From contig CALUWK010000003.1 in assembly GCA_944324475.1 (NCBI GenBank), forward strand, positions 1 to 64,000: 64,000 nucleotides of DNA, written 5' to 3'. Of this stretch, positions 1-64,000 are shown in pieces. The DNA comes from Candidatus Gastranaerophilales bacterium. GTDB lineage: Bacteria; Cyanobacteriota; Vampirovibrionia; Gastranaerophilales; Gastranaerophilaceae. Position 1 is the stretch's first letter. Each line of letters starts with the position of its first letter. The position numbers and the translations under genes were made by a program. The notes under the pieces are model-generated. The model worked only from the letters and a program-made list of their open reading frames with translations. It was not told where the DNA came from and ran no database searches.

Positions 1-467
1 AAGAAGCATTATATTTAACTAAATTTGCTAAAAAAGTTTATATAATTCATAGGCGAGATAAATTTAGGGCTGATGAAATTGTACAAAAAAGAGTTCTGGA
101 AAATGATAAAATAGAGTTGCTTTTAGATTTTGTTCCTGTTGAAATTTTTGCAAAAGATAAGGTGGAGAAAATTAAATTACAAAATGTTAAAACTCATAAA
201 ATAAAAGAATTTAAAGTAGATGGAGTTTTTCCTTATATTGGATTGGAACCTAATATAGAGCTTTTTTCAGGGCAGATTGAGGAAGATAAAAATGGTTTTA
301 TTATAACTGATAGTGCCATGAGAACTAATATAGAGGGGGTTTATGCTATCGGGGATGTAAGAAATACTCCTTTGAGACAAGTAATAACTGCTGTTTCTGA
401 TGGTGCTATTGCAGGGGTTGAAGTTAGCAAATATTTAATGGAAGCAAGAGAAAAAGTGAGGAATTAA
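1..467 (+). CDS. trxB: Thioredoxin reductase, C-terminal part (5' end outside window)
   Basis: The reading frame is open from base 3 to the TAA at 465-467, so this is the end of a gene that begins before the window. It encodes part of the NADPH-binding domain, with the HRRDKFRA segment that holds the NADP phosphate-binding arginines, and then the FAD-domain signature GVYAIGDVRNTPLRQV near the end. These are hallmarks of bacterial thioredoxin reductase, the cytoplasmic flavoenzyme that reduces thioredoxin with NADPH. The redox CxxC lies upstream and is not visible. The next gene starts 7 nt after the stop, suggesting co-transcription. Confidence 0.93.
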   Translation, partial: EALYLTKFAKKVYIIHRRDKFRADEIVQKRVLENDKIELLLDFVPVEIFAKDKVEKIKLQNVKTHKIKEFKVDGVFPYIGLEPNIELFSGQIEEDKNGFIITDSAMRTNIEGVYAIGDVRNTPLRQVITAVSDGAIAGVEVSKYLMEAREKVRN

Positions 468-473
468 TAGAAA

Positions 474-1442
474 ATGAAAGCACTTGTTTATGATGAGAAA
501 TTAAAATTAGTTGAAGATTATGAAAAACCCACCCCTGCTTGTGGCGAGGTTTTGATTAAGACATTGATGGCAGGTATATGTAACACTGACTATGAAATTA
601 CAAAAGGTTATATGGGTTATAAGGGAGTTTTGGGGCATGAATTTGTTGGAATTGTTGTCGGGGTGGGAGATAAAGTACCCAAAGATATAATGGGTAAAAG
701 AGTTGTCGGTGAAATAAATTGTGCTTGTGAAAATTGCTCTTGGTGTTATAAGGATTTGCAAAGACATTGTCCAAACCGTTCAACTTTAGGTATTTATAAA
801 AAAGATGGGTGTTTTAGTGAATATTTTACCTTACCGTATAAAAATGTTTTTGAAATTTCGGATAATATTGATGATATAACAGCAACTTTTACTGAACCTC
901 TTGCAGCCGCTTATGAGATACTTGAGCAAGTTCATATAAAGCCTGATTCAAAGGTTGCTGTTCTTGGAGATGGCAAATTAGGACTTTGCATTTCTCTTGT
1001 ATTCAGGGCATTAAATATAGATTTTGTTCATATAGGTAAGCATGAAAATAAGCTTAGAATTTCAAGAGATATAGGTGCTAAGACCATGCTTTTATCAGAG
1101 TTGACAGAAAAACATATAAAATCTTTTGATGTTGTGGTTGAAGCAACAGGTTCAATAGGCGGGTTTGAGACAAGTGCTTCTCTTGTTAAGCCAAGGGGGA
1201 TTTTAGTTTTAAAAAGTACAATTACAGCTAAGGAAGGCTTGAATTTAGCTTCTATTGTTGTAGATGAGATTACAATAGTGGGTTCTCGTTGTGGTCAATT
1301 TGCACCTATTTTAAGGCTGCTAGAAGATAAAAAAATTGATGTTAAACCTTTGGTTGAGAAAGTTTATAATGTAGAAAATTTTGTGGAGGCATTTGATAAA
1401 AATTCAAAAAAAGGTACTTTAAAAGTTTTAGTAAAATTTTAG
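474..1442 (+). CDS. Zinc-dependent MDR-family alcohol/polyol dehydrogenase
   Basis: A 322-residue medium-chain dehydrogenase/reductase. Visible features are the catalytic zinc cysteine in GICNTDYE, the GHEF histidine-glutamate pair, the four-cysteine structural zinc loop (CACENCSWCYKDLQRHC), and a Rossmann segment VAVLGDGKLGL for NAD(P)H. The substrate cannot be told from sequence; sorbitol/threonine-dehydrogenase-like enzymes are the nearest general class. It is slightly shorter than typical (about 340-350 residues). It follows trxB closely and its stop codon is only about 20 nt before the RNase P RNA; the likely rnpB promoter overlaps its end. Confidence 0.88.
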   Translation: MKALVYDEKLKLVEDYEKPTPACGEVLIKTLMAGICNTDYEITKGYMGYKGVLGHEFVGIVVGVGDKVPKDIMGKRVVGEINCACENCSWCYKDLQRHCPNRSTLGIYKKDGCFSEYFTLPYKNVFEISDNIDDITATFTEPLAAAYEILEQVHIKPDSKVAVLGDGKLGLCISLVFRALNIDFVHIGKHENKLRISRDIGAKTMLLSELTEKHIKSFDVVVEATGSIGGFETSASLVKPRGILVLKSTITAKEGLNLASIVVDEITIVGSRCGQFAPILRLLEDKKIDVKPLVEKVYNVENFVEAFDKNSKKGTLKVLVKF

Positions 1443-1445
1443 TTG

Positions 1446-1454
1446 TGGTAAAAT
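1446..1454 (+). promoter_or_regulatory. Extended -10 promoter for rnpB
   Basis: TGGTAAAAT matches an extended -10 element (TGn followed by TAAAAT). The expected start of transcription, about 7 nt downstream, falls at about 1461, the first base of RNase P helix P1. No good -35 is visible, as is usual for extended -10 promoters. It sits just after the stop codon of the upstream dehydrogenase gene. Confidence 0.5.
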
Positions 1455-1461
1455 AATTAAA

Positions 1462-1953
1462 AAAGTCGGCTGATAATTGCGCAACCCGAGCCGAGCGAAA
1501 CGCAGTGCGACTGCACACGTTGAGCGAAGGCGAGGGCAAAGGTGTGTGAAGGGCGTGACGGTGAAGCGGGAGCTTCAGCGAACAGCCCGCAACCGTACCC
1601 GAGTCGAGCCGAGCGAAACGCAGTGCGACTGCACACGTTGAGCGAGAGCGAGGGCAGAGGTTGTGAGGAAAGTCCGGACAGTCAAAATAGCAAGCTTGCT
1701 TGGGAAATCCAAGTGCCCGTGAGGGTGAGGAAAGTGCCACAGAAAATATGTTACAGTAATACTGTACAAGTGCAACGGCGGAGTAAAAGCCCACCGCTGG
1801 TGTCGTGAGGCATCAGGCAAGGTAAACCCCGGCTGACTGCAAGTTTGATTTTGCAATAAGGTGCTATTTCCGTTTTGTTTTACAAATATTGCAAGAAAAA
1901 ACGCATAAGACAGATAATTATCTCATTACAGAATCCGGCTTATACCCGACTTT
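1462..1953 (+). ncRNA. rnpB: RNase P RNA (type A-like) with expanded 5' arm
   Basis: Catalytic RNA of RNase P, which matures the 5' ends of tRNAs. Helix P1 is formed by AAAGTCGG at 1462-1469 and CCGACTTT at 1946-1953. The universally conserved core GAGGAAAGTCCGG lies at about 1665-1677, with AAAGTGCCACAGAAA further on and the closing ACAGAATCCGGCTTAT at 1928-1943. The mature RNA would be about 490 nt, well over the common 350-400. The excess lies between P1 and the GAGGAAAG core: about 195 nt, against about 50 in E. coli. That stretch is GC-rich and contains a 41-nt perfect direct repeat. Short open frames overlapping it are not real genes. Confidence 0.93.
1487..1645 (+). repeat. Duplicated 41-nt element inside the rnpB 5' arm
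   Basis: Bases 1487-1527 and 1605-1645 are identical over 41 nt, offset 118 nt. Similarity continues imperfectly for about 20 nt more, up to the edge of the GAGGAAAG core. Each copy contains a small hairpin, GCAGT-GCG-ACTGC (1502-1514 and 1620-1632). Between the copies is a GAAGC-GGGA-GCTTC hairpin (1563-1576) with a GNRA-type loop. The segment is much richer in GC than the surrounding genome. Confidence 0.9.
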
Positions 1954-1977
1954 CTGCCTCTTTGGAGGCAGTTTTTT
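1954..1977 (+). terminator. Intrinsic terminator of rnpB
   Basis: Seven-pair stem CTGCCTC/GAGGCAG (1954-1960 with 1965-1971), TTTG loop, then six T. It directly abuts the 3' strand of helix P1. Confidence 0.9.
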
Positions 1978-1986
1978 ATATAATAA

Positions 1987-2020
1987 AATCCTAAAACTTT
2001 TATTAGTTTTAGGATTTTTT
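1987..2020. terminator. Bidirectional terminator between rnpB and the surface-protein gene
   Basis: A 12-bp perfect stem, AATCCTAAAACT (1987-1998) with AGTTTTAGGATT (2005-2016). It has a T run on the plus side and TTTTATTA on the minus side. It can end both rnpB read-through and the convergent gene at 2041-4395. Confidence 0.75.
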
Positions 2021-2040
2021 GTTTTATTTTTTGTATTTAA

Positions 2041-4395
2041 TTAAAAATACATAAAATCTTTATCTTTTCTTTTAAAATGACTTATCATAGGTAACCCCAT
2101 AACTAATTGTAAAAATGTTCTTTTTTGTTTTTCGGTTTTATCTTGATTTCTATAGACCATATCATTTAGGTATAATTCATCTGAGTCTGATGATATTGAA
2201 CTTTGAAAATCAACACCGCTGTCACCACTGTTGTTATCATTATCACTTGATGAGTCATCGGTACCTGTGTCTGGACATTTTGTTGGGTTTGGTTTTGGGG
2301 TATTAATGACTGGGCTATCTTCAAAATCTGCCCCGCTGTCACCACTGTTGTTATCATTATCATCTGATGAGCCATCTGTGTCTATGTCAGGACAGTAGGT
2401 TGAAGTTGGTCTTTCAGTCGGTTTAGTTGTCGGTTTAGCCGTTGGTTTAGCTGTCGGTTTAGCCGTTGGTTCAGCCGTAGGTCTTTCAGTCGGTTTAGCC
2501 GTTGGTTTAGCTGTCGGTTTAGCTGTCGGTTTAGCCGTTGGTTTTTCTCCCGGAGGAGTTGCAACTGGTGGGTCTGTTAAAATAGGCGTATCAGTTGGAG
2601 TTATGGGTGGAAGTGTATAATTCGGAGTTGGTTCAGCTGTAGGCTTAGCCGTTGGTTTAGCTGTAGGCTTAGCCGTTGGTTTAGCTGTAGGCTTAGCCGT
2701 TGGTTTAGCTGTTGGTTTAGCTGTTGGTTTAGCTGTTGGCCTTTCAGTTGGTTCAGCTGTAGGCTTAGCCGTTGGTTTAGCTGTAGGCTTAGCTGTTGGT
2801 CTTTCAGTTGGCATTGGAGTTGGTTCAGCTGTAGGAATTGAAGTTGGTTTAGCTGTTGGTCTTTCAGTTGGCATTGGAGTTGGTTCAGCTGTAGGAATTG
2901 AAGTTGGTTTAGCTGTAGGAATTGAAGTTGGTTTAGCTGTTGGTTTTGGAGTTGAAGATTCATAAACTATTGAAGTTGGTTCATAGTCAATATGAGCATA
3001 TGCTATAGGTTGTAGGTTGATTTTTGCGTTTTCGCCATCAAGTAAACTGTATCCTAGAGGAGTTTGTAAATCTTGTTCATTTATGACTCTATCACCATAA
3101 ATATTTATTAATTCGTTATTATTATCTATAATTTGTCTGTATGATGAAGTTAATAATGCGCCGTATTTTTCAGGGTTTTTGTAATACATTTCTTTTAGAC
3201 TTTCATCATCTGTTAAGCCGTACAAATCCAGTATATCAAGAGGAGTTGTTTCAATGCCGTTTAAATCTTCAAGATTAGCAACTGTTCTATCGGATGTAAT
3301 ATAGCTTATTGCAGGAGCTTCATCTCTTTCGGTTCTTAAAAATGTATCAATGTTAAAGTTATTTTTTTGACTATCCTTTATTATTACACTTACAGGAACT
3401 TTAGGACATACTATTTCAAGTTTATTATTATATTTTACGTAGTTCATAAGAGCATCTTTGTGGTTAGCTTCGCTTGCATATTTAAATATGTCTTCGTTTT
3501 GTTTTTCCGCACCTATTGCATGCCAAATAGCGTCTCCAGCATAACATTCCATGGTATCAAAACCGTAAGTTTCCGAAAGTTTACTGTTAACAAGTTCAAT
3601 TAAAGTGTTGTTATTCATTGCTTCATTTAATTCTTCTTGCGAGAAGTATATCCTAGTTTCGCCAAATTGATCTGCCTCTTTTGGTAAAAGTTCTATATTT
3701 GAAATCATTATAGAATTGTAATCTTTGGTAGTTTCTTCCGTAAGATTGAATTCAGGAACAAGAATTGCTGTTTTTTCGCCTTCGGTTGTGTAGTCTGTTG
3801 CACGTATTAATTCAGGGTCAATATTTGACATATCACCTTGGGTAAAATCGACTTGACCATCAGTAACTTTTTCTGCCATCCATGGGTTAGCTATGACTCT
3901 TGCTAGTGCAGCTTGATTTTTGTAGTATTCATCATCTGTTTCGTTTGGATATAATGCCGAGGTTAATTCATCCATGTCTGAAAAATCATTCCCTGTTTCA
4001 ATGTTTTGGGTGATATATGCTAAAGATGTAACAGGTTTGAAATTTTTTGCATCCCAGTTTCCTGTTAAATCAAAGGTTAATGATGGTGCATCTAATGTTT
4101 GTGCAAGTTGAAATCTGTTATCATCTTCAATTTCTATAATTTCTGTTGGAGTTAAATTAGAATAATCATCGATTCTTTTTTCAAATGATGATGCAGATGC
4201 TTTAGCAGGACTTAAAAGAGAAGCTAATAAAAGTGCTCCTGAAGCTAGGTATGCCATTATTTTATTTCTGTTTTCGTCATCTTCTCTTTTCCCTTTGAAA
4301 TTAATAGGATTTAGATTGTAGTTGTTTATTGTTCTATTTACGTTGTAGTTTCTGGGTTGATTTGATCGGATAGATGGAATTTTAGTTACATTCAT
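2041..4395 (-). CDS. Large Pro/Thr-repeat surface-type protein of unknown function
   Basis: 784 residues; I do not recognise a family. Order: a polar 45-residue leader holding an INFKGK motif (31-36); a hydrophobic segment AYLASGALLLASLLSPAKASA (about 48-68) that looks like a late signal peptide or anchor; an unknown globular region (about 70-470); a long Pro/Thr stalk made of PTAKPT, PTAEPT and PTERPT units (about 475-665); two copies of an acidic CPDxxTD...DNDNNSGDSG module; and a basic tail with a short hydrophobic stretch. The Pro/Thr stalk resembles extended linkers of bacterial surface proteins. The acidic modules resemble calcium-binding loops (inference). The start is backed by AGGAG 8 nt upstream. 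It is a single gene closed by a bidirectional terminator. Confidence 0.8.
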   Translation of the reverse strand: MNVTKIPSIRSNQPRNYNVNRTINNYNLNPINFKGKREDDENRNKIMAYLASGALLLASLLSPAKASASSFEKRIDDYSNLTPTEIIEIEDDNRFQLAQTLDAPSLTFDLTGNWDAKNFKPVTSLAYITQNIETGNDFSDMDELTSALYPNETDDEYYKNQAALARVIANPWMAEKVTDGQVDFTQGDMSNIDPELIRATDYTTEGEKTAILVPEFNLTEETTKDYNSIMISNIELLPKEADQFGETRIYFSQEELNEAMNNNTLIELVNSKLSETYGFDTMECYAGDAIWHAIGAEKQNEDIFKYASEANHKDALMNYVKYNNKLEIVCPKVPVSVIIKDSQKNNFNIDTFLRTERDEAPAISYITSDRTVANLEDLNGIETTPLDILDLYGLTDDESLKEMYYKNPEKYGALLTSSYRQIIDNNNELINIYGDRVINEQDLQTPLGYSLLDGENAKINLQPIAYAHIDYEPTSIVYESSTPKPTAKPTSIPTAKPTSIPTAEPTPMPTERPTAKPTSIPTAEPTPMPTERPTAKPTAKPTAKPTAEPTERPTAKPTAKPTAKPTAKPTAKPTAKPTAKPTAKPTAEPTPNYTLPPITPTDTPILTDPPVATPPGEKPTAKPTAKPTAKPTAKPTERPTAEPTAKPTAKPTAKPTTKPTERPTSTYCPDIDTDGSSDDNDNNSGDSGADFEDSPVINTPKPNPTKCPDTGTDDSSSDNDNNSGDSGVDFQSSISSDSDELYLNDMVYRNQDKTEKQKRTFLQLVMGLPMISHFKRKDKDFMYF
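2398..2950 (-). repeat. Coding tandem repeats (Pro-Thr stalk)
   Basis: Short 12-base units (complement of ggtttagctgtt and ggcttagccgtt variants) repeat dozens of times. They are interrupted at about 2546-2620 by a non-repetitive stretch. Synonymous third-base changes between units show selection on the protein repeat PTxKPT rather than very recent expansion. Larger blocks (SIPTAEPTPMPTERPTAKPT) are themselves duplicated at about 2790-2910. Confidence 0.9.
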
Positions 4396-4580
4396 GATAA
4401 AGACTCCTATATCTATGTATTTGACAATAATAAAAATACTAAAAATAATAATTGTTGCTTCAAAAATAATATATTATAATTTTTTTACATTTCTTAATAA
4501 AAATTACTGTGAGTTTCCTAATTATATATGTTAAAAATTATTTTTCAAGTTTTGTTTTAGTTTTATTATGTTGGTTTTTT

Positions 4581-4606
4581 AAATAAAAAATCGCCACCAA
4601 GGCGAT
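4581..4606 (-). terminator. Intrinsic terminator of tRNA-Gly
   Basis: Read on the minus strand: ATCGCC-TTGGT-GGCGAT hairpin (4590-4606) followed by TTTTTTATTT, placed directly after the encoded CCA end of the tRNA. Confidence 0.8.
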
Positions 4607-4608
4607 AA

Positions 4609-4684
4609 TGGAGCGGAAGACGAGGCTCGAACTCGCAACATCCTGCTTGGAAGGCAGGTACTCTACCAATTGAGTTACTTCCGC
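4609..4684 (-). tRNA. tRNA-Gly(UCC)
   Basis: The cloverleaf folds with acceptor GCGGAAG/CTTCCGC, T arm GCGAG-TTCGAGC-CTCGT, and anticodon stem CCTGC/GCAGG around CTTCCAA, giving anticodon TCC (Gly, GGA/GGG codons). The 3' CCA is encoded in the gene, unlike the other five tRNAs in this window. Confidence 0.95.
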
Positions 4685-4744
4685 GACTATAATAATGTCT
4701 TCTTTTTTATATTTAATTATAAACAAAAAATATTTGCAATGTTT

Positions 4745-5923
4745 TTATAAAATTTTATCCAATCGTTCCATTGCTTCTTTTGTGTTTTCATTTGTATTGA
4801 ATGAAGTTAATCTAAAAAAGCCTTCTCCGTTTTTGCCAAATCCTGCTCCGGGAGTCCCCACAATAGCTGCTTTTTCAAGAAGAAAATCAAAAAAATCCCA
4901 ACTTGTCATGTTACTTGGACATTTTAACCAAATATAAGGTGAGTGTATTCCGCCTGTAAACCAAATATTGTGTTTTTTTAGCGTCTCAGCGATAATATTT
5001 GCATTTTTTTTGTAGTAATTAATATTTTCTGATATTTCTTTTTGTCCTTGTTCACTAAAAACTGCCTCAGCTCCTCTTTGAATAATGTATGGTACACCGT
5101 TAAATTTTGTTGTTTGCCGCCGAAGCCACATTTTATTAAGGCTCATTTCGTCAAAAATTAAATCTTCTTTTACTATCGTATATCCGCAGCGAGTACCAGT
5201 GAAGCCTGCTGTTTTAGATAATGAACAAAATTCAATCGCACAAGTTTCAGCTCCTTCAATTTCAAAAATGCTTTTCGGCAAATTTACGTCAGATATAAAA
5301 CATTCATAAGCAGCATCAAATAATATTAGCGCATTATTTTGTTTCGCCCATTTTACCCATTTTTCAAGTTGAGATTTATCGTAAACTGCTCCTGTAGGGT
5401 TATTTGGAGAACATAAATAGACAATATCCGCTTTAATATCATCTTTTGGCATTGGCAGAAAATTATTTTCTTGATTAGCTTCTAAAAAGATTATTTTTCT
5501 ATTCTGCATAATGTTTGTGTCAACATAAACCGGATAAACAGGGTCTGGAATTAAAACAGTATTTTCTTTTGAAAATAAGTCCAAGATATTACCTAAATCA
5601 GATTTGGCACCATCTGAAATAAAAATTTCATCGAGTTTTAAATTTATGTTTCTTTTTTTATAATATTTTAGGATTTTTTCCTTTAGAAAATCGTACCCTT
5701 GTTCGGGGCCGTATCCTCTAAATCCATCTTGTGTACCCATTTCAAGTACTGCCTTTTGCATAGCTTCAACTACACTTTTGCACAATGGTCTTGTAACATC
5801 TCCTATGCCTAATTTTATAACCTTTTTATCGGGGTTATTTTTTGTATATTCATTAACTTTTTTTGCGATTGTTGAAAAAAGATAACTTTCGTTAAGTTTT
5901 TTGTAATTTTGATTTGTTTTCAT
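4745..5923 (-). CDS. dapL: LL-diaminopimelate aminotransferase
   Basis: A 392-residue PLP-dependent class I/II aminotransferase. It makes LL-diaminopimelate directly from tetrahydrodipicolinate and glutamate, for lysine and peptidoglycan synthesis. Family marks are the LGIGDVTRPL start region, DGFRGYGPEQGYDFLK, FISDGAKSDLGN, DPVYPVYVDTN, CSPNNPTGAVY, and the PLP lysine K237 in CSLSKTAGFTGTRCGY. This route is characteristic of cyanobacteria, plants, chlamydiae and some anaerobes, and supports a cyanobacteria-related host. Length fits the family (about 400). It lies upstream of tRNA-Gly on the same strand. Confidence 0.95.
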   Translation of the reverse strand: MKTNQNYKKLNESYLFSTIAKKVNEYTKNNPDKKVIKLGIGDVTRPLCKSVVEAMQKAVLEMGTQDGFRGYGPEQGYDFLKEKILKYYKKRNINLKLDEIFISDGAKSDLGNILDLFSKENTVLIPDPVYPVYVDTNIMQNRKIIFLEANQENNFLPMPKDDIKADIVYLCSPNNPTGAVYDKSQLEKWVKWAKQNNALILFDAAYECFISDVNLPKSIFEIEGAETCAIEFCSLSKTAGFTGTRCGYTIVKEDLIFDEMSLNKMWLRRQTTKFNGVPYIIQRGAEAVFSEQGQKEISENINYYKKNANIIAETLKKHNIWFTGGIHSPYIWLKCPSNMTSWDFFDFLLEKAAIVGTPGAGFGKNGEGFFRLTSFNTNENTKEAMERLDKIL

Positions 5924-5990
5924 TTTACCCCCGCTTTCATTATTGGAATTATACTTTTTTTAAAAGTATTTTGCAAGAGAAGATAAAATG

Positions 5991-7595
5991 TTAGTTCATT
6001 TCGGCTGTTAAAGTTATGTTAATAGGTTTCGATATAATACCATGGCTTGGAGGTTTCATGTATGTTAAAGTATCTGTTATGACCTTTTTAACTGAAGCAT
6101 CAATAAGTTCTGAGCCTGATGAAGTTGTTATTTTTATAGAATCTATTTCTCCGTTAGATGCTATTTTTATGTCTGTTTTTACGGTTTTATTAATAGGAAT
6201 ATCATTTACCAGTAAAAGTTCATTTTGAAGGTTTAATTTTATATTTTTGCCTGTAAGTTGGAGATATTTTTTATAAGAATCTTTTTTTGTTATGCTTTCT
6301 GGTGCTTCCCAAGCTATTCTTGTTATTGTTGGAGCATAAGCTGGTTGAGATGGTTTTGGTTGTTGTATTGTAAAATTTTCCAAGTTTTCTTCTTTAGGGA
6401 TTAATTTTGCTTCGCCTGTCGGATAATTATAGTTTTCGGGATAGTTTTCGTCCAAATCTTCAAATGGTTCTTCAAAAGAAGCCATTTCTTTGTTTTCTTC
6501 AATTATTTCGGATGTCCCTTTCATGGAGATTAAGGCAAAACTTCCTAAAATAAAGAAAATTATTATGGTGATCATGATTGTGCGTTTGTTTTTTGCATTG
6601 ACTATTGTTTTAATTGGTGGAAGTTCAACTTTTGGAATTTCGTCAAAAATTGCATCAATTACTTTTTTGCTTGTTTGTTTTTTGTCATTTTTATCTAATA
6701 AATCAAACATTTGAACAGTTTTTGCATCATCATTTTTGATGTTGTCAGTTTTGTATGTAGGCTGAATATTTATAAAATTTTTGGATTGATTTTCTTGTTG
6801 TTCTTCAATAATAACGTTGTTTAATCCTTCTTCAAAAGTGGTTGAATTATTTTGTATTTCAAGAGAGGACGTTATTGCCATAGCAGGAATTTTTGATTCG
6901 TTTTTTCTTAATAAATTGGGGTAGAATCTTATATTGTTTGCAAGTTTTTCAAATTCAACGGCGTCAATAAAGCGAGCTCTACATGAATCGCAGTTCATTA
7001 AGTGTTGAATAAGTTGCCTTTTGTATACTGATGATAAGTCATTGTCTATGAATTTTAAAAATAAACCCATGCAGTCGATGTGTTTGCCGAGTAATGTTTT
7101 GCTCGCAATAGAATGTTTGGTGAGTGTTGCAAATTTTTTTATGTCAAAAATCATATCTAAAGTAGGATAGTAAAATTTTGAATCATGTGAACAAGAGGGA
7201 ATGTTTTTAGCATCAATGAAACCAATCATTTTAGCTTCTTTTATTTTAGCTCCTATTTGAACAATGAAATAAAAATTAGGCATTATATCCATGTCGATGT
7301 GAATTTTTGGAATTTTAATTGTTTTTTCTTTGTAGAGAGTAATTACATCAATTCGCCAATTACCGTAGTATATATCGCTAAGTTTAAATTCTTCAAATAA
7401 AAGAGGTATTTTATAAACGCTTCTTCTTGTATCAATTCTGAATTTTCTAGCATGCAAGTAGTTTATTGCACAAGAAATTCCAAGCATTTCTATCATGCCT
7501 CGTTTTCTGATTTGAGGGGTTGATAGCCCGCTTGCTAAAAGCTTAGCGCTGTGAGCTTGTTCATCGTTTATTTCAATAATATCTACGTTTAGCAT
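5991..7595 (-). CDS. Membrane protein with anti-sigma-type zinc finger and TonB C-terminal domain
   Basis: 534 residues with an unusual order of parts. The N-terminal about 180 residues recall the cyanobacterial DUF1822 family in pattern (for example YFIVQIGAKIKEAKMIGFID), a tentative match. Next is an HxxxCxxC zinc motif (H198, C202, C205 in HLMNCDSCRARF) as in anti-sigma ZAS/zf-HC2 domains, a polar linker, and one membrane segment (about 337-356, IMITIIIFFILGSFALIS). After a proline-rich stretch comes a C-terminal fold (about 440-534) with the TonB/TolA pattern (INKTVKTDIKIASNGEIDSI). Topology would put the zinc finger in the cytoplasm and the TonB-like end in the periplasm. No sigma factor is adjacent. 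The function is not known. Confidence 0.75.
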   Translation of the reverse strand: MLNVDIIEINDEQAHSAKLLASGLSTPQIRKRGMIEMLGISCAINYLHARKFRIDTRRSVYKIPLLFEEFKLSDIYYGNWRIDVITLYKEKTIKIPKIHIDMDIMPNFYFIVQIGAKIKEAKMIGFIDAKNIPSCSHDSKFYYPTLDMIFDIKKFATLTKHSIASKTLLGKHIDCMGLFLKFIDNDLSSVYKRQLIQHLMNCDSCRARFIDAVEFEKLANNIRFYPNLLRKNESKIPAMAITSSLEIQNNSTTFEEGLNNVIIEEQQENQSKNFINIQPTYKTDNIKNDDAKTVQMFDLLDKNDKKQTSKKVIDAIFDEIPKVELPPIKTIVNAKNKRTIMITIIIFFILGSFALISMKGTSEIIEENKEMASFEEPFEDLDENYPENYNYPTGEAKLIPKEENLENFTIQQPKPSQPAYAPTITRIAWEAPESITKKDSYKKYLQLTGKNIKLNLQNELLLVNDIPINKTVKTDIKIASNGEIDSIKITTSSGSELIDASVKKVITDTLTYMKPPSHGIISKPINITLTAEMN

Positions 7596-7751
7596 TTATC
7601 TTAAAAACCAATAACTCTTTATTTATAATTTGACACACATAAAAATAATTTTCAAAAAAAATAAGTTATTTTCTATAATTATGTTGCATTTTCTTAATAA
7701 AACATAACAAATTTATACTATGTTTTATTTTTTATACTACAATTCTTAATT

Positions 7752-9809
7752 ATGAAGAAAGATTTTTTATTGGAAATACAGGTTCAGGAGCTTCCTTATA
7801 AGTTTATCCCGTCTGCTATATGTCAACTTGAGTGTTCATTTAGGAAGCTTTTGAAAGAAAATGCTCTTGAATATGATAATATTAAGGTTTATGGGACTCC
7901 TAGGCGTCTTGCGGTTTTGATAAATGCATTGGATGTTAATCAAAAAAGTGTTGAAAAAGATGTAAGAGGACCTGTTTTAGATATAGCAAAAGATAGTAAG
8001 GGTAATTATTCTCCCGCTGCGTTGGGTTTTGCAAAGAAAAATAACGTAGATACCTCTTTTCTTTATGAAAAGGATAATTATATATGGGCAAAAATTCAAA
8101 TTAAGGGTAACTTAGCCTCTGAAATTATTAAGAATAATGTTGAGAATATAATTTTAAAACTCCAAGGTTCGCATTTTATGCGTTGGAAAGATTTTGATGA
8201 AAAATTTTCACGTCCCATTGAAAATGTGGTTGCGATTTTTGGAAATGAAGTTATAAATCTTAATATTATGGATAAAAAAGCAACTAACAAGACTGTGGGT
8301 CACAGATTTTCTTTGAATAAAGAAGTTATAATTGATGAACCTAAAAATTATGTTGAATTGATGAGAAAATCTAATGTGATAGTTGATCAAGAGGAAAGAA
8401 AAAAGATTATTATTGAAAGCGCTACAAAATGTGCACAAAGTGAGGGACTTAAAATAAATTTTGATGATATGTCAGATTTGCTTGAAGAGGTTACATATAT
8501 TACAGAATGGCCTATTCCTGTTATTTGTGAATTTGATGAAAAATATCTTCAAATTCCGGCTATAGTTACTACGACGGTTATGTCATCACATCAAAGATAT
8601 TTTCCTTTGTGGACAGAGGATAATAAGTTGTCGAATAAATTTATTACGATGGCTAATTATGTTGGAGATGAGTTTTCTAATATTAAAGCTGGCAATCAGA
8701 GAGTTATTATTGCTCGTTTGGAAGACGGTATATTTTTCTATAATGAAGATACAAAGACAAAATTGATTGATAAGCTTGATAAATTAAAAGGCATGACATT
8801 TCAAAAGAGCTTAGGTACGTTGTATGACAAGACTCAAAGGATGTTGAAATTATCTGAAAAAATATGTGATGAATTGGCCATTAAGGAAAAAGAGGATATT
8901 TTGCGCTGTGCAAAGCTTGCAAAATGTGATCTTTCAACAAGTCTTGTGTTTGAATTTACTGAGCTGCAAGGTTTTATAGGTGAAAATTATGCTCTAAAAG
9001 ACGGAGAGAAGATTAATGTTGCAAAGGGAATTTGCGAACATTATTTTCCTTTGGGGGCAAATTCAATTTTACCTTCTTCTATTGAGGGACAAGTTGTTTC
9101 TATTGCAGATAAGATTGATACAATTTGTGCTTTATTTATCTCAACTCAGGGTGATAAAAAGAAAAAACGCCCCACTGGTTCTAATGATCCTCTTGGTGCA
9201 AGACGTGCTGCTATCGGGATTTTAAGGACGGTAATCGAGAAGAATTTAAAGATTAATATTGAAAATATTATAGATTATTCTTTAAGTCTTTTGTCGGATA
9301 ATTTTTCTATTTCTCTTGAATCAACAATTAAATATGAGTTAAGGGAATTTTTTATTCAAAGACTTTTGGTTATGTATGAAAAAGATTATGGTTCAAAAAT
9401 AATTGCAGCGTTGGAAAGAACTAATCCTTTAGAGGATTTGGTTGGTTTTATAAAACGTGCTCAAGTTTTGGTAAAATATAGAAACGATGAGAATTTTAAT
9501 AAAATTAAAGAAAATGCAAATAGAGTTTCAAGAATTTTAAAAGAAACCTCCGAGGTTGATGTTGACAGTTCTTTGTTTATTTTAGATGAAGAAAAGAAGC
9601 TTTATGATGCAATAAAATCGCATAATAGTTCTTCTGTTAATTTGGATGAATACATAAAGTCTTTAAAAATGTTAATTAAGCCTACGTCTGATTTTTTTGA
9701 AAAAGTGCTTGTTATGGATGATGATGAAAAAATTAAAAATAATCGTTTAGCTATGTTAAATAAATTAAAATTAAAATATGATGTTATTTGTGATTTTGAA
9801 AAGCTTTAG
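7752..9809 (+). CDS. glyS: Glycyl-tRNA synthetase beta subunit
   Basis: 685 residues, the usual length of the tetrameric bacterial GlyRS beta subunit, which helps bind tRNA-Gly while the alpha subunit (not in the window) activates glycine. It begins with the family opening FLLEIQVQELPYKFIPSA. It also has YGTPRRLAVLI, the MSSHQRYFPLW segment, an HD-like GEKINVAKGICEHYFP region, and DPLGARRAAIGILR. It starts a five-gene plus-strand run; the next gene begins on the very next base after its stop. Confidence 0.96.
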   Translation: MKKDFLLEIQVQELPYKFIPSAICQLECSFRKLLKENALEYDNIKVYGTPRRLAVLINALDVNQKSVEKDVRGPVLDIAKDSKGNYSPAALGFAKKNNVDTSFLYEKDNYIWAKIQIKGNLASEIIKNNVENIILKLQGSHFMRWKDFDEKFSRPIENVVAIFGNEVINLNIMDKKATNKTVGHRFSLNKEVIIDEPKNYVELMRKSNVIVDQEERKKIIIESATKCAQSEGLKINFDDMSDLLEEVTYITEWPIPVICEFDEKYLQIPAIVTTTVMSSHQRYFPLWTEDNKLSNKFITMANYVGDEFSNIKAGNQRVIIARLEDGIFFYNEDTKTKLIDKLDKLKGMTFQKSLGTLYDKTQRMLKLSEKICDELAIKEKEDILRCAKLAKCDLSTSLVFEFTELQGFIGENYALKDGEKINVAKGICEHYFPLGANSILPSSIEGQVVSIADKIDTICALFISTQGDKKKKRPTGSNDPLGARRAAIGILRTVIEKNLKINIENIIDYSLSLLSDNFSISLESTIKYELREFFIQRLLVMYEKDYGSKIIAALERTNPLEDLVGFIKRAQVLVKYRNDENFNKIKENANRVSRILKETSEVDVDSSLFILDEEKKLYDAIKSHNSSSVNLDEYIKSLKMLIKPTSDFFEKVLVMDDDEKIKNNRLAMLNKLKLKYDVICDFEKL

Positions 9810-10883
9810 ATGAAGATTTTAATTGTAAGTGATTTATATCCCTTAATTAAAGATAGGTCAATTCCTTCAGTAGTTGAGGATTTTGTGCTTGCCCTAAGGG
9901 AAAAGGTTGAGTGTATTGAAGTTATAAGACCCAATTTTTTATTTAATGTTTTTTTGAGAGGTCATAAGTTTGTAAAATCGGGTGTATATTTTAAAAATGG
10001 TATAAAGGTTTATAATAGGAATTTTATTTTACCTTTTGTTTTTGAAGATAAAAAATTTATAGAAAATTTTAGGGATTTTAATTGTATAATCTCTCATATG
10101 CCATCGGGGCATATATATTCTGATTTGATAAATAAAAATCTTAATTTAGCTCATGTTTCAATTATTCATCAAAGTGATTCGAAAATAATGGAAGATTTTA
10201 AGTATAAGTTATATTTTAAAAAAAGATTAAGAAATTCTTTTTTAAATTCAACTTTATTAGGTGCAAGAAATCATTTTTTAGCTAAAAAGTTCAATGCTAA
10301 TTTTATTTTACCTTCATTTGTATTGAAGGAGAATATAGTTAATGAAAAAAAATTTAAAAAAGATAAAATAAAATTTGTTACTCTGTCTAAATTGATAAAG
10401 AGAAAAAATCTTGATATTGTTATAAATGCATTGAGTAAGATTGATTATGATTTTGAGTATAATATTTTTGGAGAAGGTAAACAAAAAAAATATCTTCAAA
10501 AGTTGGTAAGAAAATATAATTTGCAAGAAAAAGTAAAAATTAACAATTATATTGAGCATGATAAAGTATATGAAAAATTAGATAAAAATGATGTATTTAT
10601 TTTACCTTCGGTTGATGAGACTTTTGGAATCGCATATCTTGAAGCTCTTTCGAGGGGTTTAATTGTGGTGGCATCTAAAAATACGGGCATAGATGGGGTT
10701 ATAAAAGATGGTGAAAACGGTTTTTTAATAGAGCCGTCCATTGAGTCGCTTTTTTTGGTTTTAAATAAGATAAAAAAATGTAATTTTGAAGAAATTAGTC
10801 AAAATTCATTAAGCATGATTAAAAATTATGAAAAAGAGAAAATTATAACGAAATATTTTGAAATTCTTAAAAAAAATCTATGA
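9810..10883 (+). CDS. GT4-type glycosyltransferase
   Basis: A 357-residue GT-B glycosyltransferase of the group 1/GT4 kind. It has the C-terminal nucleotide-sugar site (FVTLSKLIKRKNLDIVINAL, YNIFGEGKQKKYLQKL) and the donor-binding motif ILPSVDETFGIAYLEALSRG with the EX7E glutamates. Such enzymes build cell-envelope glycans; donor and acceptor are unknown. The ATG directly follows the glyS stop, so translation is probably coupled. Confidence 0.88.
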   Translation: MKILIVSDLYPLIKDRSIPSVVEDFVLALREKVECIEVIRPNFLFNVFLRGHKFVKSGVYFKNGIKVYNRNFILPFVFEDKKFIENFRDFNCIISHMPSGHIYSDLINKNLNLAHVSIIHQSDSKIMEDFKYKLYFKKRLRNSFLNSTLLGARNHFLAKKFNANFILPSFVLKENIVNEKKFKKDKIKFVTLSKLIKRKNLDIVINALSKIDYDFEYNIFGEGKQKKYLQKLVRKYNLQEKVKINNYIEHDKVYEKLDKNDVFILPSVDETFGIAYLEALSRGLIVVASKNTGIDGVIKDGENGFLIEPSIESLFLVLNKIKKCNFEEISQNSLSMIKNYEKEKIITKYFEILKKNL

Positions 10884-10938
10884 AATAAGATATTTTTAAA
10901 ATATAATGTTTTTAAAAGATGACAAGAAGGAATTAAAA

Positions 10939-11592
10939 ATGCAAGCAAGAAGAGCAAGCAGGGAATTAGCTTTGATATTATTTTCACAGTTAGATAAAAA
11001 TTTGGAAAAATATAAAGATGAGGATTTTGTTCAAATAGTTTTAAAATCCGTTAGGACTTTAGTTTCAAATTCTCACGATGAGGTTTCAATGTGTGTTTCT
11101 GAATTGACAAATATAAAAAATCAGATTATAGATTTTGAAAATAATCATGAAGATAATCTTTCTCGACCAATAGATTGTGAAAATATTCCTGTGGCCGTTC
11201 CTTTAACATCTGACTTAGAAGGAAAAATAGATGTTCTGTTAAATGCTGCAGAAAAAACTTTATCCGCATTGGATGTTGCAGAGTTGTGTACTTTAGCTAA
11301 TAAGGAAGATGTCCGAGAATATATAATGGAGATATGCTTTAAATATCAAAAACATAAACAAGAAATTGATAAAATGATAAGTGATTATGCTTTTGGCTGG
11401 GATATAGAAAGGCTCTTTAAAATAGATAAAGATATTTTAAGAATTGCAATAACCGAGCTTGTTTATATTAAAGATGCTCCTCATAAAGTAGTTATTGATG
11501 AGGCCTTGGAGTTAGCTAAAAAGTATTCAACCGAAGATTCCCCTTCATTTATAAATGGTATTTTGGCAAGAGTAGTTGAGAAATATGTTTAA
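10939..11592 (+). CDS. nusB: Transcription antitermination protein NusB
   Basis: NusB binds boxA RNA with S10 (NusE) in rRNA antitermination. The N-terminal RRASRELALILFSQLD and C-terminal FKIDKDILRIAITELVYIKDAPHKVVIDEALELAKKY with SFINGILARVV are family marks. A longer frame begins at 10906, but I prefer the ATG at 10939: AAGGAA lies 7 nt upstream and the protein then begins MQARRASREL as in other NusB proteins. At 217 residues it is longer than E. coli NusB (139) because of an insertion of about 60 residues after the first helices. Confidence 0.88.
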   Translation: MQARRASRELALILFSQLDKNLEKYKDEDFVQIVLKSVRTLVSNSHDEVSMCVSELTNIKNQIIDFENNHEDNLSRPIDCENIPVAVPLTSDLEGKIDVLLNAAEKTLSALDVAELCTLANKEDVREYIMEICFKYQKHKQEIDKMISDYAFGWDIERLFKIDKDILRIAITELVYIKDAPHKVVIDEALELAKKYSTEDSPSFINGILARVVEKYV

Positions 11593-12535
11593 TTTTTTTA
11601 AAAATAAGAATGATGTAAACAGAGAAAAAATCCAAAATAATTCAGGTTTTGTAGTTTTAAAGAGTGTTTTATCAAAAACTGCAAATTCATTGGTAAATAG
11701 TGTTACAAATTCAATTACGGGAGATAAATTTGTTGATGAATTTGAGCTTGAAGATATTGAAACAATGTTAATTAAAGCAGATTTAGGTGTTGATTTATCC
11801 GTTGAGATTGTAAATAAAATAAAAGATGAAAAAGTTAAATCATCTCAATTAAGAGATTTTTTAAGAAAAGAATTTAGCGAAATTTTAAATGTTGAAAAAG
11901 AAGAAAAATTAAGTTTTGATAAAGATAAGCTAAATATTTATCTTGTGGTTGGAGTTAATGGCGCAGGAAAAACTACTTTAATAGGTAAACTTGCAAATAA
12001 ATTTAGAGCTTGTGGAAATAAAGTTTTATTAGTTGCTGGGGATACATTTAGGGCTGCTGCAGAAGAGCAGCTTGAAATTTGGTCAAAAAGAGCGCATGTG
12101 GATATTTTGCGCGAAGATAAAGCAGATAGTGCGTCTTTGGCATTTAGAGCAATAGATTTGGCAAGAAAAGAAAAATATAATGTTGTAATTATAGATACTG
12201 CTGGACGCTTGCAAAACAAATTTAATTTAATTGAAGAATTGAAAAAGATTAAAAATGTTATATTAAAAAAACTTGACGGCGCAAATCTTGAAACTATATT
12301 GGTTCTTGACGGTTCACAAGGACAAAATGGTTTAAGTCAGGCGCTTGTTTTTAAAGAAGCTGTTGATATAACTTCTATTGCTATTACTAAACTAGATGGA
12401 AGTGCTAAAGGTGGAATAATTTTTTCAATAGCTAAAAATTTAAAATTACCGACTAAACTGATTGGAATTGGCGAAGGCATTGAAGATTTGACAGATTTTA
12501 GTAAAAATGATTTTATAAATGCTCTTTTCGATTGA
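11585..12535 (+). CDS. ftsY: Signal recognition particle receptor FtsY
   Basis: SRP GTPase receptor that docks ribosome-nascent chains at the membrane. Visible are an NG domain with P-loop GVNGAGKTTLIGKLA, DTFRAAAEEQL, the G3 motif DTAGRLQ, and TKLDGSAKGG (G4). The acidic A domain is very short. I choose the ATG at 11585, which overlaps the nusB stop by 8 nt; a TTG nine bases earlier is possible. The tight overlap indicates coupling with nusB. Confidence 0.95.
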   Translation: MFNFFKNKNDVNREKIQNNSGFVVLKSVLSKTANSLVNSVTNSITGDKFVDEFELEDIETMLIKADLGVDLSVEIVNKIKDEKVKSSQLRDFLRKEFSEILNVEKEEKLSFDKDKLNIYLVVGVNGAGKTTLIGKLANKFRACGNKVLLVAGDTFRAAAEEQLEIWSKRAHVDILREDKADSASLAFRAIDLARKEKYNVVIIDTAGRLQNKFNLIEELKKIKNVILKKLDGANLETILVLDGSQGQNGLSQALVFKEAVDITSIAITKLDGSAKGGIIFSIAKNLKLPTKLIGIGEGIEDLTDFSKNDFINALFD

Positions 12536-12537
12536 AA

Positions 12538-15105
12538 ATGGAAGAAAAATTTTCATATACAAAATTATTCACGATTTTATTTTCAGTATTTTACATATTG
12601 GGGCTTTTTGCTTCTTTTTATAATTATTCATTAATTGTTTCTGTTATTGTTCTTTTTGTTTTAATTTTAATCACTTTGTTTTTAAATTTTGGCTTTAAGA
12701 GAGTAATTATATTATATTTAGTCTTTTTTCTTGGAATTTTAAGAGCGTCTGATAGTGAAAATATAGATAAATCTTTAGAGAATATAAGCACAGGTGGTGT
12801 TGTTTTAGCTGGTCAAGTGGTGTCATCAAAGGAAATTTCAAACAGGTATAAAAGAGTCAGATTTAATATTAAAGTTGATAAAGCAAAGATTTTAAATAAA
12901 AATTTTAAAAATCTTAATTCTAAAGTTTTAGTTAGTTATATTAGTGAAAATGATAATACACCTGAAATAAATATAGGAGACTATATTGAAGTTGAAGGTA
13001 GATTGTCATCTCCTAAGGAAGCTAAAAATCCTCATCAATTTAATTATAAGAGGTATCTTTTAAATAATGATTGCGTAAATGTTTTATATGCAAAATCAGA
13101 AACAATTAAGAAAATTAAAGAACCTGTTTTTGATATTCATAATTTGAATGATTGTTGGTATTATATTTTAAAAGAATTTGAAATAAAAAGACAAGAAGTT
13201 ATTTTCCGGCATGCAAAATATATAAAACATCCTGAACTTGAAATTTTGGGTGGTATAGTATTTGGTAATGAGACTATAAATCCGGATGAAAAAGTAAAAG
13301 AGGATTTTAAAAATTCAGGTTTATTACATCTTTTGGCTGCAAGTGGATTAAATGTTGCTTTGATATTTGGTATATGGTGGTGGATTGCAATGTTAGTGCG
13401 TATTCCATATAACTTTTCAATTATTTTAGGAGCTTTCTTTGTTATTTTATATACTTTTATGACCGGTTTTCCTCCTTCTATTTTAAGGGCATCTTGTATG
13501 CTTTTATTTGTTTTGTTTGGAAAATTGATAGATAGGAATGTTAATTCTGTTGCGTTGGTATTTTTTGTTGGATTTTTGATTTTGTTATTTAATCCTAAAA
13601 TGATTTTTGATGTTGGTTTTCAATTATCATTTGTTGTAACATTAGGGTTGATTATTACTTGTCCTGTTGTTATTTCAAAAATAGCTGACAAAGATAAGAA
13701 GTTTAAAGAAAAATATAAAAATTCAAAAGCATTAGTGAAATATTTTGTTTATGCATTTTCTCCTGTTAATGTTACTTCTGTATTTTTGGTTCCTTTGGTT
13801 GCGCAAATTTGGGTAATGCCTTTGCAGATGCATTATTTTAATAATTTTGCATTGTTTAGCGTTCCTGCTAATATTGCGGTAATTCCTTTTATTGGTATGT
13901 TAAGTTTTATTGGATTTGTTAGTTCAATAATTTCTCTTATTCCTTATTTGAATGAACCAATGGTATATTTGTTTGATATGATTGCAAAACCAATGCTTAC
14001 ATTATTGGTTAAAATAAGTGAATTCTTTGCGTCTTTTAAATGTTCAATGCTGAGTGTTATGGGATTAGATGTGTTTCAAATGTTTGGAATTTGGATTTTA
14101 ATTTTGCTTTTTCTTTTAAATTTCAAATATGATTTTAAAAATAAAAAATTTTTGGTTGTTTTTGTTTCTTTTGCTTTAATTTTTTTAATAAGTTTTATAA
14201 AAATTGATAATTTTAGAAATGATTTTGAAATAGTTATGTTTGATGTTGAAAATGCTGATAGTTTCTTAATTAAGACTCCTAGGAGAAATTATGTTCTTAT
14301 CGATGCTGGCAGAAAACCTTATAAAGGTTTGTCCAGTGGAGAAATTATTTTGAATCGTTATTTTAAAAATGAAAGAATAACAAAATTAGAAAAACTTATA
14401 ATAACGCATTTTGATATGGACCATTGTGGAGGGGTAATTGATGTTATTAAATCAATTAAAACACATGAAATTATAATTCAAAAAGATAAAGCTAAATCAG
14501 AATTATCTCAAGAAATTCTGAATTATATTAAAGAAAATAATTTGAATTATAAAACTGCAAAGAATAATGAAGTTGTATATTTTGAACCTGATTTGGAGAT
14601 TAGAACTTTTGTCCCTGAAGTAAAAATGTTAAAAAATGATGATTCTTTTGATAATGAAACTTCGGTTGTTGTACTTATAACTTATAAGGGCAGGAATTTT
14701 CTTTTTATGGGTGATGTGGGTATTAAAGGATTTAATTCTATTGTAAAAAATTTACCTGATAAGATTGATATCATAAAAGTTGGTCACCATGGTGCAAAAG
14801 ATGTATTAAATAAGAAAATATTGAATAACATAAAACCTGATTATGCTTTAATTTCTACAGGGATAAATAAATTTGGTCATCCTCACTACACTACTATTAA
14901 CCTTCTTAGTGAAAATAATGTAAAAATTATTTCTACCAGAAATTATGGTTTTGTCAAAATAATTTTGGATAAAAATTTGAACTATAGATTTTATCATTTT
15001 GAAAGTGAAACCAAGAAACTCAAAAAGGTTTTATTTGATAAACAAAATATTATTCCTTTTCATAAATCAAAATATGTACAAGATTTTATAAAAGCTAATC
15101 AATAG
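12538..15105 (+). CDS. comEC: ComEC/Rec2 DNA-uptake channel protein
   Basis: 855 residues. N-terminal membrane helices and an OB-like DUF4131 region are followed by the multi-pass Competence domain (LLHLLAASGLNVALIFGI, FMTGFPPSILRASCMLLF). A C-terminal metallo-beta-lactamase-like domain (about 565-820) carries THFDMDHCGG and GHHGAKD. This is the full three-domain ComEC layout; the protein moves single-stranded DNA across the inner membrane in natural transformation. ATG 12538 is preferred over the TTG at 12532, which overlaps the ftsY stop. The 3' end overlaps the convergent gene by 11 bp. No other competence cluster is seen nearby. Confidence 0.93.
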   Translation: MEEKFSYTKLFTILFSVFYILGLFASFYNYSLIVSVIVLFVLILITLFLNFGFKRVIILYLVFFLGILRASDSENIDKSLENISTGGVVLAGQVVSSKEISNRYKRVRFNIKVDKAKILNKNFKNLNSKVLVSYISENDNTPEINIGDYIEVEGRLSSPKEAKNPHQFNYKRYLLNNDCVNVLYAKSETIKKIKEPVFDIHNLNDCWYYILKEFEIKRQEVIFRHAKYIKHPELEILGGIVFGNETINPDEKVKEDFKNSGLLHLLAASGLNVALIFGIWWWIAMLVRIPYNFSIILGAFFVILYTFMTGFPPSILRASCMLLFVLFGKLIDRNVNSVALVFFVGFLILLFNPKMIFDVGFQLSFVVTLGLIITCPVVISKIADKDKKFKEKYKNSKALVKYFVYAFSPVNVTSVFLVPLVAQIWVMPLQMHYFNNFALFSVPANIAVIPFIGMLSFIGFVSSIISLIPYLNEPMVYLFDMIAKPMLTLLVKISEFFASFKCSMLSVMGLDVFQMFGIWILILLFLLNFKYDFKNKKFLVVFVSFALIFLISFIKIDNFRNDFEIVMFDVENADSFLIKTPRRNYVLIDAGRKPYKGLSSGEIILNRYFKNERITKLEKLIITHFDMDHCGGVIDVIKSIKTHEIIIQKDKAKSELSQEILNYIKENNLNYKTAKNNEVVYFEPDLEIRTFVPEVKMLKNDDSFDNETSVVVLITYKGRNFLFMGDVGIKGFNSIVKNLPDKIDIIKVGHHGAKDVLNKKILNNIKPDYALISTGINKFGHPHYTTINLLSENNVKIISTRNYGFVKIILDKNLNYRFYHFESETKKLKKVLFDKQNIIPFHKSKYVQDFIKANQ

Positions 15106-15550
15106 CAATTTTAATAATAACTTTTTTAATGTTTTCAGAGTTGTTTACACTTAACATTGGCGCATGGACATCATTAGGATAAAAAATTATAAATTCACCT
15201 TCTTCGAGGTTAATATAGTTGTATTTTTCTCCTTTTAAAAATTCTACATCTTTATTTGTGTCATAGTTTTTAATGCTTTTAAAATTTTTGTATATTCCAT
15301 ATCCCATACATTCTTTTCCTGTTATTAGATATTGAATATCTATATATTTTTTGTGTGCTTCCCATTTTTTTTCAGATTTTTCTTTAGTGGTGAGATTTTG
15401 TACATTAGCAAATATTTTATTTCCTTGTATTTCATATTTGCCTTCTTTTAGAGATTTTAAATTGTTATTTAAAAGGAATTCAAAGCATATTTTAAAGTTT
15501 TCATTAAGTTTATAATATTGTTGCGCGTTGTTTAAGTTATCAAATATCAT
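15095..15550 (-). CDS. YhcH/YjgK/YiaL (DUF386) family protein
   Basis: 151-residue cupin-like protein of the YhcH/YjgK/YiaL family. Marks are the WEAHKKYIDIQYLITGKE segment and the C-terminal GEFIIFYPNDVHAPML with metal-binding-type histidine and aspartate. Some family members act in sialic-acid or sugar metabolism, or as the EbgC partner of a galactosidase, but no such enzyme is adjacent, so the substrate is unknown. Its start overlaps the stop of the upstream GT2 gene by 4 bp, so the two form one transcript. Confidence 0.9.
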   Translation of the reverse strand: MIFDNLNNAQQYYKLNENFKICFEFLLNNNLKSLKEGKYEIQGNKIFANVQNLTTKEKSEKKWEAHKKYIDIQYLITGKECMGYGIYKNFKSIKNYDTNKDVEFLKGEKYNYINLEEGEFIIFYPNDVHAPMLSVNNSENIKKVIIKIAID

Positions 15551-16314
15551 GGTTGCTCCTTTATTTTTTCAAATAACATAACTTCAAAAATGAAACTTTT
15601 AATAGCTTTTTCTTTTGCGTAGATGAAGCCTTCTTTTCCACACATAAAAGCTGTTTTTAAAAAATATTGTTTTATGAATATCAAAAAAGGTTTTATAAAA
15701 ATTGATGGTTTTTTTGAGGTTGTATTTTTTAAAAGTATTTTATTTTCATCAATGAATTGGTAAATTTTTCTTGAAATGTTCAAATTATCATATTTTAAAA
15801 TGTATAGATTTTTAATTTTAAATGTTTTGTTTATTTTTTGTGTTTTATTTGGGTTTATTTTTAAATGGGTTTTGTAATTACTGCTAAAATATGCCATGCC
15901 TTTTTTAAAAAATTTTAATTCTTGTTTTATTCTTGCCGCTTTTACCTCTTTATTGTATATAAAAATTTTTTTGTTTAAGGCAACTATCGGTCTATTTTTT
16001 TTAGGATTTTCGGCATAATTTTTAAGTTCAAAAAGAAGCTTTCGAGGCACTATTTCGTCATCTTCTAAAAAAAGTATCCAATCAAAATTAGCTTCGTTTA
16101 TCGCATTATTTAGCGTGTTTTCAAGTTCATTTTTATTTGAATATATTATTTTTGCTTTATATTCTTTTGCTATTTCTATGGTGTCATCAGTTGAATGACA
16201 ATCAACTATTATGATTTCACTGTGGTCTTTAATTGCTTCAATAACTTCGCAAAGAGTTTTTTCTGAGTTATCTGTTTTTATTATTGTGCTAATTTTTAGA
16301 TTGTTTTTTGTCAT
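15547..16314 (-). CDS. GT2-family glycosyltransferase
   Basis: 255 residues, GT-A fold. It has the N-terminal strand ISTIIKTDNSEKTLCEVIEAI, IIIVDCHSTDDTIEIAKEY, and an acidic donor/metal motif FLEDDEIVP in place of DxD. This resembles the WaaE/KdtX-type small GT2 enzymes acting on lipopolysaccharide cores (tentative). It overlaps the YhcH-family gene downstream by 4 bp. The C-terminal third is basic and aromatic, as in peripheral membrane transferases. Confidence 0.85.
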   Translation of the reverse strand: MTKNNLKISTIIKTDNSEKTLCEVIEAIKDHSEIIIVDCHSTDDTIEIAKEYKAKIIYSNKNELENTLNNAINEANFDWILFLEDDEIVPRKLLFELKNYAENPKKNRPIVALNKKIFIYNKEVKAARIKQELKFFKKGMAYFSSNYKTHLKINPNKTQKINKTFKIKNLYILKYDNLNISRKIYQFIDENKILLKNTTSKKPSIFIKPFLIFIKQYFLKTAFMCGKEGFIYAKEKAIKSFIFEVMLFEKIKEQP

Positions 16315-16351
16315 AAAAAAATTTTAGCAAAAATTTTTATTTTGGGCTAAA

Positions 16352-17116
16352 TTATTGATTTGGAATTTTAATGCTTCCTCTAACGTCTTTATTTATTCCT
16401 ACTGTTTCAAACAGCGAATTTGAAAGATCTTGTTCGTTTTGAGCGCTTAAAAATTTTCCACTTGTCATTAAGGCTGTGCATTTTAGTTGATTGTTTGCTT
16501 CAATATCATGAATATCGAAGGCTATGACATCAATTTTAACATCATCTCTTGTTTTCATAAGATTTATTACGTATGTGCAAGGGCTTTCATCACAATTTTC
16601 TCCCCCATCGGTTAAAAGAATGATGTGTTTTTTGCCAGTTGTTCCGATGAAATCGTTATTTATTGCTTGTTTAAGGGAATAAGTAATTGGGGTCCATCCT
16701 GTTGCACTGGTTTTATATAAACTTGTTAAAATTTGCTGATAGTTACCAGTACCTAAAGGTACGGTCAGACTTGATGCTTGGCAGCCTTGAAGATAGGTAA
16801 AACCGGCTTTATGTCCGTATACTCTCAATCCGGTTTTAATATTGGCAGGAATTTTGGGTAAAATCTCGGCTAAAGTATTTCTTGCCATATCAATTTTAGC
16901 TTTACCATCTATTTTATCGTTCATAGAATTTGAAAAATCTACAATAAAAATTATTTGAGAATCTTTTTGAGCTTTTGCAACATTTTTAGATATTTCAGTG
17001 ATATTTTCTGGCACATACACCTTATAGCTATAGTTTGGCTCTGTTTTAGCTTTGGGGCATAATATAGCCGTAAAAAATGCTAAAAATATTATGCTAAAAA
17101 TTACTTTATTTTTCAT
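16352..17116 (-). CDS. Secreted von Willebrand factor A domain protein
   Basis: 254 residues if started at the ATG at 17116, which begins a clear signal peptide (MKNKVIFSIIFLAFFTAILC); the in-frame start 57 bases earlier would bury it. A VWA domain follows, with the metal-ion-dependent adhesion site DFSNSMND, a threonine in ATGWTPITYSL, and the ILLTDGGENCDESPC strand. It resembles the TerY/YfbK-type VWA proteins found in periplasmic or surface roles. Partners are unknown; neighbours give no clear clue. Confidence 0.85.
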   Translation of the reverse strand: MKNKVIFSIIFLAFFTAILCPKAKTEPNYSYKVYVPENITEISKNVAKAQKDSQIIFIVDFSNSMNDKIDGKAKIDMARNTLAEILPKIPANIKTGLRVYGHKAGFTYLQGCQASSLTVPLGTGNYQQILTSLYKTSATGWTPITYSLKQAINNDFIGTTGKKHIILLTDGGENCDESPCTYVINLMKTRDDVKIDVIAFDIHDIEANNQLKCTALMTSGKFLSAQNEQDLSNSLFETVGINKDVRGSIKIPNQ

Positions 17117-17179
17117 AAGGTTTATTATACACCAATATTCTTTTTGTTTTGTTGTATAAAGAGATATTACCAACTAACC

Positions 17180-17647
17180 TTATAGCTTAATTAAGGCATC
17201 TTGTGATAATTCTTGTCTGAGTTGCTCTACTGTAACTTTTTCTATGGGAGAGTTGTTGTCTTTTCTTAAAAATACAGTTTCAATTCCTGATTGCACAATG
17301 AATCTTTTGCACAAAATACAAATAAAATTATGTCCCCATATATACATAGTTCCATTTTGGCAACGGTCTTGTCCTGCTTGTATTATAGCATTTTGCTCTG
17401 CATGGATGCTTCTGCAGGTTTCATATCTTGTTCCTGAGGGGATGTTATTTTTAATTCTGTAACATTCGCCAAGTTCCATACAAGAGATTACTTTTGATGG
17501 TACGCCATTATAACCTGTTGCTTTAATTTTTTTATCTGCTCCGACTATTACTGCTCCAACTTTGGCTCTCAAACAATTTGAGCGTTTTGCAACTGTATGA
17601 GCAATTTCTAAGAAGTATTCGTCCCACTCTATTGGTTTGTTATTCAT
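17180..17647 (-). CDS. dCMP deaminase
   Basis: 155-residue zinc deaminase that converts dCMP to dUMP for dTTP synthesis. The catalytic HAEQNAII motif (HxE) and the second zinc motif CILCKR (canonical PCxxC with the first proline changed) are visible, as are AKRSNCLRAKVGAVIV and GYNGVPS near the start, and an inserted cysteine-bearing loop (SCMELGECYRIKN) typical of ComEB-type dCMP deaminases. The reading frame starts at an ATG preceded by AGGAAT. Confidence 0.93.
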   Translation of the reverse strand: MNNKPIEWDEYFLEIAHTVAKRSNCLRAKVGAVIVGADKKIKATGYNGVPSKVISCMELGECYRIKNNIPSGTRYETCRSIHAEQNAIIQAGQDRCQNGTMYIWGHNFICILCKRFIVQSGIETVFLRKDNNSPIEKVTVEQLRQELSQDALIKL

Positions 17648-17743
17648 TTTAAAATTCCTCTTTAATAAAATGTTACCATAGAAGCATGCTAAAAATGTCT
17701 TGAAGTTCTTTCATATTAAGAAATATTACGTAAAAATTAACAT

Positions 17744-17783
17744 ACTAAAACATGCACCATGGCATGGTTTTAGCATGTTTTTA
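17744..17783 (+). terminator. Possible hairpin between the dCMP deaminase and yggS regions
   Basis: CTAAAACATGC (17744-17754) pairs with GCATGGTTTTAG (17762-17773) with one bulged base, followed by CATGTTTTTA. It lies upstream of the yggS promoter, so it might insulate it. The flanking sequence repeats the AGCATG word. No other feature is seen between 17648 and 17813. Confidence 0.35.
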
Positions 17784-17813
17784 ATTCTTATAAAATTAAG
17801 TGAAATGAATTTT

Positions 17814-17841
17814 TTGCAAGTTAAAAACAATATTTTATAAT
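17814..17841 (+). promoter_or_regulatory. Sigma70-type promoter for yggS-sepF
   Basis: TTGCAA, 16-nt spacer, TATAAT. Predicted transcription start is about 17848, giving a leader of about 57 nt to the chosen yggS start. Confidence 0.6.
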
Positions 17842-17904
17842 AAAAACAAGAGGCGTTTTGCTTCTTGAATGCGAATAATTGGGAGTATTATTAAGGCTTT
17901 TAAA

Positions 17905-18543
17905 ATGACTGTAAGTGATAATCTTAACAAAGTTTTAAAAGATATAGAAGGTTATAAGCCAAGAATTATCGCAGTTACAAAATATTATGATATTAAAAAG
18001 ATGATGGAGGCTTTTAAAGCAGGATTGAGAGATTTTGCAGAAAGCAGGGCGAAGGATAGTATCGAAAAAATCAATAAAATAGATGATACAACCAGAGTAC
18101 AATCGATATATCATTTTATAGGACATTTACAAACGAATAAGGTAAAGTACGTTGTTGGTCTTTTTGACTATATTCATTCTGTAGATAGTTTAAAGGTTGC
18201 ACAATGTATTGATTTTGTAGCAAAGCATAAAGGCATTGTTCAAAAGGTTTTGTTGCAGGTAAACAACGCCAATGAGATGCAAAAGTTTGGGGTTTGTCCA
18301 GAGCAGCTTGAAAATTTAATCAATGAAGTCTTAAAGATGAAAAATGTTAAATTGGAGGGACTTATGAATATAGCTCCTTTAACAGATGACATTAAAAAAC
18401 TTCAAGAGCTTTTTTCCGAGATGAACAAGTTGAGAGAGATATATAATCTTAAGGAGTTATCTATGGGAATGAGTCATGATTACAAAATAGCCGTTGAAAA
18501 CGGCGCAACAATGATTAGATTAGGCAGAATTTTATTTGAATAA
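17905..18543 (+). CDS. yggS: YggS-family PLP homeostasis protein
   Basis: A 212-residue single-domain PLP-binding barrel related to alanine racemase, involved in vitamin B6 homeostasis. Marks are PRIIAVTKYYD with the PLP lysine, FAESRAKDSIEKI, FIGHLQTNKVKYVV, VNNANEMQKFGVCPEQ, GLMNIAPL, and MGMSHDYKIAVENGATMIRLGRILF. A longer frame starts at 17869. I prefer 17905, with AAGG 8 nt upstream and a family-like N-terminus. The gene precedes sepF, as in many Gram-positive and cyanobacterial cell-division neighbourhoods. Confidence 0.92.
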   Translation: MTVSDNLNKVLKDIEGYKPRIIAVTKYYDIKKMMEAFKAGLRDFAESRAKDSIEKINKIDDTTRVQSIYHFIGHLQTNKVKYVVGLFDYIHSVDSLKVAQCIDFVAKHKGIVQKVLLQVNNANEMQKFGVCPEQLENLINEVLKMKNVKLEGLMNIAPLTDDIKKLQELFSEMNKLREIYNLKELSMGMSHDYKIAVENGATMIRLGRILFE

Positions 18544-18558
18544 TATAAAGGAGAAGAA

Positions 18559-19056
18559 ATGGCACTTTCAGAAAAAATCAAGGAAATTATCGGAGCATTG
18601 ACGGATTCATTAAATCCGATGGGCGAGGATGCTTATGAAGAAGAAATCGAAAACGGATATGATTCTGATTATCCAACAGATAGAAATGCTGCACTGCAAC
18701 CAAGTTTTACTGAAACAAATCCTATTAGAAAAAATAGAGGAAATCTGAGAGTTTTGCCCCAACCTAAGGCTGGTGCTTATGAGGTTGTTGTAATTGAACC
18801 AAAAGCGTATAATGAATCAATAACTATAGTTGAAGCCCTGAAAGAAAGAAAAACAGTAATATTAAATTTACAACTCCTTGATAGGGAACAATCTCAACGT
18901 ATAGTTGATTTTTTGTGCGGTTGCACTCATGCTCTTGATGGTTCTCAAAGAAAAATTGGTGAAAATGTGTTTATTTTTACTCCGTCTAATATAAATATTT
19001 CTCAGGAGTTTGTAAATTCAAAATTATCGTCAGATGCTATGTGGACAAAAGCTTAA
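18559..19056 (+). CDS. sepF: Cell division protein SepF
   Basis: 165 residues: an amphipathic membrane-targeting N-terminus, an acidic linker, and a SepF core (about 75-155) with VVIEPKAYNESITIVEALKE, VILNLQLLDREQSQRIVDFL and GENVFIFTPSNINIS. SepF anchors and bundles FtsZ in Firmicutes, Actinobacteria and Cyanobacteria. This fits a cyanobacteria-related host rather than a proteobacterium. AAGGAG precedes the ATG, and a strong terminator follows. Confidence 0.95.
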   Translation: MALSEKIKEIIGALTDSLNPMGEDAYEEEIENGYDSDYPTDRNAALQPSFTETNPIRKNRGNLRVLPQPKAGAYEVVVIEPKAYNESITIVEALKERKTVILNLQLLDREQSQRIVDFLCGCTHALDGSQRKIGENVFIFTPSNINISQEFVNSKLSSDAMWTKA

Positions 19057-19100
19057 GTGTTGGTTTAGTAGCATTGCGGATTTTAATAGAGAGTTAATTT

Positions 19101-19134
19101 AAAGGCACGGTTAGTCTGTGCCTTTTATTTTTTG
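19101..19134 (+). terminator. Intrinsic terminator after sepF
   Basis: AAAGGCAC (19101-19108) pairs with GTGCCTTT (19118-19125) over a 9-nt loop; a T-rich tract follows. Confidence 0.88.
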
Positions 19135-19216
19135 TGGTTACTTCTTTTGAGCACTCGACATTATGTATTCATATTTTATAATATTGTTAGATTGATATTT
19201 TATAAGGAGAAAACCA

Positions 19217-19792
19217 ATGGAAGAAAATAAAAATCCTTTTGGTGAAGAAGAAGAAAAAATAAAAGACGAAAATAAATCACAAGAAAGTGCCGAGACTGAA
19301 AAAAAATCAGATGAAATAAAAGAGGAATCGCCTAAAGAGGATGATTTCGAAGAAAAGTTTCAGGATTTAAATAACAAATATATACGTCTTGCTGCGGATT
19401 TTGATAATTATAGAAAAAGAATGGCTCAAGAACGTCAGGAGCTTTTAAAGTATGGTGCTTCTGAGGTTTTGGAGAAATTAATTTCCGTATTGGATACTTT
19501 TGAAAGAGCAAAAGAATCTCTTAAAGATATAGATAATTGTGAGAAAGTTAAAGAAGGATATGAAGTTGCATTAAAACAACTTATGGATACTTTAAAAAAA
19601 GTCGGATTGGAAGAAATTGAGGCTCTTGGAAAAGAATTTAATCCAAATGAGCATGAAGCAATAACACAAGTTCAAACAGATGAATATGATGAAGATTGTG
19701 TTGCAGTTGTTGCTCAAAAAGGTTATAAGCTGGCAGATAAAGTATTAAGACCGGCCTTGGTCGGCGTTGCAAAGAAGAAGGAAAATGAATAG
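19217..19792 (+). CDS. grpE: Nucleotide exchange factor GrpE
   Basis: 191 residues. A highly charged N-terminal tail and long coiled coil are followed by the GrpE core: [52 protein letters not shown], and the closing [16 protein letters not shown]. GrpE drives ADP release from DnaK. AAGGAGA precedes the ATG. No HrcA or CIRCE element is visible upstream; dnaK is not in the window. dnaJ overlaps its 3' end. Confidence 0.95.
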
Positions 19793-20909
19793 TACAATGG
19801 ATTATTATGAAATATTAGGTGTAAGTAAGAATGCTTCAAAAGATGATTTGAAAAAAGCATTTCGTACGCTTGCAAGAAAGTATCATCCGGATGTTAATAA
19901 GGCACCTGATGCTGCTGAAAAATTTAAAGAAATAGGTAAAGCCTATGAAACTTTGTCGGACGATAATAAACGTCAAATTTATGATAGATACGGTGAAGAA
20001 GGCCTGTTAAATGCAGGTTTTAATCCTCACTCATTTAGTATGGATGATATTGATTTATCAGATATTTTTTCATCATTTTTTGGTGGTTTTGGAGGTTTTT
20101 CAAGCAGTTATGAAAGAAATCCGAACGCTCCGATTGATGGTGAAGATTTGAGATTGGATATAGAAATTGATTTTTTAGAAGCTTGTTTTGGCTTGGAAAA
20201 AGAAATAAAAATAAAGCATTTGGAGCCTTGCGAGGTTTGTAATTCAACAGGCCTAGATAAAGATGCAAAAGATACGGTGTGTCCCGTTTGTCATGGTCAA
20301 GGTAGAGTTCAAAAAAGTACTCGTACTATATTAGGTTCTTTTACTTCTGTCACAACTTGTCCGAATTGCCATGGAACTGGAAAAAACCCTAAAGCTTTTT
20401 GTAAGGTTTGCAACGGTGAAGGAGCAGTTGTAAGAGAAAAAAAATTAACAATTAAAATTCCAAAGGGTATTGAATCCGGTTCGAAGATGCGTGTTGCAAA
20501 TGAAGGTAATGCGGGCAAAAACGGTGGACGCCCCGGAGATTTATATGTTGTTGTTTATGTTAAGTCTTCAAAAGAATTTGTGCGCAAAGGCTTTGATATT
20601 TTTTCCGAACTTGAAATATCTGTTCCTCAGGCGGTTTTGGGAGATGAAATTCAAATTAAAACGATTTATGGGGAAATGTTAGCTAAAATTCCTTCTGGAA
20701 TTCAAAATGGTGATAGGATTAATTTAAAAGGGCAGGGAGTATTTTACCTTGGCAGTGATTCACAAAAGGGTAATCATTACGTTACAATAAAGATAAATAT
20801 TCCAAAAAAATTGTCAGACCGTGAAAAAACTTTATATAAAGAACTTTTTATGATTTCGAAAGATCAAGGAGGGTTGTTTGATAAAGTTAAGTCTGCTTTA
20901 GGTAAATAG
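19785..20909 (+). CDS. dnaJ: Chaperone DnaJ
   Basis: 374 residues from the ATG at 19785, which overlaps the grpE stop by 8 nt with GAAGG just upstream; 19797 (MDYYEILG) is an alternative. It has a J domain with HPD in [10 protein letters not shown] and a Gly/Phe-rich region ([11 protein letters not shown]). Four CxxCxGxG-type zinc repeats follow ([32 protein letters not shown]), then a substrate-binding C-terminal domain. This is a full type I DnaJ, which delivers substrates to DnaK and triggers its ATPase. Confidence 0.95.
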
Positions 20910-20928
20910 TTTCAGTTGAAGGAGTTTT

Positions 20929-22383
20929 ATGAAATTTAAAATATATGTAATGTATTTATTTTTGTTTTTAATGTTTTTTAATTGTGCTTTTGCTTCAAAA
21001 CTTCCGGATGATGTTTGGAATTTTATAAAAGAGCAAATCCCTAATGCAAAGCAAAGATTTGATAGCGTTATAACAATTTCTGATGATATTATGTATATTC
21101 CTTTGTATCCTCCTTCTGAAAAAACAGTGGATAAAATTTTAGTTGAATATTCTTATCCTGAAAAATCCTTAAATTCTTTGCCTGAAGTTGTTTTGTTGAA
21201 TAATGGTTATTCTTTGTTAAAGGTTTTTAAAGATAAGGATGGTAATTACACATTAACAAAAAAAGATGATTTGCCTGTGAAAGTTCGTCTTGGCTTAATG
21301 CCTCAGGACATGTTGACTCCTGTAGGATTGAAAATCCCTGAGAGTTTGAAATTAACATTAGGTGATTTATTAATCCCTTCAAAGGGAGACCATACCTTGA
21401 CTTTAAATGATTCAGATAAAGAAAAGATAAAAAGTCCATACAATCCTGTGGTAAAAAGAAATGAATTTGTGCCAACAGTTGAATTTAAGGATAAAAAGAC
21501 TTTTATTAATCCAAAAAATTCTAAGTTCCTTGAAGTATATGACAGTACAAGTCAGAATCCATTGTATGAGTTGAAATTGTCTTCAATGCCTTTAAAAATA
21601 TTGACTTCGGAAAAAACTAAAGTTGCACTGGTTCTCTATTGGAGTGGAAAAAATCTTGAAATAATTGATTTGAAAGACGAAAGAACTATAGCAACAATTC
21701 CTATTGATGCAAATGCAAGTGATGTAGCGTATAATAAAAAGGAAAATTTAGCTTATGTCACAAGTCAAAATGCAAATTCTATTTATGTTATAAGTCTTGA
21801 TTCAATGGCACTTGTTAAAGTTATCAGGGTTGATCAAAAACCTTCATTGATTACATACTGTGAAATTGATGATACTATTGCTTTTTATGATGAATTTATG
21901 CAAAAAGTATTTAATGTAACAAGAAATGGTGATGAATATGCTGTACAGCCTATGGGAAGTGTTAATAATGTTTCAAAGGTTTTGGCAGATGTTGCAAATA
22001 TATATGCTATATCAAGGACGCAAGATCAACTTCTGGTTTTTGATAAGGTTCATGGCAAATTAATTAATACCGTTGAATTGGATAAAAAGCCTACTGATGC
22101 AATTATGTTTGGTACAAAATTGTTTATTCTGTGTTCAAAAGAAGGTTATATGGATATTTTTGATACTGTTGAAGGGAAAGTTATATCAAAAGAACAACTT
22201 TCAAAAGATGGTTTTTATTCAAAGATGACTTTAATTCCAAATGAAAATAATATTTTAATAACAGGTATCAATGCAAAGAACTATCTTTTATATAGTCTTG
22301 ATAAAATGCAGATAGTAAAAAAACAAGAATCTTATATTGATGTTGCGAATATTATTATAATTGACAAAGCGCAAAGACTTTAA
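20929..22383 (+). CDS. Secreted beta-propeller (YncE/YVTN-like) protein
   Basis: 484 residues. A signal peptide (MYLFLFLMFFNCAFA) is followed by a unique N-terminal region (about 25-190) and a C-terminal set of about 40-residue blades with the YVTN pattern (NLAYVTSQNANSIYVISLDS, KLFILCSKEGYMDIFDT). It is probably exported and may bind other surface or periplasmic components; no catalytic residues are evident. AAGGAG precedes the ATG. It sits between dnaJ and a methyltransferase gene on the same strand with short gaps. Confidence 0.78.
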   Translation: MKFKIYVMYLFLFLMFFNCAFASKLPDDVWNFIKEQIPNAKQRFDSVITISDDIMYIPLYPPSEKTVDKILVEYSYPEKSLNSLPEVVLLNNGYSLLKVFKDKDGNYTLTKKDDLPVKVRLGLMPQDMLTPVGLKIPESLKLTLGDLLIPSKGDHTLTLNDSDKEKIKSPYNPVVKRNEFVPTVEFKDKKTFINPKNSKFLEVYDSTSQNPLYELKLSSMPLKILTSEKTKVALVLYWSGKNLEIIDLKDERTIATIPIDANASDVAYNKKENLAYVTSQNANSIYVISLDSMALVKVIRVDQKPSLITYCEIDDTIAFYDEFMQKVFNVTRNGDEYAVQPMGSVNNVSKVLADVANIYAISRTQDQLLVFDKVHGKLINTVELDKKPTDAIMFGTKLFILCSKEGYMDIFDTVEGKVISKEQLSKDGFYSKMTLIPNENNILITGINAKNYLLYSLDKMQIVKKQESYIDVANIIIIDKAQRL

Positions 22384-22386
22384 GTT

Positions 22387-22998
22387 ATGTTAGAAAGTGA
22401 TATTAAAAAAATAAATTCTATTTGTTTTAATGAAAAAACCGAGGAAGTGCTTTCTTTGCTTGAAAAGACTCAAAAGGAATTTTGGAATTTAGATAGAGAG
22501 AGTGCTAATTTTTTAAATTTATTGATAAAAATAAATAATTCAAAAAATGTTCTCGAAATAGGAACATCAAATGGATATAGTGGAATTTGGATTTTAAAAG
22601 CTCTTGAAGAAACTGGAGGAAAACTTACAACTATCGAATTTTGGGAAAAAAGACAAAGTATTGCAAGAAAAAACTTTCAACTTTGTGCTATAAGTGCTGA
22701 GTTTGAAGCTAAAATTGGCTCTGCTCTCGTTGTTCTTCAGGATTTGGAAGAAGAAATAAGAAATTTAAAACGCGATAAGTTTGATTTTGTTTTCATTGAC
22801 GCGAACAAAAAAGAGTATTTTGATTATTTTTTGTTGGTGGATAAAATATTAAAATCAAACGGAATTATTGTTGCAGATAATATTTTAACCCATTATGAAA
22901 AAACACTGCCTTATGTAGAGACTCTTTTTAAAAATTGTGACTATCAGTCCCAAATAGTTCAAGTTGGTGCTGGTATGATGATTTCAAGAAAAAATTAA
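22387..22998 (+). CDS. Class I SAM-dependent O-methyltransferase (methyltransferase family 3-like)
   Basis: 203 residues of the caffeoyl-CoA/catechol O-methyltransferase-like group. SAM motif I is VLEIGTSNGYSGIWI; then come LTTIEFWEKRQSIARKNF, DFVFIDANKKEYFDYF with the metal/acid aspartate, and IIVADNILTH. Substrate unknown. The ATG lies 3 nt after the previous stop, so the two genes are probably co-transcribed. A bidirectional terminator follows directly. Confidence 0.88.
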   Translation: MLESDIKKINSICFNEKTEEVLSLLEKTQKEFWNLDRESANFLNLLIKINNSKNVLEIGTSNGYSGIWILKALEETGGKLTTIEFWEKRQSIARKNFQLCAISAEFEAKIGSALVVLQDLEEEIRNLKRDKFDFVFIDANKKEYFDYFLLVDKILKSNGIIVADNILTHYEKTLPYVETLFKNCDYQSQIVQVGAGMMISRKN

Positions 22999-23026
22999 TG
23001 GGCTCATTTTTGAACCCATTTTTTTA
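22997..23026. terminator. Bidirectional terminator
   Basis: AATGGG (22997-23002) pairs with CCCATT (23015-23020), with further TC/GA pairing inside. There is a T run on the plus side and ATTAATTTTTT on the minus side. It ends the methyltransferase transcript and probably the two small minus-strand genes. Confidence 0.75.
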
Positions 23027-23051
23027 AGTTATCGCCTGTCCAAAGCGCGAT

Positions 23052-23192
23052 TTATGCATTAAAAGCTGAAATTACAGTCGGAATTTGTGTTGTGTTTGAT
23101 GCAGATATATAGTTTACAGTCCAGATAAACATTGTGCAAGAAATTAATACCAGCGCTCCTAAAAGAAAGTTTGTTAGTCCGGTTTCTGTCAT
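23052..23192 (-). CDS. 46-residue single-span membrane peptide, unknown
   Basis: A short open frame on the minus strand: ATG at 23192, TAA at 23052, with AGGAAAA about 5 nt upstream. The product has one hydrophobic span (FLLGALVLISCTMFIWTV, about 9-26) and a polar tail rich in Ser, Thr and Asn ending ISAFNA. No family is recognised. It lies 23 nt downstream of a second small gene under the same promoter. It could be a small envelope or export-related peptide; the size also fits holin- or toxin-like peptides, but nothing specific supports that. Confidence 0.6.
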   Translation of the reverse strand: MTETGLTNFLLGALVLISCTMFIWTVNYISASNTTQIPTVISAFNA

Positions 23193-23215
23193 CTTTATTT
23201 TCCTCTATTTTAGTT

Positions 23216-23383
23216 CTATGCCATTGCAGAAAAAGAGCCTGAAGTTGTATTTGTTGAATTGCTCGCTATTGAACCTGCTGTTTCTGTTGAGAAAATTGAT
23301 GGAGGAGTTGAATTTACTGCAAGAGTTCCTGCGGTTTCAGGTTTAGGATTTGAATTAGTGTTTAAATTTACTGTGTTTAACAT
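23216..23383 (-). CDS. 55-residue Ser/Thr/Asn-rich small protein, unknown
   Basis: ATG at 23383, TAG at 23216, with an excellent AAGGAG 8 nt upstream. The product is almost half Ser, Thr and Asn, with repeated motifs TETAGSIASN and STNTTSGSF, and no membrane span. It ends SFSAMA, similar in style to the ISAFNA end of the neighbouring 46-residue peptide. No family is recognised. A promoter and inverted repeat lie just upstream. The strong ribosome site and own promoter argue that it is a real gene. Confidence 0.65.
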   Translation of the reverse strand: MLNTVNLNTNSNPKPETAGTLAVNSTPPSIFSTETAGSIASNSTNTTSGSFSAMA

Positions 23384-23406
23384 TTTTTATCTCCTTTTAA
23401 ATAGGT

Positions 23407-23450
23407 ATATCGTATATTACATTTATATAAAAACGATATAAAAATGTTAA
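23407..23450 (-). promoter_or_regulatory. Promoter with overlapping inverted repeat for the two small genes
   Basis: On the minus strand: TTAACA (23445-23450), 17-nt spacer, TATAAA (23422-23427). The inverted repeat ATATCGT (23407-23413) and ACGATAT (23433-23439) straddles the -10, a position suited to a repressor operator. The ATG of the first small gene is about 39 nt downstream of the -10. Confidence 0.5.
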
Positions 23451-23489
23451 TTTCAAAAAGTATTAATTTTGTTACATAACTTAATATTG

Positions 23490-25631
23490 TTAAATTTGAC
23501 TTATTAATTCCTCAATTTCTTCTTCGGTTTCAACTTTTTTTATTTCGGTTAAAATTCTTTTTTTGTGCTCTATTGTTTTTTCAAGGTTTTTAATTTTTGC
23601 ATCAATGTTAGTAGAATCAAAATTAGTCTTCGCTCTTTTGTATTTTTCTGATAACTCATTGATTTTAGCTATAAGTTCATTTTTTGGAGTTAAGCTTTTT
23701 AGTTTATTTAGTAGCTCATCTCTTTTGATTTCATCTATTTGCTTTTCGTTTAGTAAATCATAATATTTGTTTAATTCTGCAATAATTATGGAAATTTCGT
23801 TAAGGTTTTCTTGAATTTTAATTAAGTTATTGTTTTTTGCAAGGTTGGCAATAATTTCTTTTGCTTTTTGTTGTGCGAGTTGATAAATAAGACTGTTTAT
23901 TTGTGGGATTTTGCGGTTTTGATTTTGTTTTTCTTCCATTTCTTTTGCCACTATAATAACTTCATTCATTTTTTTATAGGTTTCAAGATCTTTTTCATTG
24001 CATTCTGATGTGTCAATATTTTGGTTTTCTTGTAGTAGGGCTTGAATTTGCGCTTCTTTTTCTTTTATTTTTTGTTCTATATTGTTGTTGTTATTTATAA
24101 TTGAATTGAGTTTGGCAATTTCTTGATTTAGTGTTGCTATTTCAGATAATTGAGCTTCTAACAATTCTATTTGGCTTTTGATGTCTTCAGGAAATTCAAT
24201 TTTACTTTTTAATATTTCTAATCTATTTTCTATTTGTGAAATATTATTTTGAATTTGAGATAGTTTTTCTTGCGCATTTTTTAATTGTGCTTCAAGTATT
24301 TTGAAGTTTTTAGAGTTTAAGAAGGATTCGATTTTGTTTATTTCTTTTTTGCACCTTTCCTTTTCTTTTGGAGTGAGATTGTCTGTTTCAAGCTTTTTTT
24401 TCTTATTTTTTAATTCTGTTATTTTATTGTAGTATTTGTTTAAAAATGATTTCTTTTTGTTTATTTCTTCAATGCTTTCTTTTTTTTGAATTTCAAGATA
24501 TTTCTTTTTTGTTTTAAGGATTGTATATTCAACTATAAAATTGAATTCTTCATTTTGGTTTAATTCTGCTTTAAGCTTTTTTAGAGCCTCTAAGTCTTTT
24601 ATTTGATTTTCAAGAGTTTTTTCAATTTGTGATATTCTTTGTTCTATGTTGCTTGGATTGTAATATTCTATTTGTTCGATTTTTGGAACAGCTATGTTAA
24701 CTTTCTTTTGTGTTTCTGTGGAGATTGTTTTTGAGATATCTTCCAGATAAGTTGAATACGCATTTGAAATTTCACCTGATTGTAGTTTTAGCGCAATAAT
24801 AATAAAATAATTTTTTAAGTTTTCAATAAATAAAGGTATATTTTTAATAAATTGCAAAAGTGGCATGTCATTTCTTTTTGAATTGCACTCTTGGCATTCT
24901 GCTATATAGTTTGCAGTATTGTTTTTTCCGCCCTTAGATTTTGGTTTTATATGTTCACAAGTTATAAAAGAAGGTTTAACAAGTCTTGAAGCAATTTCTG
25001 CTTGACTTTTGTTAGTGTATTTAATAAAAAATTCAAGTTTTTTATCTTTTATGTCAGGCATATTTTTTATAGTTTTTATGATTCTTTTTTTGTTCGAATA
25101 TTCGCCTTGTACCTCTTCTTCGATTTCATCTATAATGGCTTGTTTGTTAAAATAGTTGTCGTTATTGTATATATTTTCATATTTTTCAATTATGGCGGTC
25201 ATTTTTTTTCTTTGAGAAGGTGGCAAGTTTTGGGTTAATTTTTTTATTTTTTTAATAGCATCTTCTTGTTGCAATGTGTATTTTGAAAAAATTTCGTTAA
25301 TATAATTACTGACAAGTTCTGCTATATTTTTATCAGGGTGCTTTTGTGCCTCAAAACTCAGTATTTCTGCTATTTTTGATTCGAAATCGTGAAAATACTT
25401 TTTGTATTTTGACAATAAAATGCAAAGCTCTTCTCCTTTTGTATTTTGTATTTCATTAACAAAATTATCGATTTGGTTTCTTTGAAGCATGGGGAATGAA
25501 CATATAGGGCAGGGGAGCTCATATAAGTTTTTTATTTCAAAATCAGATTCTTGACAGTCGAAACCCTTAAAGAATTGTTTGTTTTGTGGTTTTAAGTATA
25601 TATTGTTATAGTTTATATATGTAATTTTCAT
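23490..25631 (-). CDS. HNH-type zinc nuclease domain with long coiled coil (paralogue 2)
   Basis: 713 residues. A short leader with FFKGF (20-24) is followed by a CPIC pair (C41, C44), a helical region (about 60-215), and an HNH-like core with EHIKPKSKGG (H227), N241 and CQECNSKR (C246, C249, N250). A very long coiled coil rich in Lys, Glu, Ile and Asn runs from about 330 to the end. HNH motifs cut DNA or RNA in restriction, defence and homing enzymes; the coiled coil suggests dimerisation or an SMC-like arm (inference). It is paralogous to the gene upstream, which it overlaps by 4 bp (ATGA). No obvious terminator follows. Confidence 0.75.
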   Translation of the reverse strand: MKITYINYNNIYLKPQNKQFFKGFDCQESDFEIKNLYELPCPICSFPMLQRNQIDNFVNEIQNTKGEELCILLSKYKKYFHDFESKIAEILSFEAQKHPDKNIAELVSNYINEIFSKYTLQQEDAIKKIKKLTQNLPPSQRKKMTAIIEKYENIYNNDNYFNKQAIIDEIEEEVQGEYSNKKRIIKTIKNMPDIKDKKLEFFIKYTNKSQAEIASRLVKPSFITCEHIKPKSKGGKNNTANYIAECQECNSKRNDMPLLQFIKNIPLFIENLKNYFIIIALKLQSGEISNAYSTYLEDISKTISTETQKKVNIAVPKIEQIEYYNPSNIEQRISQIEKTLENQIKDLEALKKLKAELNQNEEFNFIVEYTILKTKKKYLEIQKKESIEEINKKKSFLNKYYNKITELKNKKKKLETDNLTPKEKERCKKEINKIESFLNSKNFKILEAQLKNAQEKLSQIQNNISQIENRLEILKSKIEFPEDIKSQIELLEAQLSEIATLNQEIAKLNSIINNNNNIEQKIKEKEAQIQALLQENQNIDTSECNEKDLETYKKMNEVIIVAKEMEEKQNQNRKIPQINSLIYQLAQQKAKEIIANLAKNNNLIKIQENLNEISIIIAELNKYYDLLNEKQIDEIKRDELLNKLKSLTPKNELIAKINELSEKYKRAKTNFDSTNIDAKIKNLEKTIEHKKRILTEIKKVETEEEIEELISQI

Positions 25632-27889
25632 GATTTATAATATATTGAATTTAAGAGTTTTCTGTATTCTTCGTCGTTTAGGGCTCTATATTTTATTTTT
25701 AATTTGCCTAAAATCTTTTGATTATAGGATAATATATCTTGAAGGTTTTTAAGTTCAGTTGTAAGATCGGAGAAATTTATAATTTTTTGATGCAAAAGGT
25801 ATTCTGATTTTAATTTTTCATATAAAGCTTTAATTTCATTCAGACTTTTGTTTTCACTTATTTTGTTATATTCGAGGTATAATCTTTGAAGTTCGTGTTC
25901 AATTTCATTAATTTCTTTTAGTCTTGTTCTTATAATTGCTTCTTCTTCTTGAAATTGGGATATTTTTGCCAGATTCATAAAATATCTGATTTCATCTTTT
26001 TGAGTAAGGGCGATAACTTTTTTTCTTATTTCATTTTGAGCAATTTCGATTACCTCAAGAGCGTTTTGGCTTGAAATTCCTTCATTTTTTGAATTATAGT
26101 ATTCGCCAATTTGATTTGCGGCTTCATATAATTGTTCAAGATGGCAATATTTCTGATATTTTGCGTTATCTTTTGTATCGACTGTCCCCTTTTGAAGAAT
26201 TGCTATATTTTCTTCTTCAAGCTCTTTTTTTTCTTTTTCAATGGAAGCCAGTCTTTCTTTAAGGATTTGCTTGTCAAATATGGAATTTTTAATTGAATTT
26301 ATTTCCGAAGTTATTGATTCGAGTTTTTTTATGGTTGTTTCTATTGTTTCAAGTGAAGTATCGAGTTGGCTGTTGTTAGCAATTAATTTTTTTAAGGTAT
26401 TTGATTTATCTTTTAAAATATTTATTTGATTTTCAATTTGATTGAGTTGTTCGTTTATGTGGTTTATTTCATTTTCGCTCATTTCAAGTTGTTCAATTTG
26501 GTAGGTTTTGTTTAAGTGTTCTATTTCTGTTAAAATTTCATCAACATTTTCGCTTGTATTGGTGTTTAATTTTAGTTCAAGTGCTGATATTTTATTGAGA
26601 GTATTTATGCAAATTTCTTTTTTCTGTTGTGAAATTGTTAGTTTTTGCTTTAGTTCAGTTTGTTTTGCTTCAAGGTCTTTAATATTTTTTTGAATTAATG
26701 AATATTCAGAAATGTTTTCAAATTGTGGATGTTCTTTTAATTGCGCAATTTCTTTTCTTAAAAATATTATTTTTCCTATTAATTCACCCATTTTTCGATT
26801 TATCGCATTAATTTCCATTCTTCTTTTTTCAAGAAATGCTTTTTTTTCTTCGTCATTGCTGCTGGTTGGTTTAGTTAATTTAATTTTTCCATGACTTATT
26901 TGTGAAATTGTTTTAATAATTTCTTCGATGTAGTTATCGTATTTTGGATTTAATTCCCCATGATCAAGCGCTTTTTGAATATCTGCGAGATATTGTTGCA
27001 GTCCTTCTTGTATGTTTTTTTTATCTTGTACCCATTCGTCAAATAAAATATTACCTCTTGATGAATTGCAATATTCGCAATCACAAATAAAATTGTTTAT
27101 TTTGTTTGGTCCTTGTTTGGATTTTGGTACTAAATGTTCTGTGCTTGGTGAAGTTTGTTTTATTAATTTGCTTGCAATTTCTTCATTTGAGCGTGTAGTT
27201 TCTGAATATTTTACAAAAAATGCACTTATTTCATTATCTGAAGTTGGAATTTTAACCGCAATTTTTATTATTTGTTGTTTAATTTTCTCATCTTTTACTG
27301 TTGATTGAATATCGTATATGAAATTTTTTCTTTTAAATTTGGTTTCTGATATTCCTAAGGCTTGTTTCTTGTATTCATTTAATACGTTAAAGAAAGTTTC
27401 CTTTTCTTCTTGAGTTATTTTGGTATTATTGATGTAATTTTCTAATTCATTTATTACTGCGAATTGTTTTTTTATAAGTTCTTCGAGGTATTTTTTTGAT
27501 TTTAATCTGACGAGTTCAGATATTGACAGGTTAGGATATTCAAGAGCCATTTGTTTTAAAATGTTTACAACTTCTTGTTTTTGTTTTCTGTATATCGTTT
27601 TATGTTTGTTCATGCCCTCATCTTTAACAAATATGGATTCATCTTCATATTTTTCGAGAGCATCTTTAAGGTCTTTACCTTTTTTGTTTGCTACATCATC
27701 AATGAAAGCTTTTTGTTCGTTGTTGTTTAACATTAAAAGACCACAGATAGGGCAGTGAAGGTGGGGAATTTTTTTTACTTCATCAAAATTGTTTTTGCCA
27801 AAATAAATAGGCTGAAAACCTACAGGATTTGTTTTATATGTTTTTGTATTTATTTTGTTTATTTTTGTTATTTGAAAATTTATTTTCAT
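25628..27889 (-). CDS. HNH-type zinc nuclease domain with long coiled coil (paralogue 1)
   Basis: 753 residues with the same layout as its downstream paralogue: a leader with PIYFGKN (27-33), CPIC (C46, C49), and a helical insertion. The HNH-like core has EHLVPKSKQG (H252), N266 and CEYCNSSR (C271, C274, N275), and a coiled coil runs from about 350 to the end. The two share the core and insertion pattern but have diverged widely, so this is an old duplication. The start overlaps the helicase stop by 4 bp, and no ribosome-binding site is seen, implying coupled translation. The function is not known; a nucleic-acid cutting partner of the helicase is inferred. Confidence 0.75.
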   Translation of the reverse strand: MKINFQITKINKINTKTYKTNPVGFQPIYFGKNNFDEVKKIPHLHCPICGLLMLNNNEQKAFIDDVANKKGKDLKDALEKYEDESIFVKDEGMNKHKTIYRKQKQEVVNILKQMALEYPNLSISELVRLKSKKYLEELIKKQFAVINELENYINNTKITQEEKETFFNVLNEYKKQALGISETKFKRKNFIYDIQSTVKDEKIKQQIIKIAVKIPTSDNEISAFFVKYSETTRSNEEIASKLIKQTSPSTEHLVPKSKQGPNKINNFICDCEYCNSSRGNILFDEWVQDKKNIQEGLQQYLADIQKALDHGELNPKYDNYIEEIIKTISQISHGKIKLTKPTSSNDEEKKAFLEKRRMEINAINRKMGELIGKIIFLRKEIAQLKEHPQFENISEYSLIQKNIKDLEAKQTELKQKLTISQQKKEICINTLNKISALELKLNTNTSENVDEILTEIEHLNKTYQIEQLEMSENEINHINEQLNQIENQINILKDKSNTLKKLIANNSQLDTSLETIETTIKKLESITSEINSIKNSIFDKQILKERLASIEKEKKELEEENIAILQKGTVDTKDNAKYQKYCHLEQLYEAANQIGEYYNSKNEGISSQNALEVIEIAQNEIRKKVIALTQKDEIRYFMNLAKISQFQEEEAIIRTRLKEINEIEHELQRLYLEYNKISENKSLNEIKALYEKLKSEYLLHQKIINFSDLTTELKNLQDILSYNQKILGKLKIKYRALNDEEYRKLLNSIYYKS

Positions 27890-30591
27890 AAGGATGTCTC
27901 ATCATAAATTGGATTTTGTTTAATTAAAATTGTTGCAAGTTGAGCATTTTCTTTTAATTCCAGATAATATTTTTGATTTGGATATAACTCTTTATTTTGA
28001 ATTGCAAAATCGCAAATTTTATCAATTTGTTTTAAAATACTTATCATTTGTGAAATTATACTATAAACATTTCCTTCTTGTGTTTTTCTTAAATATTCTT
28101 GCGCAGCATCTTTTGTATTTGTCATTTGTTCGTGTGTTAAAGGATTACAACCTGAATTTGTAAGTTTTCTGAAATTGGATATTGAATCATTATTTTTGTT
28201 GTTTAAATGCGCCCAAAGGTACCCGCAATAACCTGAAAAACTATCGGAGTATATTATTTCGTCAAGAGGTATTTTGTTTCCCAGAAGATTTTTTAGTATT
28301 TTTTCTTCTGTTTCTTGGAATATTTTTCTTGTATTGTTGAAATTAGTTTTTTGATTTTCAAAATCAGTTTCATATTTTAAAATGTCATAAAATCTTTGAT
28401 TTAATAGTGATGGCATATTTTCATTTTCTTTTTGTGTGATAGAAATTGCTATGTAGCCAATCATTTGGCATAATTGCTCATAATTAAGGTTTTTAAATTT
28501 TTCATCATATACTAAAGTTGCAAGCATGAGAGGGTTTAAACCTTGGCTTAAAGTTAAAATTTTCCCTTTTGGAGTTAAGTGTATTTCATTATTATTTTTT
28601 TGAATAAATCCTTGTTTTAAAAGAACTGATTTGTAATTTTCAAATTTGCTTAAAAGCGAACGTTTTGTTTTTTCGGGATCTTTTGATAAGTATACTTTAA
28701 AAGATGAAACAATAATTTCTTCTAAATTGTTCATTGTGGAGTTATTTTCAAAATATTTTGCAAGCATTTGCCAGTCAGGCTTAAAATGACTTTTTAGTTT
28801 ATCTAAAGGGGAATCTATTAAATCGTATGCTTTGTGTAGCTCATCTTGTTTTTCTATTTTTGTTGTTTGTTGCTTGTTTTTTTGGGAATTAAAATTGTTT
28901 GTTTTAAGATTGTATAAAATGACGTAGCCCAGGGAGTCTATTCCTCTGCGTCCTGCCCTGCCTGCCATTTGATGAAAATCATTTGTGCTTAAATCTTGAT
29001 ATTCAACTTCTTGTGTTAGTGGGTTATATTTTTTGAAACTTGTATCTGAAATTACTGTTGTTTTTGCGGGCATGTTAATTCCTGCGCTTAAAGTAGAAGT
29101 TGCTATTACAACTTTTAGTAATTTTTTTGAAAATAATTCTTCGATTAATTTTTTGTATGCCGGTAAAATTCCAGCATGATGGTATGCAAAGCCTGATAGA
29201 AGCATTTTTTTGTCAAAATTATCTCCAAGAAAAATATTTTTTGATTGATAATCTTTTATAATTTTTGAAATTTGTTCTTTTTCTTCGTCTGTTGTAAGGT
29301 CAATCTTTTTTTCTTTTAAATTCTGGGCAATGTTAGAGCAACTTTTTTTCGAAAGTTTAAAAATTAGTGCAGGCAACATGTCATTTTCTTTTAAATTTTC
29401 AATAAGCTTACAGTAGTCGTCATCATGGTGTTTTGGGTATATTCTTTTTGTTTGTTCTGTTCCTTGTTCAATTAGAAATTGAGTTATTTCATTTAGCTGA
29501 GTATGGTTTAATTTATGGTATGTTCTTTTAAGAATATTTTTAAAGGTTTCTTCGTCTATTCTTTCTTGACCTTTTATTGTTTCTTTTAAACTTTTAGCTT
29601 GTGTTTCATATTGTTCAGAGGTCATTTCGTAGTATTCGTTAATGTTATTTTGTGTTTTAAATATTACTTCAAGTGCTCTTTTTTGCCTTTCTGTGGGATT
29701 TTTGATATCAAAATTACTCAGGTCAACAAAACCTTCTTTAATTGGTATAAAATTTTTATTTGTAGTTATTGTATTTGGATTTTCTTGGTAAATGTACCAA
29801 ATAAGAGGAACAAATCTTTCTTTTGGATTTACTTCAATTTTGGAGATTTTTCGTTTAGGGCTTATTGTGCTAATCCAGTCAGTAAATTCATCACTATTTC
29901 CTATTGTAGCTGACAAGCACAAAATTTGTACTTTATCAGAGGGAGTATTAATAATTGAATTTTCCCAAACGTTTCCTCTATCTTCGTCTGAAATGTAGTG
30001 AGCTTCGTCAAAAATGACAGTTCCTATATTCTTTGAATTTTCTTTTAAACTGCTCGATTGATTGTTATATATTTCAGTTGTCATTATTTGAATTGGAGCA
30101 TTTGTGTTTAATTTAATGTCTCCGGTTAAAAGTCCGACATTGTCATTGCCGTATATTTTTCTAAATTCTCTTAATTTATCATTTGCAAGCGCCTTGAGCG
30201 GGGTTGTATAAATTGTTTTTTTGCCTTTTTGTAGGTTTAATGTTGTTATGTAATGTGCTACAGCTGTTTTACCGGTGCCCGTTGGAGCGCAAAAAATTAC
30301 AGAATCTCCTTCGTATAGTCTTTTAGCGCATTCAAGCTGGTATTTATCGGGCCTCAGTTGATAAGTTGAGCCATCTGTAAAATTTATTTGAGGTAATTGA
30401 AAGTAGTTTTCATTTAATGTATTTTGAAAGCTTTGTTTCGTTTGAATTTGAAAATGACCTTTAAAAATTATATTTTTTGGATAAAATAGATGGCATTTTT
30501 TTGAATTGTTTTCAGGTTCTTTGGATATTTTTTTTGTTTTCAATTTGCTTTTTAGTGGAGCAAAATTGATGTTTTGTACTCGTGTAATCAT
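27886..30591 (-). CDS. Ski2/Mtr4-like DExH-box helicase
   Basis: 901 residues. A 60-residue leader with IIFKGH (41-46) precedes the helicase core: Walker A APTGTGKT (K108), TTPLKALANDKL, DEAHYISDEDRG (D195-H198), SATIGNS, HHAGILPAYKKLIEELF, ATSTLSAGINMPAKT, and motif VI QMAGRAGRRGID. After the core, PLDKLKSHFKPDWQMLAKYF matches the ratchet-helix element of Ski2-type proteins, followed by a winged-helix/DSHCT-like C-terminus. Ski2-type helicases unwind RNA for exosome-type decay; cyanobacteria and plastids carry relatives. First gene of a three-gene operon with two HNH proteins, so it may instead serve a nuclease complex. Confidence 0.9.
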   Translation of the reverse strand: MITRVQNINFAPLKSKLKTKKISKEPENNSKKCHLFYPKNIIFKGHFQIQTKQSFQNTLNENYFQLPQINFTDGSTYQLRPDKYQLECAKRLYEGDSVIFCAPTGTGKTAVAHYITTLNLQKGKKTIYTTPLKALANDKLREFRKIYGNDNVGLLTGDIKLNTNAPIQIMTTEIYNNQSSSLKENSKNIGTVIFDEAHYISDEDRGNVWENSIINTPSDKVQILCLSATIGNSDEFTDWISTISPKRKISKIEVNPKERFVPLIWYIYQENPNTITTNKNFIPIKEGFVDLSNFDIKNPTERQKRALEVIFKTQNNINEYYEMTSEQYETQAKSLKETIKGQERIDEETFKNILKRTYHKLNHTQLNEITQFLIEQGTEQTKRIYPKHHDDDYCKLIENLKENDMLPALIFKLSKKSCSNIAQNLKEKKIDLTTDEEKEQISKIIKDYQSKNIFLGDNFDKKMLLSGFAYHHAGILPAYKKLIEELFSKKLLKVVIATSTLSAGINMPAKTTVISDTSFKKYNPLTQEVEYQDLSTNDFHQMAGRAGRRGIDSLGYVILYNLKTNNFNSQKNKQQTTKIEKQDELHKAYDLIDSPLDKLKSHFKPDWQMLAKYFENNSTMNNLEEIIVSSFKVYLSKDPEKTKRSLLSKFENYKSVLLKQGFIQKNNNEIHLTPKGKILTLSQGLNPLMLATLVYDEKFKNLNYEQLCQMIGYIAISITQKENENMPSLLNQRFYDILKYETDFENQKTNFNNTRKIFQETEEKILKNLLGNKIPLDEIIYSDSFSGYCGYLWAHLNNKNNDSISNFRKLTNSGCNPLTHEQMTNTKDAAQEYLRKTQEGNVYSIISQMISILKQIDKICDFAIQNKELYPNQKYYLELKENAQLATILIKQNPIYDETSL

Positions 30592-30745
30592 TATTTTCTC
30601 TATTTGCTATATTAAAAAAATGCATGTAAAAATTTTTTTTTGTTAATTTTTTATATGTTGTAAATTTATGTAAAAAATTTTGATAATGTTTGTTATTTGC
30701 TGAAGAATATTTTGCATTTATTTAAAAATATAAATATTAAAAAAA

Positions 30746-30819
30746 TGTCCACGAGAGGATTCGAACCTCCGACATTCACCTTAGGAGGGTGACGTTCTAT
30801 CCATCTGAACTACGTGGAC
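30746..30819 (-). tRNA. tRNA-Arg(CCU)
   Basis: Acceptor GTCCACG/CGTGGAC; anticodon stem TCACC/GGTGA around CTCCTAA gives CCT (Arg, AGG codon); T loop TTCGAAT. CCA is not encoded (TTTTTT follows). It lies 154 bp upstream of the helicase operon on the same strand, back to back with tRNA-Lys. Confidence 0.95.
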
Positions 30820-30832
30820 ATTTAACTTGATT

Positions 30833-30860
30833 TTAACATAAACTTATTTTATAGTATACA
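30833..30860 (+). promoter_or_regulatory. Promoter of tRNA-Lys
   Basis: TTAACA, 16-nt spacer, TATACA, placed so that transcription would start within a few bases of the tRNA 5' end. In the opposite direction TGTTAAAAT could serve tRNA-Arg as an extended -10. Confidence 0.45.
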
Positions 30861-30866
30861 TGTTCT

Positions 30867-30939
<73 letters not shown>

Positions 30940-31069
30940 GATTTAGTTTAGTGGTTTTAAAAATTAATTATTTCGTTTAGTTATTTTTTAATATTATACT
31001 TTAAATCAATTATTTTAAAGTTTATTTGTGTGTTATAAGATAATTAGGATTAGTTTTAGGATTGGTATT

Positions 31070-31663
31070 ATGAAAAAAGTGATATGTTTTTTGGCGTTTA
31101 TTATGATGTCACCTGTTTTTGCGGCAGATAAGCTGCATGTTAGCGCCATGAGTGATTTTAGTTCAATTAATCCTTCTGGTAATTTTCAAGTAATGTTAAT
31201 TGAGGATGGAATTTTGAATGATGTTTATATGCTCAAGGGTGATATTTTAAATTGTACTTTGAAAAAAATTACCAATCCGACACGTGCAAAAAGGGATGCA
31301 AAAATATATTTTAATGTGGTAAGTTATTCTGATAAAAAGGGGACGCATAAAATAGAACCTAAAATGATTGCAAAGTACACAGAAAAAGTTCTGTCAGTTG
31401 AAGAAATTAAGAAAACACCGCCTAAAAAAATTGCAAAAAAGGCTGTAAGTACTGTGGGAAATTTTTTTGTTGCAGGATTTTCTTATGGAGTTTCTTTTGT
31501 TGATGGTGTAAAACAAAATAAAGAAGATAATAGGTTGAAATCAGGCGTTAAACAGGTTTATGATGATTCTTTTCTTTCTTATGTAGAATATGGACATGAA
31601 GTTGAAATTAAAGAAGGACAAGAGTTTTATTTGGTTGTAAAAAAAGCAAAAGAAGAAAAATAA
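31070..31663 (+). CDS. Secreted protein of unknown function
   Basis: 197 residues from the ATG at 31070; an earlier in-frame start at 31028 would bury the signal peptide. The signal is MKKVICFLAFIMMSPVFAAD, with an AxA-like cleavage site. The rest is a beta-rich region (FQVMLIEDGILNDVYMLKGD, AKIYFNVVSYSDKKGTHKIE), a Gly/Phe segment (GNFFVAGFSYGVSFVDGVKQ), and a last strand ending EFYLVVKKAK. I do not recognise the family. It is likely periplasmic or outer-membrane associated. It follows tRNA-Lys and precedes a small gene with a sigma28-like promoter. Confidence 0.72.
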   Translation: MKKVICFLAFIMMSPVFAADKLHVSAMSDFSSINPSGNFQVMLIEDGILNDVYMLKGDILNCTLKKITNPTRAKRDAKIYFNVVSYSDKKGTHKIEPKMIAKYTEKVLSVEEIKKTPPKKIAKKAVSTVGNFFVAGFSYGVSFVDGVKQNKEDNRLKSGVKQVYDDSFLSYVEYGHEVEIKEGQEFYLVVKKAKEEK

Positions 31664-31697
31664 TTGTAAAGAATTGTAAAAAAGATATTATAAATTC

Positions 31698-31725
31698 TAA
31701 AGTTTATTTGCATATTTGACGATGT
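31698..31725 (+). promoter_or_regulatory. Sigma28-like (flagellar) promoter
   Basis: TAAAGTTT is a perfect match to the sigma28 -35 box; after 12 nt comes GACGATGT (5 of 8 to GCCGATAA, sharing the CGAT core). The spacer is one base longer than the usual 11. The following gene starts 46 nt downstream. Confidence 0.5.
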
Positions 31726-31770
31726 TCCTTATGTAGACAATAAAGATTTTAAGAATAAGGAGCTTTGACA

Positions 31771-32148
31771 ATGGACATTAATCAAGTAAGATTTGGTAAT
31801 TTTTCGGTTGGCAGTTCTAATGCAAGGCAAACAAAGCAAGAAAAATCAGAAGAAAGCAAAGCGGAAGAAAGCAGGAAGGAAAGCATAAGTACTTTTAGCC
31901 CTGAGAAAATGTTGGGCGCAATGGAAGCTCAAGGGTTACAGAATTTGGCACAAGTTAATGTCGTGTCAAAAAAGGAAGTTAACCCCGCGGAATTTTTAAC
32001 GGAAGATAGAATAGCAGACATTGAAGCCATGATGGGTGAATTTGAAAATGGAGTAAGTAAGGTGGCAGATGTATTGGAAGAAGAATTTCCGATGATGTCG
32101 CCTGATAATAGACTTGCTTTTGCGGCTCACATATTTGCTGCTGAGTAA
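31771..32148 (+). CDS. 125-residue acidic protein, unknown; possible FlgM-like regulator
   Basis: ATG at 31771 with AAGGAG 8 nt upstream. The product starts MDINQVRFGNFSVG, has a charged disordered stretch of Lys, Glu and Ser (20-42), and ends with predicted helices (EFLTEDRIADIEAMMGEFEN, VSKVADVLEEEF). No family is recognised for certain. The disordered start, C-terminal helices (RIADIE...SKVADVL) and sigma28-like promoter are reminiscent of the anti-sigma28 factor FlgM, but the resemblance is weak and only by eye. A terminator follows. Confidence 0.65.
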   Translation: MDINQVRFGNFSVGSSNARQTKQEKSEESKAEESRKESISTFSPEKMLGAMEAQGLQNLAQVNVVSKKEVNPAEFLTEDRIADIEAMMGEFENGVSKVADVLEEEFPMMSPDNRLAFAAHIFAAE

Positions 32149-32194
32149 AAGTCAAGAGAAGTTTTCCTTATTCTCCTCTATTGTTTAATTTTAT

Positions 32195-32225
32195 GCCGTT
32201 AAAGAGTTTTAACGGCTTTATTTTA
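32195..32225. terminator. Bidirectional terminator
   Basis: GCCGTTAAA (32195-32203) pairs with TTTAACGGC (32208-32216), loop GAGT, T-rich on the plus side. It lies between convergent genes; the minus-strand cca gene stops at 32218. Confidence 0.8.
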
Positions 32226-33528
32226 TATTTTTTATAAAATTAATGGCTTCTTGTTTTGTTGAAATTTCGCCGCTTAATTGTGCTTCTTTTAACATTTCTA
32301 ATATTATTCCAATTTTTTTTGAAGGTTTAATATTTAAAATTTGAATAATTTCATTACCATTTAAAAGGCTTTTGGGGTTTTTAATTAAATTTTGAACTTC
32401 ATTGTAGTAATTTAATAAATTTTTTAGATGATTTAAAGAAAGTTTAATCATTTCTTTACTTACTGCACTGCCTTGTGCTGATAGCCTGTCTGCACGTGAT
32501 AGTTCTATAATATCAGGAGTGTCGTCTCCAAGTTTTCTTATAAATCTTGCATATGCTTTTTTGTTTTCATTGCAATTTATAAGGCTTGCAGGGTATATGT
32601 GGTATTTTACCATTTTACAAATGTAGGCAATTTGTTTGCTTGAAAATTTGAGTTCCGTGAGCTCTTTTTTTGCAAGTTCACATCCTTTTATATCATGTCC
32701 TATAAAGCGGTGTCTTCCTTGGGGTTCAATGGTCCAAGTTAAAGGTTTTCCGATATCATGATATAAAGCGGCAATTTTTAAAAGAGGGTTGTTTATTCTT
32801 ATATTTTTAACTGTTTCGATGGAATGATGAATTAAATCAAGGTGGTGATGAGAATTTGGGGGAATTTTTTTAATTTCTTTAATAAATGGAAAAATAATTT
32901 CAAGTGAACCATTTTCATACATTTTCAAGAGGGTTTCGGTTAAAAAATTTGATTCAAAAATTTGTAAAATTTCGTAATTTATTCTTTCTTTTGCACAAGT
33001 TAAGACTTTATTAAAATTGTTTATAGTATAATTTTCGAGTTCTTTTTCAATATTAAACCCTGTTTGTGCCATAAAACGGTACATTCTGAGGTATCTTAAC
33101 GGATCATCATCAAGATTTTTAAGATTGGGTGTTTTTATAATTTTATTTTTTATGTCGTTAATGCCATTTAAAGGGTCAAAAAATTCTTTTTTGTTAATGT
33201 TATAAAAAATTGAATTTATTGTAAAATCTCTTCTTTGTGCGTCTTTTAGAATGTTATTTTCAAGTGCATTAGAAATGTCAAAATAGTTTTTTTTATCGGG
33301 AAGAACTACTCTGTATATTTTGTTTTTTTTATCTAATTCAATAAAAGTTGCATTTGTTTTTTGTGCGATTTTTTTTGCAAGATTTTCTGCTTTCTCAATG
33401 CAAACTAAATCTCGGTCATTTGAAATTTTGTTTTGTAAAAAGTAATTTCTTAAGTAACCTCCAACAAGGTAAACTTCTTGATTTTTAATTATTTCATTTA
33501 TTGAATTTAAAATATCATCTTTAAACAT
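32218..33528 (-). CDS. cca: CCA tRNA nucleotidyltransferase (class II, with HD domain)
   Basis: 436 residues. The nucleotidyltransferase head has VYLVGGYLRNYFLQ and the two metal aspartates in NDRDLVC (canonical DxD with one change). Then come the RRDFTINSIFYN motif, the RMYRFMAQTGF neck, and an HD phosphohydrolase-type domain (ALYHDIGKPLTW, GHDIKGCELA). It adds CCA to tRNA 3' ends, consistent with five of the six tRNAs here lacking an encoded CCA. A poly(A) polymerase role cannot be excluded. It is 2 nt downstream of rsmE on the same strand. Confidence 0.9.
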   Translation of the reverse strand: MFKDDILNSINEIIKNQEVYLVGGYLRNYFLQNKISNDRDLVCIEKAENLAKKIAQKTNATFIELDKKNKIYRVVLPDKKNYFDISNALENNILKDAQRRDFTINSIFYNINKKEFFDPLNGINDIKNKIIKTPNLKNLDDDPLRYLRMYRFMAQTGFNIEKELENYTINNFNKVLTCAKERINYEILQIFESNFLTETLLKMYENGSLEIIFPFIKEIKKIPPNSHHHLDLIHHSIETVKNIRINNPLLKIAALYHDIGKPLTWTIEPQGRHRFIGHDIKGCELAKKELTELKFSSKQIAYICKMVKYHIYPASLINCNENKKAYARFIRKLGDDTPDIIELSRADRLSAQGSAVSKEMIKLSLNHLKNLLNYYNEVQNLIKNPKSLLNGNEIIQILNIKPSKKIGIILEMLKEAQLSGEISTKQEAINFIKNIK

Positions 33529-33530
33529 GT

Positions 33531-34256
33531 TTATTCGATTCTTGTAATAATATTTGAAATAGCCGCTGTTATTGCATTTGGAGCCTTATATATCATTTTT
33601 CCTAGACTTATTAATTTATAGTTTTCTTTTTTGAAATAGTTAAATTCATTATCCGAAAAGCCACCCTCGGGACCTATTACAATGGCTATTTTTTCGTTTT
33701 TGTTGATATTTTTTATGGATTCATCAAGGCTTATGTTTTCATATTTTTCTGCAAAAATTAAGATGTTTTCTTTTTTAAAATTTTTTAAAACAGTTTTAAG
33801 GTCTGAAATTTCGTGTATTTTTGGTAAGTCTGCCCTTTGGCATTGTTTAAAATTTTCAAGTGCTATTTTTTCCCATTTTTTAATTTTGTTTTTAACTGAG
33901 CTTTCTGATACGGAGACATTATCGGAAAAAACTGAAAAAATTTCTTTAATTCCTGACTGTGTTGCATTTGCGATAGCTGTATTTTGGGCGTCTGACATTA
34001 GAATACATTGAACAAGACAAAGTTTTGTTTTTAGAAACCTTGTGTTTAGTGTTTTTTCAATTATTTTTGCTTTGAGAGAGTTTTTTTTAATTTCGGTTAT
34101 TTTTGAAAGGTAAACTATTTGATTTTTGTCGATAAATTCAATAGTTTCACCTATTTTTACTCTTAAAACTTTTGTTAAATGAAAGAAGTTTTCATTATTA
34201 ATAAGTTCAATATAATTGTTTTTTATTTCTTCTTTTTCTATTGGAAAATGTGGCAT
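33531..34256 (-). CDS. rsmE: 16S rRNA (uracil1498-N3)-methyltransferase RsmE
   Basis: A 241-residue SPOUT methyltransferase. It has an N-terminal PUA-like part (HLTKVLRVKIGETIEFIDK) and a knotted SAM site with IAIVIGPEGGFSDNEFNYF and ISLGKMIYKAPNAITAAI, the RsmE hallmark LGxxILRxETA in a diverged form. Immediately upstream of cca with a 2-nt gap, so one transcript. Confidence 0.92.
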   Translation of the reverse strand: MPHFPIEKEEIKNNYIELINNENFFHLTKVLRVKIGETIEFIDKNQIVYLSKITEIKKNSLKAKIIEKTLNTRFLKTKLCLVQCILMSDAQNTAIANATQSGIKEIFSVFSDNVSVSESSVKNKIKKWEKIALENFKQCQRADLPKIHEISDLKTVLKNFKKENILIFAEKYENISLDESIKNINKNEKIAIVIGPEGGFSDNEFNYFKKENYKLISLGKMIYKAPNAITAAISNIITRIE

Positions 34257-34369
34257 AACTATATAATTCTATCACATAAATGCTAATTTCTCATATATTT
34301 GTAGGATATTTTAAAATAATTTTAAAGTGTTTAAAACTATTGTTATTATTGAGTTTTATTATTTTTTTT

Positions 34370-34402
34370 ATACTAAAGTATGAAAATAAAATACTAAAGT
34401 AT
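34370..34402. repeat. Tandem pair of a 12-bp palindrome upstream of flagellin
   Basis: ATACTAAAGTAT occurs at 34391-34402 and, with one base changed at its 5' edge, at about 34370-34381. The copies are exactly 21 bp apart (two helical turns). The second copy overlaps the -35 box of the flagellin promoter. The spacing suggests a regulator bound on one DNA face. Confidence 0.5.
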
Positions 34403-34421
34403 AAAAAAATATTTTCGATAT
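34395..34421 (+). promoter_or_regulatory. Sigma28 promoter of flagellin
   Basis: TAAAGTAT, 11-nt spacer, TTCGATAT. The -35 matches 7 of 8 bases of TAAAGTTT, the -10 shares the CGAT core of GCCGATAA, and spacing is exact. The flagellin ATG is 30 nt downstream. Confidence 0.75.
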
Positions 34422-34450
34422 AAGAAGTGTGGAAAAAATGGAGAGAAAAA

Positions 34451-35317
34451 ATGGCTATCACATTAGGGACAAATGTACCTGCATTTATTGCCCGCATGAA
34501 CTTGAATAGTGTTACGAGTAGTTTAACTACGACTATGGAGAGACTATCTTCAGGTTTAAAAATAAATAAGGCAGGTGATGATGCTGCGGGACTTGTAATT
34601 TCTGAGAATATGAAAGCGTTTATCAGTAGTTCAAAACAGGCAATGAATAATATTCAAACAGCCGAGAGTTATCTGAATATTGCTGAGGACGGAATGGTGT
34701 CTATAGGAGATCATTTTCAAAGGATTAACGATCTTTTAACCAATATGGCAAATGATACCAATGACATTAATTCAAGAACTGCTGCAGTGAGGGAAATTAT
34801 TGAACGTCTGGATGAAATTAATAGATTGGCCGAGACGACAAATTTTAATGGTCGTACTATGCTTGATGGCTCCGCTGAAAATGCGCAGATTATTGTTCAG
34901 ATGGGTCCGGATGAAACAGAATTATCAATACTTGATATTTCGCCAGCTTTAACTGATTGTCATGTTAGTGCTTTAGGGACACTTTTGCCTGATAATTTAA
35001 ATCCTGATAACCCAGCTTTTGAACCCAGTAATGAAAATTGTAGAGCTTATTTAGCTCAGGTTCAAGATGCCATAGCTGAACTTGCAACAAGAAGAGGGCT
35101 TTTAGGTGCTTATGAAAATAGAATGGAAAGTTCTTATGACAGTTTGTCAACTCGTATAGAATCTTTGGAAACTGCAAAAAGTATTTATACTGATGCTGAT
35201 ATAGCAGAGGAAGCAACTAATTTAACTTCCCAACAAATAATGCAGCAGATAAATGTATCAATATTATCGGTTGCAAACAGTATGCAACAGACCGCATTAT
35301 CTTTACTTGGCGGTTAA
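34451..35317 (+). CDS. fliC: Flagellin
   Basis: 288 residues from the ATG at 34451 (GGAGAG upstream); an earlier in-frame ATG at 34427 lies in the leader. The N-terminal D0/D1 half has SSLTTTMERLSSGLKINKAGDDAAGLVISE and ANDTNDINSRTAAVREIIERLDEINRLAETTNFNGR. The C-terminal D1/D0 half has RRGLLGAYENRMESS and the closing VANSMQQTALSLLGG. The middle is only about 60 residues, so the filament subunit lacks the usual surface-exposed D2/D3 domains. Exported through the flagellar type III apparatus; FlhB of that apparatus is also in this window. Preceded by a sigma28 promoter and followed by two hairpins. Confidence 0.95.
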   Translation: MAITLGTNVPAFIARMNLNSVTSSLTTTMERLSSGLKINKAGDDAAGLVISENMKAFISSSKQAMNNIQTAESYLNIAEDGMVSIGDHFQRINDLLTNMANDTNDINSRTAAVREIIERLDEINRLAETTNFNGRTMLDGSAENAQIIVQMGPDETELSILDISPALTDCHVSALGTLLPDNLNPDNPAFEPSNENCRAYLAQVQDAIAELATRRGLLGAYENRMESSYDSLSTRIESLETAKSIYTDADIAEEATNLTSQQIMQQINVSILSVANSMQQTALSLLGG

Positions 35318-35346
35318 ATAGCTAAAAGGTTATAACTTTCTCTCCA

Positions 35347-35390
35347 CAAGGCTTGCTTTTGAGGGTTTCAGAGGCAAGCCTTGGTTTATT
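35347..35390 (+). terminator. Intrinsic terminator of flagellin
   Basis: CAAGGCTTGC (35347-35356) pairs with GCAAGCCTTG (35374-35383), with a 17-nt loop and a GTTTATT tail. Confidence 0.75.
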
Positions 35391-35396
35391 AAATGT

Positions 35397-35432
35397 AAAT
35401 GCTACAAGGTATAACTCTTGTAGCATTTTAAC
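35397..35432. terminator. Bidirectional terminator between flagellin and rpsO
   Basis: AAATGCTACAAG (35397-35408) pairs perfectly with CTTGTAGCATTT (35417-35428). A further T/A flank occurs on both sides, fitting the convergent rpsO gene. Confidence 0.7.
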
Positions 35433-35451
35433 TTGAAATTATTTTTTTGTT

Positions 35452-35721
35452 TTAGCCTCTGATACCTAATTCTTTGATTAATGCACGGTATTTTTCAAGA
35501 TTGGTATTTTTTAAGTACGTAAGCATACCTTTTCTTCTTCCTACCATGACCAAAAGACCTCTTTTTGCTTGAAAATCTTTTTTGTTGGTTTTTAAGTGTT
35601 CTGTAAGTTCAGAGATTTTTTGAGAAAGCATTGCGATTTGAACTTCAATGTTTCCGCTGTCTTTTTCGGTTTTTCCGAATTTTTTGATAATTTCTTGTTT
35701 GTTTTTCAAGTTGATTGACAT
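35452..35721 (-). CDS. rpsO: 30S ribosomal protein S15
   Basis: 89 residues from the ATG at 35721, with AAGGAAA upstream; an in-frame ATG 51 bases earlier is not needed and would make the protein too long. The S15 signature is complete: [38 protein letters not shown], and [19 protein letters not shown]. It binds the central domain of 16S rRNA. No pnp gene follows, unlike in many bacteria. Confidence 0.97.
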
Positions 35722-35880
35722 TTTTTTGTTTCCTTTTTTGTTATACTCATTTGTAAATTGTAACAAAAACATGAAAAAATTAACAAAAAAATTTAATAAA
35801 AATTAATATTTTATATTGAAATATATAGAAAATTAAAAACTCATATAAAGTAATAATTTTCTTGATGTTATAATTTCACT

Positions 35881-38706
35881 ATGAATGATTTTATCGAAAT
35901 TTATGGTGCAAATCAACACAATCTTGATAACGTAAATTTAAAAATTCCTAAAAATGAATTAACTGTTTTTACGGGAGTTTCAGGTTCAGGCAAGAGTTCT
36001 CTTGCTTTTGATACAATTTTTGCAGAAGGTCAGAGAAGGTATGTTGAAAGTCTCTCAACTTATGCAAGACAATTTTTAGGTCAAATGGATAAACCTGATG
36101 TTGAGCGTATTGACGGCCTTTCACCCGCTGTTTCTATTGATCAAAAATCAACTTCAAATAATCCTCGCTCAACTGTCGGTACGATTACTGAAATATATGA
36201 TTATTTGAGACTTTTATATGCAAGGGTCGGAATTCCCCATTGTCCGAAGTGTGGCAGGGTAATTGTTCCTCAGACGGTTGATGAAATAGTTGAAAATATC
36301 ATGAAATTATCTGAAGGCGAGAAGATTCAAATTTTAGCTCCAATAGTACGTTCCAAAAAAGGTGAATATAAACAAATGCTCTCGGGACTTTTGAATGAGG
36401 GTTTTATTCGGGTTAGAGTAGATGGAAATGTTTATAATCTTGAAGAAGACAATATTGAAATAAATAGAACCCAAAAACATACTATTGAAATTGTTGTAGA
36501 TAGAATAATAGTTAAAGAAAGCGCAAAATCAAGAATTTTTGATTCCGTACAGACAGCTTTGATGAGAGCTGATGGTCTTTTGATTGTTAATAAAATTCAA
36601 AATAATGAAGATATAGTGTTTTCTGAAAAATTAGCATGCCCAAGTTGCAATATAAGTTTTGAAGAATTGACCCCCAGAATGATGAGTTTTAATAATCCTT
36701 ATGGGGCTTGTCCTGTTTGTCATGGGATAGGCGCACATTATGAAATAAGTCCTGATTTGGTTGTGCCTGACAGTGAAAAATCATTAAAACAAGGCGCGAT
36801 ATATCCATGGGCAAAAACCGCAAATCCGTATTATTCGGATATTTTGGAAAGTGTTTGTGAACATTACGGGATTGATTTTGAAGCTCCATTTAAGTCTTTA
36901 ACTCCAGCCCAAAAAGGAATAATTTTATATGGCAATGGTGATGAAAAAATTAAAATAAGATATGCTGATTTCGGTACAAAAAATTATAGAACTCATGTTA
37001 TGAGTTATATGGGAGTTATTCCTTATTTAACAAAAAAATATGAGTCAGATTCTGATATTATAAGAGCCGAAATTGAAAAATATATGATTTCTAATCCTTG
37101 TAAGGCTTGTGGCGGTGGAAGATTAAACAGTTTTGCTTTAAATGTTAAATTGCAAGATAAAAATATTTTTGAATTTTGTTCAATGTCTGTTGTAAAAGAA
37201 TATGATTTTATTCAGGATTTATATTTAACTTTGGATGAATTCAAGTTAAAGATTGCAAAGCAAATCCTTGATGAAATAAGAGCAAGGTTAAAATTTTTAA
37301 TTGATGTCGGAATAGGGTATTTAACTCTTGCTCGGTCTGCAGGTACTTTATCTGGTGGAGAAGCTCAAAGGATTCGTCTTGCAACTCAGATAGGTTCAGG
37401 TTTGTCAGGTGTTTTATATGTTCTTGATGAACCTTCTATTGGGCTTCATCAAAGAGACAACAGTATGTTAATTTCAACTCTTATAAAGTTAAGAAATCTT
37501 GGAAATACATTGATTGTTGTTGAACATGATGAAGATACAATGAAGACTGCTGATTATATAGTTGATATTGGACCTTATGCGGGCGTTAAAGGGGGAAAAA
37601 TTGTTGCAACAGGTTCAATAGATGATATTAAAAATTGTACTAAATCATTGACGGGTAAATATCTTTCAGGAGAAAGAAAAATTCTTGTTCCAAAAAAAAG
37701 GAGAGAAGGTAATGGTGAATTTCTGGAAATTAAAAATGCCCATTTAAACAATTTAAAAAATATTGATGTAAATATTCCCTTGGGTAAAATTGTTGCAATA
37801 ACAGGTGTTTCAGGTTCGGGCAAATCAACTCTTGTTGGAGATATTATCTCCGAGTATGCTCGCCATGAATTGTTAAAAAATAAACCAAAGCCTCAAGGTG
37901 TGGATTTAATTAAAGGTTTTCAGAATATAGATAAATTGGTTATAGTTGACCAATCACCAATTGGAAGAACGCCAAGATCTAATCCGGCAACTTATACTGA
38001 GGTTTTTACTTATATCAGAGAACTTTTTGCTCAAACTCCTGAAGCTAAAATGCGAGGCTATAAGCAGGGTAGATTCTCTTTCAATGTTAAAGGTGGAAGA
38101 TGTGAAAAATGTTCAGGTGATGGACTTTTGAAGATTGAAATGAATTTTTTGTCTGATGTTTATGTTACATGTGATGTTTGTAAGGGCAAGCGTTATAATC
38201 AGGAAACCTTAGAAGTAAAATATAAAGGTAAAAATATAGCCGATGTTCTTGAAATGAGCGTTGCTGAAGCTTTGGAATTTTTTAAAAATGTTCCAAAAAT
38301 TGCAAACCGTTTGCAAACATTGTATGACGTTGGTTTGGATTATATTAAGCTTGGACAAAGTGCAACGACTTTGTCGGGTGGCGAAGCTCAAAGGGTTAAA
38401 TTGGCTCTTGAATTGAATAAAAGAGCCACAGGAAGAACTTTATATGTTCTTGATGAACCCTCGGTCGGACTTCATTTTTATGATATTGATAAATTGATGA
38501 AAATGTTGCATCAGTTGGCAGATAGCGGAAATACGGTTTTAATTATTGAACATAATATGGATATAATTAAATGTGCAGATTGGATTATTGATCTTGGTCC
38601 TGAAGGCGGAGATGGTGGCGGAGAGGTTGTTTTTAAGGGAACTCCGGAACAAATTGTAAAATGTAAAAAAAGTTATACGGGTGAGTATTTGAAAAAATAT
38701 TTATAG
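35881..38706 (+). CDS. uvrA: Excinuclease ABC subunit A
   Basis: 941 residues, full UvrA length. It recognises DNA damage in nucleotide excision repair and loads UvrB. The two ABC ATPase halves have Walker A GVSGSGKSSLAFDTI and GVSGSGKSTLVGDII, signatures LSGGEAQRIRLA and LSGGEAQRVKLA, and Walker B VLYVLDEPSIGLHQRD and LYVLDEPSVGLHFYD. Zinc modules CPKCGR, CPSC...CPVCHG and CEKCSGDG...CDVCKGKRYN are present. The RQFLGQMDKPDVERIDGLSP start region is typical. Single gene in its own unit. Confidence 0.97.
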   Translation: MNDFIEIYGANQHNLDNVNLKIPKNELTVFTGVSGSGKSSLAFDTIFAEGQRRYVESLSTYARQFLGQMDKPDVERIDGLSPAVSIDQKSTSNNPRSTVGTITEIYDYLRLLYARVGIPHCPKCGRVIVPQTVDEIVENIMKLSEGEKIQILAPIVRSKKGEYKQMLSGLLNEGFIRVRVDGNVYNLEEDNIEINRTQKHTIEIVVDRIIVKESAKSRIFDSVQTALMRADGLLIVNKIQNNEDIVFSEKLACPSCNISFEELTPRMMSFNNPYGACPVCHGIGAHYEISPDLVVPDSEKSLKQGAIYPWAKTANPYYSDILESVCEHYGIDFEAPFKSLTPAQKGIILYGNGDEKIKIRYADFGTKNYRTHVMSYMGVIPYLTKKYESDSDIIRAEIEKYMISNPCKACGGGRLNSFALNVKLQDKNIFEFCSMSVVKEYDFIQDLYLTLDEFKLKIAKQILDEIRARLKFLIDVGIGYLTLARSAGTLSGGEAQRIRLATQIGSGLSGVLYVLDEPSIGLHQRDNSMLISTLIKLRNLGNTLIVVEHDEDTMKTADYIVDIGPYAGVKGGKIVATGSIDDIKNCTKSLTGKYLSGERKILVPKKRREGNGEFLEIKNAHLNNLKNIDVNIPLGKIVAITGVSGSGKSTLVGDIISEYARHELLKNKPKPQGVDLIKGFQNIDKLVIVDQSPIGRTPRSNPATYTEVFTYIRELFAQTPEAKMRGYKQGRFSFNVKGGRCEKCSGDGLLKIEMNFLSDVYVTCDVCKGKRYNQETLEVKYKGKNIADVLEMSVAEALEFFKNVPKIANRLQTLYDVGLDYIKLGQSATTLSGGEAQRVKLALELNKRATGRTLYVLDEPSVGLHFYDIDKLMKMLHQLADSGNTVLIIEHNMDIIKCADWIIDLGPEGGDGGGEVVFKGTPEQIVKCKKSYTGEYLKKYL

Positions 38707-38803
38707 TGTTATTTTAGTTTTTTTGTGATTTGCATTGCGCTATATAAATAATTTAAAAAATAGTGTATAATGATTTATAATCCGTTAGTTTTGTGGAGGA
38801 ATA

Positions 38804-39265
38804 ATGAAGAAAATATTTTTTATATTCATGGTTGTGTTTATATTTTCAACATCTGTTTTTGCGGGTGAAAAGGAGGATGTTCTTGCAGTTTTTGATAGGT
38901 ATGTTAAAGCTGCAAATACATATTCAACAACGCTTCCTTCTTATTATGTAGAAAATGCAAAAATTTTACGTGTAGTTAATAAAAAGCAAGGTGGCCAAAA
39001 AGTTATTGTTATACCGTTTGATAGATATTTAAATGAATTAAAAAGTCGTGCTGCTCTTGCAAAAACAGTTAGGTACACAAATAGATATGAAAATAGAAAA
39101 GTAACAAAAGTAGATAATGACTATAAATTAACTGCAACAAGACTTCCAAGAAGTGATAAAGAGGGTTTACCCTGTTATTTTATATTTACAAAACAAGGTG
39201 ATAAATGGAAAATTAAAGAGGAAAGTTTAACAACAAACGTTCAAACATTTTTAAATGCAAAATAA
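38804..39265 (+). CDS. Secreted NTF2-like protein
   Basis: 153 residues. A signal peptide (MKKIFFIFMVVFIFSTSVFA) is followed by a helix (KEDVLAVFDRYVKAANTYST) and beta strands ending in the pattern FTKQGDKWKIKEESLTT common to NTF2/SnoaL-like folds. It is probably periplasmic. No active-site residues can be assigned. GGAGG precedes the ATG; a strong terminator overlaps the stop. Confidence 0.75.
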   Translation: MKKIFFIFMVVFIFSTSVFAGEKEDVLAVFDRYVKAANTYSTTLPSYYVENAKILRVVNKKQGGQKVIVIPFDRYLNELKSRAALAKTVRYTNRYENRKVTKVDNDYKLTATRLPRSDKEGLPCYFIFTKQGDKWKIKEESLTTNVQTFLNAK

Positions 39266-39290
39266 AAAGAGCTAAAAGCTCTTTTTATTT
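39264..39290. terminator. Bidirectional terminator
   Basis: AAAAAGAGCT (39264-39273), loop AAA, AGCTCTTTTT (39277-39286). It is symmetrical, so it serves both the upstream plus-strand gene and the convergent plsY. Confidence 0.85.
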
Positions 39291-39897
39291 ATCTTACTTT
39301 GTTTTCTTGTTTTTTTATAAGGCGTTTTATATTTTCTCTGTGTAAATAAACTATGTAAATTGCTGCAATAGCGCAGTATATGATATAGCAGGGTGGATTT
39401 TTAAATAAATACATCAAAATAGGAGACAAAATTAAAGCAATAATTGAACCTACTGAAACATATTTTGAAATATAGGTTATAACTCCCCAAATTAGTGCTA
39501 TTAAAAGACCGACAGCAGGGTTGAGGGCTAAAATAGTTCCAACGCCTGAAGCAACCGATTTTCCGCCTTTAAATTGCAGAAAAATTGGTTTAGAATGACC
39601 TATTATAACAAAAATAGCACAAAAAACAGCAATAATTCCTATTGTATCGTTTGTATAATTTGCTACAATTTTACCTAATATGACAGGTAGTGCTCCTTTG
39701 ATTGCATCAAGTATCATGACAATAAAAAACCATTTTTTACCCAGAACTCTCTTGACATTAGTTGCGCCTGTCGAGCCTGAACCTATTTTTCTTATATCAT
39801 CTCCGGTTTTAGCTTTTACTATAAGGTATCCGGTTGGAATTGAACCTATAAAATATGATATTATTGAAAAAATTAATATATATGTTGTTAAATTCAC
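39289..39897 (-). CDS. plsY: Glycerol-3-phosphate acyltransferase PlsY
   Basis: 202 residues, multi-pass inner-membrane enzyme that transfers acyl from acyl-phosphate to glycerol-3-phosphate in phospholipid synthesis. The three conserved motifs are visible: SIPTGYLI with GSGSTGATNVKRVLGKKW, GHSKPIFLQFKGGKSVASGVG, and a late HRENIKRLI. Its start overlaps the der stop by 4 bp (ATGA). The plsY-der pairing is common in bacteria. Confidence 0.95.
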   Translation of the reverse strand: MNLTTYILIFSIISYFIGSIPTGYLIVKAKTGDDIRKIGSGSTGATNVKRVLGKKWFFIVMILDAIKGALPVILGKIVANYTNDTIGIIAVFCAIFVIIGHSKPIFLQFKGGKSVASGVGTILALNPAVGLLIALIWGVITYISKYVSVGSIIALILSPILMYLFKNPPCYIIYCAIAAIYIVYLHRENIKRLIKKQENKVR

Positions 39898-41213
39898 TGT
39901 TTGTCTCCTTTTTGTCTATATGAGATAACTATGGGGACTCCTTTAAAGCCAAAGTTTTCTCTTAATTTTTTATTTATATATCTTTTATAGTGGTCTTGAA
40001 TTAAATCTTTATTGTTTATGAATATTATGAAAGTTGGCGGGTTAATTTTTGCTTGAGTTGAATAATAAATTTTTAAAAGTTTACCTTTGATTGATGTTGG
40101 CGGGTTTAAGCTAAAGGCTTCGTTTATAACTTTATTTAAAAGACCGGTTGAAATTCTTTTCTCACGTTCATTTTGAACTTCAATAGCTATTTTAAATATT
40201 TGTTCAAGTCTCTGCCCTGTTTTTGCAGAAATAAAAATTTTTCGTGCATAGTTTAGAAATGGTGCTTCTTTTTCAATTTCTTCTTCAAATTTGTGGGTTT
40301 GAACATTTTTTATTAAGTCCCATTTATTAAATGCTAAAATTAATCCACATCCTGCTTCTTCGCAAATTGAGGCAATTTTTTTATCTTGGTCTGATAAGCC
40401 TTCGAATGAATCAATTACCAAAAGTGCTACATCGCATTCTTTTATTGCTTTTATTGCTCTGTCAACTGCAAACATTTCGACGCCATAATCTACTTTGGAT
40501 TTTTTTCTTATCCCTGCTGTGTCAATAATACGAAAAATTTTATCGTCATAGACAATTTCTTCATCTATACTGTCTCTTGTTGTTCCTGAAATATTGCTTA
40601 CAATAGCTCTTTCTTTTCTTAAAAGATTATTTAAAATTGAGCTTTTGCCTGCATTTGGTTTACCTATTATGGCTATTTTCAGGGGTTTATTTTCTTCTTC
40701 AATTTCTTTTTCAACTTTAATGCCTTTTGTAATTTCATCTAACAAATCTCCTACGCCACAATCACCATGCAGAGCACTTAGAGGATACATGTTATTAAAG
40801 CCTAACGCCCAAAACTCACTAGCAAGGTCGTTTTGTGCAGCAGAATCAACTTTATTTACAACCAATATGATTTCTTTTTTTGTTTGCCTTAATTTATTTG
40901 CAATGTCATAATCATAAGGATTTAAACCTGATTTAGCATCAACAACAAAAAGTATGGCATCTGCTTCATTTATTGCAAGATTTACCTGAGTGTTGATATT
41001 TTGGACAAATTCATCATTATTACCCTCAACTATGCCGCCAGTGTCTATTAGTACAAAATTTTTATTTTGCCATTCGGCATCAATATAAATCCTGTCCCTT
41101 GTTATATTTGGTTTATCGTCAACAATTGAGAGTCTTTTGCCTGCTATTCTGTTTACTAGTGTTGATTTTCCGACATTAGGACGTCCAACAACTGCAATAA
41201 CTTTTTCTTTCAT
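39894..41213 (-). CDS. der: Ribosome biogenesis GTPase Der (EngA)
   Basis: 439 residues with two tandem G domains. First: GRPNVGKSTLVNRI, DTGG, NKVD. Second: GKPNAGKSSILNNLL, DTAGIRKKSKVDYGVE, NKWD. A C-terminal KH-like domain (about 350-435) has the pattern TQAKINPPTFIIFIN. Der acts in 50S subunit assembly. Operon with plsY. Confidence 0.96.
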   Translation of the reverse strand: MKEKVIAVVGRPNVGKSTLVNRIAGKRLSIVDDKPNITRDRIYIDAEWQNKNFVLIDTGGIVEGNNDEFVQNINTQVNLAINEADAILFVVDAKSGLNPYDYDIANKLRQTKKEIILVVNKVDSAAQNDLASEFWALGFNNMYPLSALHGDCGVGDLLDEITKGIKVEKEIEEENKPLKIAIIGKPNAGKSSILNNLLRKERAIVSNISGTTRDSIDEEIVYDDKIFRIIDTAGIRKKSKVDYGVEMFAVDRAIKAIKECDVALLVIDSFEGLSDQDKKIASICEEAGCGLILAFNKWDLIKNVQTHKFEEEIEKEAPFLNYARKIFISAKTGQRLEQIFKIAIEVQNEREKRISTGLLNKVINEAFSLNPPTSIKGKLLKIYYSTQAKINPPTFIIFINNKDLIQDHYKRYINKKLRENFGFKGVPIVISYRQKGDKQ

Positions 41214-41330
41214 AAAAGAATTATAATATAAAATTTAATATTTTGAGCAAAAAAAATGATGTATTTGTTTTAATATAGTTGTGCTATACTAACTATAGTA
41301 GATGTGTGCTTTTTAAGCAAGGGAGGTTAT

Positions 41331-41513
41331 ATGATTCAACCGCTTAAAGCAATCGCAGGTAAGACAATGGTTTCAAATCCCATTGCCTTAAATCCCCAAG
41401 GAGCTTATAAAAATTCAATGAATTATTCAAGCAAAGGGGAAAAGTTAAATATCAACTGCAATGAAGTTCGTTCACTTACTCGTGACGGTTTAAAGCTTGA
41501 TATTTTAGCTTAA
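41331..41513 (+). CDS. 60-residue protein, unknown
   Basis: ATG at 41331 with GGGAGG about 6 nt upstream, a strong site; the frame extends further to a GTG at 41304 but the ATG is clearly better placed. The product (MIQPLKAIAGKTMVSNPIAL...) has no membrane span and no recognised domain. It is rich in Asn and Lys with a short C-terminal RDGLKLDILA. A terminator follows within 5 nt, so this is a one-gene transcript. Its isolated setting and strong signals suggest a well expressed small protein. Confidence 0.7.
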   Translation: MIQPLKAIAGKTMVSNPIALNPQGAYKNSMNYSSKGEKLNINCNEVRSLTRDGLKLDILA

Positions 41514-41517
41514 AATA

Positions 41518-41546
41518 AATCGGGTTCATCTGAGCCCGATTTTTAT
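41518..41546 (+). terminator. Intrinsic terminator of the 60-residue protein gene
   Basis: AATCGGG (41518-41524) pairs with CCCGATT (41535-41541); TC/GA extends inside; TTTT tail. Confidence 0.85.
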
Positions 41547-41666
41547 ATATAAAATAAATTGTCACTTTACATATAAATTAAATTGTCAATTATTAATTGA
41601 TTTTTTTATAAGTTGTAAATAAATTATTTACTTTTTGAAAAAAAGTTTTTTTGTTAAACTTATATT

Positions 41667-42425
41667 ATGCTTATTGATACTCATGCACATATAAATATGT
41701 TAAAAAACCCTGATGAAGGGATAATTGAAGCAAGAAACGCTGGAGTTGGTGAAATAATCATTCCTTCTGCATCTGAGACTGATTTTGATTATATTCTTGA
41801 ACTTTGTCACAAATATGAAAAAGTTTATGCATTGCTGGGCATTCATCCTGAAGATTGTGAAAAATTTAGTGATGAAACAGCAAAAAAAATTATCAATTTT
41901 GCAAAAGATAAAAAAGTTGTAGGAATTGGTGAGATTGGTTTAGATTATCATTATACAAAAGAAAATAAGGATATTCAGAAGCATTGTTTTATAAATCAAA
42001 TTGAAATAGCAAAAATGCTTAATTTGCCAATAGTGGTTCATGATAGAGATGCTCATTTCGATACTCTTGAAATATTAAAATCTGAGAATGTAAAAAAAGT
42101 TCTTTTGCATTGTTTTTCTGGTTCGCCTGAATTTATGAAAGAGTGTGTTAGGTTGGGTTATAAAATTGCGCTTGGAGGGGTCGTTACTTTTAAAAATGCT
42201 AAAATAATTAAAGAAGTAGCAGCTGAAATTGATTTATGTGATTTAATGCTTGAAACTGATTCTCCTTATTTGGCTCCGCATCCTTTTAGAGGTGAGGAAA
42301 ATTCTCCTAAATACATTGGTTTTGTTGCAAAAGAAATTGCTAAAATTAAAAATATACCTTATGATAGTGTTGTAGTTCAAACAACAAAAAATGCTATAGA
42401 GTTTTTCAATTTGGAGGATGAATAA
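41667..42425 (+). CDS. tatD: TatD-family metal-dependent DNase
   Basis: 252 residues, TIM-barrel hydrolase. Metal ligands are visible in LIDTHAHINM, the GEIGLDYHYTKE glutamate, VVHDRDAH, LLHCFSGS, and LETDSPYLAPHPFRGEENSP. TatD-family enzymes have 3'-5' exonuclease or D-aminoacyl-tRNA deacylase-like activities. First of a four-gene run: the next ATG begins on the base after its stop. Confidence 0.93.
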   Translation: MLIDTHAHINMLKNPDEGIIEARNAGVGEIIIPSASETDFDYILELCHKYEKVYALLGIHPEDCEKFSDETAKKIINFAKDKKVVGIGEIGLDYHYTKENKDIQKHCFINQIEIAKMLNLPIVVHDRDAHFDTLEILKSENVKKVLLHCFSGSPEFMKECVRLGYKIALGGVVTFKNAKIIKEVAAEIDLCDLMLETDSPYLAPHPFRGEENSPKYIGFVAKEIAKIKNIPYDSVVVQTTKNAIEFFNLEDE

Positions 42426-42683
42426 ATGTCTCAACAACAAATTCAAGGAACAATAAAAGTAAGAACGGCTGTTTTGGTTTTTTGCCGCGATGTAAGTAAT
42501 CCTATGGTTTTGTATTTTGATAATGCTCAGAAGGTTTATGATGATTTAAAAACATTAATTAATTCAACAGAAGTGAAGATGGTTGAATTTGAACCAATAG
42601 GACCTATTAAGAAAGCTTCTTTATTGTCAAGTAATATTGTAGGAGTTGCCTTACAGGAAGAAAGGTATCTTTCTCAAGAATAG
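42426..42683 (+). CDS. 85-residue conserved-looking protein, unknown
   Basis: Starts on the base after the tatD stop. The product is a compact alpha/beta-type sequence (TIKVRTAVLVFCRDVSNPMV, DDLKTLINSTEVKMVEFEPI) ending in VGVALQEERYLSQE. No family is recognised. Being wedged between tatD and tlyA without gaps argues that it is a real, co-translated gene. Confidence 0.72.
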   Translation: MSQQQIQGTIKVRTAVLVFCRDVSNPMVLYFDNAQKVYDDLKTLINSTEVKMVEFEPIGPIKKASLLSSNIVGVALQEERYLSQE

Positions 42684-42687
42684 TAAG

Positions 42688-43470
42688 ATGGTAAAAAAAA
42701 GACTTGATTTAATACTTTTTGAACATGGTTTTTTTGAAACAAAGAGTGCTGCAAGTGCTAATATTTTGGCATACAATGTAAAAATAAATGGTGAAGTTAT
42801 AACTAAGTCGGGCACAATGTTTGACGAAAGTATTTTATTTGATTCCAAAAAGCCTGCTATTATTGAAATAAATCAAATTCCTTTTGTTTCAAGAGGCGGA
42901 CTAAAATTGGCTCATGCAATAAAGGAATTTAATATAAATTTAAAAGGTAGAATTTGTATTGATATGGGCGCTTCTACGGGTGGCTTTGTTGATTGTATGC
43001 TTCAAAACGGTGCGAAGTTTGTATATGCTCTTGATTGTGGCTATAATCAGCTTGCTTGGAAATTGAAAAATGATAAAAGAGTTAAATCTATTGAAAAAAT
43101 TAATGTTAAAAATTGTTCTTTCAAAGATGTTTATGGGTTAGATGAATTTTCAGAAGAAAATTTGCCTACTTTTATGAGTATGGATTTGTCATTTATTTCA
43201 ATAAAAAAAGTTTTAAAAAATTGTGAAAAATTAATTTTTAAAAATTGTGAGTGTGTGCTTTTGATTAAGCCTCAATTTGAAGCAGGCAAAAATGAGGTTG
43301 ATAAAGGTGGAGTGGTAAAGGATGAAAATGTTCGAAAAAAAATTATTGATGATATAAAAAAATATTGCGAAACCTTGGGTTTTTTAACTTTGGGGTTGAT
43401 AGAAAGTCCTATTCAAGGGGCAAAAAGTAAAAATATTGAATATTTAATATATTTAAAAAGGGGAAAATGA
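42688..43470 (+). CDS. tlyA: TlyA-family rRNA 2'-O-methyltransferase
   Basis: 260 residues from the ATG at 42688, whose product begins MVKKRLDLILFEHG like other TlyA proteins (a longer frame from 42646 overlaps the upstream gene). It has an S4 RNA-binding domain (about 1-60), then an FtsJ-like Rossmann fold with IDMGASTGGFVDCMLQNGA, ALDCGYNQLAWKL, MDLSFISIKKVL, and LIKPQFEAGKNEVDKGGVV. TlyA methylates ribosomal RNA cytidines. The 3' end overlaps the next ATG by 4 bp. Confidence 0.93.
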   Translation: MVKKRLDLILFEHGFFETKSAASANILAYNVKINGEVITKSGTMFDESILFDSKKPAIIEINQIPFVSRGGLKLAHAIKEFNINLKGRICIDMGASTGGFVDCMLQNGAKFVYALDCGYNQLAWKLKNDKRVKSIEKINVKNCSFKDVYGLDEFSEENLPTFMSMDLSFISIKKVLKNCEKLIFKNCECVLLIKPQFEAGKNEVDKGGVVKDENVRKKIIDDIKKYCETLGFLTLGLIESPIQGAKSKNIEYLIYLKRGK

Positions 43471-44729
43471 TGGCTGGAGTTGTTGATGCGTTAAATATTA
43501 TAAGTAAAACAATGGAAAATATTTTAGATTTTGTTGCAAATGATAAGTTTTTGGCAGATGATTTTCAACAGTATCTTGAGATTAATAAAATAGAAATAGA
43601 ATCTGAAAAAGAATTTAATAATGTAATTATTCAGTATGTTTTAGATATGAAAATGCAAAATGGACTGAGAGTTTTAGAATATTACAGAAGAAATAATAAG
43701 ACTTATGATGAAGTAATTGATGCTCTTTTAAATTCTTTTTGTTCTGTTTTTAAGGTTAAAAAAGTTTTGTCTAATGCGTTTGAAGTTAATTGTTTAACTT
43801 CGAATGTTGATTTAACGATAATTCCGATGGTAAAAATGAGTCATTTAAAACAAATTGGAAAATTTGATTATATCCAAGCCAGAATAATTGAGTTAAATAA
43901 TGTTCAATATATTCTTGAGATTTATGATGTAATTTCGGAGTTTGATGTTTATAAAGCAGCTACGGTTGCGATAAAATATATGCTTCAAAATCCAAAAACT
44001 GCGTATTTTAAAAATGATGAAAAGAAAAAGCAACTTGAAAGGAGTGTTGAAGATTTTGGAAAAAAATTTGATGAGTATTTCTCGTCTCAATTTATAATAA
44101 CAACAAATAAAAAAGTTGATAGTTTGATTGAATTTTTTAATTCTTATCGTTTATCAGATAAAAAAGTAGATTATAGTCAATTAATCGAAGATATAGAGCA
44201 ATGCAAGTATTTTAAGGTGGATGAGTTTAATTGTGATGATGATACTTTTATGCAAAATGCAATAGGTGGATTTGCTTCACATAAAGAAATATATGATGTG
44301 GCGCTATGGCTAGACAAAAAAAGGGGTTTGTATATAATTCCTTTTTTGAAAACATTTTTTAAGTGTTTTGAAGATGATATTGAGGGAAAAAATGAATGTG
44401 TTAGAGAATTCTTGACAAGTGATAAAATTCCTCCGAGTGTTATAAAATATGTATGTGAGAAATATGAGAAGTTTTTTGATGTTGTTAATGATGCTCTTGG
44501 TACAAAATTTGATAATCTTGAAGAACTTTTATTTAATACTAAAGCGGCTTATATTGATTCGGGCGTGTTTTCTCCTGTTATAGTTCTTTTTAATTCTGAA
44601 TTGTTTTCAACCATGCTTGGAATAGAAGAAAAGAAAACAGATGAAAATATTATAGATGTAGGAAGAAATGATTTATGTCCTTGTGGGTCAGGTTTAAAGT
44701 ATAAGAAATGTTGTGGAAAAAATTTATAA
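43467..44729 (+). CDS. SEC-C zinc-motif protein, otherwise unknown
   Basis: 420 residues. Most of it is a helical region without a recognised family. The last 20 residues are a classical SEC-C zinc motif (DLCPCGSGLKYKKCCG), best known from the C-terminus of SecA but also used as an add-on in unrelated proteins. Start overlaps the tlyA stop (ATGATGG). Function unknown; zinc-mediated binding to SecB or ribosomes is the general theme of the motif. Confidence 0.82.
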   Translation: MMAGVVDALNIISKTMENILDFVANDKFLADDFQQYLEINKIEIESEKEFNNVIIQYVLDMKMQNGLRVLEYYRRNNKTYDEVIDALLNSFCSVFKVKKVLSNAFEVNCLTSNVDLTIIPMVKMSHLKQIGKFDYIQARIIELNNVQYILEIYDVISEFDVYKAATVAIKYMLQNPKTAYFKNDEKKKQLERSVEDFGKKFDEYFSSQFIITTNKKVDSLIEFFNSYRLSDKKVDYSQLIEDIEQCKYFKVDEFNCDDDTFMQNAIGGFASHKEIYDVALWLDKKRGLYIIPFLKTFFKCFEDDIEGKNECVREFLTSDKIPPSVIKYVCEKYEKFFDVVNDALGTKFDNLEELLFNTKAAYIDSGVFSPVIVLFNSELFSTMLGIEEKKTDENIIDVGRNDLCPCGSGLKYKKCCGKNL

Positions 44730-44795
44730 AAAAAGTCTTTTAAAAAGTAAAATTTTATGATATAGGTAAGTTATATTTAATTTAAGGAGTTTAGT

Positions 44796-45308
44796 ATGTC
44801 ACAAGAAAATCAAATTGAAGAAAAAGTAGAAAAAAAATGTAAATTTACTATGCTTGCTATTTTGGTTATAGTTTCTCTTTTACTTTCTGTTTCCTCTTTA
44901 ACTTTGTCAATATTGTCTTTTAAGGGTATGGGTACACCTGCTGAGGGTGGCAAGGTTGTAATTTCGAAGCAATTTGACAAAGGAAGAAGTCTTGACAAGG
45001 CAATGGCAACGAAAAAGCCTATGATAGTATTCTTTTACACTGATTGGTGCGGATTTTGCCAAAAATTTATAAGAACTTTTGATAAAGTAACAAAAGATAA
45101 AAAAATTAAACAAAATTTTGCAATAGCATTTGTAAATTGTGAAAATCAAGATAATCAGAAGTATGTTCAAGAATATAATGTCCATGGATTTCCTACCGTA
45201 TTTGTAGTTACTGAAGATGGTAGAAGAATCCAACTTGATAACAATACTTTCTTTAATGAAGATAGTGTTGAAGTCATTAAGAATAACGCATTGGATGCTA
45301 TTAAGTAG
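44796..45308 (+). CDS. Membrane-anchored thioredoxin-like protein
   Basis: 170 residues. A cytoplasmic lead, one membrane span (MLAILVIVSLLLSVSSLTLSI, about 17-38) and a thioredoxin fold with active site DWCGFCQKF, IAFVNCENQ, and the cis-proline in YNVHGFPTVFVV. It resembles the thioredoxin_7/DsbD-gamma-like periplasmic reductases. It probably works on periplasmic disulfides. AAGGAG precedes the ATG; a strong terminator follows. Confidence 0.88.
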   Translation: MSQENQIEEKVEKKCKFTMLAILVIVSLLLSVSSLTLSILSFKGMGTPAEGGKVVISKQFDKGRSLDKAMATKKPMIVFFYTDWCGFCQKFIRTFDKVTKDKKIKQNFAIAFVNCENQDNQKYVQEYNVHGFPTVFVVTEDGRRIQLDNNTFFNEDSVEVIKNNALDAIK

Positions 45309-45326
45309 TTATAGAATTTATAATTT

Positions 45327-45358
45327 AAAAATGCTCCACGACATCGTGGAGCATTTTT
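45327..45358. terminator. Strong bidirectional terminator
   Basis: A 14-bp stem, AAAAATGCTCCACG (45327-45340) with CGTGGAGCATTTTT (45345-45358), loop ACAT, between convergent genes. Confidence 0.92.
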
Positions 45359-45377
45359 ATTGTTTGCTTATTTTACT

Positions 45378-46505
45378 TTATACTGCAACTGTTGAATTTG
45401 CTTCTTTTACACATTCAATTAACGTTCTTGCTACTTCTTTTTGTTCTTCTTTTGTAATTTCCGCAAACATCGGAAGTGAAAGAACCAGTTTTGTATTTTT
45501 TTCTGTTATTGGAAGCATTCCTTCTTTAAAATTATATTTTGCATGAACTTTTTGTAAATGTAAAGGAATAGGATAATATATCATAGCTCCAATACCTTTG
45601 TCTGAGAGCATTTGATGGACTTCGTCACGGTTTGGTATTTTAACTGTGTATTGATGATACACGCAATATGTATTATCCAGTTCTTTTGGTGTTTCAATTA
45701 AATCGCATTTTGAAAATAATTCATTATAATATGCCGCATGTTCTCTTCTTGCTTTGTTCCAAGAATCAATATAGGGTAATTTAACTCTTAAAATTGCCGC
45801 TTGAATTTCATCAAGTCTTGAATTGACACCAATTTCATCATGATGGTAACGAATGGCACCGCCATGGTTTCTTAGTGCTACTACTCTATCTTTAATATAT
45901 TGAGAATTTGTTGTTAAAAGTCCGCCATCTCCCATCGTGCCGAGATTTTTGGTTGGATAAAAGCTAAAACACCCTATATCACCAATGGTGCCGACTTTTT
46001 TACCTTTATATTCCGCTCCTATTGCTTGGCAAGCATCTTCTATAACAAAAAGATTGTGGCGTTTTGCAATGTCAATTATTGTATCCATATCGCAAGGTTG
46101 ACCGTATAAATGAACAGGGATTATTGCTTTTGTTTTTGGTGTAATTGCAGCTTCAATTTTAGCGGCGTCAATATTAAATGTATCAGGATCAATATCAACA
46201 AAAACAGGTTTAGCTCCAACTATTCCGATTGATTCAGAAGTGGCAACAAAAGTAAACGCTGTTGATATAACTTCATCGCCTTCGCCTATATCAAGGGCAC
46301 GAAGTGCAAGATGAAGTGCGTCAGTTCCGGAGTTTAGGGTTACTGCATGTTTAACATCTAGAAATTTGCAAATTTCTTTTTCAAATTCTTTGTTATTTAC
46401 CCCTAAAATGTATGAGCCGCTTCTCATAACATCAAGTACTGCTGCTTCTGCTTTTTGTGCTATTGTTTCATATTGTCTTTTTGAATTAATAATAGGAATT
46501 TTCAT
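45378..46505 (-). CDS. DegT/DnrJ/EryC1/StrS-family sugar aminotransferase
   Basis: 375 residues, PLP-dependent enzyme of the nucleotide-sugar C3/C4 aminotransferase family. The PLP lysine is K186 in FSFYPTKNLGTMGDGG; other marks are TLNSGTDALHLALRALDIG, VDIDPDTFNIDAAKIE, VHLYGQP, EDACQAIGAEYKGKKVG, and the RLDEIQAAILRVKL loop. It makes amino-sugars for surface glycans or flagellin glycosylation (role inferred). GAGGAG precedes the ATG. A direct-repeat operator and an extended -10 lie upstream. Confidence 0.93.
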   Translation of the reverse strand: MKIPIINSKRQYETIAQKAEAAVLDVMRSGSYILGVNNKEFEKEICKFLDVKHAVTLNSGTDALHLALRALDIGEGDEVISTAFTFVATSESIGIVGAKPVFVDIDPDTFNIDAAKIEAAITPKTKAIIPVHLYGQPCDMDTIIDIAKRHNLFVIEDACQAIGAEYKGKKVGTIGDIGCFSFYPTKNLGTMGDGGLLTTNSQYIKDRVVALRNHGGAIRYHHDEIGVNSRLDEIQAAILRVKLPYIDSWNKARREHAAYYNELFSKCDLIETPKELDNTYCVYHQYTVKIPNRDEVHQMLSDKGIGAMIYYPIPLHLQKVHAKYNFKEGMLPITEKNTKLVLSLPMFAEITKEEQKEVARTLIECVKEANSTVAV

Positions 46506-46538
46506 ATTTTTCTCCTCGTTTTCTTCCCTGATTATTTT

Positions 46539-46587
46539 ATATTAGCACGATTTTATTTTTAAATTTATAAAGATTAAATAAAGATTT
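46539..46587 (-). promoter_or_regulatory. Extended -10 plus direct-repeat operator upstream of the DegT gene
   Basis: TGCTAATAT on the minus strand (46539-46547) is an extended -10. Twenty bases further up, where a -35 would be, lies a direct repeat ATAAAGATT (46567-46575 and 46578-46586 on the plus strand) with 11-bp period. The repeat overlaps the stop codon of the upstream tolC-like gene. The spacing is typical of OmpR/PhoB-family boxes. Confidence 0.5.
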
Positions 46588-47851
46588 ACAGGGCATCGTC
46601 ATCCAACAAAATATCATGTCCAACATTTTCCATTAGATCAAGGTATGATTTGAAAAAAAGGTTCATAGCGCTTAAATAATCACTTATAACGTTGTTGTAT
46701 TCATTTTCAATTTGAATAACATTCAAAAGGCTTGCTTCGTTTTTTCTGTATTTGTTTTTGTATAGATTTACTATATCTTGTGTGTCTTTTAGAATTATTC
46801 TATAGTGTTTTAGATTTTCTTGTGCGTATTTAAATTCATTGTAATCTTTTTTTAGAGCTATTTTTAGATGGCATTCATAAGAATCCTTGTTAATTTTTGT
46901 TTTTTCTATTGTTTTTTTTGCCTTATTTATGTCTGGTTTATATTGGTTTAGGATTGGTATATCTATGTATGCTCCAACAAAAGCTCCAGGAAGCGCTTCT
47001 CCTTTTGTTTGGTGAGCTGTTTGATAGGCTGTTCCTCCAGCTAAAGCTATATCCGGAATTATTTTGTGTTTTTGTACTATTAAATCTTTCTTTGCTATGT
47101 CGATGTTGTTGTTTGCAATTTTTAAGGAGTGACTGTATTTTAGTGCCATTTCTTCTATTGTTTTGTAGTCAGGGACAGTTATATTTAAAATATTTAAATT
47201 TTCGTCAAAAAGGTTATTTTCAACTGTATCATACATTTTTGAGTCGTCTTTTAAATTTAAAATGTCGTTAAAATTAAATTGCACTGCCAGCAGATTTGAT
47301 TTTGCACTATTTATAAAAACAAGTTGTCTTTTATGTTTTATTTTCGATTGCAGGAGCTCTGCTTCATAATTTATATTTTTTGTTTTTGATTTTGAAATGT
47401 CTTGCATTTGGTTAAAGAGCTTTTCTCTATCTTCATATACTTTTAATATTGATTTAGCATAAAGAATGTCGAAATAAGCTTTCATTACTTGTATTTTTAA
47501 TTCATGTTCAAAAGAGGAGATTTCTTCTTGGGTTTTGTTTAATTCTGAAATGACAACATCTTTTCTGGGTTTTCTTTTAAATAGTTCAATGGGTAAAAAA
47601 CCTCCGAATTGACTGGAGTTACCTCTTGTTACTTTACCCATAAGAAAATTTGATTGAAATTGTGGATTTTTTAGTTCATTAGCGATTTTTATTTCCTGAT
47701 ATTTAATTTCAATATCTTTTTTCTTTGCTTGGAGTTCAAGATTATTATTAAGCGCAACTTCAACAGCTTCTTGTGCTGAAATTTTTGTAATTTGAGCATG
47801 TGCTGTTTGAATAAGGCAGATTGTTAACGTTAAGATTATAATTTTTTTCAT
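46586..47851 (-). CDS. TolC-like outer-membrane efflux protein
   Basis: 421 residues. Signal peptide (MKKIIILTLTICLIQTAHA), then the duplicated long-helix/short-strand pattern of the OEP/TolC family (EAVEVALNNNLELQAKKKDIEIKY, YKTIEEMALKYSHSLKIANN, VNLYKNKYRKNEASLLNVIQ). It forms the trimeric channel of tripartite efflux or type I secretion systems. No inner-membrane pump or adaptor is adjacent. It shows the host has an outer membrane. The upstream operator repeat is shared with the downstream DegT gene. Confidence 0.9.
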   Translation of the reverse strand: MKKIIILTLTICLIQTAHAQITKISAQEAVEVALNNNLELQAKKKDIEIKYQEIKIANELKNPQFQSNFLMGKVTRGNSSQFGGFLPIELFKRKPRKDVVISELNKTQEEISSFEHELKIQVMKAYFDILYAKSILKVYEDREKLFNQMQDISKSKTKNINYEAELLQSKIKHKRQLVFINSAKSNLLAVQFNFNDILNLKDDSKMYDTVENNLFDENLNILNITVPDYKTIEEMALKYSHSLKIANNNIDIAKKDLIVQKHKIIPDIALAGGTAYQTAHQTKGEALPGAFVGAYIDIPILNQYKPDINKAKKTIEKTKINKDSYECHLKIALKKDYNEFKYAQENLKHYRIILKDTQDIVNLYKNKYRKNEASLLNVIQIENEYNNVISDYLSAMNLFFKSYLDLMENVGHDILLDDDAL

Positions 47852-47881
47852 ATTGTATTAAAGAGTCATTATCTTAACTTA

Positions 47882-47929
47882 ATTATTACAATAAAAAGAT
47901 GTTATTTTATAAAGATTAGATAAAGATTT
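47882..47929 (-). promoter_or_regulatory. Direct-repeat operator upstream of the tolC-like gene
   Basis: The same repeat pair ATAAAGATT with 11-bp period (47909-47917, 47920-47928 on the plus strand); 23 of 24 bases match the copy at 46564-46587. On the minus strand TGTAATAAT (47882-47890) lies 19 nt downstream in the position of an extended -10, the same layout as upstream of the DegT gene. The divergent pflB starts 72 nt away on the other side. Confidence 0.5.
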
Positions 47930-47956
47930 TTTATAAAACTTTACATAAAATTTTTG

Positions 47957-47965
47957 TGATATAAT
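47957..47965 (+). promoter_or_regulatory. Extended -10 promoter of pflB
   Basis: TGATATAAT (TGn plus a perfect TATAAT). A TTTACA at 47940 is only 14 nt away, too near for a standard -35. An AAGGAG ribosome site (47989-47994) precedes the ATG at 48001. Confidence 0.6.
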
Positions 47966-48000
47966 TTTTAGTAAAGTGAAAGTTAAAAAAGGAGAAAATA

Positions 48001-50043
48001 ATGAATTTTAAACTTGGTAAATGGCAAACGGAAATTAATGTTCGTGATTTTATTCAAAGAAATTATACTCCATACGATGGTGATTCCAGTTTTTTAGCTG
48101 GTCCAACAGAAGCAACAACAAAACTATGGGAAAAATGTTGTGATTTATTTAAACAAGAAAGAGATAAAGGCGGTGTTTTAGATATGGATACAAAAGTTGT
48201 ATCCACAATTGTTTCTCATGGCGCTGGATATATCGATAAAGACCTTGAAACAATCGTAGGTCTTCAAACAGATGCTCCCTTAAAACGTTCACTTCAACCT
48301 TTTGGCGGTATCAGAATGGCTGAAACTTCTTGCAAATCTTATGGTTACGAAGTTGATCCTGAAGTTACTGAAATCTTCACAAAATACAGAAAAACACACA
48401 ACCAAGGTGTTTTTGATGCTTATACTCCTGAAATGAGAAAAGCACGTCACGCAGCAATTTTAACAGGACTTCCTGATGCTTACGGTCGTGGTCGTATCAT
48501 TGGTGACTATAGACGTGTAGCACTTTATGGTATCGATAGATTAATTGAAGATAAAAAAGAGCAACACGCTTCATTGGATGGCGAAATGACTCCTGAAAAA
48601 ATTCAATTAAAAGAAGAATTAATGGAGCAAATCAGAGCTCTTCAAGAAATGAAAGAATTGGGTGCTATTTATGGTTACGATATTTCAAAACCAGCTCAAA
48701 GCGCTAAAGAAGCTATCCAATGGTTATATTTCGGTTATTTATCAGCAGTAAAAGAACAAAATGGTGCTGCTATGTCAATCGGCAGAACATCAACTTTCCT
48801 TGATATTTATATCGAACATGACTTACAAAATGGTGTTATAACCGAACAACAAGCTCAAGAAATGATTGACCATTTCATTATGAAATTAAGACTTGTTAAA
48901 TTCGCAAGAACTCCTGAATATAATTCATTATTCTCAGGCGATCCTACTTGGGTTACTGAATCAATCGGCGGTGTTGGTGTTGATGGTCGTCACATGGTTA
49001 CTAAAAACTCATTTAGATACCTTCATACATTAGAAAACCTAGGTACAGCACCTGAACCAAACTTAACAGTTCTTTGGTCAAAAAGATTACCACACAACTT
49101 TAAACAATATGCAGCTCATATTTCAATTAAAACTTCATCAATTCAATATGAAAATGATGATATGATGAGAGTGACTCATGGCGATGATTACGCTATTGCA
49201 TGTTGTGTATCATCAATGGTTGTTGGTAAAGAAATGCAATTCTTCGGAGCTCGCGCTAACCTTGCAAAATGCTTATTATATGCAATTAATGGCGGTGTAG
49301 ACGAAAGATTAAAAGAACAAGTTGGTCCAAAATATCGTCCGATTACATCTGAATATCTAAACATTGATGAAGTAATGGAAAGATATGAAGATATGATGGA
49401 ATGGCTTGCAGGTCTTTATGTTAATACATTGAATGTAATTCACTATATGCATGATAAATATTGCTATGAAAGATCTCAAATGGCTCTTCATGATAGAGAT
49501 GTAAAACGTTATTTTGCAACAGGTATCGCTGGTTTATCAGTTGTTGCAGATTCACTTTCAGCTATTAAATATGCTAAAGTTAAGACAATTCGTGATGAAA
49601 ACGGTTTAGTTGTTGATTACGAAGTTGAAGGTGATTATCCAAAATATGGTAACAACGACGATAGAGTTGACCAATTTGCAGTAGATATTGTTAAAAAATT
49701 CATGGGAATGATTAGAAAACACTATACATATAGAAATTCTATTCCTACAATGTCAATTTTAACAATTACATCTAACGTTGTTTACGGTAAAAAGACAGGC
49801 AACACTCCGGACGGTAGAAAAGCCGGTGTTCCTCTAGCTCCCGGTGCTAACCCAATGCATGGACGCGATAGCAATGGTGCTGTTGCATCTTTAGCTTCAG
49901 TTGCAAAACTTCCATTCAACGATGCTCAAGACGGTATCTCAAATACATTCTCAATTATTCCTAATGCATTAGGAAAAGACGAAGTATTTATGGGAGATTT
50001 AAATATTGAACTAGATTGCGGTTGCGCAACTTGCCAAGTGTAG
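48001..50043 (+). CDS. pflB: Pyruvate formate-lyase, catalytic subunit lacking the glycyl-radical domain
   Basis: 680 residues, against about 750-760 for a normal PflB, which converts pyruvate and CoA to acetyl-CoA and formate. The barrel is intact with the catalytic cysteine pair C401-C402 (ACCVSSM), [26 protein letters not shown] and [22 protein letters not shown]. It matches full-length PFL up to [19 protein letters not shown]. It then ends in a non-homologous cysteine-rich tail ([11 protein letters not shown]) where PFL would continue to the RVSGYAV glycine loop. That loop is encoded by the next gene. Codon use is biased to C-ending codons more than in neighbours, suggesting high expression. 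Confidence 0.95.
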
Positions 50044-50066
50044 TAAATAATAAAAAGGAAAATAAA

Positions 50067-50312
50067 ATGAATACAACTCAACAAGAAGAAAATTTAATTA
50101 GTTTACTTGATGGTTATGTTGAAAAAGGCGGACATCATCTAAATGTTAATGTTTTCAATCGTGAAACATTATTAGATGCTCAAGCTCATCCTGAAAAATA
50201 TCCTCAATTAACAGTTAGAGTTTCAGGATATGCAGTTAATTTCATCAAATTAACAAAAGAACAACAAGATGATGTTATTTCAAGAACATTCCATTCTCAA
50301 CTAGGTGCTTAA
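50067..50312 (+). CDS. Separate glycyl-radical subunit of pyruvate formate-lyase
   Basis: 81 residues from the ATG at 50067, with AAAAGG about 9 nt upstream; it starts 23 nt after the pflB stop. It corresponds to the last about 80 residues of Pfl[22 protein letters not shown], then the radical loop [11 protein letters not shown] with the radical-bearing glycine G54, and [14 protein letters not shown]. It resembles the stand-alone GrcA/YfiD repair protein, but here the partner lacks its own radical domain, so this piece should be required for activity. A strong terminator follows. Confidence 0.93.
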
Positions 50313-50327
50313 ATTTTGATATATGAG

Positions 50328-50362
50328 AAAAAGCCGATAGATAAACTATCGGCTTTTTATAT
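50328..50362 (+). terminator. Intrinsic terminator of the pfl operon
   Basis: A 13-bp stem, AAAAAGCCGATAG (50328-50340) with CTATCGGCTTTTT (50346-50358), loop ATAAA. Confidence 0.93.
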
Positions 50363-50451
50363 ATTAAGAATATATAAAAAAGCTCGTATTTTTGTAAATA
50401 TTTAGTTCTTTTATAATATAATATTTCTTGTCTTTGGTTGGAGTATTATAT

Positions 50452-51699
50452 TTGAAAAGTTCAACAAGATTAACATTACATATATTTATTGCTCTTGTTG
50501 CAGGTATCTTGACTGGCTGGCTATTACCTTCATTTGCCGTTAAGTTTCAACCATTGGGTGACATGTTTTTAAGAATGGTTAAAATGATTATTGCTCCTTT
50601 GATTTTTGCTACTTTAACTGTTGGAATAGCAGGTCATGGGGATGTTAAAAACCTTGGTAAGATCGGTTTAAAGACAATAATCTATTTTGAAATTGCAACA
50701 ACAATAGCTCTCATATTAGGGCTCGTTATGGCAAATATATTAAAACCAGGAGTTGGTTTTAATATTGATGTAAGTTCCGTTTCAATGGCAGTTGTGGAAA
50801 AGATGAAAACTGTTCCACAAGGCCATTCTTTAATTTATATGTTGGTGGATGCTGTTCCAGAAAGCGTTGTTGAATCTATGGCAAAAGGAGATTTATTACA
50901 AATTGTTGTGTTTGCTATATTTTTTGCTTTAGCTGTTTGTGCTGTAGGGCCAAAAGCCCGTCCAGTTTTGGATTTCTTGCAAAGTACGTGTGATGTTATG
51001 TTTAAATTTACCGAATATGTTATGAAATTTGCGCCGATTGGTGTTTTTGGTGCGATTTCTGCTACTATTGGTCAAAATGGTATTGGTATTTTAGCAAGTT
51101 ATGCAAAATTAATAGGTATAACTTATTTTTCTTTAATTGCTTTTATTGTAATTGTTCTGGTTGTTGCTTGTAGAATTATAAATGTTCCGTTTTTGGGAAT
51201 TTTAAAGACTATAAAAGATCCTGCGCTTTTGGCTTTTACAACTGCATCATCTGAGGCGGCTTTACCTAAGGCAATGAGTCAAATGGAAAAATTTGGAGTT
51301 CCGAAAAGCATAGTCAGTTTTGTTATGCCTATGGGGTACACTTTTAATTTGGATGGTTCAACTTTATACCTTACTCTTGCAACTTTATTTTGTGCTCAAA
51401 TTGCAGGAATTAATTTATCGATTGAACAACAATTAATGATTATGTTTACTCTTATGCTTACCTCGAAAGGTATAGCTGGAGTTCCTAGAGTTTCTTTAGT
51501 TATTTTAACAGGCACTTTAACAAGTTTTGGTTTGCCGGTTGTGGGGGTTGCTATATTGCTTGGAATTGATCAAATTCTCGATATGGGAAGAACAACTGTT
51601 AATTTAATTGGAAATTGTGTTGCAACAACGGTCGTTGCTCGTTGGGAAAATGAATTTGATCACAAAAAAATGGAAAAATTTTTAGTTCAAAAAGATTAA
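50452..51699 (+). CDS. Dicarboxylate/glutamate:cation symporter (DAACS family)
   Basis: 415 residues if started at TTG 50452, which has GGAG 8 nt upstream; no ATG is available and the frame can extend to another TTG at 50428. Multi-pass transporter of the GltP/DctA family. Marks are RMVKMIIAPLIFATLTVGIAG, the serine-rich hairpin TTASSEAALPKAM, the NMDGS-type motif as YTFNLDGSTLYLTLA, and the DMGRTTVNLIGNCVATTVVARWE end. It imports C4-dicarboxylates, glutamate or aspartate with H+ or Na+. Confidence 0.92.
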   Translation: MKSSTRLTLHIFIALVAGILTGWLLPSFAVKFQPLGDMFLRMVKMIIAPLIFATLTVGIAGHGDVKNLGKIGLKTIIYFEIATTIALILGLVMANILKPGVGFNIDVSSVSMAVVEKMKTVPQGHSLIYMLVDAVPESVVESMAKGDLLQIVVFAIFFALAVCAVGPKARPVLDFLQSTCDVMFKFTEYVMKFAPIGVFGAISATIGQNGIGILASYAKLIGITYFSLIAFIVIVLVVACRIINVPFLGILKTIKDPALLAFTTASSEAALPKAMSQMEKFGVPKSIVSFVMPMGYTFNLDGSTLYLTLATLFCAQIAGINLSIEQQLMIMFTLMLTSKGIAGVPRVSLVILTGTLTSFGLPVVGVAILLGIDQILDMGRTTVNLIGNCVATTVVARWENEFDHKKMEKFLVQKD

Positions 51700-51763
51700 A
51701 TTACTCTTTTTAATTATTCCTGTGACTGATTTAAAAAGTGCTACATAAAAATATACTGTTTTT

Positions 51764-52768
51764 ATGAAGATTTTATTTTATGATATGGGAAATTTTGAAT
51801 TGGATTATCTTTTGGAAAAAATTCCAAATAAAATTGAGCCTGTTTTTTTTAAAAAAACTTTAAATTCATCAACTTATGTAGATGAAAAACATTTAGATGC
51901 TGAAGCTCTAAGTGTTTTTGTTACTTCAGATTTAAGTAATGAAATATTATCAAAATTTAAAAAATTAAAATATATATTTTTAAGGTGTGTCGGTTTTTCG
52001 AATGTTGATTTAAATTATTGCAAAGAAAACAATATTTATGTTTTTAATACGCCAAATTATGGTAATTCAACAGTTGCAGAATATGCATTTGCATTGATTT
52101 TATTATTGTCTAAAAAAATTTTTCAATCAAAAAATGATTTATATGAAGGAAAGGTTGAAAGAGACGAAATAACGGGAATTGAACTTTTTGAAAAAACTAT
52201 TGGTGTGGTTGGCGCAGGTTCAATAGGCAGGGAAATAATAAACATTGCTAAGGGTTTTAAAATGAATGTTTTGGTTCATGATATGAAAAAAAGCGGTGAT
52301 TATAATTTTGTTACTTTTGATGAATTGTTGTATAAATCGGATTTTGTAGTTATTTCTTGCCCATTAACTGATGGCACAAGAAAAATGTTTAATAAAGAAT
52401 CAATTTCAAAAATGAAGAAAACTGCAATTTTGGTTAATGTGGCAAGAGGTGAAATAGTTGATACTGAAGCGTTGTATAATGCATTAATTAATAAAAAGCT
52501 TTTAGCTTGTGGGTTAGATGTTGTAGAATGTGAAGAGATACTTTGTGAAAGTCATAAAAAATGTTTAAAAAACGATAATTTAAAAGAACATTGTTTAAAG
52601 AAATACTTTTTTATTCAAAAAATGATGAAATTAGATAATGTAATTATAACTCCTCATAATGCATATAATACATTGGATGCGCAAAAAAGAATTTTAGATA
52701 TGACTTTAGAGAATATTATATCTTCTTTTAATATAAAATCTGGCACTAAAAACTTAGTTTTGATATAA
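51764..52768 (+). CDS. D-lactate dehydrogenase-like D-2-hydroxyacid dehydrogenase
   Basis: 334 residues. Catalytic fold with the N-terminal substrate domain (LRCVGFSNVDL), NAD-binding GVVGAGSIGREIINIAKGF, the arginine and glutamate catalytic region (VNVARGEIVDTEAL, GLDVVE), and a late histidine in ITPHNAYNT. It best resembles fermentative D-lactate dehydrogenases, fitting the neighbouring pyruvate formate-lyase; other 2-keto acids are possible. First of a five-gene run through the UPF0210 gene. Confidence 0.85.
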   Translation: MKILFYDMGNFELDYLLEKIPNKIEPVFFKKTLNSSTYVDEKHLDAEALSVFVTSDLSNEILSKFKKLKYIFLRCVGFSNVDLNYCKENNIYVFNTPNYGNSTVAEYAFALILLLSKKIFQSKNDLYEGKVERDEITGIELFEKTIGVVGAGSIGREIINIAKGFKMNVLVHDMKKSGDYNFVTFDELLYKSDFVVISCPLTDGTRKMFNKESISKMKKTAILVNVARGEIVDTEALYNALINKKLLACGLDVVECEEILCESHKKCLKNDNLKEHCLKKYFFIQKMMKLDNVIITPHNAYNTLDAQKRILDMTLENIISSFNIKSGTKNLVLI

Positions 52769-52778
52769 TTATTTTACT

Positions 52779-53447
52779 ATGGAAATGATAAATAATTATA
52801 TTGAACATACGATTTTAAAATCTGATGCTACGGTTTTTGATGTTAAAAAACTGATTGATGAAGCTGTTAAATATAGTTTTTTTGGAATTTGCATTAATCC
52901 TTGTTACGTAAAATTTGCAAGAGATAATTTAAAAGATAGTGAAGTTAAAGTAGTTAGCGTTGTTAATTTTCCGCTTGCATCAAATACTATTGAAACAACT
53001 CTTTTTCAGACTGAAAATGTTTTAAAAATGGGTGCTGATGAGATTGATACTGTTTTAAATATTTCGGAATTGAAAAATAAAAATTATAAAAAAGTAGTAT
53101 TTGATATCAAAAAAACAAAAGAAATTTGCGCTGAACATAATTTAAAAGTGATATTAGAAACGGATTTACTTACAAAAGAAGAAATTGTTATTGCTTCGAA
53201 ATGTGCAGTTGAAGCTGGAGCAGATTTTGTTAAAACTTCAACAGGATTTGTTAAAAATGGAGTTGGGGCAAAGGTTGAAGATGTTAAATTAATGTATAAA
53301 GCCGTTTCTTGTGAGGGACTTGGTGTTAAGGCAAGTGGCGGTATTAAAAATTATAGACAAGCAATAGATTTAATCAATGCCGGTGCAAGTCGACTTGGAA
53401 CTTCAAGCGGTGTTGATATTATGTTAGGAGAGGTTAAAAATGACTAA
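52779..53447 (+). CDS. deoC: Deoxyribose-phosphate aldolase
   Basis: 222 residues, class I aldolase that splits 2-deoxyribose-5-phosphate into glyceraldehyde-3-phosphate and acetaldehyde. It has the start IEHTILKSDAT, ICINPCYVKFA, VVSVVNFPLA, GADEIDTVLNI, the Schiff-base lysine in DFVKTSTGF, and VKASGGIKNYRQAIDLINAGASRLGTSSG. It overlaps the next small gene by 8 nt. Acetaldehyde or G3P could feed fermentation. Confidence 0.95.
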   Translation: MEMINNYIEHTILKSDATVFDVKKLIDEAVKYSFFGICINPCYVKFARDNLKDSEVKVVSVVNFPLASNTIETTLFQTENVLKMGADEIDTVLNISELKNKNYKKVVFDIKKTKEICAEHNLKVILETDLLTKEEIVIASKCAVEAGADFVKTSTGFVKNGVGAKVEDVKLMYKAVSCEGLGVKASGGIKNYRQAIDLINAGASRLGTSSGVDIMLGEVKND

Positions 53448-53637
53448 AGAAGAAAACAAAATTACAATTCGTTCTGATAGGGATACTGATTATACTTTTA
53501 TGTATAAAGGCGAAGAAGTGGTTTTGAAAGCAGGAAGCGTGGTGTCAATCGCTGATGGACTTAAAAATGTTGTATTTCCTACTGTTGCAATGAAAATAAT
53601 GAATAATCTTATTGTTATTAAGGAAGATGTTAAATAA
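53440..53637 (+). CDS. 65-residue beta-rich protein, unknown
   Basis: Overlaps the end of deoC by 8 nt and shares its stop region with the start of the ACT-domain gene; AGGAGAGG precedes its ATG. The product (KITIRSDRDTDYTFMYKGEE, VVLKAGSVVSIADGLKNVVF) is short, charged and strand-rich. No family is recognised. Tight packing on both sides supports it as a real gene in the operon. Confidence 0.72.
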   Translation: MTKEENKITIRSDRDTDYTFMYKGEEVVLKAGSVVSIADGLKNVVFPTVAMKIMNNLIVIKEDVK

Positions 53638-53924
53638 TGGAAGAAAATAATTCAAATCAGATTATAATAACCGTTACGGGAAAAGATAAAGTTGGTATTG
53701 TTTCTGCTGTATCAAAGTGTTTGGCAAAAAATCTGGTAAATATTGAAGATATTAAGCAAACTATAATGCAGGATAATTTTGTTATGATTATGCTTTGCAG
53801 TATTGAAAAAATGACTGTTTCTTTTAAGGAATTTAAAGATAATCTTTTAGATTTGGGTGAAGAACTTGGAATGGAAATTTGGATTCAGAAAAAAGATATA
53901 TTTGACAAAATGCACACTATATAA
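53637..53924 (+). CDS. ACT-domain protein (UPF0237 family)
   Basis: 95 residues, a single ACT domain: [45 protein letters not shown]0237 proteins are commonly encoded next to UPF0210 proteins, as here (gap 8 nt), pointing to a shared, still unclear role, possibly amino-acid or redox sensing. The ATG overlaps the last base of the preceding stop. Confidence 0.9.
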
Positions 53925-53932
53925 GGTTTTTT

Positions 53933-55300
53933 ATGTCTAGCTTTAATCAAAAACAAATACTTGAAACAATAGAAATGATAAAAATTCATCATCTTGATAT
54001 AAGAACTACAACTCTTTCTTTAAGTCTTAGAGACTGCATGAGTCAAGATACAAAAAAAACTGCAGTTAAGATATATGATAAAATAGTAAAATATGCTAAA
54101 AATTTCGTGTCTTTGGCTAATGAAATCGAAAATGAATATTCTATTCCAATAGTTAACAAAAGAATTGCTCTAACTCCTGTATCATTGGTTGGAGAATCTT
54201 GCGATAATTGTGATTATGTATATATTGCAAAAATGATTGATAAGGCGGCTAGTGAAGTTGGCGTTGATTTTGTCGGAGGTTTTTCGGCTCTTGTTGATAA
54301 AGGTTTTACAAATGGAGATTTGAGATTTTTTGAGCAAATTCCTGAGGCGTTGGCGTTAACCAAGAAGTTGTGTTCTTCCGTTAACCTTGGAACTTCAAAA
54401 TCCGGCGTTAATATGGACGGGGTTTTAAAGACCGCAGATGTTATTAAAAAAACTGCTATATTAACAAAAGATTCGGATAGTATTGGTGCTGCTAAATTTG
54501 TTTGTTTTTGTAATGCGGTAACAGATAATCCTTTTATGGCAGGGGCTTTCTGTGGTGTAAATGAAGCTGAATGTGCTTTAAATATAGGAGTATCCGGTCC
54601 GGGGGTTGTATCTAGTGCTATTTATGATTTATCACCCGAAGCGGATTTTGGTCAAGTTAGTAACTTGATTAAAAAAATGGCTTTTAAAATTACAGTTGCA
54701 GGTGAATTTGTTGGAAGAAAACTTGCAAAAAAGATGAATATTCCGTTTGGAGTAATTGATTTATCCCTTGCACCAACGCCTTTAAAAGGAGATAGTGTTG
54801 CTGAAATTTTTAAGGCGATGGGATTAGAACAAGCAGGAGCTCATGGAACTACTATGGCACTTGCAATGTTGAATGATGCGGTTAAAAAGGGTGGTATTAT
54901 GGCATCTAGTTATGTTGGCGGATTGTCAGGGGCTTTTATTCCTGTTTCAGAGGACGCTGGCATGATTGAAGCGGCTGAGATAGGTTCCCTTACAATAGAT
55001 AAATTGGAAGCAATGACATCGGTTTGTTCTGTTGGTCTTGATATGATTGCGATACCTGGTGATACTCCAAATTCAACAATAGCGGGTATGATAGCTGATG
55101 AAATGGCAATCGGTATGATTAACAAAAAAACAACCGCAGTAAGAATTATTCCTGTTATAGGCAAAAATGTCGGAGATAAAGCAGAATTTGGCGGTTTATT
55201 GGGCTATGCTCCTATTATGAAGGTTAATCCTTATTCATCTTTAGATTTTGTAAAAAGAGGAGGTAGAGTTCCGGCGCCTATTCATAGTATGAATAATTAA
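53933..55300 (+). CDS. UPF0210 (DUF711) family protein
   Basis: 455 residues, the usual family length. Marks are [94 protein letters not shown], and [18 protein letters not shown]. Despite old annotations as 'PFL family', the fold is related to glycyl-radical-enzyme-like barrels without the radical loop, and the function is unknown. Paired with the ACT-domain gene. Confidence 0.9.
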
Positions 55301-55379
55301 TTATTAAAATTTGTTTCAAACGATATGTGTTTTTGGTTTTTTTTGATAGAATGTTTTTGAAGAAGGATAGAGGTATTAT

Positions 55380-57707
55380 ATGATAAGTTTATTTTCCCGT
55401 AAAAAACAGTGTAGCGCTAATTTTGCTTCTGATGAGCTTGATATATTGTTGGCTAAAATTGCTCAAATCTATAGAATTGAGGAGTTAAATCCTGACAGAA
55501 AGAAATATTTGTCAAAAACTATTAGAAAATTCGGTTATCTTCCTTACCCGCAATTTAAGGTTTTGCAAGAATTGACTCCTGCAGAGACTATATATTGTTT
55601 AGTTGAAAAATTAATTTATGCTAAAACATTTGTGGTTAATAAATTTATTGAATTTGATAATCCTTCGGTTTTAGCAAGAAAAAATATTAAAAATTCGGAT
55701 TGGTTTAAGCAAGAAGGTCATGATATTAAGCTTCTTTCTTTAAGTGGGCTTGGAGATGGGAATTCTTCTGAAAATACGGGAAAATTTATAGATTGGTTAA
55801 AATGTTTGGTTACTTTAAATTCTGGCAATGAAAGTTTAGGTATTTTACCAACTACTTTATATTTAATACCTTTTAGTGAGCGTGAATTTGATTGTGCATA
55901 TTTACCTAAGTCTTCTGAGGTTTCAAATAAGTTGCAAGATGATAATTTGATGAAATTTTTGGGTCTTGATGCTGAAAGTCAGGTAAAACTGTTTATTCAA
56001 TTAGCTCAATTATGCAATCATCCTGTGATTTATGATGTATTGCCGCAAACAGCAAGATTTTCTAAGGTTGTTTTAGCTAATCCTTATGTGGCTCGTTGGA
56101 TAGATGTAAATGAACTTTTAAATAGTATCATCGGTTATTTAAATGCTTTATGTGCTCAAATTATGCAAAAAAGAGTTTATAAAGATGATGACGTTGTAAG
56201 TGCTCAAAAGAAATACATTGAAAATCTAAAAGGTAATTATAAAAAATATTCATCTGAAGAAGAAAAAATTGTAGCTGAAATTGAGGAAGATATTAAGGAA
56301 TATAAAATTCTTGTTTCTTATAAAATGAGTTTTGCTCAAAAGCAGGATGAATTGTCAAGAAAGGCTCAAGAGCTAATTGAATGTGTGGCTAAAAAGCGTA
56401 TTAAATCTGAAGATGATATATTAAATCAAAATGATATAGTATTAGCTTTGATTAAGGCTGGACTTTGGACAGTATCTGGAGGTGCCTGGTGTTCTGCTGG
56501 TGTTCCGGTTTTTGACAAGATGAGCAAGGGCGCTCAGTATCCTTTGTTTAAACATTATAATTATAAGGGTGAAGATGTCAGTCATTTTGCGAATTTGGAT
56601 TGCCAAACGCCATATTTCTTTTATCATTTTGAAATAAATAAATATAACGGTGATGTTATAGATTTTTATGTGGATTATGTTGTAAAATTGCAAAAAAAAT
56701 ACAATTTTGACGGTTTTAGAATTGACCATATAGATCATATTGTAGATGAGGTTTCACAAGATAAAAAAGGACAACCTTTAAGCTATAGAATACCTGCAAA
56801 GGTATTGGGTAAAGTTAATTCTGCATTGAAAAAGAAAATACCATATTTTGCGACACTGGCAGAATATATGTTATGGGATGGGTATTTCAAAGAATATCAT
56901 AAAGATATGAAGTTTGATGTTCTTTGGGGAGACGATATAGTTTCTCAAAGTACTAAGACTCCCGAACAAATAATCAATGATAATTTGCGTTTGTCAACTT
57001 ATAATCAAAAAAATGCAAAGTCGAATTCTCTTGCAATATTGAAAACATATAATAACCAAGATGGTGAATTTAGAGATATTAATCAGTATCCAGGGCAGTT
57101 AGGAGCTCAGGGCGCTTTGTTTAAGTGGTTTAAGATGAAATTTATTCCGGGTGGAAAATTTGCAAGACGTCCCGTTTTATTGGTAGATGGAGATGAAAGT
57201 TTTACAAAGGTTGGAATAGAAAGAGTTATTTCAAAAGAAGTTTCCATGGTTAGAAATTATGATTGGGATTTTTTTGAAAAATTTAATGCACTAGATTATT
57301 TTGCTCAAAATGACAAACTTTTAAATTCCGGAAGGGCAGTACTGCATAATCAAGAAAATAATGGTTTTGTATGTTGGGAAGTTGTGCCTGATGAAATAAA
57401 GAAACCTAAAAAAGGTGAAAAACAACCTACGTATTTAATTGTGGCTAATTATTTTGCTCCTTATGAAATTAAGGATATTCAATTTGAAGATGGACACATT
57501 GAAAAAAAGAATGTTAGAGGTACGATAACTCGTGATAATACTGTAAAATTGAAAAGGGGTAAAAAGCTTGTCTCATATTTTGATTTTGAATTGGATGAGT
57601 TGAATAAATGTATGTTTGTTGAAAAACCTCTTGAAAATGATATTGTTAAACAAATTACATTTAAAGAACTAAGGCCTGGCGAATTTAAGGTTTATAAAAT
57701 GATATAA
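55380..57707 (+). CDS. GH13-like alpha-glucan enzyme with large N-terminal region
   Basis: 775 residues. The barrel's active-site motifs are in the second half: nucleophile D449 in DGFRIDHIDHI, acid E495 in ATLAEYMLWD, and a third-motif-like D561 in YNNQDGEF, in place of the usual NHD. About 380 N-terminal residues are not recognised and contain a long charged helical stretch (about 265-345). No signal peptide, so probably cytoplasmic. Likely acts on storage or imported glucans, but the divergence makes the reaction uncertain. A GC-rich hairpin follows. Confidence 0.75.
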   Translation: MISLFSRKKQCSANFASDELDILLAKIAQIYRIEELNPDRKKYLSKTIRKFGYLPYPQFKVLQELTPAETIYCLVEKLIYAKTFVVNKFIEFDNPSVLARKNIKNSDWFKQEGHDIKLLSLSGLGDGNSSENTGKFIDWLKCLVTLNSGNESLGILPTTLYLIPFSEREFDCAYLPKSSEVSNKLQDDNLMKFLGLDAESQVKLFIQLAQLCNHPVIYDVLPQTARFSKVVLANPYVARWIDVNELLNSIIGYLNALCAQIMQKRVYKDDDVVSAQKKYIENLKGNYKKYSSEEEKIVAEIEEDIKEYKILVSYKMSFAQKQDELSRKAQELIECVAKKRIKSEDDILNQNDIVLALIKAGLWTVSGGAWCSAGVPVFDKMSKGAQYPLFKHYNYKGEDVSHFANLDCQTPYFFYHFEINKYNGDVIDFYVDYVVKLQKKYNFDGFRIDHIDHIVDEVSQDKKGQPLSYRIPAKVLGKVNSALKKKIPYFATLAEYMLWDGYFKEYHKDMKFDVLWGDDIVSQSTKTPEQIINDNLRLSTYNQKNAKSNSLAILKTYNNQDGEFRDINQYPGQLGAQGALFKWFKMKFIPGGKFARRPVLLVDGDESFTKVGIERVISKEVSMVRNYDWDFFEKFNALDYFAQNDKLLNSGRAVLHNQENNGFVCWEVVPDEIKKPKKGEKQPTYLIVANYFAPYEIKDIQFEDGHIEKKNVRGTITRDNTVKLKRGKKLVSYFDFELDELNKCMFVEKPLENDIVKQITFKELRPGEFKVYKMI

Positions 57708-57710
57708 AAG

Positions 57711-57735
57711 AGGGGGGATGTTTATCCCCCCTTAA
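57711..57735. terminator. GC-rich hairpin between convergent genes
   Basis: AGGGGGGAT (57711-57719), loop GTTT, ATCCCCCCT (57724-57732). The T tract is weak on the plus side; on the minus side CTTTTATA follows. Confidence 0.6.
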
Positions 57736-57763
57736 TTTATATATTGAGGTCAATGACTTAGCT

Positions 57764-58858
57764 TTAAGCAAAAACTTTGAATGTTTTTTCTACGTTATCA
57801 CTTATTACTTTTTCAACTGATTCCATTTCTGTTGCTATTGCATTTTGTTCTGTGTCAAGTTGTTGTAATCTTAATTCGAGTTGTTGGTCTTCTTGTTGAA
57901 TTATTTCAGTTTGCGCATTGATATCTGATATTGTTTTTTCGTATATTGTTTTTTCGTATTCGTAATCATTATAAGCATCATCATAGGCATCTTGATCCAT
58001 TTCCTGAACTGTTGAAAGTGAAAAAGTCATTCCTTTAAGATCATTCGGATAAGAATCATCATCTGCTATAATAATTGAGCTATATCTTCCTGTGCTTGAT
58101 TGTTCCAATGTTGCAGTTACCTGAGTAGTTACTTCTTTTGAATAAGTGTAAGGGTATAGGATATTATATTTATCTATTTGTGGGTTATCAGAAGTCATAT
58201 CAAGCAATTGTTCTTCTGTTAGGAAATGATTTTTGCCTTGTGAGTCTTGGAAGAAATAGTATTGTACATCTTTTTCTGTGCAACATTTATCATATCCTGG
58301 AAGATTTTTATTTGCTTCCGCTTTGTATACTTGATATTGATTAATTAAAAGCGAACCGTTTGAACCTGTATAGGCATCAGTTGAACTTTCGTCATAAATA
58401 ATTGAAGTTGTGGCTTTGTTGCCTGTGTCGACAAGTGGCAATGTATAAGTATTATATGTTGATCCGTCATCTTTTTCTACGGTTTGTTTGTTAACTGCAC
58501 CCAGACTATATGATGTATTTTTTGAATCCATATATTCTTGTTTGCTTGATAGACTTACTATGTACTCGTTTTCGTTGTTGTATGTTTTAGTTAGATTCGA
58601 GATAACATAATCTTCTGATGCATAAGAACTTGAAGAATTTTCAAGAACATAACTTGTAGAATAAAAGTCTGATGTTGAAGGTGGTGTGGGAACTGTTAAA
58701 TCCATCATTTGATTGTATAAGTTAGCACTTTCATTTGAAAGAGCTGTTCTTTGTTGATTTATTTGTTGACCTTGGTATTCAACATTGCTTTTTCTTGCGG
58801 TTAAACCTAAAAATCTTGCCTGACTGGCTGCCATACCCATAACTGTCATTGCCTCCAT
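57764..58858 (-). CDS. Sigma28-type protein with MGMAASQAR N-terminus, probably flagellar/type III exported
   Basis: 364 residues from the ATG at 58858. ATGs at 58849 and 58840 (MGMAASQARFLGLTARKS) are alternatives, the last with GGAGG 11 nt upstream. A frame extending to 59017 runs through the promoter and is not used. The start is helical (FLGLTARKSNVEYQGQQINQ); the middle is Ser/Thr/Tyr-rich (STSDFYSTSYVLENSSSSYA); the end is a long coiled coil (YDDAYNDYEYEKTIYEK, QEDQQLELRLQQLDTEQNAI). The shape (helix, variable middle, C-terminal helix) is like flagellar axial or type III exported proteins (inference). flhB lies upstream, separated only by pflA. Confidence 0.75.
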   Translation of the reverse strand: MEAMTVMGMAASQARFLGLTARKSNVEYQGQQINQQRTALSNESANLYNQMMDLTVPTPPSTSDFYSTSYVLENSSSSYASEDYVISNLTKTYNNENEYIVSLSSKQEYMDSKNTSYSLGAVNKQTVEKDDGSTYNTYTLPLVDTGNKATTSIIYDESSTDAYTGSNGSLLINQYQVYKAEANKNLPGYDKCCTEKDVQYYFFQDSQGKNHFLTEEQLLDMTSDNPQIDKYNILYPYTYSKEVTTQVTATLEQSSTGRYSSIIIADDDSYPNDLKGMTFSLSTVQEMDQDAYDDAYNDYEYEKTIYEKTISDINAQTEIIQQEDQQLELRLQQLDTEQNAIATEMESVEKVISDNVEKTFKVFA

Positions 58859-58877
58859 TGTTTGTTTACAATAGTGT

Positions 58878-58904
58878 TTACGGGTTTTATTTAATGAATC
58901 TTTA
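58878..58904 (-). promoter_or_regulatory. Sigma28-like promoter
   Basis: On the minus strand: TAAAGATT (7 of 8 to the sigma28 -35), exactly 11 nt, ACCCGTAA (5 of 8 to GCCGATAA). Start of transcription would be about 58871, which leaves a very short leader to the ATG at 58858 and favours the ATGs at 58849 or 58840. Confidence 0.55.
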
Positions 58905-58931
58905 GTATAAATAAAGTATTTTTTACAAAAG

Positions 58932-58960
58932 TTTACAAATTTTTTTGCTTGGAATATAAT
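58932..58960 (+). promoter_or_regulatory. Promoter of pflA
   Basis: TTTACA, 17-nt spacer, perfect TATAAT. AGGAAAA precedes the ATG at 58978. It is divergent from and close to the sigma28-like promoter of the minus-strand gene. Confidence 0.7.
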
Positions 58961-58977
58961 AGGGATAGGAAAATAAA

Positions 58978-59730
58978 ATGGTTCAAATTTTTGGTAATAT
59001 ACATTCATTAGAATCATGCGGGACGGTCGATGGTCCTGGTGTCCGATTTGTTGTTTTTATGCAAGGTTGTCCTATGCGATGTTTATATTGTCATAATCCT
59101 GACAGTTGGGATTTTAATGTCAATAAAAAAATGACAGCTGATGAAATATTGGAAAAATATGATAGCGTTAAAGAATTTTTAAAAAATGGCGGTCTGACTG
59201 TTACAGGGGGCGAGCCCTTGGTTCAGATTGATTTTGTGATTGATTTATTTAAAAAAGCAAGAAATAAAAATATACATACAGCTCTTGATACTTCCGGAGT
59301 AACGTTTAACAGGAAAGATACAAAGAAAATAGATGAACTTTTAAAATATACAAGTCTTGTGATGTTGGATATTAAGCATATTGATAATATTCAACATAAT
59401 AAATTGACTGGTCATCCAAATGAGCAAATATTGGATTTTGCAAGATATTTATCTGAAAAGAAAATTCCGGTTTGGATAAGACATGTTGTTGTTCCTTCGA
59501 TCACTTATAATAAAGTTTATTTATCAAAACTCGGAGAATTTTTAGCCACTTTGCACAATATTGAAGCATTAGATGTGTTACCATATCATAATATGGCAAT
59601 ACCAAAATATGAAAGTTTGGGTAAGGAATATCCTTTGAAAGACATTCCTCCTTTGACTAAAGAAGAAGCGATGGATGCAAGAAATATAATTTTAGAAGCA
59701 ATGAGGAATGCAAGAATAAATAAGAAATAA
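58978..59730 (+). CDS. pflA: Pyruvate formate-lyase activating enzyme
   Basis: A 250-residue radical SAM enzyme that abstracts hydrogen from the PFL glycine. The cluster motif CxxxCxxC is in QGCPMRCLYCHNPDSW; the opening GNIHSLESCGTVDGPGVRFVVF and TVTGGEPLVQ are typical of PFL activases. Its target glycine here is on the separate 81-residue subunit encoded 8.7 kb upstream. It stops on the base before the last base of the convergent flhB, leaving no gap. Confidence 0.95.
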   Translation: MVQIFGNIHSLESCGTVDGPGVRFVVFMQGCPMRCLYCHNPDSWDFNVNKKMTADEILEKYDSVKEFLKNGGLTVTGGEPLVQIDFVIDLFKKARNKNIHTALDTSGVTFNRKDTKKIDELLKYTSLVMLDIKHIDNIQHNKLTGHPNEQILDFARYLSEKKIPVWIRHVVVPSITYNKVYLSKLGEFLATLHNIEALDVLPYHNMAIPKYESLGKEYPLKDIPPLTKEEAMDARNIILEAMRNARINKK

Positions 59731-60906
59731 TTATTCTTGTTTATTTTTAAATTTTTTTAGTGATTCTTCTTTTTTCTTTTGAATTTCTTTTTGAGTTTCT
59801 ATGTCGCCTTTTTGTGTTGCAGTTTTTTCAATTTTTTCTTGTTGTTGGTTTGTTGTTTTTTTGAGTTTGTATACAAAAATTAATATTTCTGCTATAGCCT
59901 TGTATAAATCAGGGGGGATTTGTCTATTTATATCTACAAGCCTAAATAGTGCTCGTGCAACTGGTGGATTTTCGATAACGGGGATATTGTGTTCCCGTGC
60001 GATTTCTTTAATTTTATGAGCAAAAAGTTCTGTTCCTTTTGCAACAAGCATTGGAGATTCCATTTTTTCCGCATCATATTTAATGGCGCAGGCTATATGG
60101 GTTGGATTAGTTACAACAAAATCACAAGTAGTAACAGCATCCATCATTTTTTGTTGTAAGAGTTGTTGTCGTCTTTGACGAAGGGCTGCTTTTACGTTTG
60201 GATCACCTTCTGAATTTTTATATTCATCTTTAACTTCTTTAAAAGACATTTTTTGGTCTTGAAGAAATTTCCATTTGGTAACTCCGTAGTCTGCTGCTGC
60301 AATAATTAAAAAAGCGATACCTGCTTTAATCACAAAATCAAGCATTAATGATCCGAATTGTATCATTATAGCAAAGTGGTTATCGATGGCTGCTAACATT
60401 AAAATATCTTCAAAATGTTCTTTGTATACCATATAACCGATTATTCCAAGGATTATTACCTTTGCTATGTTTTTAAATAAATCAAAAAGAGTTTTTGGAC
60501 TCATAAGATTTTTAAAATATTTTGTAGGATTAAATTTTTCTGCATTGAATTCCATAGGTTTTGTTGTAAACAAAGGACCTATTTGTATTAAATCACCTAA
60601 AATACCCATTATAGAAGCAAGTATAAGAATTGGAAGTAATATTAAGGCTGTAGGAATAACAGTTTTTGTAAAAAGATAAGCATAGCCTATTTCATCAAGA
60701 TGTTTATTTGGAATTTGCTCGTATATGATTGTAAATAACGCTGTTAGCTGCCCCCAGATTAGAGGGGACAACATATAAATTGCGCTAAACATAACAATAA
60801 TAGCAAGAGCAGTTGATAAATCTTTTGATTTTACGACCTGTCCTTGTTCTCTAGCTTTTCTTAGTTTTTGTTGACTTGCTTCAAATTGTTTATTCTCATC
60901 ACCCAT
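59731..60906 (-). CDS. flhB: Flagellar export switch protein FlhB
   Basis: 391 residues. N-terminal FEASQQKLRKAREQGQVVKSKDLS, four membrane spans (about 28-210), a cytoplasmic linker, and the self-cleaving NPTH motif (N267-P268 in VVTNPTHIACAIKY). It ends with ENPPVARALFRLVDINRQIPPDLYKAIAEIL and a charged tail. FlhB sets the substrate specificity of the flagellar type III secretion apparatus. The start lies 4 nt after the stop of the upstream gene. Confidence 0.96.
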   Translation of the reverse strand: MGDENKQFEASQQKLRKAREQGQVVKSKDLSTALAIIVMFSAIYMLSPLIWGQLTALFTIIYEQIPNKHLDEIGYAYLFTKTVIPTALILLPILILASIMGILGDLIQIGPLFTTKPMEFNAEKFNPTKYFKNLMSPKTLFDLFKNIAKVIILGIIGYMVYKEHFEDILMLAAIDNHFAIMIQFGSLMLDFVIKAGIAFLIIAAADYGVTKWKFLQDQKMSFKEVKDEYKNSEGDPNVKAALRQRRQQLLQQKMMDAVTTCDFVVTNPTHIACAIKYDAEKMESPMLVAKGTELFAHKIKEIAREHNIPVIENPPVARALFRLVDINRQIPPDLYKAIAEILIFVYKLKKTTNQQQEKIEKTATQKGDIETQKEIQKKKEESLKKFKNKQE

Positions 60907-60910
60907 AGAA

Positions 60911-63283
60911 TTATTGTTCTAATTTGATGTCTGCAACTTTAGGGTCAAGTAATTTTTTGCCAAATTCTTCAAATTCAACTTGCACCAGTTGTCTTTGTTC
61001 GTATTTTATGGTTTTTACAACGGTTCCTCTGCCATATTTTTTATGAGTTATAATATCGCCTATTTTAAAAGTTGGTGCTGAGTTTTCATTGACTTCTTCT
61101 TTAAAAATCGGTAAATTTTGATCTTCGGAGTGTTTTTCAATAATATCGGTGTTGATTGATGTATTTTCATCTATCTCTATAATTTCTTTGTTTTGTATGG
61201 GTTTAGAATCTATAATTTGTTCAAAACTATTGTCTAGAGAGGTATTTGCAATTTCATTTAAACTAAGTTCCTCATCATCATCAATATTTTGAGTTTTATA
61301 TTCAATGTTATCAATATTAACATTTTCTTTTTTATAATTTACAGAACTTTCTTTCGCTATTTGAAAAAAATCTAACTCCTCATCTGAAAGTTCAACCGAG
61401 TCTTGATTTTCATTAAAATCAATCGTATTTTCTTCATTGGCATTAAATATTTCATTTATTTTATCTTCATTTATTTTTTGTGTTTGTTCTTTGGTATCTT
61501 CATTTTCTAGATTTTTCGTTAATGTTGGTTCTTGGTTTATTGTTTCAATTTCAACTGTTTCTTCCTTTTTAATTTCTTCCAAATTTGTTGCATTTATTTT
61601 GTTTTCTTCTATTTCAAGAGTTTCTAAAAAGGATTTTTTATCTTCTTTTGCTTCGGGCGTTATAAGTTTTTCTTTTGTTTCAATTTCAACATTATCTTTT
61701 TTCTTTTCGTTAGGCGATTCATTTAACTCAACAAAATCATCTTTTGATTCTTCAACTGTTTCTTTTTCGCTGTAGTCATAACCTTCTGAGATTGTAGTAA
61801 AGTCGTCATTATTTGTTTTAGGTTGATTTATTAATTTTGGGTTTTCTATTTCTTCAAAAGTTTCTTTTTCTTCTTGTACTTCATTTTCATCCAAATTTTT
61901 ATCTTCAAAAAAATCTTCCGTATGTATTATTTCATCTTCTTTGTTTTCTAATTTATTAAGTTCTTCCATTAATTTTTCGGAATCTGTTTTTGAAACTTCT
62001 TTTTCTTGTTCTGCTTCATCATCTTCAACAAGAGAAAGCGCAATTTTTCTGTAATTTTTTCTTTTTTCTTGAATTTCAAGCTCGTAGTCTCTTGCAAGGT
62101 ATAAGAAATTATCGGTATTTTCACCAAAAATTATGCAACCTTCCGAAATTAGGTTTGATAAAGCAAAATTTGCATCTAGAAAATCAGTTCTTTGATATAA
62201 ACTCGGCAAAAGAACATAGTTTTTACAATATTGCATAATTGAAGGTAATTTTTTGTAGTTATAAGAAACGTTTGGTATAAATTTAATATTTCTTTTTTGA
62301 TTATATATTTTATTGATTAAATCTACGTCACAATTTTCATCATTTATTCGAGTAATTAGGTAAATTTCTAGGTTTATATCTTCCACAATGTACTCTAAAT
62401 AAGCTTTTTGCCATGATATTTCAATTCCTGATAAATCAAGTATGGTTATGGGGTTTTTTTCGATTGTTTTAAAAAGTGTTTCATTATCTTTTTTTGTACG
62501 AGCAAAAATCTCATCCATTTGAAATCTTTTTAATCTTGTTAAAAGTGCTTTTAATTCAGGATAAGGAGTTGCTTTATATTGTTCCAGAAGGACTCTAGTG
62601 AAGGCGTTAAATGGAATAAAACCATTTTCTTGTTTTTTTGCGAATTTTTTAATTTCATTGATTATTTCTCCTCCAATTGCTTGAAATTCAAGACTTGCAT
62701 CGGATAGACATTTGTTAAAAATAAAATCTATTGTTGTATAGTTTAGTGGCATTCTAAAGTTTTTAGATGCTTTAATTTTTTTTGCGTTTTCAAATTCTAA
62801 AATTCCGGTCGAGTCAATAATTACAACATTTTTTTCAATTGATAAATTTTTTGCAAGGTTTAGTGATATTGAATTAGAATTTTCTATTTTATCTGCCAGA
62901 ATAATCGCATTATTATTAAAAAAATCATACTGAACATCAAGAGAACAAGATGTTTTGGAATTTGTAGCAAAAATAAAAGTTTTTTTGTCTTGATTTATAA
63001 AATTTTCTATTTCTTCTTGTTTTAACTTCACTATTTCACATTCCCTGTTGGGTGTAAAATTATCGTATGGCATAACTTCGTTGTTTTGTGCGATTTTATA
63101 AAAAAGTTTTAATTTTGCAATGTTTTGAGACGCATCGAATTTATTGTCATATATTTCAATAATTTGCGCAATATATCTATTATCATCTGATTTTACCATT
63201 AAAAAATCAAACAGCTTAAAATCTTCCACTCTGGGGTTAAAAAGTATTCTTATACAATTATTTACAGCATTTGCCACTTGCAT
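60911..63283 (-). CDS. HerA-like ATPase relic with degenerate P-loop, acidic linker and Tudor-like end
   Basis: 790 residues. N-terminal barrel-like part (about 15-65, DFKLFDFLMVKSDDNRYIAQII). Next is a RecA-type pattern as in HerA/DUF87 proteins: the strand NNAIILADKIENSNS (about 124-138) stands where GxTGSGKS is expected but keeps only a Lys and a Ser; VVIIDSTGIL (153-162) is where the second strand lies; PITILDLSGIEISWQKAYLE (about 281-300) is the Walker-B-like IDLSG. A long acidic low-complexity region (about 435-725) follows, then a C-terminal Tudor-like module (FKIGDIITHKKYGRGTVVKT) as at the end of UvrD/PcrA. ATP binding is doubtful. Just upstream of flhB on the same strand (4-nt gap). 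Confidence 0.65.
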   Translation of the reverse strand: MQVANAVNNCIRILFNPRVEDFKLFDFLMVKSDDNRYIAQIIEIYDNKFDASQNIAKLKLFYKIAQNNEVMPYDNFTPNRECEIVKLKQEEIENFINQDKKTFIFATNSKTSCSLDVQYDFFNNNAIILADKIENSNSISLNLAKNLSIEKNVVIIDSTGILEFENAKKIKASKNFRMPLNYTTIDFIFNKCLSDASLEFQAIGGEIINEIKKFAKKQENGFIPFNAFTRVLLEQYKATPYPELKALLTRLKRFQMDEIFARTKKDNETLFKTIEKNPITILDLSGIEISWQKAYLEYIVEDINLEIYLITRINDENCDVDLINKIYNQKRNIKFIPNVSYNYKKLPSIMQYCKNYVLLPSLYQRTDFLDANFALSNLISEGCIIFGENTDNFLYLARDYELEIQEKRKNYRKIALSLVEDDEAEQEKEVSKTDSEKLMEELNKLENKEDEIIHTEDFFEDKNLDENEVQEEKETFEEIENPKLINQPKTNNDDFTTISEGYDYSEKETVEESKDDFVELNESPNEKKKDNVEIETKEKLITPEAKEDKKSFLETLEIEENKINATNLEEIKKEETVEIETINQEPTLTKNLENEDTKEQTQKINEDKINEIFNANEENTIDFNENQDSVELSDEELDFFQIAKESSVNYKKENVNIDNIEYKTQNIDDDEELSLNEIANTSLDNSFEQIIDSKPIQNKEIIEIDENTSINTDIIEKHSEDQNLPIFKEEVNENSAPTFKIGDIITHKKYGRGTVVKTIKYEQRQLVQVEFEEFGKKLLDPKVADIKLEQ

Positions 63284-63428
63284 TTGTAGACTTTCTTATA
63301 TGTATTAAACTAATTATACCAATAAAAATTTCATAATCCAACATAATTTTATTTTATCTTACAACAAAATATATATTTTTTGCAATTTAATTTTAAAATA
63401 ATTCTTTTTATTCTTGTTAAATTAATAC

Positions 63429-63457
63429 TTGACAGTTTTTTATATCCACAATAATAT
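63429..63457 (+). promoter_or_regulatory. Strong sigma70 promoter of the tRNA-tuf operon
   Basis: Perfect TTGACA, 17-nt spacer, TAATAT. The predicted start, about 63464, lies 9 nt before tRNA-Thr. Between 63284 and 63428 I see nothing else. Confidence 0.85.
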
Positions 63458-63472
63458 AGTACTTATGAAAGT

Positions 63473-63544
63473 GCCGATGTAGCTCAATGGTAGAGCAACG
63501 GTTTTGTAAACCGTAGGTTGCGGGTTCGAGTCCCATCATCGGCT
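63473..63544 (+). tRNA. tRNA-Thr(UGU)
   Basis: Acceptor GCCGATG/CATCGGC; anticodon stem ACGGT/ACCGT around TTTGTAA gives TGT (Thr, ACA); T arm GCGGG-TTCGAGT-CCCAT. CCA is not encoded. First gene after the strong promoter. Confidence 0.95.
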
Positions 63545-63593
63545 ATTTTTGATAATGTGTACTCCCGACTGTAATTGGGAAAGTGTAAAATCT

Positions 63594-63665
63594 GCCCTTG
63601 TGGCGCAGGGGTAGCGCACTCCCTTGGTAAGGGAGAGGCCGTGAGTTCAAATCTCATCAAGGGCA
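63594..63665 (+). tRNA. tRNA-Thr(GGU)
   Basis: Acceptor GCCCTTG/CAAGGGC; D stem GCGC/GCGC; anticodon stem CTCCC/GGGAG around TTGGTAA gives GGT (Thr, ACC/ACU); T arm GTGAG-TTCAAAT-CTCAT. CCA is not encoded. Confidence 0.95.
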
Positions 63666-63720
63666 AATTATCAAATTGTAGATTGAAAATTGAATATTTG
63701 GACAATATAAAATAATTTAC

Positions 63721-63803
63721 GGGTAGGTGCCCGAGTGGCTAAAGGGAGCAGACTGTAAATCTGCCGTCAATCGACTACGGTGGTTCGAATCCACCCCTGC
63801 CCA
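63721..63803 (+). tRNA. tRNA-Tyr(GUA)
   Basis: Acceptor GGGTAGG/CCTGCCC; anticodon stem GCAGA/TCTGC around CTGTAAA gives GTA (Tyr); a long variable arm (class II, CCGTCAATCGACTACGG region); T arm GGTGG-TTCGAAT-CCACC. CCA is not encoded. Confidence 0.95.
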
Positions 63804-63867
63804 TTTTTAGATAAAAATAATCATTAAAAAACAATATAAAAAATAAGAAAGAAGGAGAACTTATCTT

Positions 63868-64000
63868 ATGGCTAGAGAAAAATACGAAAGAACCAAGCCG
63901 CATGTTAACGTTGGTACTATTGGACACGTTGACCATGGTAAAACAACATTAACTGCTGCTATTACAGGCTGTATGGCTGCAGCAGGTCAAGCAGAAGCAA
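63868..64000 (+). CDS. tuf: Elongation factor Tu, N-terminal part (3' end outside window)
   Basis: ATG at 63868 with AAGGAG upstream. The 44 visible residues start [20 protein letters not shown] and include the P-loop [15 protein letters not shown] of EF-Tu, the GTPase that delivers aminoacyl-tRNA to the ribosome. It lies about 65 nt after tRNA-Tyr in a Thr-Thr-Tyr-tuf array, as in the classical tRNA-tufB operon. Confidence 0.97.

Follow-up and report, generated by a model that had tools for sequence, protein, structure and literature searches.

Gastranaerophilales are non-photosynthetic cyanobacteria of the gut, and helicases of the Ski2/Mtr4 class usually pass RNA to exonucleases or serve in defence. 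A related working mode is known from Hachiman (HamAB), in which the nuclease HamA, a DUF1837 protein with a D-E(X)K motif, is held by the Ski2-like helicase HamB, which is Hel308-like in activity (PMC12278908). Hachiman and AbpAB resemble the locus described here in that both are two-part operons of a nuclease and a Ski2-like helicase; they differ from it in that the nuclease here is an HNH protein with a coiled coil, the helicase belongs to the DSHCT type and the locus holds a fixed place in the chromosome. In the open literature, no description of a Ski2-like helicase paired with an HNH protein was found.

The locus lies in a stretch of 64,000 nucleotides (the window), and consists of three genes on the minus strand whose coordinates, lengths and two 4-bp overlaps, given in a preliminary description, were reproduced from the open reading frames:

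27886–30591, minus strand: gene of the Ski2/Mtr4-class DExH helicase (P0001), 901 aa
25628–27889, minus strand: gene of HNH-A (P0002), 753 aa, with a split-zinc HNH domain and a C-terminal coiled coil
23490–25631, minus strand: gene of HNH-B (P0003), 713 aa, a paralogue of HNH-A found in some species of the genus only

The overlaps join the helicase to HNH-A (27886–27889) and HNH-A to HNH-B (25628–25631) and, together with their conservation, suggest that the three proteins are made in fixed order from a single message. Promoter-like sites at the operon do not exceed chance level, and tRNAs alone stand above cut-off in an Rfam scan. Relatives with the same gene order carry the annotation Candidatus Gastranaerophilales and come from gut samples, which places the window in this group. 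Directly downstream of the HNH gene there is a 55-aa peptide of ETAGSIA-like repeat units (23216–23383, minus strand), which is conserved among several members of the genus (G107, G161, G176, G187 and locus L174), including some that have no helicase, and has a further copy on the same contig (L111:1460–1651). Adjoining it is a conserved 46-aa peptide with a single hydrophobic stretch (MTETGLTNFLLGALV..., 23052–23192, minus strand).

The assignment of the first gene to the Ski2/Mtr4 type is borne out by sequence and by structure. Pfam recognises the DEAD (E 1e-27) and Helicase_C (1e-8) domains, and a phmmer search of the PDB places yeast Ski2 (8.5e-65) and Mtr4/Dob1 (2e-61) on top, with Hel308 and HamB far lower. 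The enzyme has the motifs GTGKT (with K108), DEAH (195–198) and QMAGRAGRRG (541–550), and motifs I, II and VI are intact, with G105-K108-T109, D195/E196 and Q541...R548 invariant in 31 relatives. The DSHCT C-terminal domain, present in 30 of these 31 relatives (best E 1.6e-25), is weak in P0001 itself (E 0.0036, under the Pfam cut-off). In the AlphaFold model (pLDDT 84) the N-terminus is disordered to residue 50, and the first 29 Foldseek matches are of Mtr4 or Ski2 type, Hel308 being the 30th; the Mtr4 match reaches 4e-35, with a TM-score to the target of 0.74. Scans of the organism's own genome, which covered about 1.23 Mb of 1.72 Mb as separate stretches, revealed a second copy, a 777-aa housekeeping helicase on contig C16 that, like its cyanobacterial relatives, lacks a leader and begins straight at the helicase domain. 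The operon enzyme is thus close to the Ski2/Mtr4 RNA helicases in sequence and structure and differs from them in having an HNH partner and no exosome, in its N-terminal leader and in being an accessory copy beside this leaderless one. A human-gut phage record (MT835496.1, 63701–65143) also encodes a Ski2-like helicase, with about 37% identity to that of the window over 40% of the length.

The two partners are paralogues (27% identity) with CPIC pairs, as had been proposed, and their relatives have in common a domain of about 300 residues formed by a CPxC-G..M segment, a helical insert, the EH...N...CxxCN core and a conserved tail. The corresponding features are:

27743–27754, minus strand: CPIC of HNH-A (C46, C49; residues 46–49), first half of the split zinc ribbon
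27047–27151, minus strand: beta-beta-alpha metal site of HNH-A (residues 247–281; H252)
25500–25511, minus strand: CPIC of HNH-B (C41, C44; residues 41–44), first half of the split zinc ribbon
24873–24968, minus strand: beta-beta-alpha metal site of HNH-B (residues 222–253; E226, H227, N241, N250, C246/C249)
23496–24647, minus strand: coiled-coil region of HNH-B (residues 329–712, AlphaFold model)

Both proteins match HNH_5/HNH (PF14279, PF01844; E 1e-4 to 1e-7) over the 40 residues of the EH...N...CxxCN site, around which phage HNH families and IscB match as well. The likeness to these families is that of the beta-beta-alpha metal motif and does not extend past it; here the domain is of about 300 residues, its flanks are conserved and a helical insert separates the two CxxC halves. 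All 83 sequences retain H227 and N250, and 82 retain N241, the remaining one being an alignment gap. C249 is missing in all 13 sequences without C44, against 3/68 otherwise (p 1.5e-12), a paired loss that occurred on more than one branch; since the two cysteines are lost together, they belong to one split zinc site. The sequences of one HNH subfamily (L098, L101, L158–L160, L162–L164, L166) lack the zinc cysteines, C44 being replaced by R, T or Y and C249 by G or A, and keep all the catalytic residues.

The AlphaFold model of HNH-B (pLDDT 91) has a strand-strand-helix at 222–253, which Foldseek superposes on HNH endonucleases at 0.7 Å over 44 residues (probability 1.0), and long helices at about 329–712, for which it also returns coiled-coil proteins. 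The HNH-like core proposed from the letters alone is therefore upheld by the family matches, the invariant H227, N241 and N250 and the modelled fold, and the absence of an HNH fold at the EH/CxxC sites, which would have spoken against it, was not observed in this model. HNH-B has the fold in its model, the catalytic residues are intact, and both partners are predicted nucleases. The coiled coil is also present, and only its length needs correction, from 350 to about 385 residues in HNH-B. Its weak Foldseek and HMM similarity to SMC/Rad50-type proteins, which also possess a long coiled coil, is what any coiled coil would give, and those proteins differ in having an ABC ATPase head.

The connection between helicase and nuclease, first suggested by a single operon, holds in the wider comparison. 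Among the 79 loci with a helicase relative in the named genome collection, 17 fall in the clade of the window helicase and 62 contain other Ski2-like helicases; an HNH gene lies directly downstream on the same strand, at a gap of -14 to +3 bp, in 17/17 of the former and in 0/62 of the latter, which include photosynthetic cyanobacteria and some loci cut at contig ends. Seen by species, the window helicase occurs in 18 of the 28 members of the genus and is followed by an HNH gene in 17, the contig ending in the 18th; a second gene of the HNH-B type is found in only some of the species. Genera g1, g3 and g39 have linked helicases that form a single clade. A further linked pair, in genus g16 (G051, G015), sits on a separate branch in both the helicase and the HNH trees, so that the arrangement probably originated, or was kept, on more than one occasion, and it does not need the coil, since the linked HNH genes of G145 (385 aa) and G051 (379 aa) have none. 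In two g3 species (L069:12177–15026, L070:4286–7258), the gene of a leader-bearing AAA+ protein with an M41 peptidase domain extends over the beginning of the helicase gene, and its product is a possible third partner.

The ten species of the genus that are missing the window helicase are also informative. In six of them a full-length HNH protein with coiled coil persists (661–778 aa), and all six have a different, more distant accessory Ski2-like helicase elsewhere in the genome; the two types of accessory helicase never co-occur in a species of the genus. The remaining four, with neither helicase, have HNH lengths of 0, 363, 364 and 584 aa, the last of which (G084) counts against coupling. 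Fisher tests that ignore kinship give p 0.005 for coil against helicase and p 0.0006 for exclusivity. Within the genus, then, a coiled-coil HNH protein without the window helicase is usually accompanied by another accessory Ski2-like helicase. At the level of the family, the rule that a long HNH protein always means a helicase was rejected: other forms of 650–700 aa exist in genomes without an accessory helicase, which limits the relation between coil and helicase to this type of HNH protein and mainly to this genus.

All three proteins open with a leader of 23–45 residues that closes in an F.G or FG motif:

30457–30591, minus strand: helicase leader (residues 1–45), ending in IIFKG, predicted to be disordered
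27797–27889, minus strand: HNH-A leader (residues 1–31), ending in IYFG
25563–25631, minus strand: HNH-B leader (residues 1–23), ending in FFKG, predicted to be disordered

The leader is disordered in both AlphaFold models (P0001 and P0003), and no paper on such an element in Gastranaerophilales or Vampirovibrionia was found in the open literature. It also occurs on unrelated proteins of the lineage (AAA ATPases, AAA+/M41 protease-like proteins and an ankyrin-repeat protein), with examples at 2041–4395 in the window and at L272:8463–9920 in the same genome. The start box M[KR][IV]..[IVL] and the end box are found together in 9/21 against 95/1005 (p 8e-5), a control region showing no effect; the regular expression alone is weak outside the two families (2.3-fold, p 0.01, with shuffles also run). 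A weight matrix places 42 of 1078 proteins of the organism's own genome above a threshold of 7, where 12–17 are expected, although its training set was the operon's own families, themselves among the matches, and start codons were picked by rule. Applied to small samples, the matrix found no excess in a second family of this order and little in another order. The excess is a lead and not a result. One reading built on it treats the leader, M[KR]I..I ... [IV][ST]F.G, as a lineage-specific sorting tag for accessory Ski2-like helicases, HNH nucleases, AAA+/M41 protease-like and ankyrin proteins, and lets the operon supply nucleic-acid processing to the compartment or export route concerned; we regard this reading as doubtful.

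Several explanations of the operon have to be weighed against these observations. The idea of an anti-phage system, in which a sensor helicase would control the nuclease as in Hachiman, draws on the gene layout shared with Hachiman and AbpAB (PMC12278908), on PADLOC matches to HamB models at about 1e-29 and on the divergence of the HNH proteins, which at 59–64% identity are the fastest-evolving in the neighbourhood (helicase 74%, flanking genes 70–99%), their coils diverging more than their HNH cores. The PADLOC similarity, however, is generic to HamB and Hel308 helicases and falls on stretches of the shared helicase core, so that filing the operon under a known defence family was rejected; the helicase is of the DSHCT, Mtr4 type, with Mtr4 and Ski2 and not HamB as its top structures, and neither HNH partner matches HamA or DUF1837 in Pfam or PADLOC. 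The surroundings point in the same direction. Flanking genes keep their order and orientation on both sides, to the contig ends, in G127 and G057 (three species collinear), and a tRNA-Lys/tRNA-Arg border is common to G000, G057, G107 and G176; in G176 an HNH gene lies directly behind this tRNA pair and the helicase is absent. With an operon GC of 0.27–0.28 in a window that ranges from 0.25 to 0.36, a horizontally acquired island was rejected on grounds of ordinary composition and collinearity. Purifying selection acts on all three genes (pN/pS 0.24–0.38), the HNH proteins tested have no relatives in the phage and plasmid search, IMG/VR viral contigs contain no relatives of the window helicase clade, and the phage search with the helicase returned three weak matches only. 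The locus is consequently not variable, patchy or mobile as defence systems are, and its placement in a variable anti-phage island did not survive the comparison. A vertically inherited, collinear locus without mobile relatives tells against defence of the mobile-island kind and leaves other defence roles untouched; together with the near-universal presence of the HNH family in the family-rank group, it makes a defence function unlikely, and less likely than the first reading implied, while the functional unit is better supported.

Alternatively, the HNH proteins could be nucleases of independent or mildly selfish character, with genes that duplicate in a homing-like manner and stand behind a helicase incidentally. 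The HNH domain is in fact present in 176 of the 191 genomes of the family-rank group, typically as a stand-alone gene of 350–480 aa that sits between ordinary genes in one to several, often tandem, copies; many genomes have such genes far from any helicase, and most members have no helicase beside them. Full-length matches are confined to the order, other cyanobacteria giving generic HNH matches only, and in some species the coiled-coil forms, too, occur by themselves. The nuclease family is therefore independent of the helicase, and the occurrence of the coiled-coil proteins without it, named beforehand as an observation that would weaken the proposal, was partly found. Several observations tell against a selfish origin, which we consider improbable: 17/17 loci are linked, their reading frames overlapping or abutting; in several species the genes occupy a fixed place between the same neighbours; and the catalytic residues are invariant across a large, diverged family. 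A further view is that the common leader merely sends the products to the same organelle-like site, the envelope or an export route, where each acts alone and no complex forms. It would account for the leader's presence on the three operon proteins as well as on unrelated ones, for its absence from the housekeeping helicase and that enzyme's cyanobacterial relatives and for the leader-bearing AAA+/M41 protease-like genes that immediately precede the helicase in G002 and G042. The strict order of helicase and then HNH within a single clade and the pattern of swaps within the genus exceed mere co-targeting, and this view seems to us rather unlikely too.

The explanation that we tentatively prefer, at somewhat short of an even chance, is that the operon encodes one chromosomal, lineage-specific helicase-nuclease machine for nucleic-acid processing or surveillance. 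Computation establishes the protein families, the integrity of the catalytic residues, a linkage that is close and recurrent, vertical inheritance and purifying selection. In a physical complex of the three proteins, the helicase would unwind or thread nucleic acid at the expense of ATP and the HNH domains would then cut the exposed strand; the coiled coils may dimerise the nucleases or attach them to the helicase, and all three proteins may be gathered in one place by their disordered leaders. It counts against a single machine that Mtr4/Ski2 helicases work on RNA and HNH enzymes usually on DNA. The substrate could be RNA, or RNA-linked or damaged DNA, and processing or surveillance appears more likely than a mobile defence cassette; a role in RNA quality control, raised at the outset, is possible. 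Hachiman membership fails on the nuclease family, and the early impression that the operon matches no named system stands. As related species inherit the pairing and none of those systems accommodates it, it is probably a helicase-nuclease machine that has so far gone undescribed.

If this explanation is correct, an Mtr4-class helicase with an endonuclease-fold partner in a stable chromosomal operon would represent a different design of helicase-nuclease machine, whose coupling the natural helicase swaps inside one genus make directly testable, and it would give a function to an HNH family that is large, conserved and so far without a name in common gut bacteria.
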